A stretch of 64,000 nucleotides of DNA from assembly GCF_030227115.1 (NCBI RefSeq), contig NZ_JASSUA010000001.1, positions 2,108,001-2,172,000 on the forward strand, read 5' to 3'. The position numbers and the translations under genes are program-made. A model generated the notes under the pieces. It searched no databases. It saw only the letters and a program-made list of their open reading frames with translations, and was not told the origin of the DNA. Source of the stretch: Marinobacter sp. SS13-12 (GTDB lineage: Bacteria; Pseudomonadota; Gammaproteobacteria; Pseudomonadales; Oleiphilaceae). Below are positions 1 to 64,000 of this stretch, in pieces (position 1 is the first letter of the stretch; every line of letters begins with the position of its first letter).

Positions 1-2
1 AG

Positions 3-281
3 GTGAAAGCCTGGCTGGAGAAACACCCTCGGTTCAAGCTTCACTTCACACCAACCAGCGCCTCTTGGCTGAACGCCGTGGAGGGATGGTTTGGTCAGCT
101 GGAACGCCGCGCTTTGTACCGTGGAATCTTTACCAGTGTGGGCGAACTCAAGACGGCGATTCGCCGGTATATAAAGACCCATAACGAGAAACTGGCCAAG
201 CCGTTCCGGTGGCACAAAAGTGCAGAATCGATTATGACTTCAGTGGCGCGAGCAAAACTGAGCATTATTGATAATAAATAA
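3..281 (+). CDS. IS630-family transposase, C-terminal part (cut by window edge)
   Basis: The open frame enters from the left edge, so only the last ~92 residues are visible and the GTG at the edge need not be the start. The stretch 'FTPTSASWLNAVEGWF' is the typical C-terminal block of IS630/Tc1-type DDE transposases; the Glu in 'NAVEGWF' is the expected third catalytic acid. It is followed by the usual basic tail that ends in 'KPFRWHKSAESI'. The enzyme would cut and join IS ends at TA targets. It abuts the start of the polysaccharide locus by less than 100 bp, which fits IS-mediated shuffling of such loci. Whether the element is complete cannot be judged from this window. Confidence 0.85.
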   Translation: MKAWLEKHPRFKLHFTPTSASWLNAVEGWFGQLERRALYRGIFTSVGELKTAIRRYIKTHNEKLAKPFRWHKSAESIMTSVARAKLSIIDNK

Positions 282-371
282 ATGGATTACCCGGACGGAA
301 CACTAGGGGGGCCTCGTTTTTCGTTTTCGTTTTAAATTATCGCCGATACGTATTAAATTTTGGGATATATA

Positions 372-1382
372 ATGTTTGAAGATAAAGTTCTAATGATTAC
401 CGGTGGCACGGGCTCGTTCGGTAAAACAGTTCTTAAGCGATTTTTAGATACAAATATTCGTGAAATTCGAATTTTCAGTCGGGATGAAAAAAAGCAAGAG
501 GATATGCGTCTTGCGCTGTCGAACGACAAGGTCAAGTTTTATATTGGTGATGTGAGGTCTCATGACAGCATAAAGCAGGCCATGGTAGGCGTTGATTACG
601 TTTTCCATGCAGCTGCACTCAAGCAGGTTCCTTCCTGCGAGTTTCACCCAATGGAAGCGGTGAGGACTAACGTTCTTGGCACTGAAAATGTCCTCAATGC
701 GGCCATTGAAAGCAATGTAAAGCGGGTTGTTGTCCTTAGTACTGATAAGGCGGTGTATCCGATTAATGCCATGGGCATCTCGAAAGCCATGGCCGAAAAG
801 CTGATGGTGGCAAAGTCACGTCTTGTCCCCGAGGGCGGCCCGGTTTTGTGTGCCACCAGATACGGAAACGTTATGGCTTCCCGAGGGTCGGTGATTCCTT
901 TGTTTCTGAAGCAAATTAAAAACAAAGAAGCATTAACCGTAACAGATCCTGAAATGACCAGATTTCTGATGTCGCTTGAGGATTCTCTTGATCTGGTTCT
1001 GCATGCTTTTGAAAATGCGACACAAGGGGACATTTTTGTGCAAAAAGCGCCTGCGTCAACTGTGCAGGATCTTGCGCAGGCACTGAAAGAGTTATTTGGG
1101 GCTGACAATACAATTAGAATAATTGGCACCCGGCATGGTGAGAAACTCTATGAGTCACTCATTTCCAGGGAGGAAATGGCGAAGTCAGAGGATATGGGCC
1201 GTTACTACCGCATACAGGCCGATAACCGTGATCTGAATTACCGGAAATTTTTTGTGGAAGGTGAAGAAAAAATTTCCCAGTCGGATGACTATACCTCTCA
1301 TAATACGACTCGTTTAACCGTTCCGGAAGTAAAGAGTCTGGTTAGTGAGCTGGAGTACGTGAAGGAGCAGCTCAATGCTTAA
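372..1382 (+). CDS. UDP-GlcNAc 4,6-dehydratase/5-epimerase (WbjB/CapE/WbvB-like)
   Basis: This is a 336-residue extended SDR protein. It has the N-terminal Rossmann loop 'TGGTGSFG' (residues 10-17) and the active-site block 'STDKAVYPINAMGISK' (about 123-138), where Met134 replaces the usual Tyr before Lys138, as in the FlaA1/CapE group. Family members take UDP-D-GlcNAc through 4,6-dehydration and C5 inversion, giving the 4-keto-L-sugar used for UDP-L-FucNAc or UDP-L-QuiNAc. I prefer the ATG at 372 (GGGA upstream, 6-nt gap) to an in-frame TTG at 360. It overlaps the next gene by 8 nt, and together with the epimerase at 1375 and the reductase at 4976 it makes a complete pathway. The exact stereochemical product is inferred from these partners. 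Confidence 0.88.
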   Translation: MFEDKVLMITGGTGSFGKTVLKRFLDTNIREIRIFSRDEKKQEDMRLALSNDKVKFYIGDVRSHDSIKQAMVGVDYVFHAAALKQVPSCEFHPMEAVRTNVLGTENVLNAAIESNVKRVVVLSTDKAVYPINAMGISKAMAEKLMVAKSRLVPEGGPVLCATRYGNVMASRGSVIPLFLKQIKNKEALTVTDPEMTRFLMSLEDSLDLVLHAFENATQGDIFVQKAPASTVQDLAQALKELFGADNTIRIIGTRHGEKLYESLISREEMAKSEDMGRYYRIQADNRDLNYRKFFVEGEEKISQSDDYTSHNTTRLTVPEVKSLVSELEYVKEQLNA

Positions 1383-2502
1383 GGTCATGACGCTCGTAGG
1401 CACCCGCCCTGAACTGATAAAAATGAGCCGCGTGATTGCCGAGTTGGATAAACAGGTCAACCATATCCTGGTGCATTCCGGGCAAAATTATGACTTTGAG
1501 CTGAATCAGGTTTTTTTTGATGATCTTGAAATTCGCAAGCCTGATTATTTTCTGGGTGCCGCCGGAAGTACTGCCGCCAAAACCATTGCAGAAGTGATTG
1601 CCAGGGCTGACGAAGTTTTTGCCGTTGAAAAGCCGGATGCGTTGTTGCTTTATGGTGACACCAATTCCTGTATGGCGGTGATCTCGGCGAAACGGAGGAA
1701 AATCCCAGTCTTTCACATGGAGGCTGGAAACCGGTGTTTTGATGAGAGGGTGCCTGAAGAACTTAATCGTAAAGTGTTGGACCATTTGAGTGACATCAAT
1801 ATGGTTTTAACTGAGCACGCGCGTCGTTATTTGATTGCCGAGGGCATTCGGCCGGAAACAATCCTGAAAACCGGCTCTCACATGCATGAAGTCCTGAACT
1901 ATTACATGCCCAAAATTCAGCAATCGGATGTTTTAGACCGAAGTGGACTTGAAGCCGGAAAATTTTTCATCGCGAGCGCTCATCGCGAAGAGAACGTAGA
2001 CTGCCCCGATAGTTTAAAGGAACTGGTTGACTCACTGAAGGCGCTGGCGGACGAGTACAACTTACCTGTGATAGTCTCTACCCATCCAAGGACCAGGCAA
2101 CGTTTGGAGGCCCTTGGAATTGACCTGTCGCACCCCCTGCTCAGATTCGTTAAACCCTTCGGTTTTCTGGATTATCTGAGGTTACAGATGGAGGCGTTTT
2201 GTGTTTTGTCGGACAGTGGCACCATCACTGAAGAGGCCTCTTTGCTGAACCTTCCGGCTATAACGATACGCAACACCCATGAGCGGCCGGAGGGCATGGA
2301 CGTAGGAACTTTGATCATGAGTGGTTTGAGTAAGGACTCAATTCTTGATGCCGTGAAAGTAGTTACCAGCCAACATGATGCAGAAAAAAGAGTGTTTTCC
2401 TTGGTGGGGGATTACGAAGGTGGGCCTGTTTCCAAGCAGGTTGTACGAGTGGTCCTGAGCTATACGGACTATATCAACCGCACTGTGTGGCGTAAGTCTT
2501 GA
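1375..2502 (+). CDS. UDP-N-acetylglucosamine 2-epimerase family protein (WbjD/CapG-like)
   Basis: This 375-residue protein is a non-hydrolysing UDP-HexNAc 2-epimerase of the WecB superfamily. Visible family blocks are 'GTRPELIKM' at the N-terminus, 'LLYGDTNSCMAV', 'HMEAGNRCFDERVPEE', 'ASAHREENVD' and 'VLSDSGTITEEASLL'. The 'MEAGNRCFDERVPEE' version, instead of the 'VEAGLR' of true WecB, is typical of the WbjD/CapG branch. That branch inverts C2 of the 6-deoxy sugar made by the upstream dehydratase and the RmlD-like reductase. It overlaps the upstream gene, so translation is probably coupled. Two further 2-epimerase genes of the WecB type lie downstream (7492 and 13431), so this copy is best assigned to the L-sugar branch. 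Confidence 0.86.
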   Translation: MLKVMTLVGTRPELIKMSRVIAELDKQVNHILVHSGQNYDFELNQVFFDDLEIRKPDYFLGAAGSTAAKTIAEVIARADEVFAVEKPDALLLYGDTNSCMAVISAKRRKIPVFHMEAGNRCFDERVPEELNRKVLDHLSDINMVLTEHARRYLIAEGIRPETILKTGSHMHEVLNYYMPKIQQSDVLDRSGLEAGKFFIASAHREENVDCPDSLKELVDSLKALADEYNLPVIVSTHPRTRQRLEALGIDLSHPLLRFVKPFGFLDYLRLQMEAFCVLSDSGTITEEASLLNLPAITIRNTHERPEGMDVGTLIMSGLSKDSILDAVKVVTSQHDAEKRVFSLVGDYEGGPVSKQVVRVVLSYTDYINRTVWRKS

Positions 2503-2520
2503 TTCAAATAAGCGTTATTT

Positions 2521-3465
2521 ATGAAATTTAATCCAAAAGTATCAATTGTCATACCTGTGTATAATGGATCCAATTTTCTTGCTGAGGCCATCGAGTCTGC
2601 GTTGGGTCAAACCTACGATAACCTGGAAATTCTGGTTATAAACGACGGCTCCAATGATGAAGGTAAGACTGAATCTATTGCTATGAGCTATGGCGATTCC
2701 ATTTGTTATTACCGCAAGGAAAATGGTGGCGTTTCTACAGCGCTCAATATGGCAATTGAGAAAATGAGTGGTGATTACCTTTCCTGGCTTAGCCACGATG
2801 ATTTGTACTCATCCGACAAGGTTCTTAAGCAGGTGGAGGCCTTGCAAGCACTCGATGAGCCTTCAAAGCATGTTGTTTTCAGTGATTACAGTCTCTTTAA
2901 CGTAGATACGAGGGTAACTAGAAGGGTAAAGCTGGAGAGTAGTAACCCGGTGGGGTTCAGGGGCCGTTTGCTGGTAAATAGTGATGTCCATGGTTGTACC
3001 ATGTTGATACCGCGAGAGGCTTTTCGGGTTTGTGGACATTTTAACCCAGAATTGAAAGCAACACAGGACTACGATATGTGGTTCCGCCTCGGCCAGGAGT
3101 ATACATTCATTCATGTGCCGGAAAATCTGGTAACCGGGCGGGTGCATGCTGAACAGTTGGGTACGCGGGTCCCATGGCGAGTGTCAGAAAATATCCGTTT
3201 AAGAAAGCAATGGATTGATGAAATAGACCCTGAAGAGGTGATGGCCTTCACCGGGAAGTCAGAGTGCCTCTCTTTCGCCGAGATCGGCAAGGAATTAGCC
3301 AGAAAGTGCTATTTCAATCTAGCGGCCAAGTGCGCTGAGAGGTCCTTTGTCGCTTCTGCCAGGCTTAAGCTTCAGGAGACCCCCCGGATCGTAGCTTTCC
3401 TTGTTTCGGGATACTCCTACGGCATAGCGGTTTCTGTCTATCGAGCGCTTAAACGGCTAGTTTGA
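2521..3465 (+). CDS. Glycosyltransferase family 2
   Basis: A 314-residue GT-A fold transferase. The N-terminus 'VSIVIPVYNGSNFLAEAIESAL' and the nucleotide-binding block 'EILVINDGSND' are GT2 hallmarks. 'WLSHDDLY' at about residues 90-97 carries the acidic pair that binds the divalent metal and the sugar nucleotide. It should add one sugar to the undecaprenyl-linked repeat unit at the inner face of the cytoplasmic membrane. No membrane helix is obvious except a hydrophobic C-terminal stretch. Donor and acceptor cannot be read from sequence. It starts 18 nt after the epimerase and precedes the flippase gene, so it is part of the same operon. Confidence 0.85.
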   Translation: MKFNPKVSIVIPVYNGSNFLAEAIESALGQTYDNLEILVINDGSNDEGKTESIAMSYGDSICYYRKENGGVSTALNMAIEKMSGDYLSWLSHDDLYSSDKVLKQVEALQALDEPSKHVVFSDYSLFNVDTRVTRRVKLESSNPVGFRGRLLVNSDVHGCTMLIPREAFRVCGHFNPELKATQDYDMWFRLGQEYTFIHVPENLVTGRVHAEQLGTRVPWRVSENIRLRKQWIDEIDPEEVMAFTGKSECLSFAEIGKELARKCYFNLAAKCAERSFVASARLKLQETPRIVAFLVSGYSYGIAVSVYRALKRLV

Positions 3466-3497
3466 AGTGTTTTTTGGGATGCAGGTGATCACCTCTT

Positions 3498-4913
3498 TTG
3501 AATATTAAAAATATTGTCGGATTTGCGATTGGGCCCATTGGTGTTGCTGTTCTGGGCCTTGCGACGACGCCTCTGATCACCTGGGCCTTCTCTCCTGAGG
3601 ATGTCGGGAGATTTGGTGTGTTCCAAACGGTGCTGTCATTGGCACTGGTTGTCTCAGTCTTTGGCCTTGATCAGGCTTATACGCGCGAGTATCACTCGGA
3701 ATCTGATAAGCCCCGCCTTTTCAAGAATAGCGTTCTTCCCGGCCTCTGCTTATTGATCATACTTTCAGCTGGGGTAATATTTTACGGAAAGCTCATTTCC
3801 GAGTTTCTGTTTGGTATTGAGAGCCGCGTGCTGATCTTTTTGACAGTTTGCGCCGTTATTCTCAACTATTTTTCACGGTTTTTATCATTGATTCTGAGAA
3901 TGCAGGAGAGAGGCCTGGCATTTTCCATGAGTCAGGTAATACCCAAGTTTGTCCTGCTCGCGATCATCTTGGTTTATATTGCTTTGCCCTTTGAAAAATC
4001 ACTGGTCCATCTGTTTTATGCCTTCGTGGCGTCGATGGCTGTAGTTCTGGTTATTTTTGGCTGGAATACACGGAAGGAGCTGAAAGACAGCTTCAAAGCC
4101 TCACTTGACAGTGACCTCATGCGGAAGCTGTTCCGCTATGGCCTACCGCTGGTGGTGGCCGGGTTAGCGTTTCAGGCGATTAGTGCTGTTACGATATTTT
4201 CACTTAGAACCTTATCAACATTCCCTGAATTGGCAGTTTATTCTGTAACTTTGCGGTTTTCTGCCGCAGCGGTGTTGGTTCAGTCTATCTTTTCTATCAT
4301 CTGGGCTCCGTTGGTTTTCAAATGGCACTCCAACAACGTTGACATGAATCGTGTAAACTCTGTAGCCCAGACCGTCCTTGCGGCTGTATGTATATTTGCC
4401 GCAATATGTGGTTCACTTTCTTGGCTTGTGGATTACCTCCTTCCTGAAGATTATCTACAGGTAAAATACCTGATCGTGTGTGCAATGGTTCAACCGCTTT
4501 TATACACCCTTTCGATAGTAACGAGCGTTGGTATCGGATTGCAGAGAAAGAGTTCGTTATCCCTGGGCACCTCGGTGATAGCGCTTCTGGTGAACCTTCT
4601 ACTTTGCTGGGTGTTAATTCCCCAACTCGGTGCCTCGGGAGCAATAATTGCAAATACTCTGTCCTTCTTCTTGCTGTTTGTCCTCAACACAGAGGCATCA
4701 GCGTTTATCTGGAGAGGTTTTCCGAGAGTGAAGATGTATCTCTGCCTTGTATTGGTCGTCAGTGGATCGATCCTTACGGTAATTCTGGGCCATGAGATAG
4801 GACCCTCAGTCTGGGTAGCTTGGTCTCTAATAGGTATTTTGAGTGTAATGGTATTTATGAGTGAACTCAGGAATCTTTATGGCCAGATCCTCAACCGGAA
4901 TACTAAGGCTTAG
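3498..4913 (+). CDS. wzx: Wzx-type polysaccharide flippase
   Basis: A 471-residue integral membrane protein with about 12-14 hydrophobic segments over its whole length, of the Polysacc_synt/MOP exporter superfamily. Such proteins move undecaprenyl-diphosphate-linked oligosaccharide units from the inner to the outer face of the cytoplasmic membrane. The N-terminal 'VGFAIGPIGVAVLGLATTPLI' region is typical of the first helix. The start is TTG at 3498, supported by AGGTGA nine bases upstream; the next in-frame ATG would lose the first helices. It lies between a GT2 gene and the RmlD-like reductase. Together with the Wzy-like protein at 6134 it indicates a Wzx/Wzy-dependent pathway rather than an ABC exporter. 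Confidence 0.85.
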   Translation: MNIKNIVGFAIGPIGVAVLGLATTPLITWAFSPEDVGRFGVFQTVLSLALVVSVFGLDQAYTREYHSESDKPRLFKNSVLPGLCLLIILSAGVIFYGKLISEFLFGIESRVLIFLTVCAVILNYFSRFLSLILRMQERGLAFSMSQVIPKFVLLAIILVYIALPFEKSLVHLFYAFVASMAVVLVIFGWNTRKELKDSFKASLDSDLMRKLFRYGLPLVVAGLAFQAISAVTIFSLRTLSTFPELAVYSVTLRFSAAAVLVQSIFSIIWAPLVFKWHSNNVDMNRVNSVAQTVLAAVCIFAAICGSLSWLVDYLLPEDYLQVKYLIVCAMVQPLLYTLSIVTSVGIGLQRKSSLSLGTSVIALLVNLLLCWVLIPQLGASGAIIANTLSFFLLFVLNTEASAFIWRGFPRVKMYLCLVLVVSGSILTVILGHEIGPSVWVAWSLIGILSVMVFMSELRNLYGQILNRNTKA

Positions 4914-4975
4914 CTAAGGCTTTAGTTCTTGAACATAAAAATAGATCTTCACGTTGGTATAAAAGGTGTCTAGCT

Positions 4976-5836
4976 ATGCGGATTCTTGTACTCGGTGCTA
5001 CCGGGATGCTTGGAAGTGCTGTCTTAAAGGTATTATCTGATGACAGTCGCTTCGATGTTTGGGGATCTGCAAGGGACTCCAGTAAGCTTTCCTTATTGCC
5101 GGAAAAAAGCACCCCAAAGATAGTAACGGGAATAAATGTACTGGATTCTGATCATCTCGCGTTTATTTTCAGGAAGGTAAAGCCGGATGCTGTGGTTAAC
5201 TGTATTGGCCTGATAAAACAGGTTTCAGATGCAAATAATCCGTTGGTTGCGCTACCGACCAATTCATTACTGCCACATCGCATGGCAGATTTGTGTGAGC
5301 TGAGTCAGTGCAGATTGATACATATCAGTACAGACTGTGTTTTCTCAGGAAAAAAAGGGCATTATACCGAGAATGACCCCTCAGATGCTGAGGATCTGTA
5401 TGGTAAGTCAAAGCATATAGGCGAAGTGACAGATCGAAAAAATACTATCACTCTACGTACCTCGATTATTGGACACGAACTACAGTCGCAGTACGCTCTT
5501 CTCGAATGGTTCTTAGCCCAAGAGGGTCTTGTATACGGGTATTCAAAGGCAATTTTCTCGGGCGTTCCTACAAATGAACTAGCCCGGATAATAAAAGAAT
5601 ATGTGTTACCACGAAACGATTTGAATGGTCTTTATCATGTTTCTGCAGATCCGATATCGAAGTTTGATTTACTGAATATAGTTGCGAGACAATATAAAAA
5701 AGATATTAAAATAATTGAAGACAGCAATGTGGTGGTTGATCGATCACTTGCGAGCGATAAGTTTCGTAAGGCCACCGGTTATAAAGCACCAGATTGGGGT
5801 CAACTGGTTGAGAGAATGTGGAGATTCCGGTCGTAG
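4976..5836 (+). CDS. RmlD-like SDR reductase (probable UDP-4-keto-L-sugar reductase, WbvR-like)
   Basis: A 286-residue SDR with the cofactor loop 'LGATGMLG' (residues 6-13), 'HISTDCVFSG' (Ser/Thr/Asp at 118-120) and the catalytic pair Tyr142/Lys146 in 'DLYGKSK'. It belongs to the RmlD (dTDP-4-dehydrorhamnose reductase) family. It lacks the roughly 80-residue C-terminal cupin that WbjC/CapF enzymes (about 370 residues) use in UDP-L-FucNAc synthesis. In Vibrio cholerae O37, WbvB, WbvR and WbvD make UDP-L-QuiNAc, and WbvR is such a short RmlD-like protein. With the dehydratase at 372 and epimerase at 1375, the same route is inferred here. No dTDP-rhamnose genes are nearby, which argues against RmlD itself. 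Confidence 0.82.
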   Translation: MRILVLGATGMLGSAVLKVLSDDSRFDVWGSARDSSKLSLLPEKSTPKIVTGINVLDSDHLAFIFRKVKPDAVVNCIGLIKQVSDANNPLVALPTNSLLPHRMADLCELSQCRLIHISTDCVFSGKKGHYTENDPSDAEDLYGKSKHIGEVTDRKNTITLRTSIIGHELQSQYALLEWFLAQEGLVYGYSKAIFSGVPTNELARIIKEYVLPRNDLNGLYHVSADPISKFDLLNIVARQYKKDIKIIEDSNVVVDRSLASDKFRKATGYKAPDWGQLVERMWRFRS

Positions 5837-6133
5837 TTTCAATAAATTAAGTGGTAGAAGTAGGCGACGCTGATAACCGAAGAAAAACTGTAGTAACCTC
5901 GCTTATTCGCTTGGTCATGATAATAATGCCGCTGAACTGTTAGGGCTTGATTTCTACCGTGCGTAAGGCTGCTTGGCATAATAAAAATCTGATTGTTTGG
6001 TGCAGGTCTTCGCTTAGAGTTTTAACCTAGTGTACTAAGTATTTCTGGTGTTGTTATTAATTTTTAGGTGTTTTATAACTCGTTATGTTTTGGGCATCTT
6101 TGAACTCCCCTTCAATTTTTTCGGATTTTAGAA
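5837..6133. other. AT-rich intergenic stretch, no gene seen
   Basis: About 300 bases between the RmlD-like reductase and the Wzy-like gene. Short open frames exist but none has a start with a ribosome site or a recognisable motif. The sequence becomes strongly AT-rich towards 6134. It may hold a promoter for the next gene; I cannot point to a convincing -35/-10 pair. Confidence 0.5.
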
Positions 6134-7375
6134 ATGACTATCGATGCAACCAAAACAAAAAAGTCTTTTGTAATTGAGTGGATTCTAGTTTTAATAATCC
6201 TAAGCCAAAACCATCCGTGGTTTTTATGGCCGAATAGTTATATTTTCTCTGTTATTTTGATTGGAGTGCTATTTTTCCTCTGCGCATCAAGATTATCTTC
6301 GATATCGGTTAACTGCAATTTCTTAGCTATTTCATCCCTCACAATTATTTTGTTGTTATTCTTTTGTGTTTATGCTTCTCTCCAAACCTTTCGCACTAGT
6401 TCTTTTATTAGTATAGCAGTTTTTGTCTTAGTTTTTGCTTTGAATAAAGGAGAGAAATTAAAGGCCCTGGATAAGTTGACAACACTGCTAACATTGATAG
6501 TTTTTTTGTCGATTGTGGCGAGGGTGACAAATGAATATTTTTTTTCGTTGCCCCATTCGCCTTTGTCTTATCCTGATGGGAAGGGCGACATACCTGATTT
6601 AGGAATAAAAAATTTCTTTTTATACATTGAGCCGGCCGGTTTGGCAGGGAATAGATTGTACTCAATTTTTGACGAGCCTGGTACTTTGGGGACATTAGTT
6701 GCTTTTATGCTTGTGGGCAATAATTTTAATTTCAGAGATGTCAGAAATTTAGTTTTACTCCTTGGCGGTATTTTAACATTCTCACTTGCTTTTTTTATTA
6801 TAAGTGCATTTGGGTTTTTCCTGTTAAGGCTTGGTTCGCCGTTAAAGATGGCTAAGGGTGTGCTCCTTCTTGTTTTAGCGGTCTTGGGTTCAGTGATATT
6901 TTTTTGGGATAATGACGCCTTTAGAATTATTGTAATTGATCGAATAGCTGGCCTTTTTGTTTTTGGCTTAGAATCTAGAAGCCCGCCTGTTCTCGATGTT
7001 TTTTTCTCGGATTACATTATATCTCTGGATGCACTGCTGGGGATGGGAACAAATTTCCATCTAGAAAATCCGACTATATTTTTAGGTCAAAGCTATAAGC
7101 TTTTTTTGATAGAGTATGGTTTTGTAGGGCTGTTTTTAGTTTTTTCTCTATATTTTTGTTTGATTTTAAGGGATTGGAAAATCGGTCTTGTTTGCTTGGC
7201 CGTGTTTTTTGTTTCTTTCCTGCAGCGGCCATTCTTGTTTACTCCGTGGCAGATTTTGTTATTTTCTATGGTTTTTGAAAGTCTTTTGTTTGTTAAAAGT
7301 TCATCTTTTGGGTTATATCGTGGTAACTACACAGTAGCTCAAAATTATCAGTGGAGGAAAAGAGAAAAGCTCTAA
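6134..7375 (+). CDS. wzy: Wzy-like O-antigen polymerase/ligase family membrane protein
   Basis: A 413-residue protein made almost entirely of hydrophobic helices (about 11-12), with one larger polar loop at roughly residues 150-190 ('PHSPLSYPDGKGDIPDLG'). This layout, plus strongly AT-rich DNA, is how Wzy polymerases usually look; they share little sequence. It would join repeat units on the periplasmic side of the inner membrane. The charged tail 'NYQWRKREKL' is cytoplasmic in style. It is the only multi-helix protein in the locus apart from Wzx, so the assignment rests on topology and context. A WaaL-type ligase is the main alternative. The ribosome site before the ATG is weak. Confidence 0.68.
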   Translation: MTIDATKTKKSFVIEWILVLIILSQNHPWFLWPNSYIFSVILIGVLFFLCASRLSSISVNCNFLAISSLTIILLLFFCVYASLQTFRTSSFISIAVFVLVFALNKGEKLKALDKLTTLLTLIVFLSIVARVTNEYFFSLPHSPLSYPDGKGDIPDLGIKNFFLYIEPAGLAGNRLYSIFDEPGTLGTLVAFMLVGNNFNFRDVRNLVLLLGGILTFSLAFFIISAFGFFLLRLGSPLKMAKGVLLLVLAVLGSVIFFWDNDAFRIIVIDRIAGLFVFGLESRSPPVLDVFFSDYIISLDALLGMGTNFHLENPTIFLGQSYKLFLIEYGFVGLFLVFSLYFCLILRDWKIGLVCLAVFFVSFLQRPFLFTPWQILLFSMVFESLLFVKSSSFGLYRGNYTVAQNYQWRKREKL

Positions 7376-7459
7376 ATGTGGTCCGATTTTCTGCTTGCGC
7401 TATCTTCCCGAGACAAGTACGAGCTTGACCTCAAGGCCTATGCGCCTGTTCACAATTAA
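7376..7459 (+). pseudogene. Possible 3' tail of a lost gene
   Basis: Directly after the Wzy-like stop codon an open frame of 27 codons runs to TAA and reads 'SSRDKYELDLKAYAPVHN' at its end. Its base composition is less AT-rich than the preceding gene and it looks like the C-terminus of a real protein. There is no independent start signal beyond an abutting ATG. I do not recognise the family. It may be debris at a recombination joint just before wecB. Confidence 0.25.
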
Positions 7460-7491
7460 GCCATAACTCAATCTTTCCAAAAAGCGACTCT

Positions 7492-8571
7492 ATGAAAATC
7501 CTAACCATCATCGGCGCCCGCCCACAATTTATCAAAGCCAGTGTGGTCTCCCGAGCTATTCAACAAGCCGGCGGCATTGAAGAGATTATATTGCATACCG
7601 GTCAGCATTTTGATTCCAACATGTCGGATATATTCTTCAACCAGTTGGGCATACCGAGGCCTGATCTTCAGCTGGATATCCATGGCGGCGGTCATGGCGA
7701 GATGACGGGGCGCATGCTGACCGAAATCGAGAAGGCATTGCTTAAGCATAAGCCAGATCGCGTTATGGTCTACGGAGACACCAACTCTACCTTGGCCGGT
7801 GCACTGGCTGCCACGAAGCTGCATATTCCTGTTGCCCATGTGGAAGCTGGGCTACGCAGTTTCAACATGCGGATGCCAGAGGAGATTAACCGCATCTTAA
7901 CTGATCAGATCAGCGATCTGCTGTTCTGCCCAACAAGCACTGCGGTTCGTAACCTGGAAAATGAAGGGTTTTCCAGTAAGCCGGTGAAGGTTATGCAAGT
8001 TGGCGACGTTATGCAGGATGCTGCCCTGCTGTTTGCTGAAAAAGCGGTTGCTCCGGCAGAAGGCGAGCTGCCGGAAGCCTTTGTCCTGGCCACCTTGCAC
8101 CGCGCTGAAAATACAGACAACCCCGAGCGGTTGGCTAATATTGTGCGGGCGCTCAATCAGATACATCAGAATCAGGTTCCCGTTGTCTTGCCCCTGCACC
8201 CTCGTACCCGCAAGCTTGTCGCAGAGCAAGGTCAGGCACTGAACGTCCATATTATTGAACCTGTCGGCTACTTTGAGATGGTCTGGCTGCTTGAACACTG
8301 TCAGTTGGTGCTCACAGACAGTGGGGGTGTGCAGAAAGAAGCTTATTTTTTCGGTAAGGCCTGCGTTACTATGCGTGATCAGACAGAGTGGGTGGAGTTA
8401 GTCGAGATCGCTGCAAATGTTTTGGTGGGAGCAGTAGCTCATAGAATTATTCAAGAGTGCACCAAGAACCGTGGCCGACAGGTCAAGGATCTAAGTGAGC
8501 TTTATGGTGGTGGCAAAGCGTCTTACAGGATTGTTGAGTTGTTAAAGAAGGCTCACTTTCTTGAGGGATAA
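7492..8571 (+). CDS. wecB: Non-hydrolysing UDP-N-acetylglucosamine 2-epimerase
   Basis: A 359-residue protein with all WecB family blocks: 'IIGARPQFIKASVV', 'HTGQHFD', 'VYGDTNSTLAG', 'HVEAGLRSFNMRMPEEINR', 'ATLHRAENTD', 'PLHPRTRK' and '[13 protein letters not shown]'. It interconverts UDP-GlcNAc and UDP-ManNAc. A second clear WecB lies at 13431, directly behind wecC. This copy therefore looks either redundant or dedicated to a variant donor in the neighbouring AT-rich block. It stands alone between the Wzy-like gene and a glycosyltransferase, about 115 bp after the former. 'VEAGLRSFNMRMPEE' separates it from the CapG-like copy at 1375. Confidence 0.9.
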   Translation: MKILTIIGARPQFIKASVVSRAIQQAGGIEEIILHTGQHFDSNMSDIFFNQLGIPRPDLQLDIHGGGHGEMTGRMLTEIEKALLKHKPDRVMVYGDTNSTLAGALAATKLHIPVAHVEAGLRSFNMRMPEEINRILTDQISDLLFCPTSTAVRNLENEGFSSKPVKVMQVGDVMQDAALLFAEKAVAPAEGELPEAFVLATLHRAENTDNPERLANIVRALNQIHQNQVPVVLPLHPRTRKLVAEQGQALNVHIIEPVGYFEMVWLLEHCQLVLTDSGGVQKEAYFFGKACVTMRDQTEWVELVEIAANVLVGAVAHRIIQECTKNRGRQVKDLSELYGGGKASYRIVELLKKAHFLEG

Positions 8572-8620
8572 CACAGGTTTTTTAATTTATTATAGTTTCT
8601 AGTTTTTGCGGGAGCCGAGT

Positions 8621-9679
8621 GTGAGATTTAGAATTTTCACTAAAAGTGACTGGGAAGAGCCGCCTAGAATCAGGCATCAGTTTGCAAAGATGCTAAAGGA
8701 AAATGGTCATGAGGTGATTTTTTACCAAAAGCCGAGCTATTGTGTTTCTGAAAGTCTGGTCGGCGCGGAGCATAATATTTCAATTGTGAGGACGGCTTCA
8801 TTAATTCACCATCAGTTGCGTGTGTCTGGCGCTCTTTCTTTTTTTAACGAAATAGTTGAAAGGAAGTCGATTAAAGCATCTTTAGATAATTGCTCGGATT
8901 CAGATATAATAGTTAATTTTAATTATGATTACTACTTTTTAAGAAGCATTTTCCCGAACAACAAGATAATAACAATAATAAATGATGATTTTGTCGCACA
9001 AGCTCGTTTTTTTGGAGGGCGTTACGCTGAGTCAGCTTTGCGAAAAACATGCAGTATTAGTGATGAAGTTTTGTGTGTTTCTACTCCATTATGTGAGCAA
9101 GTGGAAAGATGGTGTAAACCTCGTCTGTTCCTTCCATGGACGACGAAAGAATATGAAGAGCCACGTGAAACCTGTCGAGATGCTGTCGTTCTTTGGGCGC
9201 ATATAAATGATAGAGTAGATTTTGATTTGATTCAAATTATAGCGCTAAAGAGGCCTAACGTTGAGTTCCACCTTGTAGGACCAGTAGATGTTAATATAGC
9301 TAACGAAGTTAATGCTCTTGTCGATAGTAATGACAATATTTTCTTATTGCCGTCTGCTAGTCTCGACGAAATAAATTTCGATAAGTATTTTTCTTCAATA
9401 ATACCTTACAGGAAAGGCCGAAAGGGAGTTGAGGCCGTTTCTGCTTCAAACAAGACGTTTCAGCTTTTATCAAAAGGAATGCCCCTGATTGTATCAGGAA
9501 TGCCAAACTTCATAGATTCGGATGTTATTTTCAAGACTGAGTACGTGGATGATTTTGTTAAAGCACTTGATGAATGTCGAAATGATTTTTTTAAAATGCA
9601 GGGATCAATCGAAGAAATTGTTTCAGCGAATACGTCTATTCAAAGATTTCGTGAAATAGAGAGCATTTTAACTAATTGA
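8621..9679 (+). CDS. Putative glycosyltransferase (GT4/GT1-like)
   Basis: A 352-residue AT-rich gene. I place the start at GTG 8621, which has GGAG six bases upstream; an in-frame TTG at 8606 has no such signal. The protein has a two-lobed GT-B look: an N-terminal half beginning 'RFRIFTKSDWEEPPRIRHQFAKML', and a C-terminal half with 'VEFHLVGPV' and 'IIPYRKG' followed by 'SNKTFQLLSKGMPLIVSG'. The last corresponds to the donor-binding 'NKxFEYLAxGxPVV' motif of GT4 enzymes, with the acidic residue weakened. It probably adds a sugar to the repeat unit in the cytoplasm. The donor is unknown. Confidence 0.65.
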   Translation: MRFRIFTKSDWEEPPRIRHQFAKMLKENGHEVIFYQKPSYCVSESLVGAEHNISIVRTASLIHHQLRVSGALSFFNEIVERKSIKASLDNCSDSDIIVNFNYDYYFLRSIFPNNKIITIINDDFVAQARFFGGRYAESALRKTCSISDEVLCVSTPLCEQVERWCKPRLFLPWTTKEYEEPRETCRDAVVLWAHINDRVDFDLIQIIALKRPNVEFHLVGPVDVNIANEVNALVDSNDNIFLLPSASLDEINFDKYFSSIIPYRKGRKGVEAVSASNKTFQLLSKGMPLIVSGMPNFIDSDVIFKTEYVDDFVKALDECRNDFFKMQGSIEEIVSANTSIQRFREIESILTN

Positions 9680-10078
9680 CTGGAATACCTTGGTCCGTTT
9701 TTTTAATTTGTCTTTAAGCTTTTGGGGAGGCTTTAGTTATAAATATATTCGCGAGCTCATTTGAGGGAAAATGCTATTCTTATGGTAGTAGTGTTTTAAG
9801 TAGACTCGGAATAGATTTCCAAAACCAGCGATAATAGGGTCATCCTCAGCGCCCCGTAAAGCTAATTGGTACCACGGATCAAAGTACAATCCTCTTGACC
9901 GAATTCTATATTATTACTCAATCGAGGATACTTCGCCAGACGGAACATATCCGATCGCCAGAAATTACAACAACCCATCGGCGATGTTCGCTCCAGCTAT
10001 GCGGATTACTTTTATGCCATTTTTGCGCTGTTGTATTTCGAAATTTGGTATCAGCAGCTTTCAGACTAGGAAGTTTTC
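9680..10078. other. Non-coding gap with a possible minus-strand gene fragment
   Basis: Roughly 400 bases with no intact gene. On the minus strand a frame is open from 9910 down to a TAA at 9737 (57 codons, no start). It reads with a protein-like composition, including 'LYFDPWYQLALRGAEDDP'. The plus strand also has a readable frame over the same bases, so coding is not proven. This may be debris of a deleted glycan gene. The 3' part carries the AGGAAG ribosome site used by the gene at 10079. Confidence 0.4.
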
Positions 10079-12214
10079 ATGAAGCAGGTTTTACAAGATT
10101 TAGCTAAAGGTGGGACTGCGGTGGTTGATGCCCCCAGTCCCGGAATTTCCTCCGGGCACTTGTTAATCAATACTTGTTGCAGTCTTATTTCGTCAGGCAC
10201 TGAGCGCATGCTGGTTGATTTCGGCAAGGCCTCTTATCTAGAAAAAGCGCGTCAACAACCCGACAAAGTCAAAATGGTGCTGGAAAAAGTCCAAACCGAT
10301 GGATTTTTTACGACGATGGATGCAGTGCGCTCGAAGCTTGGTCAGCCGTTGCCACTGGGTTACTGCAATGTTGGTGTGGTCGAAGCAGTTGGGAAGAACG
10401 TCGATCATTTCCAGCCCGGCGTCAGGGTGGTATCCAACGGTCCCCACGCTGATGTTGTGCGTGTTCCGAAAAATCTCTGCGCCAAGGTCCCTGATTCAGT
10501 TTCTGATGAAGCTGCTGCTTTTACCGTGGTCGCCAGCATAGGGTTACAAGGTATTCGTCTGGTGCAACCCACACTGGGTGAGTGTGTTGTGGTAACAGGA
10601 GTAGGTTTGATTGGTTTGCTCACGGTTCAGTTGCTCCGTGCCCAGGGGTGCCGTGTTCTGGCTGTCGATTTTGATAATCGAAAACTTGAGCTGGCCAAGA
10701 GCTTTGGTGCCGAAGTCTGTAACCCTGGCAAAGGAGAAGACCCGGTCGCAGCGGGCACGGCGTTCAGCCGCGGCCACGGCGTTGACGCGGTGATCATTAC
10801 CGCCTCCACCAAGTCCAATGACCCAATCACCCAAGCTGCCCGTATGAGTCGCAAGCGCGGGCGTATCGTGTTGGTTGGAGTGGCAGGCCTGGAATTTAAT
10901 CGCGCGGATTTTTATGAGAAGGAGTTGAGTTTCCAGGTGTCCTGTTCTTATGGCCCAGGTCGTTACGATCCGGCCTATGAAGAAGAAGGCCTGGACTATC
11001 CTTTGCCTTTTGTCCGCTGGACTGAGCAGCGTAATTTTGAGGCAGTTCTGGATATGATGGCCAGTGGCGCTATCAATGTTGAGCCGTTAATCTCGCACCG
11101 TTTCGATTTTGAAGACGCTCAGTCCGCCTATAAAGTACTTACGGAAGACTCGTCGGCTCTCGGCATTTTACTGCAATATCCGGGCGATACGCAGGGCCGG
11201 CATAAAGCAACGGTCCCGTTGGCGGAGGTGCAGTTTAATTCCTCACAGCCAGTTCTTGGCGTGGTGGGGGCGGGTAACTACGCCGCTCGTGTACTGATAC
11301 CTGCCTTCAAGGAAGCGGGCGCCCAATTGCATACCATCAGTACTTCTGGCGGTATCAACGGGGTAGTTCATGGCGAAAAGGCAGGATTTGCCCATGCATC
11401 GACAGATACTGATGGGCTGATGGCCAATCCGGCGGTCAATACCGTAGTGATTGCGACGCAGCATAATACCCATGCTCGTTTCGTCTGCCAGGCACTCAGA
11501 GCCGGAAAGCATGTGTTTGTAGAAAAACCTCTGGCCATTGACCTGGAGGAGCTAGAGGAAGTGGAGGTGGCTTTTCAAGCTGCACACGCCCAAGGAGCAG
11601 GTCCGCAGTTGATGGTTGGCTTTAACCGCAGATTCTCTCCCCAAATCAAAAGAATGAAAGAGCTGCTGATGGTCGTCAGCGAACCCAAGTCCTTCATCAT
11701 GACAATGAACGCGGGCGCTATTCCCGCCGAACACTGGACCCAGAGTAATACAGTTGGTGGGGGTCGTATCATCGGTGAGGGTTGCCACTTTATCGACCTT
11801 ATGCGTTACCTGGCTGGTAGTGAAATCATTTCAGTGCAAGCCCGTCGCATGGGTGATGCGCCACACCTTAGGGTGACGGAAGATAAGGCCGCTATTATTC
11901 TAGGTTTTGCTGATGGATCATTCGGGACCATTCATTACTTAGCTAATGGGGCGTCCAGTTTTCCCAAGGAACGCGTTGAAGTCTTCGCGGCAGGGCGTGT
12001 CCTGCAGCTGGACAATTTCCGAAAGTTAAAAGGGTTTGGCTGGCCGGGATTCAAAAAAATGAACCTCTGGCAGCAAGACAAGGGGCAAAAAGCCTGCGCC
12101 GCTGCTTTTCTGGAAAGTATTAAGAAAGGCCTGCCTTGCCCGATTAGTCCGGAGGAAGTATTTGAGGTCGCTCGTGTCTCGATTGACGCTGCCGAGATTT
12201 TACGTTCTCAGTAA
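10079..12214 (+). CDS. Bi-domain oxidoreductase (zinc-type alcohol dehydrogenase fused to Gfo/Idh/MocA)
   Basis: A 711-residue fusion. Residues 1 to about 375 form an MDR alcohol-dehydrogenase-like half with the Rossmann region 'VVVTGVGLIGLLTVQLL'. From about residue 390 a Gfo/Idh/MocA half begins ('VLGVVGAGNYAARVL'), with the family 'EKPLAID' motif and a C-terminal beta-sheet domain. Such fusions recur in capsule and O-antigen loci, usually beside heparinase-like and GT4 genes as here. The substrate is not established; a sugar-nucleotide or lipid-linked sugar oxidation/reduction cycle is likely. The start has AGGAAG five bases upstream. It is 17 nt from wecC and begins a tightly packed operon running to 18949. 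Confidence 0.86.
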   Translation: MKQVLQDLAKGGTAVVDAPSPGISSGHLLINTCCSLISSGTERMLVDFGKASYLEKARQQPDKVKMVLEKVQTDGFFTTMDAVRSKLGQPLPLGYCNVGVVEAVGKNVDHFQPGVRVVSNGPHADVVRVPKNLCAKVPDSVSDEAAAFTVVASIGLQGIRLVQPTLGECVVVTGVGLIGLLTVQLLRAQGCRVLAVDFDNRKLELAKSFGAEVCNPGKGEDPVAAGTAFSRGHGVDAVIITASTKSNDPITQAARMSRKRGRIVLVGVAGLEFNRADFYEKELSFQVSCSYGPGRYDPAYEEEGLDYPLPFVRWTEQRNFEAVLDMMASGAINVEPLISHRFDFEDAQSAYKVLTEDSSALGILLQYPGDTQGRHKATVPLAEVQFNSSQPVLGVVGAGNYAARVLIPAFKEAGAQLHTISTSGGINGVVHGEKAGFAHASTDTDGLMANPAVNTVVIATQHNTHARFVCQALRAGKHVFVEKPLAIDLEELEEVEVAFQAAHAQGAGPQLMVGFNRRFSPQIKRMKELLMVVSEPKSFIMTMNAGAIPAEHWTQSNTVGGGRIIGEGCHFIDLMRYLAGSEIISVQARRMGDAPHLRVTEDKAAIILGFADGSFGTIHYLANGASSFPKERVEVFAAGRVLQLDNFRKLKGFGWPGFKKMNLWQQDKGQKACAAAFLESIKKGLPCPISPEEVFEVARVSIDAAEILRSQ

Positions 12215-12231
12215 CAGGTTCAGGATTTTGT

Positions 12232-13434
12232 ATGCTATCTGACTTGAAAATTTGTATTGTCGGCCTTGGCTATATCGGTCTGCCGTCTGCTGCGCTGCTT
12301 GCTAACCGTGGTTACTACGTCCAGGGTGTAGATATATCGGCAGAGGTTGTGGACACCATAAATCAGGGCGATATCCACATTATCGAGCCTGATCTCGATT
12401 TGTTTGTTCATTCGGCAGTCCATTCTGGACATTTGAGTGCATCTTTGCAGCCCGAACCGGCTGATATTTTTATACTCGCTGTGCCCACTCCGTTCCATGA
12501 CGGCTTTGTGCCCAACATTGACTATGTGTTGAATGCAACTCGCGCGATTGCACCAGTAGTCAAGACTGGGGATCTGGTGATTCTCGAATCTACATCCCCG
12601 GTGGGTACTACGGAAAAAGTTGCTGAAACATTGCGTGAGGATGGCGTGGATACCAGTGCCATTTATATAGCGCATTGCCCTGAGCGGGTTTTACCAGGCC
12701 ATATTATGCGAGAGTTAGTTGAAAACGACCGTATCGTCGGAGGGATTACGCCGGAGGCCAGTGAAAATGTTGCAGCGTTCTATCGCACCTTCGTAACCGG
12801 TGAGGTTCTAGTAACCGATGCCCGTACCGCGGAGATGGCAAAACTGACAGAAAATAGCTTCCGTGATGTGAATATTGCTTTTGCTAACGAGCTGTCGCTG
12901 CTGAGTGATAAATTTGGCATTGATGTGTGGGAGCTGATTCGTCTGGCAAACCGCCATCCGAGGGTAAATATATTACAGCCCGGCACAGGTGTTGGTGGTC
13001 ACTGCATAGCGGTAGACCCGTGGTTTATCGTTCATGAGGGCGGCGATGATGCTCGCCTGATCCGCTCCGGGCGGGAAGTGAACACTCGTAAGACTGAGTG
13101 GGTGGTTGAAAAGATTAAGTCGCTGGTGTCGGGTTTTCGTGAACAGTATGGCCGAGAGCCGGTAGTCGCCTGCATGGGGTTGGCGTTCAAACCAAACATT
13201 GATGACCTTCGCGAATCTCCGGCGCTGTGGGTGTTCCAGCAGTTGATATCCTCCGGTATCCAGCCGTTGGCGGTTGAGCCCAATCTTAAAGAACATGCGA
13301 GTATTACTTTGACGCCTTGGAAAGATGCCGTCGGTGAAGCCGATATTGTGGTTTATCTGGTGGCGCATCGTGAATTCGAGAAACTTGAAGTTGCTGGCCA
13401 GGTATTGGATTTCTGCGGGGTAACTCAAGCATGA
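12232..13434 (+). CDS. wecC: UDP-N-acetyl-D-mannosamine dehydrogenase
   Basis: A 400-residue UDP-sugar 6-dehydrogenase. It shows the N-terminal NAD loop '[16 protein letters not shown]', the '[13 protein letters not shown]' segment, and the catalytic cysteine (about Cys258) in '[15 protein letters not shown]'. The C-terminal '[15 protein letters not shown]' block is typical of WecC. It oxidises UDP-ManNAc at C6 to UDP-ManNAcA using two NAD+. The next gene, overlapping by 4 nt, is wecB, so substrate and product steps are translationally coupled. A uronic acid in the polymer would also suit the heparinase-like protein two genes downstream. A second dehydrogenase of the TviB branch lies at 25539. 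Confidence 0.92.
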
Positions 13435-14564
13435 AGGTTTTAGTCGTTTTTGGTACTCGCCCTGAAGCCATAAAAATGGCGCCATTAGTAAAGGCGCTGC
13501 AGACGGACTCATTTTTTGATTCCAGGTTGGCGGTTACAGCGCAACACCGGGAAATGCTGGACCAAGTCCTTGATTTGTTTGCCTTGGAGCCCGACTACGA
13601 TCTGGACGTAATGCGCCCTGGCCAAGATCTTTATGATGTAACTAGCAAAGTCCTGCTTGGGCTGAGAGACGTGCTCACGGATTTCCAGCCAGATTTGGTT
13701 CTGGTTCATGGTGATACAGCGACTACCTTTGCGGCGACGCTCGCGGCTTTTTACCAGCAGATTCCTGTGGGCCATGTGGAAGCTGGACTGCGCACCGGGG
13801 ATTTATGTTCCCCTTGGCCGGAAGAGGCAAACCGCCAGTTAACGGGCCGGTTGGCTCGTTGGCATTTTGCGCCAACCGAACGTAATCAAACCGCTTTGCT
13901 TGCTGAAGGCACAGCAATAGATGATGTATTGATTACGGGCAATACGGTAATTGATGCGTTGCAATGGGTGGTGCGAAAAGTGAACGAAACTCCCGCGCTT
14001 CAGCAAAACATCCACAGTGCTTTGAGTGCGGCCGGACTTGAGTTTGATCTGGTCGATCAACGTTACGTACTGATCACCGGCCACCGTCGAGAAAATTTCG
14101 GCGACGGTTTTGAAAGTATCTGTCAGGCGTTGAGAGCGTTGGCCGAATCCAATCCGGATGTTCACTTTGTGTACCCGGTTCACCTGAACCCCAATGTTCA
14201 AGGGCCTGTTAAGCGGCTGCTGGATGGGTTGAGCAATGTTCACCTAATTGAGCCTTTGGCCTACGAGCCCTTTGTTTATCTAATGCAAAACGCTTATCTG
14301 GTGCTGACAGACAGCGGTGGTGTTCAGGAAGAAGCGCCTGGGCTGGGCAAGCCTGTACTGGTAATGCGTGACACCACCGAGCGCCCGGAAGCGGTCGATG
14401 CCGGTACGGTGCGTTTGGTGGGTACAGAAAGCAGTATGATTCGGGATTCTGTCCAGGAGTTGCTGGATGATGAAGCAGTGTATGAACGGATGTCTCGAGC
14501 CCACAATCCTTATGGGGATGGTAAGGCCTGTAGTCGTATTGTTGAGTTTTTGAAGCAGCAATGA
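13431..14564 (+). CDS. wecB: Non-hydrolysing UDP-N-acetylglucosamine 2-epimerase
   Basis: A 377-residue WecB with '[16 protein letters not shown]', '[11 protein letters not shown]', '[21 protein letters not shown]', 'TGHRRENFG', 'YPVHLNPNV' and '[15 protein letters not shown]'. All the catalytic acid and His/Arg positions of the Escherichia coli enzyme appear present. It supplies UDP-ManNAc for the WecC encoded just upstream (ATGA overlap). It overlaps the heparinase-like gene by the same 4-nt ATGA. Of the three 2-epimerase genes in the locus, this one is the canonical housekeeping-like WecB. Confidence 0.93.
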
Positions 14565-16210
14565 AGTGGCGTTTGCTTTTCCATACGGTACGCTACCTCA
14601 AGGCGCGGCAACTTGCTTATCAGGTTTACTACCGGGTTCGTAAGCCCCGGTTAAAAGAACTGCCTGTCCCTGTGCTCCGGGGTGAGTTGAGCTCCTGGCC
14701 GGGTGAAGGTTTTTTAGAACCCTCCACTCAGGATGGGGAAACGTTTTCCTTTCTCGGGAAAACGAGCCGTTTTGACGGAAACTGGAACAATCCGGAATTC
14801 CCTAAGCTCTGGCTATATAATCTCCATTACCAGGATGATTTGAACGTAACGGGTGCGGAACAGAGAGAAGAGCTATGTGGCTCGTTAGTGAATTCCTGGA
14901 TTGCAGGTAACCCTCCGCCGCACGGAAACGGCTGGGAGCCATATTGCCTTTCTCTTCGCATTGTAAACTGGGTGAAGTTTTTCAGCCGCTTGGCATCGGG
15001 TCAAGTAAGTGCAGAGTGGTTAAACTCATTGGCACAGCAGGCTGATGTGCTGGAACAGCGGCTGGAGTTTCACATTCTAGGGAACCATTTGTTCGCTAAT
15101 GCCAAAGCCCTCGTATTTGTGGGTTGTTATCTGGGTGGAAAGCAGGGTGACCGCTGGCTTCACAGAGGGATAAAACTACTGGACAAGGAAATTCCGGAGC
15201 AGTTTTTGGCTGACGGCGCTCATTACGAAAGATCGCCCATGTACCAGGGAATTTTACTTTGGGATTTGGCAGACCTAGTAGCTCTTGGTAAGGCGAGTGG
15301 GTTGCATGAGTTAAAGCAGAGGCTTGGTAATTGGCGGGAGCGTTTTGAGAAAGGCTTGAGGTGGCTAAAGGCCATGTCTCACCCGGATGGTAAAATCTCG
15401 TTTTTTAACGATGCTACGTTCGGTATTGCACCCGCCGTTGAAGACCTTGAACACAATGGGACATCATTGGGCTTGATTGCATCTAAGGACGATAAGCCTC
15501 CGGTGGTTCGAGGGACGCTTTTACAACCCAGTGGCTATGGCATCGTGGACTGGCCCGAAGGCCACCGTTTGCTAGTTGATGTGGCGCCGGTGGGCCCGGA
15601 TTATCAGCCGGGCCATGCGCATGCAGATACTTTGAGTTGTGAGCTGAGTTTATTTGGCCAGCGCGTGTTGGTTAATTCCGGTATCTCCCAGTATGGAGAA
15701 GGCGCGGAGAGGCATCGGCAACGATCGACGGCAGCCCACAACACTGTTGAGGTGGATGGTCAAAACTCTTCGGAGGTCTGGGCCGGGTTTCGGGTAGCGA
15801 GGCGAGCTAAACCACTTGAGGTGTTGCTCGGCCACCCGTCGGGCGAGGTTGAGCTCTCGGGGAGCCATGATGGGTATAAGCGGTTGCCCGGTAAGGTGAT
15901 TCATCAGCGCATCTGGCGTGGCCGGGCAGAAAGTCTGGACGTGACTGATGAATTGCTTGGTGACTTTGAGGAAGCGGTAGCGCATTGGCATTTTCATCCG
16001 GACATAGTGGTTGAAGCAACTGCTGAATCCCAGTTCAGAGTAGTGTTGCCGGAAGGGCAGGTAGTCGTTTTTGAGGTTGTCGGGGGAGTTGGTCGTCTTG
16101 AAAGCGGAGTTTGGCATCCGGGATTTGGCGTGTCTAAGAAAAACCTGAAGTTAGTGATCGCGTTTACTGGGCGAAAAGTCACCACACGGGTTTGTTGGAG
16201 TACTAATTGA
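14561..16210 (+). CDS. Heparinase II/III family protein
   Basis: A 549-residue protein of the heparinase II/III-like (alginate-lyase-like) superfamily. The first ~330 residues are an alpha-helical toroid-like domain ('[17 protein letters not shown]', '[14 protein letters not shown]'). The beta-sandwich half starts with '[15 protein letters not shown]' (about 350) and '[20 protein letters not shown]' (about 390), where the conserved His residues lie. No signal peptide is visible, so as encoded it seems cytoplasmic, or the N-terminus is membrane-associated. Homologues inside biosynthetic loci may trim or proof-read uronic-acid-containing glycan, or act in synthesis; the role is unproven. It is coupled at both ends (ATGA with wecB, TTGA with the GT4 gene). 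Confidence 0.85.
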
Positions 16211-17451
16211 CGGTTTTATTGCTCAGCTTTTATTTCAAACCGGATTTGTCTGCAGGCTCTTTCCGCAATACGGCGCTTGTCGACTCTTTGTTGGAGGCAC
16301 TTCCCGAGGGCAGTGAAATTCATGTGGTCACCACGTTGCCGAACCGCTACTCGGGCTTCGGTGCGGAGGCTCCGGAAGAGGAATTTAGCCCAGAATTAAC
16401 GGTAAAACGAGTGCGGCTGCCTGCCCATCAAAGTGGGATGCTGGATCAATCCCGCGCTTTTCTGACCTATGCCAAACAAGTGAAGGCCTTTGTTAAAGGG
16501 CGAAACTACGATGTGGTGTTTGCCAGTTCTTCCCGTTTGATGACAGCAGTATTGGGTGCATCTGTCGCACGAAAACAGGGCGCTCCACTTTATCTTGATA
16601 TTCGGGATATTTTTGTCGATACAATTAAAGACGTTTTGCCCCGGAAACTGAGCTGGCTGATGAGGCCTGTATTCAGTGCGATGGAGCGATGGGCGGTGTC
16701 GAAAGCGGATCGGCTGAATGTCGTCTCAGCAGGTTTTTTGCCATATTTTGAGTCCCGCTACCCGGAAGTTTCAAAGGTGGTTTTTACTAACGGCATCGAT
16801 GATGAGTTCTTGCGTGTTGCGCCGGAAGTCTGCGTTGATAAACATCGTTCTTCAGGTGGAAAAGCGTTTCGAACAAAACCGGTTGAAGTTGTGTATGCCG
16901 GCAATATGGGTGAGGGGCAGGGGCTTCATAATATTGTTCCCGAATTGGCCAAAAATCTGGAAGGCCGTGCCAAGTTTCGGTTGATCGGTGGCGGCGGGCG
17001 TTTACGGCAGCTGGAAGACGCTATCTCCCAGGCAGATTGTACCAATGTTGTAATCGAGCCCCCTGTTGCACGCGCAGAATTGATTCAAATATACCAACAG
17101 GCTGACGTGCTTTTCTTGCACCTTAACGACTACGACGCATTCCGTAAGGTGCTTCCCTCAAAACTGTTTGAGTATGGCGCACTGGGCAAACCAATTTGGG
17201 CTGGCGTGGCTGGTTATGCTGCCGAGTTTGTGAATGAGAATCTTGATAATGCGGCGGTTTTCACGCCTTGTGATGTGGCTGGAGCCATTGAAGCGTTTGA
17301 GAACCTTCACATTGCGGATGAGCCAAGGAATGAATTTGTGGCTCAGTTTGCACGTAAGGCCATTATGGATGAGATGGCAAGGGACCTAGTTGCACTCGTG
17401 AGTGGAGATAGCAAGGAGCAGTCTACTATGAGTGTGGAGGGTCACCTGTGA
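16207..17451 (+). CDS. Glycosyltransferase family 4 (WbuB-like)
   Basis: A 414-residue GT-B transferase. The N-terminus 'LLLSFYFKPDLSAGSFRNTALVDSL' is in the style of WbuB-like enzymes. 'LYLDIRDIFVDTI' and the C-terminal 'FEYGALGKPIWAG' donor site are clear GT4 features. The start codon is TTG, overlapping the heparinase stop as TTGA. In Escherichia coli O26, WbuB transfers L-FucNAc. Given the likely UDP-L-QuiNAc pathway at the left end of this locus, a related 6-deoxy-L-HexNAc donor is possible but only inferred. It overlaps the next gene by 4 nt. Confidence 0.85.
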   Translation: MTVLLLSFYFKPDLSAGSFRNTALVDSLLEALPEGSEIHVVTTLPNRYSGFGAEAPEEEFSPELTVKRVRLPAHQSGMLDQSRAFLTYAKQVKAFVKGRNYDVVFASSSRLMTAVLGASVARKQGAPLYLDIRDIFVDTIKDVLPRKLSWLMRPVFSAMERWAVSKADRLNVVSAGFLPYFESRYPEVSKVVFTNGIDDEFLRVAPEVCVDKHRSSGGKAFRTKPVEVVYAGNMGEGQGLHNIVPELAKNLEGRAKFRLIGGGGRLRQLEDAISQADCTNVVIEPPVARAELIQIYQQADVLFLHLNDYDAFRKVLPSKLFEYGALGKPIWAGVAGYAAEFVNENLDNAAVFTPCDVAGAIEAFENLHIADEPRNEFVAQFARKAIMDEMARDLVALVSGDSKEQSTMSVEGHL

Positions 17452-18395
17452 ACATTTTACTGACTGGGGCAAGTGGTTTTCTTGGCGAGCCCCTTTCGGA
17501 GTGTCTGGATCGCGACTCCCGCTTCGTATTGACCAGGGCCGTTAGGCGAAAAGAGTCATTAAAAAATAGTCGTGATGTCTTGATTGATGGTTTACATGCC
17601 GGTACTGATTGGGCGACGGCGCTCAACGGGCAGGACGTTGTTGTACAGGCGGCTGCCCGCGTCCATATCATGAAAGATGAAGTGTCCGAGCCGGTGGCTG
17701 AATACCGTAAGGTAAATGTTGACGGCACCTTGAACCTCGCTCGCCAGGCAGTTGCAGCTGGCGTTCGTCGGTTTGTTTTCATTAGCTCTATTAAGGTTAA
17801 TGGCGAAGACACTCCGTTAAACAGTCCTTTCACCCCTGGCGATAAACCCGCGCCGGAAGACGCCTATGGTTTTTCCAAAATGGAAGCCGAGCAGGGTTTG
17901 TGGGACATCGCCCGTGACACCGGCATGGAAGTGGTAATTATTCGCCCTCCGTTAGTGTATGGGCCGGGTGTAAAAGGCAACTTCGCCAGAATGATCAAGC
18001 TGGTGGAGAAAGGATTGCTGTTGCCTTTAGGCGCTATTCATAACAAGCGCTCTCTAGTGGCGCTGGACAATCTCGTTGATTTGATTGTCAGTTGTATTGA
18101 CCACCCGGCCGCCGCTAACCAGATATTCCTGGCTGGCGACGGTCAAGACCTCTCAACCACGCAGTTGTTGCGGGGTATAGGTAAAGCCATGGGTAAGCCT
18201 GCCCGTTTAATTCCCGTGCCTGCGGGCATGTTGATGTTCGGGGCGGCACTGTTGGGCAAAAAAGGCGTTGCTCAGCGTGTGTTGGGCTCATTGCAGGTTG
18301 ATATTTCCAAGGCACGTAATTTATTGGGGTGGGAGCCACCGATTTCCGTTGAGGAAGGGCTTCGCCGCTGTTTTGATTCGGAGAATACGCTTTGA
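17448..18395 (+). CDS. NAD-dependent epimerase/reductase (WbpV/WreQ-like, UDP-4-keto-HexNAc 4-reductase)
   Basis: A 315-residue extended SDR with the Rossmann loop 'LTGASGFLGEPL', the Ser block 'VFISSIKVNGE', and Tyr/Lys in 'DAYGFSKMEAE'. Order and neighbours match the wbpV-wbpL-wbpM 3' end of several Pseudomonas O-antigen loci and the wreQ-wreU-wreV set of Rhizobium etli. There, the reductase turns the 4-keto product of the WbpM-type dehydratase into UDP-D-QuiNAc. A UDP-FucNAc product (opposite C4 configuration) cannot be excluded from sequence alone. GTGA overlap with the upstream gene and TTGA overlap with the phosphoglycosyltransferase gene show tight coupling. Confidence 0.82.
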   Translation: MNILLTGASGFLGEPLSECLDRDSRFVLTRAVRRKESLKNSRDVLIDGLHAGTDWATALNGQDVVVQAAARVHIMKDEVSEPVAEYRKVNVDGTLNLARQAVAAGVRRFVFISSIKVNGEDTPLNSPFTPGDKPAPEDAYGFSKMEAEQGLWDIARDTGMEVVIIRPPLVYGPGVKGNFARMIKLVEKGLLLPLGAIHNKRSLVALDNLVDLIVSCIDHPAAANQIFLAGDGQDLSTTQLLRGIGKAMGKPARLIPVPAGMLMFGAALLGKKGVAQRVLGSLQVDISKARNLLGWEPPISVEEGLRRCFDSENTL

Positions 18396-18949
18396 TTCGT
18401 TTTTTTGATTTTTTCTTTTCCCTGTTCGGGTTGTTGTTCGGTTTTCCGGTGTTGTTAATTCTCTCGGTGATTGGTTTTTTTGACACCGGCTCCCCTGTAT
18501 TTCGTCAGGAGCGGGTAGGGCGCAATAAAAAGCCATTCACCCTGGTGAAGTTTCGTACCATGAAAACAGATACCGCCTCTGTAGCCAGCCACCTGGCCAG
18601 TGCCAGTGCGATTACACCTTTCGGGCACTTCCTTCGACGCACTAAGCTGGATGAGCTGCCCCAATTGTGGAATGTGCTGAAAGGCGAAATGAGCCTGGTG
18701 GGGCCACGGCCATGCTTGTTTAACCAGGAAGAGTTGATTGCCGAGCGTGAACAACGGGGTGTATTGGCGGCTCGGCCTGGCATTACTGGGTTGGCGCAGG
18801 TGAATAATATTGATATGTCTACGCCCGTGTTGTTGGCAGAGGCGGACCAGAAGATGTTGAAGAACCTGACAGCGGGCGCTTACTTTAGATACATTTTTAT
18901 GACGGTTGCTGGTAAAGGGGCTGGGGACAGGGTGCCTGGTAAAGATTAA
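18392..18949 (+). CDS. Small initiating phosphoglycosyltransferase (PglC/WreU-type bacterial sugar transferase)
   Basis: A 185-residue monotopic phosphoglycosyltransferase. It has one N-terminal re-entrant hydrophobic segment ('FFDFFFSLFGLLFGFPVLL'), then 'FRQERVGRNKKPFTLVKFRTM', 'FLRRTKLDELPQLWNVLKG' and 'MSLVGPRP'. The Asp-Glu pair in 'KLDELPQ' is the catalytic dyad of the PglC family. It should load HexNAc-1-phosphate onto undecaprenyl phosphate and start the repeat unit. It is only the catalytic core, without the extra membrane helices of WcaJ/WbaP. TTG start, overlapping the upstream stop (TTGA). With the reductase before it and the 4,6-dehydratase after it, the substrate is most simply UDP-D-QuiNAc (inference). 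Confidence 0.88.
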   Translation: MIRFFDFFFSLFGLLFGFPVLLILSVIGFFDTGSPVFRQERVGRNKKPFTLVKFRTMKTDTASVASHLASASAITPFGHFLRRTKLDELPQLWNVLKGEMSLVGPRPCLFNQEELIAEREQRGVLAARPGITGLAQVNNIDMSTPVLLAEADQKMLKNLTAGAYFRYIFMTVAGKGAGDRVPGKD

Positions 18950-18958
18950 ATAGCTACG

Positions 18959-19029
18959 GACGATATGGACTTACACGGACGAAAATATTAAAAAATTGGT
19001 CGGTTATGTCCGTTTTAGTCCATATCGTC
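18959..19029. repeat. 22-bp inverted repeat with 27-nt spacer
   Basis: Left arm 18959-18980 and right arm 19008-19029 pair at 20 of 22 positions (GACGATATGGACT near the left outer end, its complement near the right outer end). It begins 10 bp after the phosphoglycosyltransferase stop, and the ugd remnant begins exactly where the right arm ends. There is no T-run, so a simple terminator is unlikely. It may be the end of a small mobile element or the scar of a deletion. Confidence 0.6.
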
Positions 19030-19188
19030 TGAATCCGGAGCTGGATGAGGAATTTTACCAGTCCCGCGTGATTGATGACCTGAATCAGTTCAAGCGTGAA
19101 GCTGACGTCATTGTTGCTAATCGCCGCAGTGAAAATCTGGCAGATGTTGAGGACAAAGTATACACGTGATTTATTTGGAAATGGCTGA
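19029..19188 (+). pseudogene. 3' remnant of a UDP-glucose/GDP-mannose dehydrogenase (ugd-like)
   Basis: In one frame the DNA reads 'SRVIDDLNQFKREADVIVAN' and then ends 'LADVEDKVYT' before a TGA. This is the C-terminus of UDP-glucose 6-dehydrogenase, which normally continues as 'RDLFG'. Here 'RDLFGNG' plus a stop follows in another frame, as if two bases were lost at the Thr/Arg junction. Everything upstream of about residue -55 of the protein is missing. The fragment lies between the phosphoglycosyltransferase gene and the WbpM-type gene, where no function is expected, so it is a relic of a former dehydrogenase gene in this locus. Confidence 0.75.
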
Positions 19189-19277
19189 TGGGTTTCAAAT
19201 GTTTAATTCCATATGCTTGGTAGGTCGGTTCTATACTCGGCGAGGTTAGGGAGTGATTGTGTGAGCGGAGTAGTCAT

Positions 19278-21260
19278 GTGAGCAAAGATAAACGAAATAA
19301 ACAATCGGGCAGTAACTTCGTTATTAAGGCCTTTCTAAACCTTCCCAGGTTTCAGAAGCGGGTCGTCTCTGTACTTTCAGATGCATTTGTCCTGTTCTTT
19401 GCTATCTGGGCAGCCTTTGCTTTGCGATTGGAACAACATCTGTGGCTGCCTACTCGGGATCAGGTGATGGTTGCAGCGATAACAGTCGTGTTTACGATTG
19501 GGCTATTTATCCGCCTTGGACTGTATCGGGCGGTGATTCGCTATCTTGGAGACAAGGCTTTTCTGACGATTATCTATGGTGTTGTGGCGTCTGCCACAAC
19601 ACTGATTGTACTGGGTTATCTGCTTCAGGTGTTTGTGCCGCGTTCCGTGCCCATCATTTATGGTGCCTTGGCCTTCCTGTTCGTGAGCGGTACCCGTCTG
19701 GGTGTGCGGATGATAGTTAACCACCCCAAACAGCGTGCAAAGGAGGCCGTGGCCATTGTGGGCGCTGGTGAAACCGGCATGCAACTGGCCTCGGCCCTGG
19801 AGCAGGGCACAGAGTACCGGCCGGTGGTTTTTGTGACGTTTGACCGGGGCAACCACAAATCCATGATTAATGGCCTGCCGGTAGTCAGCATCAACCACAT
19901 TGCCAAGCACCTACCGAAGTACCGTGCGCAGCGAATATTGCTGGCGCTGGATGAACATTCGCAAGTTGATCGCAAGAAGCTGCTGAAACAACTCGAGCCT
20001 CTGTCGATTCCGGTTCAGACCGTCCCCTCCATGTCGGAGCTGGTAGCCGGCCAGGCACGGATTAACGACATCCGGGATCTTGAAATTGAAGACCTGCTGG
20101 GGCGGGACCCGGTTCGGCCGGATTCTGCGGTTGTTGCCAGGAGTCTCTACCAGAAGTCCGTGATGGTGACCGGCGCCGGCGGTTCGATTGGCTCTGAATT
20201 GTGTCGCCAGATCATTCGCCATCGCCCACGTACGCTGGTGCTGTTTGAGCAGTCCGAGTTTTCCCTGTACGCCATTGAGCGGGAGCTGAACTCCATTAAC
20301 CAGATTGAAGGGCTCGAAGTAGCGCTGCATCCTCTGCTTGGCAATGTGAACCATCGTCGCCGTTGCGAGACCGCTATGCGGGCTTTTGGTGTTGAGACGG
20401 TTTACCACGCTGCTGCTTACAAGCATGTTCCGTTGGTGGAGCACAATGTGATTGAGGGTGTGCAGAATAACGTGTTTGGCACATGGCACACGGCAGAGGC
20501 AGCCATTGCTGCCGGTGTCGAGCGTTTTGTGCTGATTTCAACGGACAAGGCCGTTCGCCCCACCAACGTGATGGGGGCCAGCAAGCGATTGGCGGAACTG
20601 GTTCTGCAGGCGTTGGCGCAGCGGCAGCAGAAGACCATTTTTTCCATGGTGCGCTTTGGTAACGTGCTGGGTTCTTCCGGCTCGGTAGTGCCCCTGTTCC
20701 GGGACCAGATTCGCGATGGCGGCCCGGTTACTGTTACCCACCCTGATATTATCCGTTACTTCATGACCATTCCCGAAGCCAGCCAACTGGTGCTGCAGGC
20801 GGGCAGTATTGGCGTGGGTGGTGAGGTGTTTGTGCTGGATATGGGAGAGCCGGTAAAGATTGCCGACTTGGCCCGGAAGATGATTCATCTGATGGGGCTG
20901 GAAGAGAAAACCGAGGACGATCCCGCCGGTGATATCGAAGTGGTCTTCACGGGCCTGCGCCCGGGGGAGAAGCTGTACGAAGAGCTGCTGATTGGTGACG
21001 ACCCACAGGGTACTTCGCACCCCCGCATTATGATGGCGCGGGAGGTGTCTCTGCCCTGGGAGCGTATTGAGGAGTTGCTCAGCCAGCTACAGCGCGCCAG
21101 CCAATCCTTCGATTGCGCGGCGATTATCGAGGTTCTTAAAGACGCCAAGACGGGCTACGCGCCCAATGGCGATCTGGAAGATCTGGTTTGGTGCAATGGG
21201 CATTCCGATGTAGTGGCGACAGATCGCCAGGATGACAAAGTGCACCGGTTGTCGGTGTAG
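19278..21260 (+). CDS. wbpM: Membrane-bound UDP-GlcNAc 4,6-dehydratase (WbpM/WreV/PglF family)
   Basis: About 660 residues. Four hydrophobic helices occupy residues ~25-140, then a CoA-binding-like Rossmann region ('AIVGAGETGMQLASAL'), then the catalytic SDR domain starting 'VMVTGAGGSIGSELCRQI' near residue 290. The active-site block 'STDKAVRPTNVMGASK' (about 419-434) has Met in place of Tyr, as in WbpM and FlaA1. It converts UDP-GlcNAc to UDP-4-keto-6-deoxy-GlcNAc at the inner membrane. I prefer GTG 19278 (GGAG seven bases upstream) over TTG 19257. It is the last gene of the reductase/transferase/dehydratase set and is typically found at the 3' border of such loci. Confidence 0.9.
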   Translation: MSKDKRNKQSGSNFVIKAFLNLPRFQKRVVSVLSDAFVLFFAIWAAFALRLEQHLWLPTRDQVMVAAITVVFTIGLFIRLGLYRAVIRYLGDKAFLTIIYGVVASATTLIVLGYLLQVFVPRSVPIIYGALAFLFVSGTRLGVRMIVNHPKQRAKEAVAIVGAGETGMQLASALEQGTEYRPVVFVTFDRGNHKSMINGLPVVSINHIAKHLPKYRAQRILLALDEHSQVDRKKLLKQLEPLSIPVQTVPSMSELVAGQARINDIRDLEIEDLLGRDPVRPDSAVVARSLYQKSVMVTGAGGSIGSELCRQIIRHRPRTLVLFEQSEFSLYAIERELNSINQIEGLEVALHPLLGNVNHRRRCETAMRAFGVETVYHAAAYKHVPLVEHNVIEGVQNNVFGTWHTAEAAIAAGVERFVLISTDKAVRPTNVMGASKRLAELVLQALAQRQQKTIFSMVRFGNVLGSSGSVVPLFRDQIRDGGPVTVTHPDIIRYFMTIPEASQLVLQAGSIGVGGEVFVLDMGEPVKIADLARKMIHLMGLEEKTEDDPAGDIEVVFTGLRPGEKLYEELLIGDDPQGTSHPRIMMAREVSLPWERIEELLSQLQRASQSFDCAAIIEVLKDAKTGYAPNGDLEDLVWCNGHSDVVATDRQDDKVHRLSV

Positions 21261-21295
21261 GGAAAACAACGTTTCAAGAGCAAGGTTGCTGAGTA

Positions 21296-21916
21296 ATGAC
21301 TGAAAATGTTGTCTGGCATCACCAGAAAGTCACCCGGGCGGACCGGGCCTCCATCAAGAACCAGAGCCCCTGCCTGTTGTGGTTTACCGGCCTTAGCGGT
21401 TCTGGCAAGTCCACCATCGCCAATGCCCTGGATGTGGCCTTGTTTGAGCGTGGATACCATACCTTTCTGTTGGACGGCGACAACGTTCGCCATGGCCTGA
21501 ACAAGGATCTTGGGTTTTCCGATGAGGACCGGGTTGAGAATATTCGCCGTATTGGGGAGGTGAGCAAGCTGTTTACCGATTCCGGCGTGATTGTGCTCAG
21601 CGCGTTTATTTCCCCCTTCACCAGCGATCGGCGCCTGGTGCGCAATCTGTTCCCGGCGGGGGAGTATATTGAGGTGTTCATGGACACGCCGCTTGAGACC
21701 TGTGAAGAGCGGGACCCGAAGGGGCTTTATGAGAAGGCCAGGGCCGGCAAGATCAAGCACTTTACCGGTGTTGATTCGCCCTATGAGGCGCCGGAGCGGC
21801 CGGAAGTCCGCCTGGATACCTCTCAGATGTCTGTTGACGAGTGTGTCAACCGTTTGATTGCCTACCTGCTTGAGCGACAACTGATCTTTACCCCGCCTCA
21901 CGCTGCCGGAGTGTAA
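21296..21916 (+). CDS. cysC: Adenylyl-sulfate kinase
   Basis: A 206-residue APS kinase with the P-loop 'GLSGSGKST' (residues 33-41), '[18 protein letters not shown]' and '[23 protein letters not shown]'. It phosphorylates adenosine 5'-phosphosulfate to PAPS. Full length for a stand-alone CysC. No cysDN or sulfotransferase gene is visible within the window; the next gene, 6 nt downstream, encodes an SLC13-type permease that could import sulfate. The pair sits directly behind the polysaccharide genes. This could mean sulfate activation for a modified glycan, or simply a conserved chromosomal neighbourhood; the sequence does not decide. Confidence 0.92.
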
Positions 21917-21922
21917 GTAACC

Positions 21923-23692
21923 ATGGCATGGGAAGCCATCGTTACCCTGCTAACCCTGTTTACGGTTCTTTCAGCGCTGGTGATTACCCGGGTGTCGGCC
22001 GATCTGGTGTTGATGGCGGCCCTGACATTCCTGCTGATAACCGGCATTCTGGGGCCGGTTGAAGCATTGGCGGGGTTCGGCAACCCGGGTGTGATTACCA
22101 TTGCAACGCTTTACGTGGTGGCTGCCGGCCTGAAAGAAACCGGGGCTGTACAGTGGATTGCCCGTTTGCTGCTGGGCCACCCGAAAACCGAGAATGGCGC
22201 ACAACTGCGGATGCTGGTGCCCACCGGTATTCTCAGCAGCTTTATGAATAACACGGCCGTTGTGGCCATGTTTATCCCCGCCATTCAGGACTGGGCCCAG
22301 CGCCTGGGCATTCCTTCCTCCCGCCTTCTGTTACCCCTGAGTTACGCCGCCATTCTGGGCGGCACCTGTACGCTGATTGGCACCAGTACCAACCTGGTGG
22401 TGGATGGCATGCTGCAGGCGCGGCTGGGGATTAACCTGGGGCTGTTCGAGCTGGCCTGGGTGGGTGTGCCGCTGTTGCTGGTGGGAGGGTGTTATTTAGT
22501 GTTGGTGGCCTCCCGGGTACTGCCGGACCGTGGTGGTATGAAGGAGGAGCTGGAGCAGGTTCGGCAATACGGGGTGGAGGTGGAAGTGGAAGCCGCCGGC
22601 CCTCTGACGGGTAAAACCGTGGCCCAGGCCGGTTTGCGGGCACTGAATTACGGCTACCTGACGGAAATCGACCGCGGCGGCCGGTTGATTACCGCGGTAG
22701 AGCCGGACCGGATGCTGCAGGCGGGCGACAAGCTGTATTTTGTGGGGGCGCCGGAGTGTGCCAGTGAGCTGCGCCGGATTCAGGGCCTGAAACCTGCCCA
22801 GACCAGTATTGAGAAGCTGGACCTTGCCAACCATCAGCGCTGCCTGGTGGAGGTAGTACTGGGCCAAGAATTCCCGGCACTGGGTAAGACGGTGCGGGAA
22901 AGCCGTTTCCGTACCCGTTTCAATGCAGCGATTCTTTCGGTTTCCCGCGAGGGCAACCGCGTGCCGGGTAAGCTGGGGGATATTACCTTCAAGATGGGGG
23001 ACACCCTGCTGCTGGAGGCCAGCCACGAGTTCGTGGAGCAATACCGATTCCGCCGGGACTTTCTGCTGGTCAGTGGACTGAACGATTCCACGCCGCCGGA
23101 TTTTCACAGGGCGCCCCGGGCATTGGGTATCCTGTTGTTGATGGTACTGGTGAGTGCCACTGGTCTGCTGCAGATTATTGAGGCTGCATTCCTGGCTGCG
23201 GGTGCCATGATTTTGACCGGTTGCATCACTGCAAGCCGTGCGCGCCGCAGTGTGGATCTACCGGTGCTGGTGGTGATTGCTGCCTCTTTCGCCCTGGGCA
23301 ACGCCATGACGGTCACCGGCGGGGCAGAGTGGGTGGCAACCAGCCTGCTGGGGCTATTCGGCCCCCTGACACCCTGGCTGGCCTTGGCTCTGGTTTACAT
23401 TCTTACGGCGGCCTTTACCGAAGTCATCACTAACAATGCGGCGGCTGTGTTAATGTTTCCGATTGCACTGGCGGTGTCTGAGCAATTGGGGGTCAATGTG
23501 CTGCCCTTTGCGGTAGCGGTGATGTTCGCGGCCTCGGCGTCGTTCATCACCCCGTTGGGCTACCAGACCAACCTGATGGTATACGGCCCCGGCCGCTACC
23601 AGTTCATGGATTACGTGCGCCTGGGTTTCCCGCTCAGCCTGCTGGTAGGCACAACCGCCATAGGCCTGATCCCCTTCGTATGGACATTCTGA
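21923..23692 (+). CDS. SLC13-family anion permease with two TrkA-C (RCK_C) domains
   Basis: A 589-residue inner-membrane transporter. About five N-terminal helices contain 'SSFMNNTAVVAMFIP' (the SNT-type motif). A soluble insert follows, with two RCK_C domains (about 205-290 and 300-385, each ending in a 'GDxLxxxG/E' turn), then a C-terminal helix set with 'TEVITNNAAAVLMFPIA', the matching second motif. Proteins of this layout (SAC1/SdcS-like) carry sulfate or dicarboxylates. The upstream cysC, only 6 nt away, makes sulfate the better guess. The C-terminus is followed immediately by the first REP composite. Confidence 0.83.
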   Translation: MAWEAIVTLLTLFTVLSALVITRVSADLVLMAALTFLLITGILGPVEALAGFGNPGVITIATLYVVAAGLKETGAVQWIARLLLGHPKTENGAQLRMLVPTGILSSFMNNTAVVAMFIPAIQDWAQRLGIPSSRLLLPLSYAAILGGTCTLIGTSTNLVVDGMLQARLGINLGLFELAWVGVPLLLVGGCYLVLVASRVLPDRGGMKEELEQVRQYGVEVEVEAAGPLTGKTVAQAGLRALNYGYLTEIDRGGRLITAVEPDRMLQAGDKLYFVGAPECASELRRIQGLKPAQTSIEKLDLANHQRCLVEVVLGQEFPALGKTVRESRFRTRFNAAILSVSREGNRVPGKLGDITFKMGDTLLLEASHEFVEQYRFRRDFLLVSGLNDSTPPDFHRAPRALGILLLMVLVSATGLLQIIEAAFLAAGAMILTGCITASRARRSVDLPVLVVIAASFALGNAMTVTGGAEWVATSLLGLFGPLTPWLALALVYILTAAFTEVITNNAAAVLMFPIALAVSEQLGVNVLPFAVAVMFAASASFITPLGYQTNLMVYGPGRYQFMDYVRLGFPLSLLVGTTAIGLIPFVWTF

Positions 23693-23701
23693 CCGTAGAA
23701 C

Positions 23702-23984
23702 GTAGGTCGGATTAGCCGAAGGCGTAATCCGACACCCGGTAGCCTGATAGGTATGGTGCCTGGCCCGGCGGCAGGGGTACCTTTTCTTTGGAAAAAGAAC
23801 TCGCTTCGCTCAGACACCTTTTTCTGGCAGAAAAGGTAGCCCTACCCCCGGGCCGATTTCGGCTTTTTGGGTGGCTTTTGTATTTGTCGGATTACGCCTT
23901 TGGCTAATCCGACCTACGGGGGAATGGTTCGCCTTGGGGAGTTGTAGGTCGGATTAGCGTCGCAACGCGGCGCGTAATCCGACA
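23702..23984. repeat. Composite repeat: REP(+) / long hairpin / REP(-) / REP(+), copy 1
   Basis: Three REP palindromes lie at 23702-23734 (+), 23885-23917 (-) and 23944-23984 (+). Each is built from GTAGGTCGGATTAGC, a short self-complementary loop, and GTAATCCGACA; '+' is this orientation. Between the first two is a hairpin with arms 23762-23787 and 23829-23854 around the core GGAAAAAGAACTCGCT. The same order recurs at 34370 and 47513. It fills the gap between the SLC13 permease and the beta-CASP gene. Confidence 0.9.
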
Positions 23985-24025
23985 AAAATCGGGAGAACAG
24001 TCTTTAAATAACAAGGAAGGTTTTG

Positions 24026-25504
24026 ATGATCGACATAAAACACCACGGAGCGGTGACAGGCGTAACCGGTTCCTGCCATGAACTGGTTGTTGGCAACTCC
24101 GGAATTCTGATTGATTGCGGCCTGTTCCAGGGCGAGGAAGAGGGCAATGGCGCCACTGCCTCGGATCTTTCCATTGAGTTCCCCATCAGCCACATCCGCG
24201 CGCTGGTGGTCACCCATGTACACATCGACCATGTCGGTCGTATTCCCTATCTTCTTGCGGCCGGGTTTGAAGGGCCGATTATCTGTTCGGAGCCTTCGGC
24301 CATCATGCTGCCGGAGATTCTTGAGGATGCCTTGAAGATTGGCTTTACTCGAGACAGGGAACTGATAGAACGGGTGCTGGGGCTGATTCGGTCCCGGCTT
24401 GTGCCGGTGCCTTATGGGCAGTGGCATTCTGTCTTTGGTGGGGACGGTGATGGCGACGATGAATCGCTTTCGATTCGGTTGCAGAGGGCCGGGCACATTC
24501 TGGGTTCGGCGTATGTGGAATGTGAAGCGGAGAGTGACGGCGAATTTGAGCGGATTGTGTTCAGTGGCGACCTTGGCGCGCCCCATGCGCCGTTGTTGCC
24601 GGAGCCCCAACCGCCGGAACGGGCGGACCGGGTGGTGATTGAGAGCACCTACGGTGACAAGGACCATGAGAGCCGGGAGAGCAGGCGGTACCGGCTGAAG
24701 GCGGTGTTGGAGCACGCGCTGGAGGATGGTGGGACGGTGTTGGTGCCGGCGTTCAGTATTGGGCGGACGCAGGAGTTGCTTTACGAGATTGAGAGTTTGA
24801 TTCATGAGTTTGGGGGTTCCGCGGTGTCGGATTACGCGCCGCAGGGCGGCGCTAATCCGACCTACGTAGGTCGGATTAGGCGTAGCCGTAATCCGACATC
24901 CCGGCTTACCTGGAATAACCTTGAAATCGTCGTCGACTCACCCCTGGCCGCCACCTTCACCCGAATCTACCGTGACCTCAAACCTTTCTGGGATGCCGAA
25001 GCCACCGAACTGGTCAACCAGGGCCGGCATCCGTTGTCCTTTGACCAGCTCACGGTCATCAACAGCCACGACGACCACCTCAACGCCGTCGAGTACCTGG
25101 TCAAATCACACCGCCCCTGCGTGGTATTGGCCGGCTCCGGCATGTGTGCGGGTGGTCGGGTGGTGAACTACCTGAAAGCCATGCTGGCAGATAAACGCAA
25201 TGACGTTTTGTTTGTGGGCTACCAGGCCAAAGGCACCCCGGGTCGGGATATTCTCACTTATGGGCCACGCGGTGGCTGGGTTGAGCTGGAAGGCGAGCGT
25301 TTCGATATCCGCGCCCAGATACATCAGGTGGGTGGTTACTCGGCCCATGCAGGGCAATCGGATTTGGTACGGTTCGTGAGCGGTATCGAGCGGCCACCCT
25401 CGGAAATCCGCATTGTGCACGGGGATGCGGGCGCCAAAGAATCCCTGAAAAGTCAATTTCATTCCGTCGGGCTAAAGGGGATAATGATCCCCGGTTTGGC
25501 CTGA
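24026..25504 (+). CDS. MBL-fold beta-CASP hydrolase (RNA-specificity type) with an in-frame REP insertion
   Basis: A 492-residue metallo-beta-lactamase/beta-CASP protein (YSH1/TTHA0252-like). It has the metal motif 'THVHIDHVG' (about 61-69), 'GHILGSAYVE', 'FSGDLG', 'ESTYGDKDH', 'VPAFSIGRTQELL', 'VDSPLAATFTRIY', 'GSGMCAGGRV' and 'GGYSAHAGQSDL'. The family cleaves RNA or other phosphodiesters. Residues about 268-291 are encoded by an inverted REP pair and fall between the 'TQELLYEIESLI' helix and the 'VDSPLA' strand, where homologues have a short linker. The reading frame stays open. ATG 24026 has AAGGAAGG five bases upstream. Whether the protein still folds is unknown; the insertion is in a surface-loop-like position. 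Confidence 0.87.
   Translation: MIDIKHHGAVTGVTGSCHELVVGNSGILIDCGLFQGEEEGNGATASDLSIEFPISHIRALVVTHVHIDHVGRIPYLLAAGFEGPIICSEPSAIMLPEILEDALKIGFTRDRELIERVLGLIRSRLVPVPYGQWHSVFGGDGDGDDESLSIRLQRAGHILGSAYVECEAESDGEFERIVFSGDLGAPHAPLLPEPQPPERADRVVIESTYGDKDHESRESRRYRLKAVLEHALEDGGTVLVPAFSIGRTQELLYEIESLIHEFGGSAVSDYAPQGGANPTYVGRIRRSRNPTSRLTWNNLEIVVDSPLAATFTRIYRDLKPFWDAEATELVNQGRHPLSFDQLTVINSHDDHLNAVEYLVKSHRPCVVLAGSGMCAGGRVVNYLKAMLADKRNDVLFVGYQAKGTPGRDILTYGPRGGWVELEGERFDIRAQIHQVGGYSAHAGQSDLVRFVSGIERPPSEIRIVHGDAGAKESLKSQFHSVGLKGIMIPGLA
24825..24898. repeat. REP doublet (-)(+) inside a coding sequence
   Basis: Two REP palindromes touch with no spacer: 24825-24865 in minus orientation and 24866-24898 in plus orientation. 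All 74 bases are translated as part of the beta-CASP gene, contributing the Arg/Pro/Asn-rich peptide that includes 'NPTYVGRIRRSRNPT'. It is the only REP in this window lying in the interior of a gene. Confidence 0.95.
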
Positions 25505-25538
25505 ACCAGTTATCAGTTAATAAAGGATTATTGGGATT

Positions 25539-26801
25539 ATGAAAAAAATCGCCGTAGTCGGCCTTGGATATGTCGGCCTGCCTTTGGCAGCAGCGTTCGG
25601 GGAAAAGCGCGACATTGTCGGCTTTGATATCAATGCAAAGCGCATCGCGGAATTAAAAGACGGTGTGGATTTCACTCGTGAAGTTTCCCGGGAAGAGTTG
25701 GCCGCTTCAAAGGGGCTGTCGTTTTCCGATTCCCTGGAAGGTATTCGCGATTGCCAGATTTATATTGTGACGGTTCCCACGCCGATTGACGCATTCAAAA
25801 CCCCGGATTTAACACCACTGGTTAAAGCCAGTGAGAGTGTGGGGAAAGTGCTCAAGCGTGGTGATATTGTTATTTATGAGTCCACGGTTTATCCGGGCGC
25901 CACAGAAGAGGTTTGTGTGCCTATTCTTGAGAAGGTGTCGGGCCTGGTTTTCAATCAGGACTTCCATGCAGGTTACAGCCCGGAGCGGATTAATCCCGGT
26001 GATAAAGAGCACCGTGTAACCACGATTAAAAAGGTAACCTCTGGCTCGACTCCGGAAATCGCTACGGAAGTGGACGAGCTTTATGCCGACATTATTACCG
26101 CCGGTACCCACAAAGCCAGTTCCATCAAAGTGGCTGAAGCGGCGAAGGTGATTGAGAATACCCAGCGCGATTTGAATATTGCGTTGATGAATGAGTTATC
26201 GATGATTTTCTCGAAGCTTAAAATCGATACCCATGAAGTGATTGCTGCGGCTGCGACCAAGTGGAACTTTTTGCCCTTCAAGCCGGGCCTGGTTGGCGGA
26301 CATTGTATTGGCGTGGACCCTTACTACCTGACCCACAAGGCCCAGGCGGTTGGCTATCACCCGGACATTATCCTGGCGGGCCGCCGGGTCAATGACAATA
26401 TGGGCCCTTATGCCGCGTCTGAGCTGGTGAAGGCTATGATCAAGGCAGGACATACCATTGCCCGTGCCCGCGTGTTGATCATGGGCTTTACCTTTAAAGA
26501 AAATTGTCCCGATTTGCGTAATACCCGCGTTATTGATGTGGTTAAAGAGCTGTCTGAATTTGGTTGTAAAGTGGATGTAACGGATTGCTGGGCAAACAAT
26601 GAAGAAGCCGAGCATGAGTATGGTATTTCATTACACCAGAATCCGGAGAAAGCATACTACGATGCGGTATTGCTGGCGGTGCCACACCGGGAATATGCGG
26701 AACGTTCTTCCGGAGAATTGCGGGAATACCTGAAAGACAATGGTGTATTATTTGATCTCAAAGGTGTGTTCCCATTGGGTGAGGCCGATTTGCGGTTGTA
26801 G
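25539..26801 (+). CDS. tviB: UDP-HexNAc 6-dehydrogenase, TviB/WbpA family
   Basis: A 420-residue nucleotide-sugar dehydrogenase. The N-terminal NAD loop is '[16 protein letters not shown]'. '[19 protein letters not shown]' and '[14 protein letters not shown]' are characteristic of the Vi-antigen TviB/VipA branch. The catalytic Cys is about residue 256 in '[19 protein letters not shown]'. TviB enzymes oxidise UDP-GlcNAc or UDP-GalNAc to the uronic acid. It starts 35 bases after the beta-CASP gene and is followed at once by a strong terminator, marking the end of the polysaccharide region. It differs from the WecC at 12232, so two different HexNAc-uronic acids could be made. Confidence 0.9.
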
Positions 26802-26820
26802 TCTTTTGGTTATTTAAATT

Positions 26821-26846
26821 AAGCCAGCCTTCGGGCTGGTTTTTTT
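26821..26846 (+). terminator. Rho-independent terminator after the TviB-type gene
   Basis: AGCCAGCC, loop TTCG, then the complementary GGCTGG and a run of seven T. It lies 20 bp after the dehydrogenase stop codon and closes the polysaccharide region. Confidence 0.92.
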
Positions 26847-26959
26847 ATGGGTGACTGTTTTCTGAAGTAATATTTTGCCATATTTAAACTTATCGATTAT
26901 GATCAGTTTTGACTTTTCGGTCATTTCAATTGTAGTGACATTAATAAGGGTTTATATCC

Positions 26960-27328
26960 ATGGCAAAGATTAACGATTACTACCAGAAAAAGCAGCTTAT
27001 GGAAAAGCTCTCTGAAGAACTGGCGAAGCTGGAGCAGGACCAGGCGCTGAAAGGCGAACTTGAATTTGAAAACAAGGTTCGCGAGTTAATGAAGAAGTAT
27101 GACAAGTCGCCGAAAGACGTTCTTCAGATTCTGGGGGCTATTGATCCTTCTATTGCTGGTGCCAAGGCTGATTCCGGTAATGGTAGCCGTGCCAAGCGGC
27201 CGATGAAGACCTATAAGAACCCGCATACCGGTGAAGTGGTTCAGACCCGTGGTGGTAATCACAAGGTTTTGAATGAGTGGCGGAAGAAGCACGGGAAGGA
27301 GACTGTGCAGGGTTGGCAGCAGGATTGA
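26960..27328 (+). CDS. MvaT-family H-NS-like nucleoid protein
   Basis: A 122-residue protein. The N-terminal ~60 residues ('NDYYQKKQLMEKLSEELAKL') form the predicted coiled-coil dimerisation/oligomerisation region. The C-terminal part carries 'KTYKNPHTGEVVQTRGGNHK', the DNA-binding motif of Pseudomonas MvaT/MvaU; the 'RGGN' loop sits in the minor groove of AT-rich DNA. Such proteins silence laterally acquired AT-rich genes and control surface structures. It lies just outside the polysaccharide locus, whose left part contains strongly AT-rich genes, so a silencing role there is plausible but inferred. It stands alone between a terminator and a REP pair. Confidence 0.88.
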   Translation: MAKINDYYQKKQLMEKLSEELAKLEQDQALKGELEFENKVRELMKKYDKSPKDVLQILGAIDPSIAGAKADSGNGSRAKRPMKTYKNPHTGEVVQTRGGNHKVLNEWRKKHGKETVQGWQQD

Positions 27329-27351
27329 TTGGGTTTTAGTTGCAGCCGCGG

Positions 27352-27425
27352 TGTCGGGTTACGGCTTCGCCTAACCCGACCTGCGTAGGTCGGATTAGCG
27401 CCGCCATGCGGTGCGTAATCCGACA
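27352..27425. repeat. REP doublet (-)(+) downstream of the mvaT-like gene
   Basis: Minus copy 27352-27384 and plus copy 27385-27425 touch directly. The first has a variant stem (TCGGGTTA paired with TAACCCGA), so both arms changed together. It fills the space between two convergent genes. Confidence 0.92.
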
Positions 27426-27449
27426 ATCAATTTCGGTAAAATACGAATA

Positions 27450-28415
<966 letters not shown>

Positions 28416-28417
28416 GA

Positions 28418-29443
28418 TTAGTCCGCCAGGTACTGCAGCCGTTGTTCAAGGAAGGGTACTGAGTCTTCGGTAAGCAGTACCAGCATGTCGCAACTGATGT
28501 CCCTGTCTTCCAGCTCGTAGCTGATTTCAATGCACAGCAGTTTTTCCTGTCGCGTGCTGTGATGCTCCAGCAGGTCTCCGATCTGCCGGTGCTGGCCCAG
28601 TACCGTGGGGTGGCCCAGGCCGAGTTTCAGGTCCAGTTGGTCGCCGATGCCTTTCAGGAAAGCACCGAACAGTATGCTGGACATGTCCATCAGCACCTCT
28701 ACCTGGATGGTTTCGGGGTCCATTTCTTCGTAGTGGAGCAGTTCGGCCCTGTCGTTGAAGCTGGCATCAGAGAACAGCAGCAAGGCCTCGCCGGCGATTC
28801 CCGCCCCGGTGAAGCCCTGGCAGACGGCGGAATAACAGCTGTCCTCCTCGGCGGCTGAGATGGCCATGCTTAGTTCTGAGCGAGCGATCATTTCCACCCG
28901 GGGAATCGGCTGTTTGACGAAAACCCGTAACAGCCGTGCCAGCAGATCCGATGAGCGACCCATGGCGACGTTAGAGATTTCCTGCAGGTAATCGTTCAGG
29001 CTGATGGTGGCTTCATCCGCCGCGGGTTCAGCTTTCTGCTCGTCGGTTGGTTCGGTGACAGGTGCGAGATCCTCCGGCCGAAGAAAGCCGTAGTCCTGCA
29101 GCAGCTTTATCACCAGGTCGGTGTCTGTGGGCTTCTTGATGAAGTCGATGGCGCCCAGTTTGCGTACCCGTTCCCGTGCCTCGGGCTGGATGTCGCCGGA
29201 GACCACAATCGTCAGAACCGGCAGATCTTCTTTCCGGATTGTTTCCAGCACCTGGTAGCCGTCCATTTCCGGCATGTTGAGATCCAGGAACATCAGCTCA
29301 CCGGCGCCTGCCCGGAGCTTTTCCAGAGCGTCGCGGCCATCGATGGCGAAGGTGACGTCGGCGTTCCAGTTGGCGGGCAGGGCGCGGGCCATTTGTTTGC
29401 GAGCGAGCGAGGAGTCGTCGCAGATAAGAACGCGGGTGGTCAT
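28418..29443 (-). CDS. Response regulator with a CheC/CheX-like C-terminal domain
   Basis: A 341-residue protein. The N-terminal receiver domain has the acid pair Asp9/Asp10, the phosphoacceptor Asp54 in 'MFLDLNMPEMDG' and the Lys near 103 in 'FIKKPTD'. A Glu/Pro-rich linker (about 125-145) leads to a domain that resembles the CheC/CheX fold ('SDLLARLLRVFVKQPIPRVE', 'EVLMDMSSILFGAFLKGIGD'). CheC-type proteins remove phosphate from CheY. The protein may thus link chemotaxis signalling to the diguanylate cyclase encoded right behind it. It is the first gene of this two-gene minus-strand operon. The C-terminal assignment is by pattern and less sure than the receiver. Confidence 0.82.
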   Translation of the reverse strand: MTTRVLICDDSSLARKQMARALPANWNADVTFAIDGRDALEKLRAGAGELMFLDLNMPEMDGYQVLETIRKEDLPVLTIVVSGDIQPEARERVRKLGAIDFIKKPTDTDLVIKLLQDYGFLRPEDLAPVTEPTDEQKAEPAADEATISLNDYLQEISNVAMGRSSDLLARLLRVFVKQPIPRVEMIARSELSMAISAAEEDSCYSAVCQGFTGAGIAGEALLLFSDASFNDRAELLHYEEMDPETIQVEVLMDMSSILFGAFLKGIGDQLDLKLGLGHPTVLGQHRQIGDLLEHHSTRQEKLLCIEISYELEDRDISCDMLVLLTEDSVPFLEQRLQYLAD

Positions 29444-29643
29444 GAATGCTCCGTTTATTATTTTCGTCAGTATAGCAGTGGCAACCCTGAATTCTATGCC
29501 CTGTGAACTAACTCACTCTATTGGCCCTGGCGCCTGGGATATAGTGTCTCTGCGGTAACATGCAGTAACAAAAATAATAACTGCGGGCCGCAAGGCCGGG
29601 CGTCGGATGGCAAGGCCTACTAACAAATCAGAGACACGACACT

Positions 29644-30510
29644 ATGAGACAGGATGCTTATTGGTATGCTGTCCCTCTCACCATCTGCCTGGGTATTTCG
29701 CCTGTTGCCCTGGCAGAACTGGAGCCTATTTCCGACAAGGAAATGAGCCAGGTGCAAGGGCAGGCAATGATGTCGGTAGACAATGTGGTTGGAGCCAACC
29801 ACCAGTTTACCCGCGTAACACTGGGGATTGATTCCGAGAAGCGGCTGAATGCCGACCGTGTGATCATGGGCGGGGACGACTCTGGCGCCGACCTTGATAT
29901 CAAGAATTTCGCCCTTGGCCACTACGTGCGCGAGGGCGACGAAGACCGCGTTCAGCTGGATGGCAACACCTACAATGTGAACGAGGTGGTTCCGTTTGAG
30001 GGCATCGAGCCCTACCTGGAACTGGCTGAACGGGACGGCAAGCTTTCCGGTTTTCGCTTTGGCCTGAACCAGGCGCGGGGCACGCTTTCGGGTGAAATCG
30101 CCAGTTTCAGTGGCAACCTGGGCCTGAAGATCAATGATGCCGAGGGCAACCCGGTAGATGCCACCCTGTTTGACAGCGCAGGCGTAGCCACCAACCACCG
30201 TGCTACCCAGATAGGCCTGGCGGGGGAAGATGGAACTTGCAGCGAGTGCGTGCCGCTGACCAACCTGCTTTCCATGGATGTTGGCGTGGATAATGGCGAT
30301 GGCACTGTTGGCTTCACCAAAGACCTGTTCCTGGCATTCCAGAGTGAGTCGGTGGATTGGCAGGACCTGGACGGCACCAACATGATTCAGGGGCCGGAAG
30401 GGGTATTCCTCAATTTGCCGACCAGTATGACGCTGGATATGCAGACGTTGCAGAATGGGGTGCAGCGGGAGCGGACGCATTATGTGGATCGGGGGACTGG
30501 GATGTTTTGA
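29644..30510 (+). CDS. Exported DUF6160-like protein of unknown function
   Basis: A 288-residue protein with a signal peptide ('YAVPLTICLGISPVALA', cleavage near residue 24). The mature N-terminus 'ELEPISDKEMSQVQGQA' matches the 'LSDxELSxVxGQ' signature of the DUF6160-type secreted proteins common in Marinobacter and Pseudomonas. The rest is acidic, rich in Asp/Gly/Asn and probably beta-structured, with one close Cys pair ('GTCSECVPL', about 199-202) and no transmembrane helix. The function is not known; a surface or outer-membrane-associated role is likely from export and composition. It is a single gene followed by a REP pair. Confidence 0.75.
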   Translation: MRQDAYWYAVPLTICLGISPVALAELEPISDKEMSQVQGQAMMSVDNVVGANHQFTRVTLGIDSEKRLNADRVIMGGDDSGADLDIKNFALGHYVREGDEDRVQLDGNTYNVNEVVPFEGIEPYLELAERDGKLSGFRFGLNQARGTLSGEIASFSGNLGLKINDAEGNPVDATLFDSAGVATNHRATQIGLAGEDGTCSECVPLTNLLSMDVGVDNGDGTVGFTKDLFLAFQSESVDWQDLDGTNMIQGPEGVFLNLPTSMTLDMQTLQNGVQRERTHYVDRGTGMF

Positions 30511-30529
30511 TGGTTGTTGGGTTAGCATT

Positions 30530-30619
30530 TGTCGGATTACGGCCCTACGGGCCTAATCCGACCTACGTTAGCTAAATGACCCATGGCGGTAGGTCGGATT
30601 AGCAAAGCGTAATCCGACA
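30530..30619. repeat. REP doublet (-)(+)
   Basis: Minus copy 30530-30566 (loop GGCCCTACGGGCC, itself palindromic) and plus copy 30589-30619, separated by 22 bases. It lies between the DUF6160-like gene and sbcB. Confidence 0.92.
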
Positions 30620-30696
30620 CCCAGACCGATTTTTCCTCTAATTTCCATTACACTACCCTGCACCCGACCCATCAACGTAATGCAGGAGTCCTTTCG

Positions 30697-32142
30697 GTGA
30701 TCCGCTCTTTCTACTGGCACGATTACGAAACCTTCGGTGTCGACCCCGTACACGATCGCCCCTCCCAGTTTGCCGGTGTGCGCACGGATGCTGACCTGAA
30801 CATCATTGAAGACCCGCTGATTATCTACTGTGCCCCGGCGGACGACTATGTGCCCGCGCCGGAGGCCTGCCTGATTACCGGCATCACACCACAAGCGGCT
30901 CTGGGGAGCGGCTTCCCCGAGGCGGAGTTCATCGCCCAGATCAACGAGGCTTTCAGCCAGCCGGGCACCTGTGCCGTGGGCTACAACAGCCTGCGTTTCG
31001 ATGACGAAGTGACCCGTCACACGCTATACCGCAACCTGCGCGATCCCTATGCAAGGGAATGGCAGAACGGCAACTCCCGCTGGGACATCATCGACATGGT
31101 GCGGCTGACCTACGCCCTGCGGCCGGAAGGCATCAACTGGCCGAAGAAGGAAGACGGCAGCCCCAGTTTCAAGCTGGAAGAGCTCACCGCCGCCAACGGC
31201 ATCGCCCACGAAGCGGCCCACGATGCCATGTCGGATGTGGAAGCTACCATTGCCGTGGCAAAGCTGATCAAGGAAAAGCAGCCCAAGCTGTTCGATTTTG
31301 TGCTGCAGAACAAAGACAAACACTCCGCCCGCGTCATGCTGGATACCGCCAGCATGAAACCGGTATTCCACATCTCCGCCAAGTACCCGGCTACCCGGGG
31401 TTGTTGCGCCATGGTGGCGCCGGTGGCTGACCACCCCACCAACAAGAACCTGGTGATTGTCTATGACCTGCGGGAAGACCCCAGCGAACTGATCAACGCC
31501 ACCCCTGAACAGATTCGTGAGCGGGTATTCACTTCCCAGGCAGATCTGGGGGAGGGCAACCGCCGATTTCCCCTCAAAGGCGTGCAACTGAACAAATGCC
31601 CGGTGCTGGCCCCGGCGACCATGCTTAAGTCGCTCTCTGAAGAACGGCTGGCAGAGCTGGAACTGGATGGCGGTAAACTGAGGGAACACCTGGCCATCCT
31701 CCGCAAGGCTCCGGACCTGCCTGGCCGGATTGCCCAGGCCTTCGACCAGCCCCATGAAGGCGACCTGACCGACCCGGATGAACAACTCTACGCGGGTGGC
31801 TTTATCAGCAAGACTGACCGGGAGAAGCTCAACTGGCTGCTGCAGCAACCGGTGGAAACGCTGGGGGAACAGGAAGTGCGGTTTGAGGATGGTCGTCTGG
31901 AGGAGATGCTGTTTCGGTACCGGGCGAGGAATTATCCCGATACTCTGATTTCGGAAGAGCAGGAGAAGTGGGAGGAATTTCGACAGCAAAGGTTAATGCA
32001 GCCCAAGAAGGGCTGGCGGTCTTTGGAGGAGTTTTTCAGAATTCTGCAGACCCTGGCTGCGGACCCCGAGCTTACACCGGAAAAGCGGCATGTTCTGGAG
32101 GAGTTGCAGTTGTATGGGGAGTCTTTGATTCCGTACGTTTAG
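30697..32142 (+). CDS. sbcB: Exodeoxyribonuclease I
   Basis: A 481-residue 3'-5' single-strand DNA exonuclease of the DEDDh class. 'FYWHDYETFGVDP' holds the first Asp9/Glu11 pair, 'GYNSLRFDDEVTRHTLYRN' the next acid block, and 'HDAMSDVEATIAVAKLI' the His/Asp pair. An SH3-like and a C-terminal helical domain follow, ending 'LQLYGESLIPYV'. Length matches the Escherichia coli enzyme. It degrades single-stranded DNA during recombination and mismatch repair. GTG start with AGGAG eight bases upstream. REP pairs sit on both sides of it. Confidence 0.95.
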   Translation: MIRSFYWHDYETFGVDPVHDRPSQFAGVRTDADLNIIEDPLIIYCAPADDYVPAPEACLITGITPQAALGSGFPEAEFIAQINEAFSQPGTCAVGYNSLRFDDEVTRHTLYRNLRDPYAREWQNGNSRWDIIDMVRLTYALRPEGINWPKKEDGSPSFKLEELTAANGIAHEAAHDAMSDVEATIAVAKLIKEKQPKLFDFVLQNKDKHSARVMLDTASMKPVFHISAKYPATRGCCAMVAPVADHPTNKNLVIVYDLREDPSELINATPEQIRERVFTSQADLGEGNRRFPLKGVQLNKCPVLAPATMLKSLSEERLAELELDGGKLREHLAILRKAPDLPGRIAQAFDQPHEGDLTDPDEQLYAGGFISKTDREKLNWLLQQPVETLGEQEVRFEDGRLEEMLFRYRARNYPDTLISEEQEKWEEFRQQRLMQPKKGWRSLEEFFRILQTLAADPELTPEKRHVLEELQLYGESLIPYV

Positions 32143-32156
32143 CGTGGAAGTGTGGT

Positions 32157-32237
32157 TGTCGGATTACGGCCCGTTGGGCCTAATCCGACCTACATGATCC
32201 ATGGCGGTAGGTCGGATTAGCGAAGCGTAATCCGACA
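32157..32237. repeat. REP doublet (-)(+)
   Basis: Minus copy 32157-32193 (palindromic loop GGCCCGTTGGGCC) and plus copy 32207-32237, 13 bases apart. It lies between sbcB and the convergent TPR gene. Confidence 0.92.
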
Positions 32238-32255
32238 AACCATCCTGAACGACAA

Positions 32256-34253
32256 TCACCGCCGCCGCTGAAAATAAACGCTCAACCCTTGCCCCATTAA
32301 ACTCTGCACCTCGCTCCCCAGTGCCTCTGCCTGAATCTGCTGCTGTACGGGCTTTGTGGCCAGGCTGTGGCCGTCGGTGTCCCGCGCCTTGACCAGCTTC
32401 CACTCCACCTCATTGCTCACCAGGGCCATCAGTTCCTTTAACTGCCCGGTGTCCTGCTCGCAGAACCAGCGGTCCCGGCAGCCGCCCAGGCCGTAGAAGT
32501 CGGTTTCAGATACCAGCGACTGCCACATCGGGTCCTGACGGTTGGTGAGCACCATTTTGCGGAGCTGGCGCAGGGCCGTGCGGGTGGGTTTCAGGTTGTG
32601 CTGGGCAACCAGGTGACGGATCTGTTTGTCGCCGTCGGTCTGTTCATCAACGGCGGTGTGCATGTGCACCACGGCACCGTTGCCGGTGGCGGAGCTGACC
32701 AGGGCGGCCAGGGATACGTCGGTCATTTTTGCCGAGGGCAGGCGGCCAATTTCGATCCAGTGTACTTTGTGGTCATCGGCCACGAATCGCTGGGCGATGG
32801 ACCAGGGCCAGAAGACGATGTTGTCGATGCCCATTTCCCCGGCCAGCCTCGTAGCCTTGGCGATATTGGCCAGGGACTCGTCCACAGCGATGACTTCCAC
32901 GTCTTTCAGGTAGTGGGCCAGCTCCATGGCGCGCTGGCCGGACTGGGCACCGCAGACCATGATGCGCAGGGTGTCTGGCAGCTGGTCGGTGTTCATGCCC
33001 AGTTCCGAAGCCATCATGGTTTTCAGGCTGGATTCGGTACGGTATGCGAGCTTTGACCAACTGGGCCAGGCCTGGGGTACATCGGTTTTCTCCAGGCACA
33101 GTTCTTCGGCTTTTTCATCAAAATTCTGTTTGATGGCTTCTTCCGAGGCGCGGTTGTAGTAGCTTGCGGCCATTACTGGCTGCAGGGCGACGGGCCAATC
33201 CACCAGGTTCCAGCGGCCAAGCTGAACCGCGAACTTCTGGTGGAACATGGCGCCGTACATGGCGCTGATGATCAGCGAGCCAATCATGCCGTCCTGTTCC
33301 TCGCCCATGGCCAGTTGCGCACAGATGCTCTCATTAATGGCCGAAACCAGGCGCTCCTCGTCGTCTTCTGCGGTCAGGGCGTAGCCGGTGCGGTCTGCAT
33401 ACAGGGCCAGGGCGAGTGCCAGTGGCTGGAGTTCGTCCCGCAATTCAACGGTTTGAGCGACTTCGGCAATGATAGCGCGGCGAAGCAGGGTGACCAGTTC
33501 TTCCACGGCGGGATCCGGCATCAGGGTTTTTTCCAGGGCCAGGATCAGCAGTTCGTCTTCGCTGGCGGCGTCCAGGGCGACCTGGGCGTTCGGATTTTCC
33601 AGGTCATATTGTTGGCGGATGATGGCGCCCACGAAACGACCGATTTCCTGGTGGGGCAGGCCGGTGTGGCGCAGCAGGAGAATGGCATCCCGAGCCAGCT
33701 TTGAGTCCGCTTTCTGCACGTCCAGCTGTTCGGCGCAGGTGAGCATGCCGCTATAGATGGACGGCCATTCCAGGCCCATTTCCAGCAGTTTTCGGTAATG
33801 CAGGTAGGCCACATCAAACTGGCCCTGCAAGCGCTTGGCATGGGCAACCCCGCAGAAAGCGGCGGCGGATTGCCGGTCCATCTCCAGGCCCTGGATGAAA
33901 TACTGCTCCGCCAGGGCGGGGCGTTCGGAACGGATGGCCCAGTACCCCAGATTGGTAAACTGCTGCGGTTGCGACGGATCCTGGCTCAGGCTGTCTGTGA
34001 ACAGGGTATGCGCTTTCTCGAGGTGGCCCTCATCCAGCTCCACGCGCCCAAGCAAGCCCAGCGCTGCGGTATTGCCCGGTTCCTGCGCCAGGATCTCTCC
34101 CAGATAGCCCCGGCATTCATGCCGTGCCTTGACGCGCTGAACCAGCGATACCGGGCTGTTGGACTCCCCATAGGCGAGGTTAGCCTGCAGCAGGAGCCGC
34201 GAGATATGAGCCTTTTGTGCATCTGTGGCGTGGATATTGTGCTGTGCTTGCAT
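32256..34253 (-). CDS. Large TPR protein with a Rossmann/methyltransferase-like region
   Basis: A 665-residue protein read from ATG 34253, which has GAGGTG just upstream; an in-frame TTG at 34283 has no such signal. Residues ~20-190 contain tetratricopeptide-like helices ('PGNTAALGLLGRVELDEGHLEKA' region, then 'QFTNLGYWAIRSERPALAEQYF'). Near residue 430 'LRIMVCGAQSGQRAMELAHY' followed by 'EVIAVDESLANIAKATRLA' looks like the SAM-binding core of a class I methyltransferase. No signal peptide or membrane helix. I do not recognise a named family. It lies beside and in the same direction as a flagellin gene, separated by a REP composite and a terminator. A role in flagellin modification is conceivable, but sequence alone does not show it. 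Confidence 0.72.
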   Translation of the reverse strand: MQAQHNIHATDAQKAHISRLLLQANLAYGESNSPVSLVQRVKARHECRGYLGEILAQEPGNTAALGLLGRVELDEGHLEKAHTLFTDSLSQDPSQPQQFTNLGYWAIRSERPALAEQYFIQGLEMDRQSAAAFCGVAHAKRLQGQFDVAYLHYRKLLEMGLEWPSIYSGMLTCAEQLDVQKADSKLARDAILLLRHTGLPHQEIGRFVGAIIRQQYDLENPNAQVALDAASEDELLILALEKTLMPDPAVEELVTLLRRAIIAEVAQTVELRDELQPLALALALYADRTGYALTAEDDEERLVSAINESICAQLAMGEEQDGMIGSLIISAMYGAMFHQKFAVQLGRWNLVDWPVALQPVMAASYYNRASEEAIKQNFDEKAEELCLEKTDVPQAWPSWSKLAYRTESSLKTMMASELGMNTDQLPDTLRIMVCGAQSGQRAMELAHYLKDVEVIAVDESLANIAKATRLAGEMGIDNIVFWPWSIAQRFVADDHKVHWIEIGRLPSAKMTDVSLAALVSSATGNGAVVHMHTAVDEQTDGDKQIRHLVAQHNLKPTRTALRQLRKMVLTNRQDPMWQSLVSETDFYGLGGCRDRWFCEQDTGQLKELMALVSNEVEWKLVKARDTDGHSLATKPVQQQIQAEALGSEVQSLMGQGLSVYFQRRR

Positions 34254-34369
34254 GGGACACCTCGTAAAACCCCGCCGCGGCAACCGAGCGGCAATGGTCT
34301 GCAGTTTTTTGACGTTTTGCAGTGCTTTGAAGGAAAGGTTGCGAAACCCATGCCAGTTTGAGGCAACCC

Positions 34370-34636
34370 GTAGGTCGGATTAGCGAAGCGTAATCCGACA
34401 ACCCAGGCCTGATAACTACGGTGGCTGGCCCGGCGCCGGGGATCCCTTTTCTTTGGAAAAAGAACTCGCTGCGCTCAGACACCTTTTTCTGGCAGAAAAG
34501 GAATCCCCGCCCCCGGGCCGATTCAGGCTTTGGTGGTAACGTCGGCATTTGTCGGATTACGCTTTACTAATCCGACCTACCTGGGAACCATCGTGCCAGG
34601 GAGTTGTAGGTCGGATTAGCGAAGCGTAATCCGACA
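34370..34636. repeat. Composite repeat: REP(+) / long hairpin / REP(-) / REP(+), copy 2
   Basis: REP copies at 34370-34400 (+), 34550-34580 (-) and 34606-34636 (+). Hairpin arms at 34427-34452 and 34494-34519 enclose the core GGAAAAAGAACTCGCT. Same order and nearly the same length as the composites at 23702 and 47513. It accounts for most of the gap 34254-34717 between the TPR gene and the flagellin. Confidence 0.92.
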
Positions 34637-34662
34637 AAACAAACCAAAAGAAAACTCCAAAA

Positions 34663-34695
34663 CGAAACAGCCGGACTCAAAGCCCGGCTGTTTCG
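34663..34695 (-). terminator. Terminator of the minus-strand flagellin gene
   Basis: A 12-bp perfect stem (CGAAACAGCCGG and its complement) with a 9-nt loop. Reading on the minus strand it is followed by a T-rich stretch. It lies 22 bases after the flagellin stop codon. Confidence 0.85.
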
Positions 34696-34717
34696 TTCGT
34701 TTACTTCAGACCGATAC

Positions 34718-36241
34718 TTAGCCCTGCAACAACTGCAACACCTGCTGCGGCCTCGCATTGGCCTGGGCCAATACCGAGAGGCCAGCCTGCTGCAACACCT
34801 GGGTACGCGCCAGCTCTGCACTCTCCGCCGCAAAGTCTGCATCTCGGATTCGGCTGTTGGAGGCCGACAAGTTTTCCGAGGTGGTTGCCAGGTTGGCGAT
34901 GGTGGACTCGAAGCGGTTCTGCACGGCGCCGAGCTCGGCACGGAAGCCGTTGATCTTGTCGAAGGCGTAGTCGACTGCTACCAAGGCCTGCTCCGCTCCA
35001 TCCCGGGTATCAATTGCCAGGTCGTTGACGGCTACGGTGTTGTCAGCAATGGTGGCAGTGTATGTTTCGTCAATTCGTGGTGTGACGCCATCATCCGCCA
35101 GCAGGTCAGAGCTGGTCAGTGATACTTCAAAGGCTTCGCCAAACTGAGACGAGAAGATTATCTCGTCATTTTCGGAATTGAGGTTGGCACGTACACCCGT
35201 ATCTACCGTTCTGGCGTTCACTTGAGACACGATGTCGTTCAAGGATGTCGCATCAACGATTGAAAATGCCAGACCGTTGATGTCCACATCAAATGTGGCA
35301 GTTTCCCCGGATTCAAAATACTCTTCCAGAGATATCGGAGTGTCCGCTATGGCAACATTGACCGTCTCGGTATAGCTGGCAGCATCATCGTCATCCACAA
35401 CAGCGAATACCGCATCGAATGCTTCGCTCCTGGTGTTGGAAAAGACCAATTCCCCGCCACTATTAGCGCTTACCGAAATTCCAGTCAGTGCCGTGTCGCC
35501 TCCGGCAACGGCTGTATCAATTTCACCCTGGATGGCGGCCGCCAGGTCCTCAGGTGTGTTATAGGTGCTGTCGGCAAGGGTCAGCGTCGTGCCATTGACC
35601 GTGACGGTGTCGTTCCCGCCAGACGTTGTAATCGGAAAAGTCAACGTAGCCTGGAGGTTGGTCGAGCTGGTTTCGACAGCTTCGTACCCGGCAGTAATGT
35701 CCGAAAGGCCGGCTGTGTTCTCGATCACAGAGCCAATCTGTGAACCCCTGGAATCCAGCCCGCTTATGCCGATGGTCTCACCGGCATTGGCGCCTACCTG
35801 GAAGGTTTGCTCACCAAAAGTGCCATCCAGAACTTTCAGTCCATTAAAGCTTGTCTGGCTGGCAATGCGGTTTATTTCTTCGATCCGCTGTTGCACTTCC
35901 TGATTCAGCGCCTGGCGGTCCGATGTGCTGTTGGTGGCGTTGGCTGATTGCACCGCCAGCTCGCGGATGCGCTGCAGGTTATTGGTCACTTCAGCCAGTG
36001 CACCTTCGGCGGTCTGAGCCAGCGAGATACCATCGTTGGCATTTCGCTGTGCCATATTCAGGCCGCTGATCTGTGCCTCAAATCTGGTAGATATGGCCAG
36101 GCCTGCTGCATCGTCTTTTGCAGAGTTGATCCTCAGACCGGAGGAGAGTCTTTCGAGAGCCTGGTTGGCCTGGCCCTGTGAGGTGTTCAGATTTCTTTGC
36201 GCGTTCAGCGACGCAATATTGGTGTTAATGACCTGGGGCAT
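34718..36241 (-). CDS. fliC: Flagellin (copy A)
   Basis: A 507-residue flagellin. The conserved D0/D1 N-terminus '[14 protein letters not shown]' with '[20 protein letters not shown]' (about 30-49) and the C-terminus '[17 protein letters not shown]' to '[14 protein letters not shown]' are complete. The central ~270 residues are variable and acidic, the surface-exposed D2/D3 part. It is exported by the flagellar type III system and polymerises into the filament. GGGAG lies seven bases before the ATG. It is divergent from the second flagellin at 36627 and has its own terminator. A sigma-54-type promoter lies about 100 bp upstream, unlike the sigma-28 site of the other flagellin. Confidence 0.95.
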
Positions 36242-36340
36242 TTCTTTTCTCCCTGCTCAGAGATGCCGGTAACCCGGTGCCCGATCAATATGGACGCCTT
36301 GCCGGCCGAAGTTCGTTTAATTGCCGTTTTGCAGAGGGCG

Positions 36341-36358
36341 AAGCGAAGTACGTGCCAG
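36341..36358 (-). promoter_or_regulatory. Sigma-54 (-24/-12) promoter for flagellin copy A
   Basis: Minus-strand sequence CTGGCACGTACTTCGCTT has the full -24 box CTGGCACG, and the essential GG and GC dinucleotides are exactly 10 bases apart. The -12 box is TCGCT instead of TTGCT. Predicted transcript start is about 90 bases before the ATG at 36241. No convincing sigma-28 site was found on this side. Confidence 0.65.
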
Positions 36359-36509
36359 TTTTATCGATTATTAACTAACGATCTGTTTCTAAAGAAAATA
36401 AATAAGTCATCGGGATAGGAGGTGCCTTAGGGTGGCCGTTTTCTGGCAGTGGAAATCGGAAGTGAGTTGCCGCTTTTACATTCCCTTACAAATTCCAGAC
36501 ACATTTCTC

Positions 36510-36536
36510 TAAAGGATGCGAAAGGGGCGCCGTTAA
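36510..36536 (+). promoter_or_regulatory. Sigma-28 (FliA) promoter for flagellin copy B
   Basis: TAAA, 15 bases, GCCGTTAA. The consensus is TAAA-N15-GCCGATAA, so there is one mismatch with exact spacing. The predicted start lies about 84 bases before the ATG at 36627. Confidence 0.82.
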
Positions 36537-36626
36537 GCATTGCAACAGGGAGGCGCTCCTAAACCAAAAAAACGGGCGCCACACCTTTTCCATGAAATAA
36601 CGACAACATGTCGAAGGAGAAGCAAT

Positions 36627-38114
36627 ATGGCTCTCGGTATCAACACTAACGTGGCTTCACTGTCTGCTCAGAATCAGTTGAGCGATTCGCAAAAAATGAA
36701 TGATCAGGCACTCGAGCGTCTCTCATCTGGTCTGCGTATTAACTCAGCCAAAGACGATGCCGCTGGTCTCGCGATCTCTACTCGTTTTCAGTCCCAGATT
36801 TCAGGCCTAAATGTGGCGCAGCGTAATGCCAATGATGGCATTTCTCTTGCGCAAACTGCAGAGGGGGCGCTGGACGAAATCACCAACAACCTGCAGCGCA
36901 TCCGCGAGCTGGCTGTTCAGTCCGCAAACGCTACCAATAGTGCCTCGGATCGAGCAGCGCTGAACCAAGAGGTAAGTCAACGAGTTGAAGAAATCGACCG
37001 CATTGCCTCTCAGACGTCTTTTAACGGGTTAAAAGTTCTGGATGGCAACTTTGGCGTAGCAGATTTTCAGGTTGGAGCTAATGCTGGCGAGACAATCTCT
37101 GTAAACCTCAGCCAAGGCGCTCGGGCAAACCAGATCGGCCAGATTGCAGAGGAAACTAGTGGCAGGGGCACCTTTGGCACTGCCTTGACCGGAACGGGCA
37201 CGATTCAAGTTGGCTCAGGCGAAACTTACAACATTGGCGGCTCTGTTGCGGGTACCGAGGCTGGCCAGTCTGTGAGCAGTGCCTATGCTAAAGCTGAAGC
37301 GATAAAGAGCGCAGGGATTTCGGGGTTGACTGCTGAGGCAGAGAATACGGCGACGTACGACATCGCAGCTGTTGTTGGTGATGACGCCGACTCTTACGCT
37401 TTGGATATCAACGGTGAAACGATATTCTCCACCACCGATCTAACCGCGGGCATTTCTGCTGAGCAGGTGAAGAATGCCATCAATGATGCATCAAGCAAGA
37501 CCGGCGTGACTGCTTCGTTGGACGGAGGAGCTCTGACCCTTACATCTGTCGATGGGCGTGACGTCACAGTGAATCAGGAGCTTACTGAAGGTGCTGGAAC
37601 CACGCCCGTTGCGGTTGCAGGTGGGCTTACTGTTGGCACAAACGATTCTGTGTTGGGAGCTACGGCTGGCGCAGTAGCGTCTGGCGCTAATACCAATGTT
37701 GGCACGGTTACGTTGAGCGCTTCTGAAGCGATTGAAATTACTGGAGATGGGGCAGCTCTGGGCTTCTCATCGGCTGGTTATGTGATTTCAAAGGATACGT
37801 CTACTCTCAGCAATGTTGATGTTAGCGATGTCTCGGGGGCCAATGACGCGATCAAGCGTATTGACTCGGCGCTGACCTCTGTCAATGGGTTGCGTGGTGA
37901 TCTTGGTGCGATCCAGAATCGATTTGAATCCACTATTGCAAACCTTGCAACAACTTCAGAAAACCTGAGTGCCGCCAACAGCCGTATCCTGGACGCCGAC
38001 TTCGCAGCAGAAACAGCGAAGCTGTCCAAGTCCCAGGTACTGCAGCAGGCCGGTATCTCGGTACTGGCACAGGCCAACGCGCGGCCTCAGCAGGTTCTGT
38101 CCCTCCTGCAGTAA
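36627..38114 (+). CDS. fliC: Flagellin (copy B)
   Basis: A 495-residue flagellin starting '[18 protein letters not shown]', with AAGGAGA six bases before the ATG; the frame is open further upstream but without a signal. N-terminal D0/D1 is nearly the same as in copy A ('[20 protein letters not shown]', '[14 protein letters not shown]'), and so is the C-terminus ('[16 protein letters not shown]' to 'QQVLSLLQ'). The middle ~250 residues differ and are rich in Ala/Thr/Gly. It is followed by flaG, fliD and fliS in the usual order. The two flagellins probably share a recent common ancestor but are expressed from different promoter types. Confidence 0.95.
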
Positions 38115-38134
38115 TCGGGGCATAGCGGCACAAG

Positions 38135-38165
38135 CCGGGGCTTTTCTGATAAAGAGAAGCCCCGG
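38135..38165 (+). terminator. Stem-loop between flagellin copy B and flaG
   Basis: A 13-bp stem (CCGGGGCTTTTCT against its near complement, 12 of 13 paired) with a 5-nt loop, followed by only three T. It is probably a partial terminator that makes much flagellin message and less downstream message. Confidence 0.6.
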
Positions 38166-38198
38166 TTTAACGCCGTTTGAGGATAGCGAGGTAAAGCT

Positions 38199-38651
38199 AT
38201 GAATGACGTTAACCTGAACAGCCCGGATTTGAAGCTGGTTCGTTCCAGTGAACAGGCTCCGGTAAGGGCAATGTCGTCATCTCAGGCCGAAGGCAGGAGT
38301 GCCTCAGCCCAGGTAGCACCTTCATCGGCTGGCCGTTCGGACCGTGTGCAGTCTCCCAGTCAGGCCCCCAATCAGGCTGAGCAGCCTTCGAAAGCCGAGC
38401 GGCTCGAGACGCGCAACGAAGCCCGGCGGGAGCAACTGGATGACGCGGTGTCGCAACTGAACGATTTTGTTCAGACCGTCCAGCGGGATTTGCAGTTTGA
38501 GGTGGATAACGAACTGGGGCAGACGGTTGTGAAAGTAGTTGACCAGTCTACCCAGGAAGTTATTCGGCAGATTCCGGATGAAGTTGCATTGAGGTTGGCA
38601 GAAAACTTGCAGCAGGATGAACCGCTGACGTTGTTTAACATCAAGGTGTAG
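38199..38651 (+). CDS. flaG: FlaG family protein
   Basis: A 150-residue protein. The first ~80 residues are a polar Ser/Gln/Ala-rich, low-complexity region. The C-terminal ~65 residues ('LQFEVDNELGQTVVKVVDQS' to 'RQIPDEVALRLAENL') are the FlaG domain. FlaG influences flagellar filament length in polar flagellates; the biochemical role is poorly defined. It is placed between flagellin and fliD as in Pseudomonas and Vibrio. The upstream stem-loop suggests lower expression than flagellin. Confidence 0.9.
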   Translation: MNDVNLNSPDLKLVRSSEQAPVRAMSSSQAEGRSASAQVAPSSAGRSDRVQSPSQAPNQAEQPSKAERLETRNEARREQLDDAVSQLNDFVQTVQRDLQFEVDNELGQTVVKVVDQSTQEVIRQIPDEVALRLAENLQQDEPLTLFNIKV

Positions 38652-38794
38652 AGGCTTGCCGCTTTTCCCCTGATGTAAATGACGGACTTTCAGCACCGCC
38701 GCACCCGAGAGGGGCCGGCGGTGTTCTGCGTTTTGGGGAGATGGGCGGCAGGAGTGCTGGTTACGTGGTGTTACAAAAAAGCGGAAGTAATGGG

Positions 38795-38821
38795 CAAAGT
38801 TTTGCCGCCTTTTGCCGATAA
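38795..38821 (+). promoter_or_regulatory. Sigma-28 (FliA) promoter for fliD
   Basis: CAAA, 15 bases, GCCGATAA: a perfect -10 box and one mismatch in the -35 box. The predicted start is about 35 bases before the fliD ATG at 38864. Confidence 0.85.
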
Positions 38822-38863
38822 ACTGAACAGTATCGAATTTCGCCCCCTTGAGGAGGCATGGTT

Positions 38864-40855
38864 ATGGCAAGCATCTCATCGTTAGGTATTGGCTCAGGGG
38901 TTCTTAACTCGGACCTGGTGGATCAGTTGGTTGCTGCTGAACGCAAACCCACTGACACCCGTCTGACCCGGCAGACTCAGCAGAATGAGGCGCTTTTGTC
39001 TGCCTATGGCAAGCTCCGCAGTGCTGTAACCGAGCTGCGCCTGCCCATGCGCCAACTCAGCTCACCGGATAACCTGAAGGCCTTTTCTGCGTCCTCCTCC
39101 AATAGCGATATCGGGGTGTCAGTGGACAGCACCAAGGCCAGTCGGGGCACCTACAGCGTTGAGGTGACCAGTCTGGCATCTGCGCAGGCTCTGGCCTCCC
39201 AGGCGGTATTTGCAGACCGGGACTCGACCAGCGTTGGCCAGGGAACCCTGAAGCTTTCTGTGGGCGACAAGATCACCAACGTTACTATTGATAGCAGCAA
39301 TGATTCGTTGCAGGGGCTGGCGAATGCCATCAATGAATCCGATGCCGGGGTTTCCGCCGGTGTGATTGATACCGGCAACGGTTACCAGCTGGTGCTTTCT
39401 GCTGACGAGACCGGCACCGCCAACTCTGTCAGTATTTCTGTCAGTGGTGATAGCGGTGGCACCAATACCGATAACGAGGGACTTTCCCGCTTCGCCTTCA
39501 ACGACACTATGGACCCGGGCGCGGGCCTGCAGGAAACCATTGCTGCCAACGATGCGGTGATGAAGGTCAACGGCGTTGAAGTCACTCGCTCCTCCAACAC
39601 CTTCGAAAATGTGATCGATGGCCTCACCTTTGATGCCACGGCCCTCGGCACGTCGACTGTCAAGGTGGAGCAGGATCTGGGCGCGGTGGCGGATCGGGTT
39701 CAGGGCTTTGTCGACAAGTTCAATGCTTTGCAGTCCACCATCGACAGCCTTGCGGGCTTCAACGCAGAGTCGGGCACTGGCAGCTTGCTGACCGGTGATT
39801 CCACCGTTCGCAACATTCAGAACCAGCTGCGGAGCATTCTTACCCGTGTCGTGCCGGGTATGGAGAATGCCAGTATACGTAGCCTGGCGGATGTGGGTAT
39901 TACCACTGACTGGGAAACTGGCGGGCTCGAGTTTGACCGGGACAAGTTTGAAGAGCAGCTCAAGGCCAATCCGGACGATGTTACGGCGCTGTTCGCCGAG
40001 CAAGGCAGAGCCTCTGACGGCCAGGTTGAGTTTGTGCGCAGTGGCCTTGACACGGAACCGGGAAAATACGACATCAACGTGACTCAGGCGGCTACCCGTG
40101 GCCAGCTTGTGGGCGGCACTGCGTTGGGTAACAGTTTTGACATTACCGACACCAATGATGAGCTGGCCCTGACTGTAAACGGCGATATTACTGTGAATCT
40201 GGCGTTGACGCAGGGTACCTATGCCGATCAGCAAAGCATGCTGGACGAGATTCAGGCCCAGCTGGATTCCAATAATGCACTGAACGCGGCCGGTGTTTCG
40301 GTGCAGGCCGGGGTGGACGGCGCAGGCAACCTGAGCTTCACCTCTTCCAGCTATGGCAGTGAGTCCAGTGTTTCGCTGTCTTCTGCGGAAAATGCGGCTA
40401 CTTTCGGGCTGGACACCAATGCCAGTACCGATGGACTGGATGTGGCCGGCACTATCGATGGCAGGACAGCAGAGGGCGATGGCCAAGTCCTGTTTTTGTC
40501 CAGTGATAACGGTGGGGCATCCGGTCTGCAGGTCCGGATTCTGGGTGACCAGACTGGTGATCGTGGTTCCATCAACTTCATTGAAGGGGTTGGAGAGCGC
40601 ACCGTGGACCTGGTCACCAGCATGGTAGGTGCTGGTGGCGCCTTCGAATCCCGTACCGACAGTCTTAACCGGGAACTGGATCAGATTCAGGAAAGCCGCA
40701 CCAGGCTGGAAGAGCGGGTCGCAGCCTACCGGGAGCGCCTGGTGAGTCAGTTCAGCGCTGCAGATGCCCTGATTTCCCAGCTCAATAGTACCCGGGACTA
40801 CGTCACCCAGCAGCTTGCTGCATTGGCGCCACAGAACAATCGCAATAATAATTGA
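38864..40855 (+). CDS. fliD: Flagellar filament cap protein FliD
   Basis: A 663-residue hook-associated protein 2. The N-terminus 'MASISSLGIGSGVLNSDLVDQL' is typical. AGGAGG lies seven bases before the ATG at 38864 and only one base before an in-frame ATG at 38858, so 38864 is the start. FliD_N is at about 10-110, the variable central domains at 110-400, and the FliD_C coiled part ends 'LNSTRDYVTQQLAALAPQNN'. The pentameric cap folds flagellin at the filament tip. It is longer than many homologues (about 470 in Escherichia coli), due to the expanded middle. fliS follows after 36 nt. Confidence 0.93.
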   Translation: MASISSLGIGSGVLNSDLVDQLVAAERKPTDTRLTRQTQQNEALLSAYGKLRSAVTELRLPMRQLSSPDNLKAFSASSSNSDIGVSVDSTKASRGTYSVEVTSLASAQALASQAVFADRDSTSVGQGTLKLSVGDKITNVTIDSSNDSLQGLANAINESDAGVSAGVIDTGNGYQLVLSADETGTANSVSISVSGDSGGTNTDNEGLSRFAFNDTMDPGAGLQETIAANDAVMKVNGVEVTRSSNTFENVIDGLTFDATALGTSTVKVEQDLGAVADRVQGFVDKFNALQSTIDSLAGFNAESGTGSLLTGDSTVRNIQNQLRSILTRVVPGMENASIRSLADVGITTDWETGGLEFDRDKFEEQLKANPDDVTALFAEQGRASDGQVEFVRSGLDTEPGKYDINVTQAATRGQLVGGTALGNSFDITDTNDELALTVNGDITVNLALTQGTYADQQSMLDEIQAQLDSNNALNAAGVSVQAGVDGAGNLSFTSSSYGSESSVSLSSAENAATFGLDTNASTDGLDVAGTIDGRTAEGDGQVLFLSSDNGGASGLQVRILGDQTGDRGSINFIEGVGERTVDLVTSMVGAGGAFESRTDSLNRELDQIQESRTRLEERVAAYRERLVSQFSAADALISQLNSTRDYVTQQLAALAPQNNRNNN

Positions 40856-40891
40856 TGATTATTGCTTGAAAAGCGAATAAAGAGGTTACCT

Positions 40892-41293
40892 ATGAACGGT
40901 TTGCAGGCATACCAACGGGTCAACACCCAGACCAGCATCACTGATGCGGACCCACACAAGCTGATCCATCTTCTGTACAACGGCGCCCTGGAGCGCATCA
41001 ACATGGCCAAGGCCCGTGTGCAGGCGAAGGATTTCGAAGGCAAGGGCAAGCTGATTTCCAAGGCCATCGAGATCATCGGCGGCCTGCGGGGCTTCCTGGA
41101 TTTCGAAAAAGGCGGTGACCTGGCCGTTCGCCTGGAGTCACTCTACGACTACATGGAGCGCACCCTGTTTGAGGCCAACGCCAAGAACGACGTCGCCAAG
41201 CTTGACGAAGTGGCTGACCTGTTGCGGTCTATCAAAGACGGCTGGGACGGTATCCGCGAAGAGGCGACTTCGCTGCAACAGCAGGCGGTGTGA
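40892..41293 (+). CDS. fliS: Flagellin export chaperone FliS
   Basis: A 133-residue, mostly helical protein from ATG 40892, with AGAGGT upstream; upstream in-frame codons lack a signal. 'YQRVNTQTSITDADPHKLIHLLYNGALERI' is the FliS signature. It binds the C-terminus of flagellin in the cytoplasm and prevents early polymerisation. It is the last intact gene of the flagellar cluster. No fliT follows; instead a broken solute-binding-protein-like fragment is present. Confidence 0.93.
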   Translation: MNGLQAYQRVNTQTSITDADPHKLIHLLYNGALERINMAKARVQAKDFEGKGKLISKAIEIIGGLRGFLDFEKGGDLAVRLESLYDYMERTLFEANAKNDVAKLDEVADLLRSIKDGWDGIREEATSLQQQAV

Positions 41294-41298
41294 TTGCA

Positions 41299-41573
41299 GT
41301 TGGTCAGCCGGTTTCCGGTTTTGATACAGACGTTGTGAAGGTGCCGGTGAGCGCCATCAGCCAGGCAGTGGAGTTAATTTCACTGGGGCGGATTTCGGCG
41401 ATTCTGGCCAGAAGGGCGCGCTTTACATGTCCCGGGCCTCAAGCCGGCCAGAGGTCGCCCGCAAGTTCAGTGCAGCCATTGATGAGATGGAAGCTGACGG
41501 CGAGCTTCACCGTATTTTCTATAGCAACGCGGCCAGCGCCTACAAACACGACACCCTCCTTTCCGCCCAATAG
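41299..41573 (+). pseudogene. Frameshifted remnant of a periplasmic solute-binding protein (SBP_bac_3-like)
   Basis: Two overlapping frames read like one protein. The first gives 'DTDVVKVPVSAISQAVELIS'. After a frame change near 41370-41400 the second gives 'GDSGQKGALYMSRASSRPEV' and 'FSAAIDEMEADGELHRIF', ending in TAG at 41573. The last part resembles the C-terminal helix of family-3 solute-binding proteins ('ALDELKADGTLARI'). No start or signal peptide is left. It fills the gap between fliS and argG. Confidence 0.5.
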
Positions 41574-41648
41574 CCATTCCCCCCGCGGTCCCGTACAATA
41601 TGCGGCTTATTTTCGATACATCCATTCTGTTCAGTCTGGAGCAAGGGC

Positions 41649-42860
41649 ATGTCTGATATTAAAAAGGTGGTGCTGGCCTATTCCGGTGGCCTGGATACCT
41701 CGGTAATCGTTCGCTGGTTGCAGGATACCTATGAGTGTGAGGTGGTGACCTTTACCGCCGACATCGGCCAGGGTGAGGAAGTGGAGCCGGCGCGCACAAA
41801 GGCCAAGGCGCTGGGCGTCAAGGAAATCTACATCGAGGACCTGCGCGAGGAGTTCGTGCGCGATTACGTGTTCCCGATGTTCCGCGCCAATACCATCTAT
41901 GAAGGGGAGTACCTGCTCGGTACTTCAATTGCCCGCCCGCTGATCTCCCGTCGTCTGATTGAGATTGCCAATGAAACCGGCGCGGATGCGATTTCTCATG
42001 GCGCGACTGGCAAGGGCAATGATCAGGTTCGATTTGAGCTGGGTGCTTACGCGCTGAAGCCGGGAGTGAAGGTGATTGCGCCCTGGCGTGAGTGGGACCT
42101 GAACTCCCGCGAGAAGCTGCTGGCCTACTGCGACGAGCGCAACATTCCGGTGGAGAAGAAGAAGGGCAAGAGCCCGTACTCCATGGATGCCAACCTGCTG
42201 CACATTTCCTACGAAGGCATGAATCTGGAAGACCCCTGGGCGGAAGCCGAGGAAGATATGTGGCGCTGGAGTGTGTCTCCGGAAGCTGCGCCGGACACGC
42301 CGACTTACGTTGAAGTGACCTATGAAAAGGGCGATATCGTGGCCATTGATGGCCAGGAGATGAAGCCCCATGTCGTGCTGGAGACCCTGAACAAGCTGGC
42401 CGGTGACAATGGTATTGGTCGCCTGGATATTGTTGAGAACCGCTATGTGGGCATGAAGTCCCGCGGCTGCTACGAGACCCCGGGCGGTACCGTTATGCTG
42501 CGTGCCCATCGTGCCATTGAGTCCATTACTCTGGACCGGGAAGTGGCGCACTTGAAGGACAGCATCATGCCGCGCTATGCGGAGGTGATCTACAACGGTT
42601 ACTGGTGGTCGCCGGAGCGTGAGGCGCTGCAGGCGCTGATCGATCAGACCCAGACCTATGTGAATGGCACGGTGCGGTTGAAGCTTTATAAGGGCAATGT
42701 GGATGTGGTCGGGCGGAAGTCTGACGATTCGCTGTTTGATGAGAAGATTGCGACCTTTGAGGAAGATCAGGGGGCGTATGACCAGAAGGATGCTGAGGGC
42801 TTTATCAAGCTGAATGCCTTGCGCCTGCGTATTGCTGCTGGTAAGGGGCGCAAGCTTTAA
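41649..42860 (+). CDS. argG: Argininosuccinate synthase
   Basis: A 403-residue enzyme, the full length of the common short-type ArgG. '[19 protein letters not shown]' is the N-type ATP pyrophosphatase P-loop. '[28 protein letters not shown]' and '[14 protein letters not shown]' are further family blocks. It joins citrulline and aspartate using ATP in arginine synthesis. It is a single gene with a TACAAT-like -10 about 50 bases upstream. A long hairpin element follows 35 bases after the stop. Confidence 0.97.
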
Positions 42861-42895
42861 AGTCTGGATCCGGGCCTGATGGGCTTGGAGTAGTC

Positions 42896-43001
42896 GCCAG
42901 GCAGGGACCGCTTTTCAGGACACGCTACGAGCACATCCATGTGCGCTTGACGTTGGCCATCCTTGGCCAACGACAGTCCTGAAAAGCGGTCCCTGCCTGG
43001 C
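42896..43001. repeat. Hairpin element, second family, copy 1 (26-bp perfect arms, 54-nt centre)
   Basis: Arms 42896-42921 and 42976-43001 are perfectly complementary over 26 bp (outer end GCCAGGCAGGGACC). The 54-nt centre shares GCACATCC, GCGCTTGA and GCCATCC with the centre of the element at 63199. It contains its own small hairpin (GTTGGCCA against TGGCCAAC). It lies between the convergent argG and AraC-type genes and could also stop transcription from both sides, though it lacks T-runs. Confidence 0.85.
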
Positions 43002-43083
43002 TTTCCAGAGCTTGGTATTGCCTGCCCCGAATTCCTTCACGTTCTTGAAAGCCGGCATTGGCCTTGATCGTTCTGGCCTTGGT

Positions 43084-44106
43084 TTATACCGCTTTTAACT
43101 GGCGGAACTCACCCGGGGTCTTTCCCGTTTCTGCTTTGAACTTCCTGTGGAACGATGTGGTTTCGCTGTAACCCAACCTCAACGCTATCTCCGGTATTCC
43201 CAGATCGCTATTGGCCAGGAAGTCTTCCGCCATGGCCTGCCTGACCTCGTCCAGTAACTGCTGATAGGAAACCCCTTCCTGGCTGAGTTTGCGCTGTAGT
43301 GTTCTGCTGGTCATGCCCAGGTGGTCGGCAACCATGTCCTGCCGGGTGATGCCATGCATGAGTTGTTTGCGGATGCTGTGTTTTACCCGGTGGGTGAGGG
43401 CGGTGTCGGTGTCCAGGGTGGCGAGTTGGCTCAGGGCGTGGGCTTCCAGTGTCTTTCGGAGGAGCGGGTCGGGCTGGCGTAAGGGGGTGTTCAGCAAGTC
43501 CTTGTGCAAAACGATCGCATCTTCACCGGCGCGGAATCGGACCGGGCAGCCCCAGCGTTCGGTGTAGGCGCTTTCCAGTTCGGGGCCGGGAGAGGGGTGT
43601 TCCAGGAGCACTTCCACCGGGGAGGCGGTGGTGTTGTCGGCCAGCCAGCGGGCGTAGTTGATCCAGGAGGCAAAAACGTTGTCCACCATGTGGGGCCGGA
43701 CGATCGGGTCGGTGTAGTTGCAGGCCCAGATCAGTTTGATGTGGTTGTCGCTGGCGGTGAGATGTGTCGTGCCCATGTCACCCACCAGTTTTTCAAAGGG
43801 CGCAATTCTCGTTACGGCTTCGCCAAGGGTTGCACAGCTCATGGTGATATATCCCAGAACGCTGTAGGACCCCGGCTGCACATAGTCCCCGGTTTCCAGA
43901 CCGAGAATGGAGTTGTTGGTTTCCTCTACCAAAAGTCGGATGAACGCCTGGAATTGCTCCCCGTTTAAACGCCCGTCGTCGGTTTTGAGAATCGACGAAT
44001 CAAGCCCGGCTTTTTGGAATAGCAAAACGGTATCAATGCCACGGGCATCGGCGGCGCGTACGTACTGTCTAAGGGCGGCAACGGAGGCGGTTCCGAGGGT
44101 TTTCAT
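43084..44106 (-). CDS. AraC-family transcriptional regulator (OruR-like)
   Basis: A 340-residue regulator. The N-terminal ~190 residues match the AraC-type 'arabinose-binding-like' domain of the OruR/ArgR-type group ('NSILGLETGDYVQPGSYSVLG'). The C-terminal ~100 residues hold the double helix-turn-helix ('DMVADHLGMTSRTLQRKLSQ', then 'EIALRLGYSETTSFHRKFK'). The usual closing 'FKAETGKTPGEFR' is present. It binds DNA near its target, but no target can be named from the window because both neighbours are convergent or separated. A terminator for an upstream minus-strand transcript lies 57 bases before its start. Confidence 0.9.
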   Translation of the reverse strand: MKTLGTASVAALRQYVRAADARGIDTVLLFQKAGLDSSILKTDDGRLNGEQFQAFIRLLVEETNNSILGLETGDYVQPGSYSVLGYITMSCATLGEAVTRIAPFEKLVGDMGTTHLTASDNHIKLIWACNYTDPIVRPHMVDNVFASWINYARWLADNTTASPVEVLLEHPSPGPELESAYTERWGCPVRFRAGEDAIVLHKDLLNTPLRQPDPLLRKTLEAHALSQLATLDTDTALTHRVKHSIRKQLMHGITRQDMVADHLGMTSRTLQRKLSQEGVSYQQLLDEVRQAMAEDFLANSDLGIPEIALRLGYSETTSFHRKFKAETGKTPGEFRQLKAV

Positions 44107-44162
44107 GGTTACGGCAACTTCTTGGGGTTATTGTTGGCAGAAGTATACCGGAGTTTGAAACG

Positions 44163-44307
44163 AAAAAAGCCAGCTAGAAAGCTGGCTTAAAAACAAGGAA
44201 AGAACGAAAGTGCCTGAAAAATTCGTTAATTCTGTGGACTCTCCCATTTAGCGGCGGAGGTACAACTCGGCTCCTCCGCCATGGGGGATACTGCTTGAAT
44301 CCACAAT
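44163..44307 (-). ncRNA. Candidate small RNA ending in a rho-independent terminator
   Basis: The minus strand from about 44307 to 44163 has nested pairing: TCCACA/TGTGGA arms at 44300-44305 and 44233-44238, then 44281-44287 with 44241-44247 (one wobble), then an 8-bp stem GGCGGAGG/CCTCCGCC at 44273-44280 and 44253-44260. It ends in a canonical terminator. A TATTCT -10-like box lies just upstream; no good -35 was seen. An 18-codon frame starts at the ATG inside the stem but has no ribosome site. No known RNA family was recognised. Confidence 0.35.
44167..44188 (-). terminator. Rho-independent terminator
   Basis: AAGCCAGC, loop, GCTGGCTT; on the minus strand it is followed by six T. It ends a minus-strand transcript just before the AraC-type gene: either the read-through from the gene at 44499 or the candidate small RNA. 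Confidence 0.85.
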
Positions 44308-44403
44308 TTCAGAATAGGGCTTTCGGGTGGGGAAGTCTGTTTGTGATGTGTGTCTTGGTGTTACGGAGTGTGTAGGCGGAATGGGGGAGCTGGTGGGGTG
44401 TTT

Positions 44404-44491
44404 TGTCGGATTACGGCTTCGCCTAATCCGACCTACGGGTGCCGAGGTCAGACAGGGGATGTAGGTCGGATTAGCGAAGCGTAATCCGACA
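44404..44491. repeat. REP doublet (-)(+)
   Basis: Minus copy 44404-44436 and plus copy 44461-44491, 24 bases apart. It lies directly behind the stop codon of the minus-strand response regulator gene at 44499. Confidence 0.93.
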
Positions 44492-44498
44492 ATCCAAG

Positions 44499-45470
44499 TT
44501 AAACCTTCTCCCCAATCTCCGGCCTGGTCTCCGTAAACCGTCGCGTCTCATACGCATCCACCAACCCCTGAACCGCCGCCCGCTCCATCTCCTGCACGGA
44601 TGGCGTACCATTCTGGGCATCCGCCCGGCAAAGCACCATGCCGGCTTCAACGGATATATAACCTGCGGTGGTCTTCAGGGCCTTGTGGTTAATCCCATCA
44701 AACACCCGGCGAAACGCCGTTGTGGAGCAATGGTCACTGTTGGGAAAGTGGGCAATGATGGCGTACTGGTTGTCGCCAGCACGGCAAAGGGAGTCCATGG
44801 GGCGGATCAAGTGGCTGAGGCGGCGGGCGATGCCCACGGCCAGTTCGCTCATCACTGAAGGCGCATGCTTGCGCTTGAGCTCCTGCCAGTTACGGATGCC
44901 ACAAAGCACGTAGGCTGAGGCCCCGCCGCGGGATTCAGCCTGGCGCAGACACTTGCCAAGCTTGTCGCGGGAGTAGCGGTTGTTGCACAGGCCGGTTTCC
45001 AGATCAATGATGCTGCTGTTCTCCAGCTCCCGGTTGTTCTCGATCAGCAGGGAATTGGCTTTCAGGAGCGTATTCTGGCGGTCTGCCATGCGGTCGGCAG
45101 CGAAGATCCGGGGGATCAGCTGTTTGGTCATGTCCGACTTGTAGATGAAATCATCAACGCCGCGGTCGAAGGCTTCAGACAGGGCTTCCACACTCTCGCG
45201 GGCGGTGAGCAGGATTACATAGGTATAGTGGTTGTTCTGCTCGTCCTGCTGGCGTACCTGGTCGGTGAGCTCCAGCCCGTCCATCTCCGGCATCAGCCAG
45301 TCAGCAATCAGCACGCTCACCGGGCGCTGGTCGATAAACTCGAGCGCGGCGGGTGCATTGTTAGCGATTCGCACGTCGCGGTATCCTGCATTGCGGAGGG
45401 TGCGGCCTACCACCATGCTGCTGAATTTTGCGTCGTCTACCACGAGAATGGGAAGGTCAAGATTTGGCAT
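44499..45470 (-). CDS. Response regulator with a degenerate GGDEF domain
   Basis: A 323-residue protein. The N-terminal receiver has Asp12/Asp13 ('VVDDAKF') and the phosphoacceptor Asp57 in 'IADWLMPEMDG'. A coiled linker (about 125-150, 'LLKANSLLIENNRELENSSI') leads to a GGDEF-fold domain ('IDLETGLCNNRYSRDKL'). The catalytic GGDEF is replaced by AGDNQ, so it should not make cyclic di-GMP. It may bind GTP or a partner protein instead. It is a single minus-strand gene, divergent from yajQ, whose product belongs to a c-di-GMP-binding family, which is suggestive but not proof of a link. Confidence 0.88.
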   Translation of the reverse strand: MPNLDLPILVVDDAKFSSMVVGRTLRNAGYRDVRIANNAPAALEFIDQRPVSVLIADWLMPEMDGLELTDQVRQQDEQNNHYTYVILLTARESVEALSEAFDRGVDDFIYKSDMTKQLIPRIFAADRMADRQNTLLKANSLLIENNRELENSSIIDLETGLCNNRYSRDKLGKCLRQAESRGGASAYVLCGIRNWQELKRKHAPSVMSELAVGIARRLSHLIRPMDSLCRAGDNQYAIIAHFPNSDHCSTTAFRRVFDGINHKALKTTAGYISVEAGMVLCRADAQNGTPSVQEMERAAVQGLVDAYETRRFTETRPEIGEKV

Positions 45471-45627
45471 TGTTATCTACTACTCACCAGTCCATTGTCA
45501 GATGCGGTGCCGCCCCGGTCTTGGTATGCTTTGGCACCTTATAAAACCAGAGTGCAACCAGAAGGGCTCCAGTATAGCGTTTTGTGCGTGCCCTGACGCG
45601 GATAATTGTAAAAAGTGAGAACCCACC

Positions 45628-46110
45628 ATGCCTTCTTTTGACATAGTTTCTGAAATCGACATGCACGAAGTCACCAACGCCGTGGACCAGGCCAAACGCG
45701 AGCTGGGCAATCGCTGGGACTTCAAGAACGTGGAAGCGGACATCCAGCTGGACGACAAGGGCATTACCATCAGTGCCGAGCAGGAATTCCAGCTGGAACA
45801 GCTGATGGACATGCTGCGAATGGCCTTTGCCAAACGCAACATCGATGCCCGGGCGCTGGCGGAAGATGGCGAGAGCAAGTCCGGCAAGCTCGTCAAACAG
45901 CATCTATTACTGAAGCAGGGCATCGAGACCGACATGGCCAAGAAGATCGTCAAGATGATCAAGGACGGCAAACTGAAGGTCCAGGCCAGCATCGAGGGCG
46001 ACAAGGTGCGGGTCAAAGGCAAGAAGCGTGACGACCTGCAAACGGCGATTGCCCTGCTGAAAGAAGCCGAGCTGGACGTGCCGTTGCAATTCAACAATTT
46101 CCGCGACTGA
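45628..46110 (+). CDS. yajQ: YajQ-family nucleotide-binding protein
   Basis: A 160-residue protein that matches YajQ along its length: '[20 protein letters not shown]' at the start, '[10 protein letters not shown]' and '[20 protein letters not shown]' in the middle, and '[15 protein letters not shown]' near the end. Two ferredoxin-like repeats are expected. Some members bind cyclic di-GMP and act with transcription factors; the Escherichia coli protein binds nucleotides or RNA. It is cytoplasmic. 15 nt separate its stop from the probable start of the AmpG-like gene, so the two are likely one operon. Confidence 0.95.
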
Positions 46111-46125
46111 TTCGGGGGCTGAACC

Positions 46126-47526
46126 ATCTTATCCGGCAGCAACCTGGCACTGCTCAGGGAATCCGTTTACACCTATACCCGCTGGCAGGTCATCGCGCTC
46201 CTGTTTCTGGGCTTTTCCGCGGGCCTGCCATTCCTGCTGGTATTCTCGACGCTGAATGCACGGCTGGCGGATGTTGGAGTGGAAACCGCTACCATCGGGT
46301 TCTTCAGTTGGCTGGGCATTACCTACTCGATCAAGGTGTTCTGGGCTCCGGTGGTGGATCGGGTGAAGCTGCCCATCCTCGACAAACTGCTGGGCAAGCG
46401 CCGTAGCTGGATATTGCTGGCGCAGGCAGGCATTGCTACCGGTCTTTACCTGATGGCGCACGTTGACGCCACCGTCGCGCCGGAAATGATGGCGTTCTGT
46501 GGCCTGCTGGTGGCTTTCTCCTCTGCCACCCAGGATGTGGCTATTGATGCCTACCGCATCGAGATTGCCGAAGAGCGGCTGCAGGCGGCGTTGGCGGCTA
46601 CCTATATCTTCGGTTACCGACTGGCGCTGCTGGTAGCCGGGGCCGGGGCCCTGTACCTGGCGGAATTCTGGTCCTGGCAGGTGTCCTACGAGGTGATGGC
46701 GCTGCTGGTCGGCGTGGGTACGGCGACTGTACTCATCGTGCGGGAGCCCGCAGTCAATCACTTCGCCGCCGCCCAGGACATCGCCGACAAGATCGAACAC
46801 GAAGCCAGCAAACGCACCCACCTGAACCCTCGTCTGGCGCGGTTTATCGGCTGGTTCTATGCTGCGGTGGCCGGGCCGTTCCTGGATTTCTTCCGCCGTT
46901 ACAAGGAACTGGCGATCCTGATTCTGGTGATGGTGGCGGTGTACCGCATATCGGACATCGCCATGGGCGTGATGGCCAACCCCTTCTACCTGGACTTTAT
47001 GGGCTTCTCCAAAACCCAGGTGGCGGATGTGACCAAGATCTTCGGTTTCTTTATGACCATCGCCGGCTCTCTGGTAGGTGGTGTGCTGGTAGTGCGCTAT
47101 GGCGTGCGCAAGATACTGCTCACCGGGGCTATCATGACGGCGGCCACCAACCTGTTGTTTGTGGTTCTGGCGCAATACCCCCCGAATATCGCCACACTGG
47201 CGCTGGTGGTCAGCGCCGACAACCTCAGTGGCGGTATCGCCAACGTGGCACTCATCGCCTGGCTCTCCAGCATGACCAGCGCGGCCTTCACCGCAACCCA
47301 GTACGCGCTGTTCAGTTCGTTGATGACGTTGCCGGGTAAATTTATTGGTGGTTTCTCGGGCATGGTGGTGGCCGGCTTCGGATACGGGGAGTTCTTCCTG
47401 GTGGCGGGGCTGATGGGCATACCCGCTATACTGTTAGCCTGGTTTATGATCCGCAAAGGCGAACGCCTGGATGCCCTCGCACCCCGCAACGAAGAAGTCG
47501 AAGACGAACCCCGTAGGTCGGATTAG
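46126..47526 (+). CDS. ampG: AmpG-family MFS permease with a probable ATC start
   Basis: A transporter of about 466 residues with 12 helices, of the AmpG muropeptide permease family ('FLGFSAGLPFLLVFSTLNARL', 'SATQDVAIDAYRIE', 'LFSSLMTLPGKFIGGFSG'). It would import anhydromuropeptides for cell-wall recycling. The first in-frame ATG/GTG/TTG is far inside helix 2. Between the stop at 46120 and that ATG (46279) the frame encodes helix 1 but has no standard start. GGGGG at 46114 is seven bases before ATC 46126, so ATC is the best candidate. The last codons and the TAG stop come from a REP element, so the C-terminus 'RRSD' is REP-derived. Confidence 0.78.
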   Translation: MLSGSNLALLRESVYTYTRWQVIALLFLGFSAGLPFLLVFSTLNARLADVGVETATIGFFSWLGITYSIKVFWAPVVDRVKLPILDKLLGKRRSWILLAQAGIATGLYLMAHVDATVAPEMMAFCGLLVAFSSATQDVAIDAYRIEIAEERLQAALAATYIFGYRLALLVAGAGALYLAEFWSWQVSYEVMALLVGVGTATVLIVREPAVNHFAAAQDIADKIEHEASKRTHLNPRLARFIGWFYAAVAGPFLDFFRRYKELAILILVMVAVYRISDIAMGVMANPFYLDFMGFSKTQVADVTKIFGFFMTIAGSLVGGVLVVRYGVRKILLTGAIMTAATNLLFVVLAQYPPNIATLALVVSADNLSGGIANVALIAWLSSMTSAAFTATQYALFSSLMTLPGKFIGGFSGMVVAGFGYGEFFLVAGLMGIPAILLAWFMIRKGERLDALAPRNEEVEDEPRRSD

Positions 47527-47787
47527 GCCTTCAGGCCGTAATCCGACACCTGATAGCCTGATGGGTCTGGTGGCTGGCCAGGCGGCGGGGGTACCTTTTC
47601 TTTGGAAAAAGAACTCGCTTTGCTCAGACATCTTTTTCTGGCAGAAAAGGTACCCCCGCCGCCAGGCCGATTCCGGCTTTGCGGGTAATGTCGGCAATTG
47701 TCGGATTACGCTTCGCTAATCCGACCTACGATTTCCCAGGCGGATGGATCCCGCGTAGGTCGGATTAGCCGAAGGCGTAATCCGACA
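47513..47787. repeat. Composite repeat: REP(+) / long hairpin / REP(-) / REP(+), copy 3
   Basis: REP copies at 47513-47548 (+), 47699-47729 (-) and 47755-47787 (+). Hairpin arms 47576-47601 and 47643-47668 pair at 25 of 26 positions. The first REP overlaps the end of the AmpG-like gene and supplies its stop codon. Confidence 0.93.
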
Positions 47788-47817
47788 ACCCAAACCTAAG
47801 CCAAACTCCAAAACACT

Positions 47818-48129
47818 ATGACCGAACCCACCAAAGACCAAAAAATCTGGCAAGTCGTCGCCGCCATCCCCGCCGGCAAGGTCGCCAGCTACGGCCAGAT
47901 CGCTGACATGGCTGGCCTCGGGCGCCAGGCTCGATACATAGGCAAGGCTCTGGGCAAACTTCCTGAGGGGCACTCTATTCCCTGGTATCGGGTGATCCGA
48001 AGCAATGGGCAGATCGCATTTCCCATCGGCAGTGAGGCGTTTGAAATTCAGGCTCAGAGTTTGCGGGAGGAGGGGGTTATGGTGGTTGATGGCAGGGTGT
48101 CGATGCGGGAGTTTGGGTGGCGGCCGTAG
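47818..48129 (+). CDS. Alkyltransferase-like protein (ATL, MGMT family)
   Basis: A 103-residue protein of the O6-alkylguanine alkyltransferase DNA-binding fold ('IPAGKVASYGQIADMAGLGRQARYIGKAL'). The active-site 'PCHR' of MGMT reads 'PWYR' here, with Trp56 in the Cys position, so it cannot accept alkyl groups. ATL proteins bind O6-alkylguanine, flip the base, and hand the lesion to nucleotide excision repair. Length and motif are as in Escherichia coli YbaZ. It is flanked on both sides by REP elements, 30 bases from each. Confidence 0.93.
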   Translation: MTEPTKDQKIWQVVAAIPAGKVASYGQIADMAGLGRQARYIGKALGKLPEGHSIPWYRVIRSNGQIAFPIGSEAFEIQAQSLREEGVMVVDGRVSMREFGWRP

Positions 48130-48154
48130 GTTTTGGGGGTGATTTTTGGGCTTG

Positions 48155-48236
48155 TGTCGGATTACGGCCCGGAGGGCCTAATCCGACCTACGTAGACCCA
48201 TTGCGGTAGGTCGGATTAGCGAAGCGTAATCCGACA
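48155..48236. repeat. REP doublet (-)(+) flanking the RAYT gene
   Basis: Minus copy 48155-48191 (palindromic loop GGCCCGGAGGGCC) and plus copy 48206-48236, 14 bases apart. It ends 11 bp from the stop codon of the minus-strand RAYT gene. Confidence 0.95.
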
Positions 48237-48246
48237 ACTCACAGGC

Positions 48247-48765
48247 TTACTCGCTCCCAACCCCCTCAAGCTCTGCTTCATTAATTCCCCAATCCACCGG
48301 CAAAACCCCCTCCCTGACAAACCGGTGAAAACTCGAGTACGGCCAATCAATCGCGCGTGCCACATAGCCGTGTTTGACAGGGTTGTAGTGGATATAATCA
48401 ACATGCCGGTTGAAGTCGTTTTCGTCCCTGATGGTGTGTTCCCAGTAGCGCTTTTGCCAGAGTGATTTGGGCTTGCCGGGTTTGCCCGTTGAGTGCTGCT
48501 GGAAACTCTTGGTGAATCCGCCTTTAACCAGGCGCCACCGGGTGGAGTAGTTGGTGTCATCGGCTGGTAACGTCCAGAGGCAGTGGATGTGGTCGGGGAG
48601 GACAACCATCGCGTCGATGGTGAAGGGGCGGCGGTTGATGACGTTGCGGAGGGTAGTTCGCAGGCGTTGGACGGCGGCGGGGTTGTTGAAGAGTGGGGTG
48701 CGGTTGGCGGTTACGACGGTGAAAAAGTAGGTGCCGCCAGGGAGGCGGTTGCGGCGGTAGTTCAT
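48247..48765 (-). CDS. REP-associated tyrosine transposase (RAYT, Y1/HUH)
   Basis: A 172-residue protein from the second of two adjacent ATGs (48765; AGGA six bases upstream). The N-terminus 'NYRRNRLPGGTYFFTVVTAN' is the RAYT signature. 'LPDHIHCLW' gives the HUH metal site (His59, His61), and 'DYIHYNPVKHGYV' holds the catalytic Tyr (about 124). RAYTs are single-domain relatives of IS200/IS605 TnpA that cut REP DNA and are thought to spread REPs. It is bordered by REP copies on both sides and is the only transposase-like gene in the REP-rich zone, so it is the likely driver of the 22 copies here. Confidence 0.95.
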   Translation of the reverse strand: MNYRRNRLPGGTYFFTVVTANRTPLFNNPAAVQRLRTTLRNVINRRPFTIDAMVVLPDHIHCLWTLPADDTNYSTRWRLVKGGFTKSFQQHSTGKPGKPKSLWQKRYWEHTIRDENDFNRHVDYIHYNPVKHGYVARAIDWPYSSFHRFVREGVLPVDWGINEAELEGVGSE

Positions 48766-48823
48766 CATACGTCCTTGTATGGTTTGGTGGTGTTTTTGGG
48801 TTTTGGCAGTTGTGTTTGGCATT

Positions 48824-48854
48824 TGTCGGATTACGCTTTGCTAATCCGACCTAC
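48824..48854 (-). repeat. Single REP copy upstream of the RAYT gene
   Basis: One REP in minus orientation (TGTCGGATTACGC to GCTAATCCGACCTAC), about 60 bases before the RAYT start codon, in its likely promoter/leader region. Confidence 0.93.
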
Positions 48855-48874
48855 GTTAATCACGGAGTGCAGTC

Positions 48875-48968
48875 GGGCAGGGGGTGGAGGTATTTTTTCT
48901 GCCGGAAAAAGGTGTCTGAGCGCAGCGAGTTCTTTTTCCGGCAGAAAAAATACCTCCACCCCCTGTCC
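48875..48968 (-). repeat. Long hairpin of the composite-repeat type, reverse orientation, copy 4
   Basis: Arms 48875-48905 and 48938-48968 pair at 30 of 31 positions. The centre contains the reverse complement of the core found in the composites (AGCGAGTTCTTTTTCC). The arm sequence differs completely from the other three copies in its outer part, but the two arms still match each other. It lies between the RAYT leader and the convergent end of the SDR gene. Confidence 0.9.
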
Positions 48969-49012
48969 AGCCCCCAAACCCGCAGGCAAGGAAGGCCAGT
49001 ACAGGTCAGAAG

Positions 49013-49774
49013 TTAGAGCCTAAGCGCCCCGTCGACTTCGATCATCCGCCCGGACATGTAATCATTCTCGAAGATAAACGCAGCAGCGGAGGCAATTTCC
49101 TCTGGCTTGCCCATGCGCTTCAGGGGAATGCCGGCGGTCATTTTCTCCAGGGCTTCCGGCTTCATGGAGGCGGTCATCTCGGTTTCGATAAAGCCCGGTG
49201 CGATGCCCATGCAGCGGATGCCGTTGCGGGCGAGTTCCTTGGCCCAGACCGGAACCAGGGCTGAAACACCGGCCTTGGCGGCGGAATAGTTGCTCTGGCC
49301 CATGTTGCCGGCGCGAGAAATAGAAGCGATGTTGATGATCACGCCCTGGTCACCGTTCTTGATCATCTGCGTGGATGCCTCGCGGCCGCACAGGAAAACG
49401 CCCGTCAGGTTCACATCAATCACCGCCTGCCACTGGGACAGCTCCATGCGCTTCTCTACCTCGCCGTCCTTGCCCTTGACCATCAACCCGTCACGCAGGA
49501 TGCCCGCGTTGTTGATCAGCCCGTTCAGTTGGCCGAAATCCCTCACGATGGTTTCAAAAGTCCTTTCTACGTCCTCTTCCTTCGCCACGTTACAGACGTA
49601 GGTTCTGACGTCGCCACCGGCTTTGTCGCATGCAGCCGCAGCTTCTTCCAGCTTTTCCGGCATCAGGTCGATCAGCGCCAGGCGGGCGCCTTTGTCGGCC
49701 AGGTATTCAGCCATCGCACGGCCGAGGCCCTGGCCGCCACCGGTAATTGCAATCACGGAATCTTGAAGTTTCAT
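49013..49774 (-). CDS. SDR-family oxidoreductase (FabG-like)
   Basis: A 253-residue classical SDR from ATG 49774; the frame extends upstream without a start signal. 'VIAITGGGQGLGRAM' is the cofactor loop, 'NNAGI' the structural motif, and Ser plus 'YSAAK' the catalytic set. The C-terminus 'GIAPGFIETEMTASM' and 'YMSGRMIEVDGALRL' resemble 3-oxoacyl-ACP reductases. It probably reduces 3-oxoacyl-ACP/CoA or a similar keto substrate with NADPH in the cytoplasm. It stands alone, so a specific pathway cannot be named and I give no symbol. Divergent from fxsA. Confidence 0.85.
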   Translation of the reverse strand: MKLQDSVIAITGGGQGLGRAMAEYLADKGARLALIDLMPEKLEEAAAACDKAGGDVRTYVCNVAKEEDVERTFETIVRDFGQLNGLINNAGILRDGLMVKGKDGEVEKRMELSQWQAVIDVNLTGVFLCGREASTQMIKNGDQGVIINIASISRAGNMGQSNYSAAKAGVSALVPVWAKELARNGIRCMGIAPGFIETEMTASMKPEALEKMTAGIPLKRMGKPEEIASAAAFIFENDYMSGRMIEVDGALRL

Positions 49775-49870
49775 GTTTTGCCCTAAGGTAATGAATAAAC
49801 AAGCGAGGCGAGTATACCAGAGCTGGTTACTGCCGCCGCAATCAGACACAGCGCACCCCGGGAGGCTCTT

Positions 49871-50431
49871 TTGGGCGTTTTTCTGTTTTTATTCATCGTC
49901 ATGCCCATTGTGGAAATGACGATTCTGATCAAGGTGGGAACCCTCATCGGCGCCCTGAATACCGTAGGCCTGGTATTGCTGACGGCCGTTATTGGTGCCG
50001 CGTTGTTGCGGCAGCAGGGGCTCGCAACGTTGCTGAAAGCCAACCAGCGACTCAATAGCGGCGAATTGCCAGCGAGGGAGGTCGCTGAAGGACTGATTCT
50101 GGCGGTGGGTGGCGCCTTGCTGCTGACTCCCGGCTTTGTAACCGACACCATTGGCTTCCTTTGCCTGATTCCGGGCTCCCGCCACTGGCTAGCCGCCCAG
50201 GCACTCAAGCGCATGGTGGTGGCCGGCCAGGGCAGCAGTTTCACCTTTACCGCCGGCCAGCGCGGACCGTTCGGGGGCCAAGGGCCTTTTGGTGGTCGTG
50301 AGAGGCCGTTTGGCCGTCAGAGCCCCTTCGACCGGAACGGTGACATCATAGAGGGGGAGTATCGGGACGAAACAGAGCATGACCATCAGCGCCTGGACCG
50401 CAACGATGACGATTCGCCGGAAAAAAAGTGA
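49871..50431 (+). CDS. fxsA: FxsA family membrane protein
   Basis: A 186-residue protein. The start is TTG at 49871 with GGAGG five bases upstream. Three to four hydrophobic segments occupy residues 1-115 ('FLFLFIVMPIVEMTILI', 'GLVLLTAVIGAALL', 'LTPGFVTDTIGFLCLIPGSR'). The tail is polar with repeated 'GPFGG/RPFG' units (about 130-155) and an acidic end. FxsA, named for suppressing F-plasmid exclusion of phage T7, is a conserved inner-membrane protein usually located next to groESL, as here. Its normal function is not settled. Confidence 0.92.
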   Translation: MGVFLFLFIVMPIVEMTILIKVGTLIGALNTVGLVLLTAVIGAALLRQQGLATLLKANQRLNSGELPAREVAEGLILAVGGALLLTPGFVTDTIGFLCLIPGSRHWLAAQALKRMVVAGQGSSFTFTAGQRGPFGGQGPFGGRERPFGRQSPFDRNGDIIEGEYRDETEHDHQRLDRNDDDSPEKK

Positions 50432-50450
50432 AAATTTTTTGCGCCAAGTA

Positions 50451-50477
50451 TTGAAAACGAATGCGCCACCCCCACAT
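50451..50477 (+). promoter_or_regulatory. Sigma-32 (heat-shock) promoter for groESL
   Basis: TTGAAA, 13 bases, CCCCACAT. This matches the sigma-32 pattern (CTTGAAA, 12-15 bases, CCCCATNT) closely. The site lies 116-142 bases upstream of the groES ATG. No CIRCE-type inverted repeat was seen. Confidence 0.78.
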
Positions 50478-50592
50478 AGGTCTCACAAGTTCGCTGCGGG
50501 CCAATAACCGCTGTAAAACAGTTGGTTAAAAGCCCCGGCTTTTAACGCAACCATCATTGCCAAACCTAACCTGACATTGGAGATATCGAGCA

Positions 50593-50880
50593 ATGAAAAT
50601 ACGTCCGCTACACGATCGTGTTGTCGTGCGCCGTAAGGAAGAAGAAGAGAAAACAGCTGGTGGCATCGTGCTGCCGGGTAATGCCAAAGAGAAGCCGTCC
50701 CAGGGTGAAGTTATCGCCGTAGGCAACGGCCGTATTCTCGACAATGGCGAAACCCGTGCACTGGCGGTCAAGGTTGGTGACACCGTAGTCTTTGGTCAGT
50801 ATGCCGGTAATACCGTGAAGGTTGACGGCGAAGACCTGCTCATCATGAGCGAAAACGACATTTTCGGCGTTCTCGAGTAA
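50593..50880 (+). CDS. groES: Co-chaperonin GroES
   Basis: A 95-residue protein with the usual start '[21 protein letters not shown]', the mobile loop '[20 protein letters not shown]' (about 20-39) and '[10 protein letters not shown]'. It forms the heptameric lid of the GroEL cage for ATP-dependent protein folding. Only 65 bases separate it from groEL, so they form one operon under the heat-shock promoter upstream. Confidence 0.98.
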
Positions 50881-50927
50881 GCACTCGGTTACGCAGCAAT
50901 CCGATTGAACGAACAAATTGGGTTTAA

Positions 50928-52598
<1,671 letters not shown>

Positions 52599-52660
52599 TG
52601 CCGGCCTGACCCGGACTGTTTCTCATTTTTTGAGGAATGGCCCCATAAAGCCATAAAAAA

Positions 52661-52694
52661 CCCCGCGTCGGTTCACACTGACGCGGGGTTTTTT
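52661..52694 (+). terminator. Rho-independent terminator after groEL
   Basis: CCCCGCGTC, 10-nt loop, GACGCGGGG, then TTTTTT; six A precede the stem. It lies 62 bases behind the groEL stop codon and may act in both directions. Confidence 0.93.
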
Positions 52695-52766
52695 GTTTTT
52701 TTGTCATGAACTTGCGAAAGGGCTTTGTTAGACTCGGCAACCGGCCATTTATCTTTGTGACACTGT

Positions 52767-53561
52767 ATGAGCGAAACCCCCGCAAAAGCCTTTTTCAGAC
52801 CCGGCAAAGTCTTCCTGTTGACCCTTGCCGGTGTGCTGATTTATCTGGTTGCGTTGGTGGTTCTTGTTCCTGCCGGCTGGTTATGGCACCAGGCGTCGGC
52901 TCACATTCAACTTCCGCCGGAAGTTCAGGTCAGGCAGGTATCCGGTAAGGCCTGGTCTGGTGCCGCTGGTGCCGTGGTGGCCGGCTATCCTGTCCGGCTG
53001 GAGTGGCAGCTTGGCATGCCATCTCTATCAGGATTGTCATTACCGGTGGGTTTTTCGCTGGTGACTTCACAATCCTCGGTTGATGGTCGTGTCAGTCTTG
53101 GCTGGCAAGGGGCCGGTACTCTCGATGCAAGGGGCCGGCTGGCAGTCGCCGAATTTGAGGATATGATCCGTCGCAGTGGCGGCGCGGTGATCGAGGGGGA
53201 CGTCACCATTGACCAGCTTGTGCTGTCCTGGCAGGACGGCCGTATCACCGGTGCTGACGGGCTCGGCCGCTGGGCAGGTGGTAAGGTGACCTGGCCCATG
53301 GGGAACAGCGTTGGGCAGGCGGATTTTCCGCCCATGCGGGCGACCCTGGACAGTACCGCTGACGGCGTTGCGCTGGTGGTGGCGCAGCAGGGCGGTGACG
53401 GCCCCGCGGCGGATGCCGAAATACGCTGGAATGGCATGATGGATTTAAGGGTATACAAGCGCATGGTGGATCTGGCCGGTCAACCATGGCCGGACTCCGC
53501 CAGCCCCGACGACGTGGTGTTTCGGGTAAGGCAACCACTGATTCCCGGAGGCGCCCTGTGA
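52767..53561 (+). CDS. gspN: Type II secretion system protein N
   Basis: A 264-residue bitopic inner-membrane protein. One N-terminal helix ('VFLLTLAGVLIYLVALVVLVPAG', about 12-34) is followed by a periplasmic part with 'QVSGKAWSGAAGAVVAGYPVRLEW', typical of GspN. GspN is an accessory protein of type II secretion whose exact role is unclear. It overlaps gspC by 4 nt (GTGA). The order gspN-gspC-gspD is seen in several marine gammaproteobacteria. Confidence 0.88.
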   Translation: MSETPAKAFFRPGKVFLLTLAGVLIYLVALVVLVPAGWLWHQASAHIQLPPEVQVRQVSGKAWSGAAGAVVAGYPVRLEWQLGMPSLSGLSLPVGFSLVTSQSSVDGRVSLGWQGAGTLDARGRLAVAEFEDMIRRSGGAVIEGDVTIDQLVLSWQDGRITGADGLGRWAGGKVTWPMGNSVGQADFPPMRATLDSTADGVALVVAQQGGDGPAADAEIRWNGMMDLRVYKRMVDLAGQPWPDSASPDDVVFRVRQPLIPGGAL

Positions 53562-54415
53562 TAGCAGTAGCGTCTGCGTTTGGCGGCCAGCGAATTCCGC
53601 GTATGCTGGCCAATCTGTTACTGGTTGGTTTGGTGGTTTATCTTGCCTTGGTGTTGGCACAGACTACATGGCTGATCGCCTGGGACGAGCGCCCGGTTAC
53701 GGTGGCGTCGTCCGCTGCAGGTGCCTCCGGCATCGCTGCTGCAACAAGGCGATTGCAACCCCTGGCTGCCCACCAGTTGTTCGGCAGACCTGCGGAGCGG
53801 GCCCGGGTAGCTGAAGTGGTTCGCCGCTCGGCACCGGAGACTCGGCTTAACCTCAGGCTTGAGGGTGTACTGGTAGCAGAGCGCCCGGAAGACTCCGGTG
53901 CTATAGTGGCGGGAAGCAATGGCGTAACAGAGCATTATCGCGTGGGTGATGTCTTGCCCGGCAACGCAGAGCTTTCGGAGGTGGAACCTGGCCGCGTTCT
54001 GATTCGTCGGAATGGCCAGTATGAAAGCCTGACCTTTGATGATGAAGTGCCAGCAGGCCTGGTTGAGGATGTGGAGGAAGAACCGTTAGCTTCTTCCCCG
54101 GAACAGTTCCTCAGTGATGCCAGGGAGCAGCTCGATTCCCAGGGTGTTGCCGCCCTTGCGCCCTATGGCCTGAGCCTGGCGGGCAATGACGGCAGCTCCG
54201 GTTACGTATACGATGGCTCCAATGCCATGCTCAATGCCGTCAGCCTCAGGGCCGGTGACGTGATTACTGCCGTCAATGGCCAGCGCCTGGGTGATCTTGA
54301 GCAGGACATGGCGCTACTGGAAAATTGGCGGTCTGAACCGCAACTGGAAATCGAAATCGAACGGGACGGATCCATTCTGACCGTAAGCTATGCCATACCT
54401 GAACAGTGGCGCTGA
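53558..54415 (+). CDS. gspC: Type II secretion system protein C
   Basis: A 285-residue protein. I place the start at GTG 53558 (GGAGG six bases upstream, GTGA overlap with gspN); the frame is open further upstream but only inside gspN. One N-terminal helix ('MLANLLLVGLVVYLALVLAQ') is followed by the HR domain ('LNLRLEGVLVAERPEDSGAIVAG'). A C-terminal PDZ-like domain (about 190-285, 'LSLAGNDGSSGYVYDGSNAM') completes it. GspC links the inner-membrane platform to the secretin GspD in the periplasm. gspD follows after 30 nt. Confidence 0.9.
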   Translation: MIAVASAFGGQRIPRMLANLLLVGLVVYLALVLAQTTWLIAWDERPVTVASSAAGASGIAAATRRLQPLAAHQLFGRPAERARVAEVVRRSAPETRLNLRLEGVLVAERPEDSGAIVAGSNGVTEHYRVGDVLPGNAELSEVEPGRVLIRRNGQYESLTFDDEVPAGLVEDVEEEPLASSPEQFLSDAREQLDSQGVAALAPYGLSLAGNDGSSGYVYDGSNAMLNAVSLRAGDVITAVNGQRLGDLEQDMALLENWRSEPQLEIEIERDGSILTVSYAIPEQWR

Positions 54416-54445
54416 ACGGATTTAACAATAGGACAAGAACGCCAG

Positions 54446-56395
54446 ATGCTGAACCACAGATCCAATCTATTCCGGGCTTTCGTTGTGGCCCTGTTGCTGC
54501 CGCTGATGTCTGTTGCTTACGGCCAGGATGAAACCTGGCGGCTGAACCTCAAAGATGCCGACATCCGTGCTTTTGTAACTCAGGTGGCTGACATTACCGG
54601 TTACAGCTTCGTGGTGGATCCGCGCGTAAAGGGCAAAGTCACCGTGCTGTCCAGTGCCCCCATGAACAAGGATGAGATTTACGATCTCTTCCTCGCAGTG
54701 CTGCAGGTGCATGGTTTTACCGCCATCCCCGGTGAGGAAGTGATCAAGGTGGTCCAGCAGGTGGATGCCAAGCAGTCCGCCGAATCGCTGGGCCGGTTCA
54801 CGGAGATACCCTCGGAACAACTGATTACCCGGGTCATCCAGATTGATAACGCCAATGCCCTGGAACTGGTGCCCATCCTGCGGCCGCTGGTGGCGAAATA
54901 CGGCCATCTGGCAGGCGTAGCCGCAGCGAATGCCCTGATTGTCAGCGATCATTCGTCGAATATCCGCCGTATTGAACAGATTGTCAGGGAGCTGGACAGC
55001 CCCTCCAAGTACGAAGTGGAAGTAATCCAGCTTGAGGAAGCCTGGGTTGGCGATATGGTTGAGCTATTACAGGAACTGGCGCCGGATGAGCTTGGGCGGG
55101 GAGGCGGAGAAAACGCCGCCCGCAAATACAGTGTGACAGCGGACGAGCGCAGTAACCGGTTGATTCTCCGCGGCGATGAAACCTTCCGTGACAAAATGCG
55201 TGGGCTGATCACCAAGCTTGACCAGCCTTCTGCCACTGGCGGCACCACCAAGGTCATTCGTCTGAGCCATGCCGATGCGGAAAACCTGACGGAAATTCTG
55301 AAGGGCGTGATGGGTGAGTTGGCCAAGGAATCTTCAGGCTCCGGCGGCGCGGCGGGTGGAGCCTCCGGCAGCACCCGTACCTCCGGTTTCGCCGTCTTCG
55401 CCGATGAAGGTCTGAACGCGCTGGTAGTGCGTGGTGAGCCGTCCATGATGCAGGAGGCCGAGCAGATTGTGCAGGCGCTGGACGTGCGCCGTGCCCAGGT
55501 AATGATAGAGGCTGCCATTGTTGAGATCAGCGATTCGCTGGGGCAGGACCTGGGCGTTCAATTTGCCGTTGGCGATGAGTCCGGCGGTTCCACACCCGTG
55601 GCGGGTAGCAATTTTGATAACGTTGGCCGCAGTCTGGGCGACGTACTGGGCGCAATTCTGTCTGAGTCGTTTCTGACGCCCGCCGTGGGCGGTATTACTG
55701 TTGGTGCGGGTCAGCGTAATGAAGACGGCATTTCCTGGGGTGTCCTGCTGCAGGCGCTCTCCACTTCGGCTGCGGCGAACCTTTTGTCCACACCCAGCAT
55801 CATAACGCTGGATAACCAGGAATCTGAAATAATCGTTGGCCAGAACGTGCCTTTCCGGACCGGGCAATCCACGGTAACCGGTGACGGTACCACCAATCCA
55901 TTCACCACCATCGAACGCCGGGATATTGGCCTGACCCTCAAAGTGACGCCAACCATCAGTGCCGACGGGCTGGTGCGCCTGGTGGTAGAGCAGAGCACTG
56001 AAAATATCGCGGACAGTATTGAGTCCGCCTCGGACATCATTACCAACAAGCGTGAAATCAAGACCACTGTTCTGGCGGATGATGGGGAAACCATTGTTCT
56101 TGGCGGCCTGACAACGGACGACCTTCAGATCAACAAAAGCAAGGTACCCCTGCTGGGAGATATTCCCGTGCTTGGCCGCCTGTTCTCGTCGGAATCTGAG
56201 CGCCGGGTGAAGCGTAACCTGCTGGTGTTCCTGCGGCCCACCATCATGCTGGGCAAGGCCGAGTCGATCGCTGCCACGGATGAGAAGTTCCAGAGTCTTT
56301 GGGAGATCAATCTCGGGGTGCGCCGCAAGCTGGGGCTTCCGGATCCTGAGAGCCCGCCTACGAAAGATTCGCTGTTCAACCCGAGCAATGACTGA
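54446..56395 (+). CDS. gspD: Type II secretion system secretin
   Basis: A 649-residue outer-membrane secretin with a signal peptide ('AFVVALLLPLMSVAYG', cleaved near residue 26). Periplasmic N0-N3 domains occupy ~30-310, with a Gly/Ser-rich insertion in N3 ('ESSGSGGAAGGASGS', about 290-306). The secretin core has 'QESEIIVGQNVPFRTG' and 'LKVTPTISADGLVRLVVEQS', and the S-domain-like tail ends near 649. It forms the multimeric gate through which folded exoproteins leave. No gspE-M genes follow; the next genes run in the opposite direction. The set is therefore a separate NCD operon, as xcpPQ is in Pseudomonas aeruginosa. Confidence 0.95.
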   Translation: MLNHRSNLFRAFVVALLLPLMSVAYGQDETWRLNLKDADIRAFVTQVADITGYSFVVDPRVKGKVTVLSSAPMNKDEIYDLFLAVLQVHGFTAIPGEEVIKVVQQVDAKQSAESLGRFTEIPSEQLITRVIQIDNANALELVPILRPLVAKYGHLAGVAAANALIVSDHSSNIRRIEQIVRELDSPSKYEVEVIQLEEAWVGDMVELLQELAPDELGRGGGENAARKYSVTADERSNRLILRGDETFRDKMRGLITKLDQPSATGGTTKVIRLSHADAENLTEILKGVMGELAKESSGSGGAAGGASGSTRTSGFAVFADEGLNALVVRGEPSMMQEAEQIVQALDVRRAQVMIEAAIVEISDSLGQDLGVQFAVGDESGGSTPVAGSNFDNVGRSLGDVLGAILSESFLTPAVGGITVGAGQRNEDGISWGVLLQALSTSAAANLLSTPSIITLDNQESEIIVGQNVPFRTGQSTVTGDGTTNPFTTIERRDIGLTLKVTPTISADGLVRLVVEQSTENIADSIESASDIITNKREIKTTVLADDGETIVLGGLTTDDLQINKSKVPLLGDIPVLGRLFSSESERRVKRNLLVFLRPTIMLGKAESIAATDEKFQSLWEINLGVRRKLGLPDPESPPTKDSLFNPSND

Positions 56396-56446
56396 GCGTC
56401 TCCCTGCTGTGCGCTTGAGCCGGCCAGGTCCTGAACGGAGCCTGGT

Positions 56447-58399
56447 CTAGCCTCTGAGCGGCGGCAGCGGGCAGTCGAGTTGGTCTGCTACCAGGCGGAT
56501 CAGCTCATACTCGCTGGTGCTGATCTCTCCATCTGCCATTATGCAATGGCCACAGGCGTCAATAATGCCGGGTTTGAGCAGGGGAGACAGACTATTGAGT
56601 GTCATCAGTGCCTGCCGTAAACGGGTTACCGACACCTCCGCAAGCAGCTCCGATTTCTCCCCATTCGATATGAAGCCAGCCATAGCCTCTTCAAAAAGAG
56701 ATTGTCTGTTACGGCCATCCTCCGCGCCGGCTCGTGCCATCAGGCTGAACACCACCTGTAGCTGAGCCGTCACTGGTCGGTAGCTGCGGTAACGCACCGG
56801 TACCACCCGTGCGGAATCGTCAGCCAGGTGGCGGCGAAGAAAGGTGTGCATGGCCAGCTCGAAGAGGCTCAGACGGTTGTCCGCCCTGATCAGTTTTTCG
56901 GTGCCGGCCATCAGCAGGGCACGCTCGTCCGGGTCCAGTTTGCGCAGGGCCGGCATGGCCAGTTCCAGAGCGGGGAATCGCACCCCCTTACCCAACGATT
57001 CCAGGGCGGGTAACAGTTTGTCCAGTAACGCCAGGTTGGGGGCGAAGATCGAATCGGCTTCAATCAACGCCAGCTGCTGATCCCTTGTCTTTGGGGGTAG
57101 CTGGTATATCAGTAGTGCGTAGCACAACTGGATAGCACCAGCGCGAGTGTAAAGCAGGTTTCGGAAGGTGGAAGGCAGGCTGTTCAGAAGCGTTACTGCG
57201 TAGTCTTCACTGCGCTGATTAACCGTACCCACATTGTCCGAAATGTTTCGCGGCGGCCGGGTGTTCAGCGGTGACGTGTTGCCAGTGCCAAATCCGGCTG
57301 CAGCCTCCGGAAGGGGAGCGCTCGAAGAGGCTGAACCTGCTGATCGCAATCTCTCCCCCGGCTCAGTGTCTCGCAGGCGGCTGCGAAGCCGTGCAAACAG
57401 GCCGGGCTGGATGGCTTCGATGCGTTCCTGCACCGGAGGATGCGACGCCAGCAGGGCGGTAAATTTCATCCGGGTGCTCTCGCCAAAACACATATGGTTC
57501 ATGTCACTGGCGTGGCTGGTGGTATCAAGGTATCCACCCTTGAGGCCGATCTTGAACAGGGCACCGCCAATGCCTTCGGGGTTGCGGGTAAACTGCACGG
57601 AGGAGGCGTCTGCCAGCATTTCCCGCTGCCGCGACACCGCGGACTGTATCAGCCGGCCGAAAAACACGCCGATATAGCCGATCACCACCAGTGCCAGCCC
57701 CACAAGCCCGAAGACTGCTGTGCCCCGGCTGTTGCTGGATGTTCGGGCTGACCGGTGAGAGCCGTAGAAAGAGACGCGCAGCAGGAAGCTTCCAATCTGC
57801 CCGACCATCAGTATGCCGGCGAGCAGGGCGATAAGACGAACATTCAGCCGCATATCGCCATTCAGAACATGGCTGAACTCGTGGCCAACCACGCCCTGGA
57901 GCTCGTCACGGCTTAGTTGGGTCAGGGCACCATGAGTCACCACCATAACGGCTTCACCGGGCGTGTAACCTGCCACAAACGCGTTAATGCCGGTTTCCTG
58001 GTCCATCACATAGAGTTCCGGAACACTCACGCCGCTGGCGATGGCCATCTCTTCAACGATATTGCGCAATTTGCGCTCGTCTGAATCCCTGGTGTCCGGG
58101 TCGATGGCCCTGGCGCCAACCATCTTGGCCACCCGTTCACCGCCGCTGGCCAGGTCGGCCCAGCGGATCAGTGAGCCAATCCCGATAAGCACGACCACCG
58201 CAAGCGCCGTTAACAGACCGTGACGGCTGAGCAGCCAGTCAGCAAACGCAAGCCCTGTGGTCTCGCTGCGGGTAACCATATAGCCCACAAGGCAAACACT
58301 GAGCGTGATAATGACCACTGCCGCCAGAAACAGGATAACGAGTACACCTGTATTCCGGCGGGCGTTGGCCTGGCGCTGGAAAAACCCCTGATGTGCCAT
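56447..58399 (-). CDS. M48-family membrane metallopeptidase with a long C-terminal extension
   Basis: A 650-residue protein. Two N-terminal helices (about 17-43 and 61-80) precede the HtpX-like zinc protease domain with HEFSH (173-177). A second pair of helices is at about 190-250, and a third zinc ligand is likely in the 'LADASSVQFTRNPEGIG' region (about 262-278). The C-terminal ~300 residues are a helical, cytoplasmic-looking extension of unknown function, absent from classical HtpX (about 290 residues). It starts 11 nt after lemA. LemA/M48 pairs are common and may act in envelope quality control. Proteolytic target unknown. Confidence 0.88.
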   Translation of the reverse strand: MAHQGFFQRQANARRNTGVLVILFLAAVVIITLSVCLVGYMVTRSETTGLAFADWLLSRHGLLTALAVVVLIGIGSLIRWADLASGGERVAKMVGARAIDPDTRDSDERKLRNIVEEMAIASGVSVPELYVMDQETGINAFVAGYTPGEAVMVVTHGALTQLSRDELQGVVGHEFSHVLNGDMRLNVRLIALLAGILMVGQIGSFLLRVSFYGSHRSARTSSNSRGTAVFGLVGLALVVIGYIGVFFGRLIQSAVSRQREMLADASSVQFTRNPEGIGGALFKIGLKGGYLDTTSHASDMNHMCFGESTRMKFTALLASHPPVQERIEAIQPGLFARLRSRLRDTEPGERLRSAGSASSSAPLPEAAAGFGTGNTSPLNTRPPRNISDNVGTVNQRSEDYAVTLLNSLPSTFRNLLYTRAGAIQLCYALLIYQLPPKTRDQQLALIEADSIFAPNLALLDKLLPALESLGKGVRFPALELAMPALRKLDPDERALLMAGTEKLIRADNRLSLFELAMHTFLRRHLADDSARVVPVRYRSYRPVTAQLQVVFSLMARAGAEDGRNRQSLFEEAMAGFISNGEKSELLAEVSVTRLRQALMTLNSLSPLLKPGIIDACGHCIMADGEISTSEYELIRLVADQLDCPLPPLRG

Positions 58400-58410
58400 G
58401 GCAGCCAGCC

Positions 58411-58998
58411 TCAGAAGGCGACTTTCGGTGCCTGGCGGGCTTCAGGGGATTCCAGTTCCAGCTGGGACGACGGCTTGAAGCCGAGGAATCCGGCCACGAT
58501 GTTGTTGGGGAACTGCTCGCGGAAGATGTTGTAGCCCATCACGCCATCGTTGTAAGCCTGGCGTGCGAATGAAACCCGGTTTTCGGTACTGGAGAGCTCT
58601 TCCATCAGTTGCTGGATGGTTTCGTTGGCTTTCAGTTCCGGGTAGTTTTCCGCCACTGCGTAAAAATTGGCAAGGGCCTTGGACAGCATGTTCTCGGCAC
58701 TGCCGAGGCGCTGGATCTTGCCACCATCCGCGGGGTCACCGGCAGCGTCTTTCTGGGCGCTGACAGCATTGTTGCGGGCGTCCATCACCTCAGTGAGGGT
58801 GTTGCGCTCGTGGGAGAGGTAGGCCTTGGCGGATTCCACCAGATTGGGAATCAGGTCATGACGGCGCTGTAGCTGGACATCAATCTGGGCAAACCCGTTT
58901 TTGACCTGGTTGCGCAGGGAAACCAGACGGTTGTAGATAAAGACGATAAAGACAACGACAACGGTAATAACGATCAGGCCGATCAGCGTGGTTCCCAT
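58411..58998 (-). CDS. lemA: LemA family protein
   Basis: A 195-residue protein. An N-terminal helix ('LIGLIVITVVVVFIVFIYNRLV') anchors it in the inner membrane. The rest is the LemA helical domain ('LRNQVKNGFAQIDVQLQRRH', 'AVAENYPELKANETIQQLME', 'YNDGVMGYNIFREQFPNN'). GGAGTT lies shortly before the ATG. LemA function is poorly known. Being the first gene of a two-gene operon with an M48 protease is its most common context and suggests a joint role. Confidence 0.94.
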   Translation of the reverse strand: MGTTLIGLIVITVVVVFIVFIYNRLVSLRNQVKNGFAQIDVQLQRRHDLIPNLVESAKAYLSHERNTLTEVMDARNNAVSAQKDAAGDPADGGKIQRLGSAENMLSKALANFYAVAENYPELKANETIQQLMEELSSTENRVSFARQAYNDGVMGYNIFREQFPNNIVAGFLGFKPSSQLELESPEARQAPKVAF

Positions 58999-59042
58999 GG
59001 CAACTCCTTCCGTGCTTGGGGATCAGGTTGGGTGTTCAGTGC

Positions 59043-61151
59043 TCAGGCATTATTCTCCACGATTTTACGGTGAAAGCTGGCGACAAACCTCTCAAAATCG
59101 TGGGGCTTGAGTGGTTTACTGAAGAAATACCCCTGCGCCAGCTGGCAGCCTCTCTGGGCGAGATAGTATTCCTGTTCCGCCGTTTCGACGCCTTCTGCCA
59201 CAACGGTGAGGTTGAGGCTCTTGCCAAGGTCGATGATGGTATTGGCAATTCGGGTGTCTTCTTCGTTCACCAGCAGGTCGCGGATGAACTGTTTGTCGAT
59301 CTTCAGGTGCTGGACCGGCATGCGCTTGAGATAGGTCAGTGACGAGTAGCCGGTTCCGAAATCGTCCACGGCAATGCTGATGCCGGCAAGGTGCAGGCGC
59401 TTGAGTTTCTCCACTGCCTCTTCCAGGTTGGTCATGAAGCTGGTTTCGGTTACTTCCAGCTCCAACCGGCCGGCGGGAATATTGTGCCGCTTCAGGGTGT
59501 CCAGTATGTCGTCCACAATGGAGTCCTGGCGGAGCTGTACCGCCGAGAGGTTGACGGCAATCCTCAGGGGCATGCCATCGCTGGCCCAGCGGGCTGCCTG
59601 CCAGCAGGCCTGGTCAAGCACCCATTGGCCGATTTCGACAATGCTGCCGTTCATTTCGGCAACGGGAATAAAGTGGTCTGGTGGCACGAGGCCTTTTTCC
59701 GGGTGCTCCCAGCGGATCAGTGCTTCAGCGCCGATAATGCGGTGGGTTTCCAGGTTGATCTGTGGCTGGTAGACGAGATGGAACTGATGATTGGCCAGGG
59801 CGACGGAGAGGTCTTTCTCAAGTTGCTTCCGCTCACGAATCTCCCGGTCAACGCTGGCAACGTAGAACTGGAAGTAGTTGTGTCCGCTTTCCTTCGCCAG
59901 TGCCATGGTCTGTTCGGCGCTTTGCAGCAGTCTGTCGCCCTTTTCAGCGTCGCCCGGGAAGAGGGCAATGCCTAAAGTTGCCGTCATGGTGACGGTCTGG
60001 TCGTCGAAAACCATCGGGCTGCTCAGAGCCGCCAGTATCCGGTCTGCGGTGTTTGCCGCCTGGAACCCGTCACGCAGGCCTTTCTCCACAATAACAAACT
60101 GGTCGCTGCCCAGCCGGGCGATGGTGAACCGGTTGCCTCCCAGTATATGGGTGAGGCGATCTGCGACGGCCTGAAGGATCAGGTCACCGGTACGAAAGCC
60201 GCATTGTTCATTGATGGACTTGAAATCGTCGATGCCACAGCAGATCAGGGAAAGGACGGACCTGTCTTCCTGAGCCTCTTCGATATCCGTCTGTAGAAGC
60301 TCCATAAATGTGTCCCGGCTTGGCAGGCCGGTGAGCTGGTCATATCTGGCGAGCCGGTTAACACGGTCCTCGGCTTCCCGGTGGCGGGTCTGGCTATCAC
60401 CAATGGCTACCAGCAAGTTGTTGGTGGCATTCACCCAGAGCCCGAGTTCGTCGTTCTGGTGGCCCTGGGGAAGGTGGATGAGGTTGTCGTCCGGGTGGTC
60501 CGGATCCACCTGCTTGACGGACTGGACAATGCGTAACAGTGGGCGTGTCAGCAGCAAATGGAAGACCACGAACAGCACCATTCCCAGAATAACGGCAATA
60601 GCGATACCGGAGCCGAAAGTTACCGAGGCCCGCTCAAGCCAGGTGCCCGCAGCCGGCCCGGTGTCATAGTGAAGTTCGAGGTAGCCATAGACATTGCTGT
60701 TTCCGGAGTTACCGCTGCGGGAAAGCTCCTGGCGATAGGTTCGCTCTGCAGCAAAAATCGGGTCGGTTATTGGGCGAAAGGGGCTTTCCTGAAGCGGACG
60801 GTCACGACGACCGAGAGCCTCGCCGTCCGGATGGGTAATACGTGCCAGATGAATGGATTCCTGGGCAAACAGGCCATCGACCACCTGTTGCGCCAGGTCG
60901 GCATCGATACTGAAAACGGCCTGGGTTGAGGCGTCCCTGACCAATGCGATGGTCTGCTGTGCCTGTGCATCAAGTGAGGCAGAGACACGCCTTGCATCCA
61001 GAATAACCTGGATAGTGCTGACAACAATCCCGCTTATCAGCGCAACAGCCAGTACCCATCGCAGTACCCGGTACCCCAGGCGATGTTCTACCTCAAAGGA
61101 ATTTTGCATGGACGCCTGTATGATTCGTTGCAACAGATTGAGACCCGACAC
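59043..61151 (-). CDS. Membrane GGDEF/EAL protein, probable cyclic di-GMP phosphodiesterase
   Basis: A 702-residue protein. Two membrane helices (about 31-49 and 180-203) flank a periplasmic sensor region with no family I can name, then a HAMP-like linker. The GGDEF domain (about 265-430) reads GSDQF at the active site and should be inactive as a cyclase. The EAL domain (about 440-695) keeps 'GAEALIRW', 'DDFGTGYSSLTYLKRMP' and 'EGVETAEQ', so phosphodiesterase activity is expected. The start is GTG 61151, with an internal ATG at 61109 as alternative. It is a single gene. It lowers c-di-GMP in response to a periplasmic cue (inference). Confidence 0.88.
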   Translation of the reverse strand: MSGLNLLQRIIQASMQNSFEVEHRLGYRVLRWVLAVALISGIVVSTIQVILDARRVSASLDAQAQQTIALVRDASTQAVFSIDADLAQQVVDGLFAQESIHLARITHPDGEALGRRDRPLQESPFRPITDPIFAAERTYRQELSRSGNSGNSNVYGYLELHYDTGPAAGTWLERASVTFGSGIAIAVILGMVLFVVFHLLLTRPLLRIVQSVKQVDPDHPDDNLIHLPQGHQNDELGLWVNATNNLLVAIGDSQTRHREAEDRVNRLARYDQLTGLPSRDTFMELLQTDIEEAQEDRSVLSLICCGIDDFKSINEQCGFRTGDLILQAVADRLTHILGGNRFTIARLGSDQFVIVEKGLRDGFQAANTADRILAALSSPMVFDDQTVTMTATLGIALFPGDAEKGDRLLQSAEQTMALAKESGHNYFQFYVASVDREIRERKQLEKDLSVALANHQFHLVYQPQINLETHRIIGAEALIRWEHPEKGLVPPDHFIPVAEMNGSIVEIGQWVLDQACWQAARWASDGMPLRIAVNLSAVQLRQDSIVDDILDTLKRHNIPAGRLELEVTETSFMTNLEEAVEKLKRLHLAGISIAVDDFGTGYSSLTYLKRMPVQHLKIDKQFIRDLLVNEEDTRIANTIIDLGKSLNLTVVAEGVETAEQEYYLAQRGCQLAQGYFFSKPLKPHDFERFVASFHRKIVENNA

Positions 61152-61303
61152 CGTCTTCCGGTAGGCGAGAGGGCTCCCGGTTTATTGTTTTGTTCAAATA
61201 TGAAACGTTTTTAATTTACTGCCCTCAGTATCGGCAATTTTTCCAGATATTTCAGGGATCAGCTGTATCATTTTGTAATGCCGGTTTCCGTTCAGATACA
61301 AAA

Positions 61304-61325
61304 ATGCCCGCAAGCTTGCGGGCAT
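61304..61325 (-). terminator. Terminator of sodB
   Basis: A perfect 22-base palindrome (ATGCCCGCAAG and its complement), on the minus strand followed by TTTTTG. It lies 57 bases after the sodB stop codon and may also serve the other strand. Confidence 0.88.
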
Positions 61326-61381
61326 TTCTTCTACAGGCTTCTGTTATCTACAGGGTTCTCTGTAGAGGATCTGAAGCGTTA

Positions 61382-61960
61382 TTACGCCAGGTTCTTGTTG
61401 ACAAAATCCCAGTTAACAAGCTTCCAGAACGCTTCCAGATAGTTCGGGCGCGAATTACGATAATCGATGTAATACGCGTGTTCCCAGACGTCAACCGTCA
61501 GTACCGGCTTGTCTGCAGTGGTCAGCGGCGTTTCGGCATTGCTGGTGTTCACAATGGCGACGCTGCCGTCTGCTTTCTTGACCAGCCAGGTCCAGCCTGA
61601 ACCGAAGTTGTTGGCGGCCTTGTCGTTGAACTCTTTCTTGAAGTCATCGAAGGAGCCAAAGGCTTTCTCGATAGCGTCTTTGGCTGCGCCGGTAGGCTCA
61701 CCACCGCCGTTCGGGCTCAGGCAGTGCCAGTAGAAGGTGTGGTTCCAGACCTGTGCTGCGTTGTTGAACAGCGGGCCACTGGCGCTCTTGATAATGTCTT
61801 CGAGCGATTTGTTGGCGTTGTCTGTACCTTCGATCAGGCCGTTGAGCTTGGTAACGTAGGTATTGTGGTGCTTACCGTAATGGTACTCAAGGGTCTCCTG
61901 AGAGATGTGCGGTTCCAGTGCGTTCTTTTCATAAGGCAGTGCGGGAAGTTCAAATGCCAT
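61382..61960 (-). CDS. sodB: Superoxide dismutase (iron type)
   Basis: A 192-residue Fe/Mn superoxide dismutase. Metal ligands fall in 'LEYHYGKHHNTYV' and 'VWNHTFYWHCLSP', plus Asp and His in 'LTVDVWEHAYYIDYRN'. The Gln in 'NNAAQVWNHTFYW' is the position that marks the iron form. It removes superoxide in the cytoplasm. A good sigma-70 promoter lies upstream and a terminator behind, so it is a single-gene unit. Confidence 0.96.
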   Translation of the reverse strand: MAFELPALPYEKNALEPHISQETLEYHYGKHHNTYVTKLNGLIEGTDNANKSLEDIIKSASGPLFNNAAQVWNHTFYWHCLSPNGGGEPTGAAKDAIEKAFGSFDDFKKEFNDKAANNFGSGWTWLVKKADGSVAIVNTSNAETPLTTADKPVLTVDVWEHAYYIDYRNSRPNYLEAFWKLVNWDFVNKNLA

Positions 61961-62007
61961 GAGGTCGTTCTCCCTGATTCTCTCGGTTTATGTGCATGTA
62001 GACTGTA

Positions 62008-62035
62008 AATATAGGGGCGCTTTGAGTTATATCAA
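62008..62035 (-). promoter_or_regulatory. Sigma-70 promoter of sodB
   Basis: On the minus strand TTGATA, 16 bases, TATATT. The predicted start is about 40 bases before the sodB ATG. The -35 box overlaps the last codons of purK, which is upstream in the same direction. Confidence 0.7.
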
Positions 62036-63150
62036 CCCCTTGCCGTGAGCGTGCTGTTGAACTCAGGACATCCGGGTAAAAACTGCGCGCAATTTTTTAC
62101 CCGCCATACCAATTCTTCGTAGCTGTCCGCCAGAACGGTCACGTGTCCAAGTTTCCGCCCCGGGCGCTCGCCTTTATTATAGAGGTGTACATGAGCGTAA
62201 GGCAGTTCCAGGATTCGTTCAATATCGCCGTGCTCTGCAATGATATTGATCATGCAACTGACACCGCGCGGGGCGGTGCTGCCCAGCGGGTGACCGCTGA
62301 CGGCGCGGATGTGATTCTCGAACTGGCTGGTCATAGCGCCTTCAATGGACCAGTGGCCGGAGTTATGGACCCGTGGCGCCATTTCATTGGCCACCAGTCC
62401 ATCGGCCGTCTCGAACAGCTCCAGGGTCAGCACGCCCACATAGTTCAGTTCGTTCAGCAATGCCTTGATATAGCGCTCGGCGTCTTCCTGAACGTGCTTC
62501 TCCAGCTTCGGCGCCGGCGCGATAGAGTAGCGCAGGATACCTTCGTGGTGGGCGTTTTCTGCCATGGGGTAAAAAGCCAGTTCGCCGTCTTCAGCGCGCA
62601 CTGCGATGATGGAAACCTCGCGACGGAAGTCGACGAACTTTTCAACGATCAGACGCGGGTGGCCAATGGACTTCCATGCGGCGGCGGCTTCTTCCGGTGA
62701 CCGGAGAACCGCCTGTCCCTTGCCGTCATAACCCTCGGTGTTGGATTTTGCGACAACCGGGCAGCCCAGTTCTTCAGCGGCAGCCTGCAGAGACTCTGCG
62801 CTGTCAGCAATTTTCCATTGCGGTGTCGGGATGCCGAGCTCGCCGAACAGCGTCTTTTCTGCTTCCCGGTTTTGACAAACCTTCAGAGCCCGGGGGCATG
62901 GGTGAACCGGTTTCTGTTTGGCAATCTGCTCTGCCACATCTACGGGAAGGTGTTCAAATTCGTAGGTAACCCGGTCTACCCGGGAGATGAAATCGTCCAG
63001 GTATTGGCCGTCCCGGTCGATAATTACCTCGCCCAGCCCGGCACTGGGGCTACCCGACATATCGTAGAAAACAAACGTCTTGGCCAGCGGGTAACCAGCC
63101 AGCGCCAACATACGCCCAAGCTGTCCAGCCCCTAGAACACCAATTCTCAT
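62032..63150 (-). CDS. purK: N5-carboxyaminoimidazole ribonucleotide synthase
   Basis: A 372-residue ATP-grasp enzyme. 'RIGVLGAGQLGRMLALAGYPL' is the PurK N-terminus. 'VVAKSNTEGYDGKGQAVL' and 'LFETADGLVANEMAPRVHNSGHW' are ATP-grasp and product-site blocks. It makes N5-CAIR from AIR, ATP and bicarbonate in purine synthesis. It lies behind purE on the same strand, but the two are 175 bp apart and separated by a long hairpin element, which is wider than usual for a purEK operon. Confidence 0.96.
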   Translation of the reverse strand: MRIGVLGAGQLGRMLALAGYPLAKTFVFYDMSGSPSAGLGEVIIDRDGQYLDDFISRVDRVTYEFEHLPVDVAEQIAKQKPVHPCPRALKVCQNREAEKTLFGELGIPTPQWKIADSAESLQAAAEELGCPVVAKSNTEGYDGKGQAVLRSPEEAAAAWKSIGHPRLIVEKFVDFRREVSIIAVRAEDGELAFYPMAENAHHEGILRYSIAPAPKLEKHVQEDAERYIKALLNELNYVGVLTLELFETADGLVANEMAPRVHNSGHWSIEGAMTSQFENHIRAVSGHPLGSTAPRGVSCMINIIAEHGDIERILELPYAHVHLYNKGERPGRKLGHVTVLADSYEELVWRVKNCAQFLPGCPEFNSTLTARG

Positions 63151-63198
63151 TCGTAATCTCCCGCCATTTTAGGCATCTGAAAAGTTCGGTGTTGTGAA

Positions 63199-63302
63199 CG
63201 GGTCGGGGCAGGCTTTCCAAAACACGCTCAAGCACATCCCTGTGGCGCTTGAGCTCCGCCATCCATGGCTCCGCACAGTTTTGGAAAGCCTGCCCCGACC
63301 CG
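63199..63302. repeat. Hairpin element, second family, copy 2 (25-bp perfect arms, 54-nt centre)
   Basis: Arms 63199-63223 and 63278-63302 are perfectly complementary over 25 bp (outer end CGGGTCGGGGCAGGC). The centre is 54 nt, the same length as in the copy at 42896, and shares GCACATCC, GCGCTTGA and GCCATCC with it. Its inner GCTCAAGC/GCTTGAGC arms form a further hairpin. The outer arms share little with the other copy beyond GC-rich composition. It sits inside the purE-purK interval. Confidence 0.88.
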
Positions 63303-63325
63303 CTCAGCCGACTATGGAGTTGTAT

Positions 63326-63817
63326 TCACTGATCGCTGGGATCAGGGTTGTCCAGGATTGTTTGTGTCTGGGTCGCTCTGAATTCATCGACCGCCTTGCG
63401 GACATCGTCCCTGAAAGTACCGATAATCTGCGCAGCCAGCAGGCCAGCATTGGTAGCACCGGCTTTGCCGATCGCTAGCGTGCCAACCGCAATGCCGCCG
63501 GGCATCTGTACAATAGACAGCAAGGAATCAAGACCGTTGAGCGCCTTGGACTGAACTGGAACACCGAGGACCGGTAGTGACGTCTGAGAAGCAACCATGC
63601 CCGGAAGATGGGCCGCACCGCCGGCGCCGGCGATGATGACCTTCAGGCCGCGGTCGGAAGCGGATTTGGCGTAATCAAACAGCAGGTCCGGTGTACGGTG
63701 GGCAGAGACAACCTTTGTCTCGTAAGGTACGCCCAGTTTGTCCAGCATCCCGGCGGCATGTTCCATGGTGGGCCAGTCTGACTTCGAGCCCATGATGAGT
63801 CCTACAAGCGGCTGCAT
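63326..63817 (-). CDS. purE: N5-carboxyaminoimidazole ribonucleotide mutase
   Basis: A 163-residue class I PurE. '[21 protein letters not shown]' (N-terminal phosphate site), '[16 protein letters not shown]' (catalytic His) and '[15 protein letters not shown]' are diagnostic. It converts N5-CAIR to CAIR. I choose ATG 63817 (AGGA nine bases upstream) over a TTG two codons earlier. The C-terminal tail 'DNPDPSDQ' is acidic and probably disordered. It is the first gene of the purE-purK pair. Confidence 0.96.
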
Positions 63818-64000
63818 ATGCAACAGTCCTGATGTGTTAGAAAGCCGGCCATTGTATGTAAGGCCCTGTGACCATGCAAACGGATGATGTTTTGCACCTT
63901 CTTAAAAGGGCGCCGTTCGGGGCTCTCATTTTGCGTCGTTGCAAGGTACGGGTATTATCATGCCTTGTTACCCTTACCGTCCATATCCTGGAGCTGTTAT
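63818..64000. other. Upstream region of purE, no gene seen
   Basis: The last ~180 bases hold no coding frame with a start signal. A GCAAACG stretch near 63876 resembles half of a PurR operator, but the second half is poor, so I do not claim a binding site. The purE promoter should lie here. Confidence 0.4.

Follow-up and report, generated by a model that had tools for sequence, protein, structure and literature searches.

The window (the whole 64-kb stretch of DNA that was analysed) contains the gene of an MBL/beta-CASP/RMMBL hydrolase of 492 aa (24026..25504, + strand), which was identified by its open reading frame and by a profile search that found the Pfam domains Lactamase_B (PF00753), Beta-Casp (PF10996) and RMMBL (PF07521). 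The gene starts with the ATG at 24026; the longest mechanical start is the TTG at 24023. Ribonuclease TTHA0252 is the nearest solved protein by sequence (4.9e-70), and its structure 3idz was the top match in a fold search (TM 0.77 on the query, 0.87 on the target). The HxHxDH motif is present as HVHIDH at residues 64-69, and H64, H66, D68, H69, H157, D182 and H441 of the metal-site motifs are invariant in the 49 sequences compared. By homology to TTHA0252, the hydrolase is a putative RNase. Four NCBIfam models match it, all below their own cut-offs, and its score with NF045584 (294 bits, cut-off = 800) lies outside the range of Type VII CRISPR Cas14 (MBL-CASP). Polysaccharide-type genes lie upstream, a nucleotide-sugar dehydrogenase gene adjoins, and a gene of the MvaT/MvaU family of nucleoid silencers is found two genes downstream (26960-27328).

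REPs are usually regarded as extragenic, the few intragenic ones being taken as accidents, and these palindromes are thought to be mobile. Two REPs of family A, read in the sequence and computed as repeats, are located in frame inside the hydrolase gene on its own (+) strand: REP1, a palindrome of 36 bp with a stem of 16 pairs (GTCGGATTA...TAATCCGAC; 24826..24861), and REP2, of 28 bp (24870..24897). They are joined by CTACGTAG (24862..24869), which represents two GTAG tags head to head (CTAC-GTAG). The spacer has 8 nt here and in three relatives, which brings the two REPs into contact in the window, whereas six other carriers have 26 nt. The sequence-only reading had described two oppositely oriented REPs read through in frame over codons about 268-291, and both the sequence and the repeat computation bear this out: the doublet adds about 24 residues, contains no stop in the reading frame, and spans 72 bases from REP to REP, a length divisible by three. 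Of the eight REP pairs in the window, two (the hydrolase doublet among them) have a length that is a multiple of three, and when single REPs were read in each phase and strand, 67 of the 126 readings contained no stop. The frame can thus be kept, but this does not follow of itself.

There are 42 occurrences of the 9-base half-site GTCGGATTA in the window (0.22 expected from shuffles), and the complete family-A pattern has 117 copies in the genome, as against none for the reversed control. The exact 28-mer of REP2 also exists at G000:C1:518830, and the 36-mer of REP1 was found at one place among the matches listed in its own genome. With imperfect palindromes of 28 and 36 bp, 117 genomic copies, a head-to-head dimer whose tag-holding spacer ends are 89% identical across six loci, and a REP-associated tyrosine transposase (RAYT) in the same genome (NF047646 above its cut-off), these elements have the features of the GTAG REP superfamily. 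They also have those of an in-frame intragenic REP, since the doublet lies wholly inside a conserved gene, keeps the frame and is absent from orthologues. The family-A doublet is common to other Marinobacter, such as sp. HL-58 (L140). A sequencing error was rejected as the source of the insert, because independent genomes (e.g., L140, L145, L151 and L152) carry it in frame as well.

The doublet is accommodated in a loop, here numbered 5 (about residues 262-300; 24809..24925, + strand). In the AlphaFold model of the hydrolase, whose mean pLDDT is 82.9, residues 270-291 fall below 50 and sit between the helix 245-262 and the strand 300-304, and the insert is thus predicted to be disordered. A second stretch of low pLDDT covers residues 35-46. 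TTHA0252 (PDB 2dkf and 3idz), which is the best match by sequence and fold and shares the MBL/beta-CASP fold, has no extra residues between this helix and the DSP strand, and its alignment with the Marinobacter enzyme breaks between query residues 257 and 300. From RTQELL to DSPLA the loop measures 186 nt in the window, whereas it measures 78-144 nt in the 49 measurable orthologues of Marinobacter without an element (120 nt or less in 40 of the 49). The gap expected in orthologues at the insert therefore exists. The refuting case, an unrelated segment of equal length in REP-free orthologues, did not appear among these 49, none of which reaches 186 nt; in some of them, with loops of 126-144 nt, unrelated sequence does fill part of the room.

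Two fates had been proposed for the protein: toleration of a new loop, or a gene on its way to inactivation. Toleration agrees with the gap in orthologues, with the predicted disorder, and with the pattern of change outside the loop in ten doublet carriers, in which 13.5% of codons change the amino acid and 42% of the amino-acid-identical codons differ synonymously. Inactivation found no support in this lineage, as the frame is kept in all ten doublet carriers compared; decay of the gene here was rejected on this ground and on the excess of synonymous over amino-acid change.

The same gene was followed across the genus. A search of 124 genomes gave matches to the N-terminal half of the hydrolase in 115, some only via paralogues; 92 orthologous loci from 91 genomes were read, and the record titles of the nearest relatives name Marinobacter. 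From 95 loci we classified 89 orthologues, leaving aside the outgroups L017, L031 and L033, the second copy L105 and the degenerate L110 and L111. Allowing one to three mismatches depending on class, and with four class-B rows assigned by eye, a palindrome of one of four classes was recognized in loop 5 of 35/89: class A (family A) in 11, class B (GGGGTCAGACCCC, with the related form B') in 18, the longer class E (GGGGTCAGATGAAAA) in five and class C (GCGACTTCAGTCGC) in one. The palindrome is in frame in all 34 measurable carriers, whose loops are 120-321 nt long. No recognized element was found in loop 5 of the remaining 54/89, and thus the palindrome is not needed for the enzyme. Two of the 35 carriers, both of class B, have a broken gene: in L014 a stop stands far ahead of the loop, and in L027 a frameshift follows shortly behind it. 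A TAG stop is found in the short, element-free loop 5 of L018/L144 (M. denitrificans JB02H27), beside GTAG-like bases, and both sides of this stop still align along the whole protein. One genome has two copies of the hydrolase gene about 6 kb apart (L104 and L105; G087:C8).

Loop 5 is not the only site. The turn of a beta-hairpin near residues 22-24 (loop 1; 24089..24097, + strand), flanked by strands 18-22 and 25-29 in the AlphaFold model, is empty in the window, but at residue 23 other Marinobacter orthologues carry in-frame palindromes, of class B in seven tree rows and of class E in five (by eye). Four relatives have in-frame palindromes at residue 42 (loop 2), and one probably has a palindrome at residue 143. 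Because palindromes entered loop 5 at points several codons apart, a single fixed target sequence was rejected. In L029, L032 and L107-L109 another loop, at about residue 170, shows a Gly/Glu/His-rich expansion with no obvious palindrome. The palindromes belong to dispersed repeats: the 15-mer of class C has 37 copies in the carrier genome, and 107-225 dispersed E-like palindromes were counted in each of four carriers tested. The exact 17-mer of the E arm occurs at the hydrolase gene only, in five carrier genomes (seven searched); this hinted at a sequence private to the gene, an idea dropped in view of the related dispersed palindromes. The outgroup L017, from another family of the order, also has a loop palindrome (class D), with a 22-mer present three times in that genome including this copy; we take it to be Pseudomonas-like.

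A gene tree was built without the loop, excluding eight of the 95 loci as short or broken (L014, L018, L027, L030, L096, L106, L110 and L111). On this quick build, in which 43 of 84 inner branches are well supported, the outgroup does not fall on one side of a branch and gains are inseparable from losses, the fewest changes at loop 5 are 10 for A, nine for B, two for E and one each for C and D. When any palindrome is scored against none, the fewest changes at loop 5 are 17; the numbers for loops 1 and 2 are eight and three. The 10 changes of class A were not counted as separate gains, because the 36+28 layout and its phase are the same in three subclades; class A may represent one old gain.

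The gene lies in REP-rich DNA. The window contains 21 of the 117 family-A REPs of the genome (1.6 expected), among them a doublet in the intergenic region 5' to the hydrolase gene (23886..23983) and a single REP at 23706-23733. A RAYT gene, a candidate mobiliser of REPs, was found at 48250..48822 on the - strand (Y1_Tnp; NCBIfam NF047646, 197 bits, cut-off = 80), flanked by REPs at 48156-48235 and 48825-48850, and a second Y1_Tnp match exists about 22 kb before the window (G000:C1:2085801-2086127). This association suggests that a RAYT may have mobilised the REPs. Repeat load and loop content go together across genomes: at least 10 dispersed A copies were found in 11/11 genomes with A in the loop and in 11/78 others, and at least 10 dispersed B copies in 15/18 genomes with B in the loop and in 9/71 others (Fisher test, 1.9e-8 in both cases, ignoring kinship and with in-gene copies included in the counts).

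Density does not account for the choice of this gene by itself. In a census of 93 of the 117 REPs of the genome, all on contig 1, 21 lay inside mechanical ORFs of 120 aa or more (19 ORFs). Among the 18 besides the hydrolase, one has a Pfam domain, of the LysR type (C1:2680408); its REP precedes the HTH domain (135-192), probably by over-extension of the N-terminus, and this case was set aside. The hydrolase is thus the only gene with REPs inside a Pfam domain architecture among these 93 REPs. A similar situation is seen in a relative (G103), in which at least 50 of 69 B palindromes (GGGGTCWGACCCC) are clustered within 866-1015 kb around the orthologue (L235-L241; G103:C1:866000-1015000), many as pairs 27 nt apart near the ends of ORFs. 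The stretches read there hold 52 B palindromes, 28 of them inside 21 mechanical ORFs. A Pfam scan of 10 of these ORFs found, besides the beta-CASP gene, four with a domain above cut-off, the palindrome lying before the domain in each; in the other 11 the palindrome lies within about 16 residues of an end. Since no palindrome was seen inside a domain in the other ORFs scanned, local density alone is insufficient, and tolerance of the loops is the other part.

In the ten doublet carriers, synonymous change in the REP codons amounts to 40 of 654 amino-acid-identical cells (6%), where the same amino acids in other parts of the gene would predict 294, and among 435 windows taken along the gene none shows synonymous change as low. 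In contrast, the amino acid changes in 23.5% of the REP codons, more than the 13.5% in the rest of the gene. With its synonymous sites nearly frozen and its amino acids more variable, the insert stays a REP at the DNA level, and the REPs are conserved as nucleic acid and not as protein. The E palindrome of loop 1 behaves likewise at synonymous sites (3.5% vs 38.1%; 3/423 windows as low). In the six carriers with the longer spacer, identity is 64% in the middle of the spacer (14 nt), 96% in the core of REP1 (86% in the whole), 93% in REP2 and 78% in the gene; the spacer has diverged while the cores were kept, which argues for an old element with a retained core. The REP1 stem is 97% paired, and two pairs have changed on both sides (six cells; 0/500 shuffles had as many, and slid controls had none). 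Its covariation score was reached by 5/500 shuffles, although two such pairs arise in 342/500. These paired changes show in the protein as P to S and G to D. The REP2 stem offered no informative change in this covariation check. The insert had also been called a rare view of a REP becoming protein. This is half right: the REP lies in frame, but its nearly frozen synonymous sites and variable amino acids do not suit a sequence turned protein, and the situation is less rare than supposed, given the several palindrome classes in this gene across the genus and the in-frame REPs already published (PMC3733652).

In the hydrolase gene of the window, the synonymous composition of the coding strand turns from G-rich to C-rich at the REP doublet, and other orthologues with an element show this too. 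At four-fold sites of A carriers, G is 0.59 and C 0.20 before the loop, and G 0.30 and C 0.40 after it; B and E carriers show a similar shift from G to C, but element-free genes go only from 0.41/0.25 (G/C) to 0.35/0.34. The best composition break falls at the loop edge in 18/33 carriers and in 3/49 others, kinship being ignored. In a tree-corrected test with five rows left out, carriers have the larger step (slope 0.169, p = 0.0004, lambda 0.94), also under the strictest model (lambda 1; slope 0.110, p = 0.018), and at eight other split points no slope was positive (t as low as -2.0). The step is not significant in class B alone, the element-free members of the B clade (two) and E clade (one) also show it, and a test on independent pairs gave a median p of 0.625, the differing pairs being so few that p = 0.05 was out of reach. 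Because the step was noticed while looking at the data, it is exploratory; a composition step at the insertion in carriers is suggestive, and would fit less transcription beyond the hairpin.

Based on these results, we propose that an ancestral Marinobacter acquired the family-A doublet in a surface loop of its conserved beta-CASP hydrolase gene, that the phase of the insert was stop-free and its length a multiple of three, and that it persisted because extra residues are tolerated there. In other species this gene, placed in REP-rich DNA in the vicinity of RAYT genes, would have received palindromes of other classes in this loop and others, with gains and losses over time and with elements presumably supplied by RAYT-type mobilisation. 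The hydrolase with its insert would be made and active, and the palindrome would be retained as DNA or RNA, most likely via the transcription or message of its own gene and not for the peptide. To this reading, which starts from the in-frame position, the length gap, the recurrence, the link of repeat load with loop content, the predicted disorder and the synonymous-site conservation of the palindromes, we give a probability of roughly 70%. A bolder form is unlikely: that the REPs are overlapping elements, translated as a disordered loop and conserved as palindromes that attenuate or tag their own transcript (possibly as a substrate of the enzyme), leaving the composition step exactly at the insertion.

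It is possible, though somewhat less likely than not, that the palindromes leave the gene unaffected: REPs may land everywhere, most insertions being lost, and these loops may be among the few permissive places. Neutrality with survivorship of this kind agrees with the position of the elements in loops, with insertion points that vary by several codons and show no fixed target, with the REP-rich surroundings (21/117 in the window), and with carriers that are mostly repeat-rich genomes. However, it does not explain synonymous sites that are nearly frozen while the spacer diverges, nor why no other gene has REPs inside Pfam domains among the 93 examined. The synonymous constraint, for its part, could stem from copying and not from selection on the gene, if switches of template from one arm to the other, or conversion by dispersed REPs, maintain the palindromes. 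We consider this rather unlikely. The two inner stem pairs of REP1 that change in step, the abundant dispersed copies with the same 9-base core and the second copy of the REP2 28-mer point to it; yet the inner stems are partly site-specific (the 36-mer of REP1 occurring once among the matches listed), the exact E-arm 17-mer was found at this gene alone in the five carrier genomes despite the 107 to 225 related palindromes in the four carriers tested, conversion would often alter length and frame, and arm-to-arm repair leaves the one fixed sequence of the outer core unexplained.

Autoregulation would give the palindromes a function: the REP hairpins in the message would be the target of the encoded beta-CASP enzyme, or would attenuate its transcription, and so set the enzyme level. 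The resemblance to TTHA0252, the folding of the insert RNA (-58.3 kcal/mol, z -6.6, vs z 0.26 in one element-free orthologue) and the composition step in carriers are consistent with this, but most orthologues manage without the element, the step was found post hoc, recurs in the small number of element-free genes within two clades and is non-significant for B alone, and the low-power test on independent pairs was not significant; the idea is decidedly improbable. Selection of the insert as a peptide that improves the enzyme, as a new linker or binding loop, is more doubtful still and very unlikely to hold. The frame was kept through long divergence, and acidic residues abound in the spacer peptide of those carriers in which one exists; against this, the REP amino acids vary more than those of the rest of the gene while the synonymous sites are frozen, unrelated classes encode unrelated peptides, and the insert is predicted to be disordered. 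In short, our preferred reading remains entry into a tolerant loop, followed by retention of the palindrome as nucleic acid.

One enzyme gene carries unrelated REP classes across a genus, and the DNA of these in-frame copies is nearly constant while the encoded peptide drifts. Since the number of units at one site varies among close relatives (none, one, two or four), they provide a natural test bed for whether REPs affect the transcript that holds them. M. maroccanus N4 (L152) has four units, and L060, the element-free sister in the gene tree, has a loop that matches that of Marinobacter sp. EhC06 (L191).

Mobile palindromic repeats in coding sequences are known from other bacteria. According to the sections covered of PMC2229807, the palindromic elements of Rickettsia (RPE) are mobile repeats inserted in frame in conserved genes, and a guanylate kinase that carries one is still active, with a changed substrate affinity; the RPE measure 105-146 bp and belong to another lineage, whereas the Marinobacter REPs measure 28-36 bp. 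In Wolbachia, palindromic-like elements are in frame in addA, addB and priA and apparently do not inactivate them, one addA group excepted (PMC4224334); these are another class of element in other hosts, and the parts of that paper covered describe no single loop used by unrelated families. Searches of titles and the starts of abstracts found, among the matches listed, no work on REPs in a beta-CASP gene or in genes of Marinobacter.

The closest precedent is the study of GTAG-tagged REPs (PMC3733652, BMC Genomics 2013), whose covered sections report in-frame REP dimers within genes; dimers or groups, coding for 20-30 residues, make up more than half of the inserts. The same sections describe recB of X. 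campestris and X. oryzae, with different REPs at about the same site, as well as EPS gene clusters of Thauera flanked by REPs, and already propose that loops tolerate REPs. The Marinobacter hydrolase resembles these cases in its GTAG dimers and in their frame. Marinobacter is absent from the main text of that study and no beta-CASP gene is named in the sections covered, which likewise describe no gene shared by several unrelated classes within one genus, no use of several loops, no constraint at the DNA level and no composition step. In-frame REPs were already known; their recurrence in one gene and the constraint at the DNA level look new.
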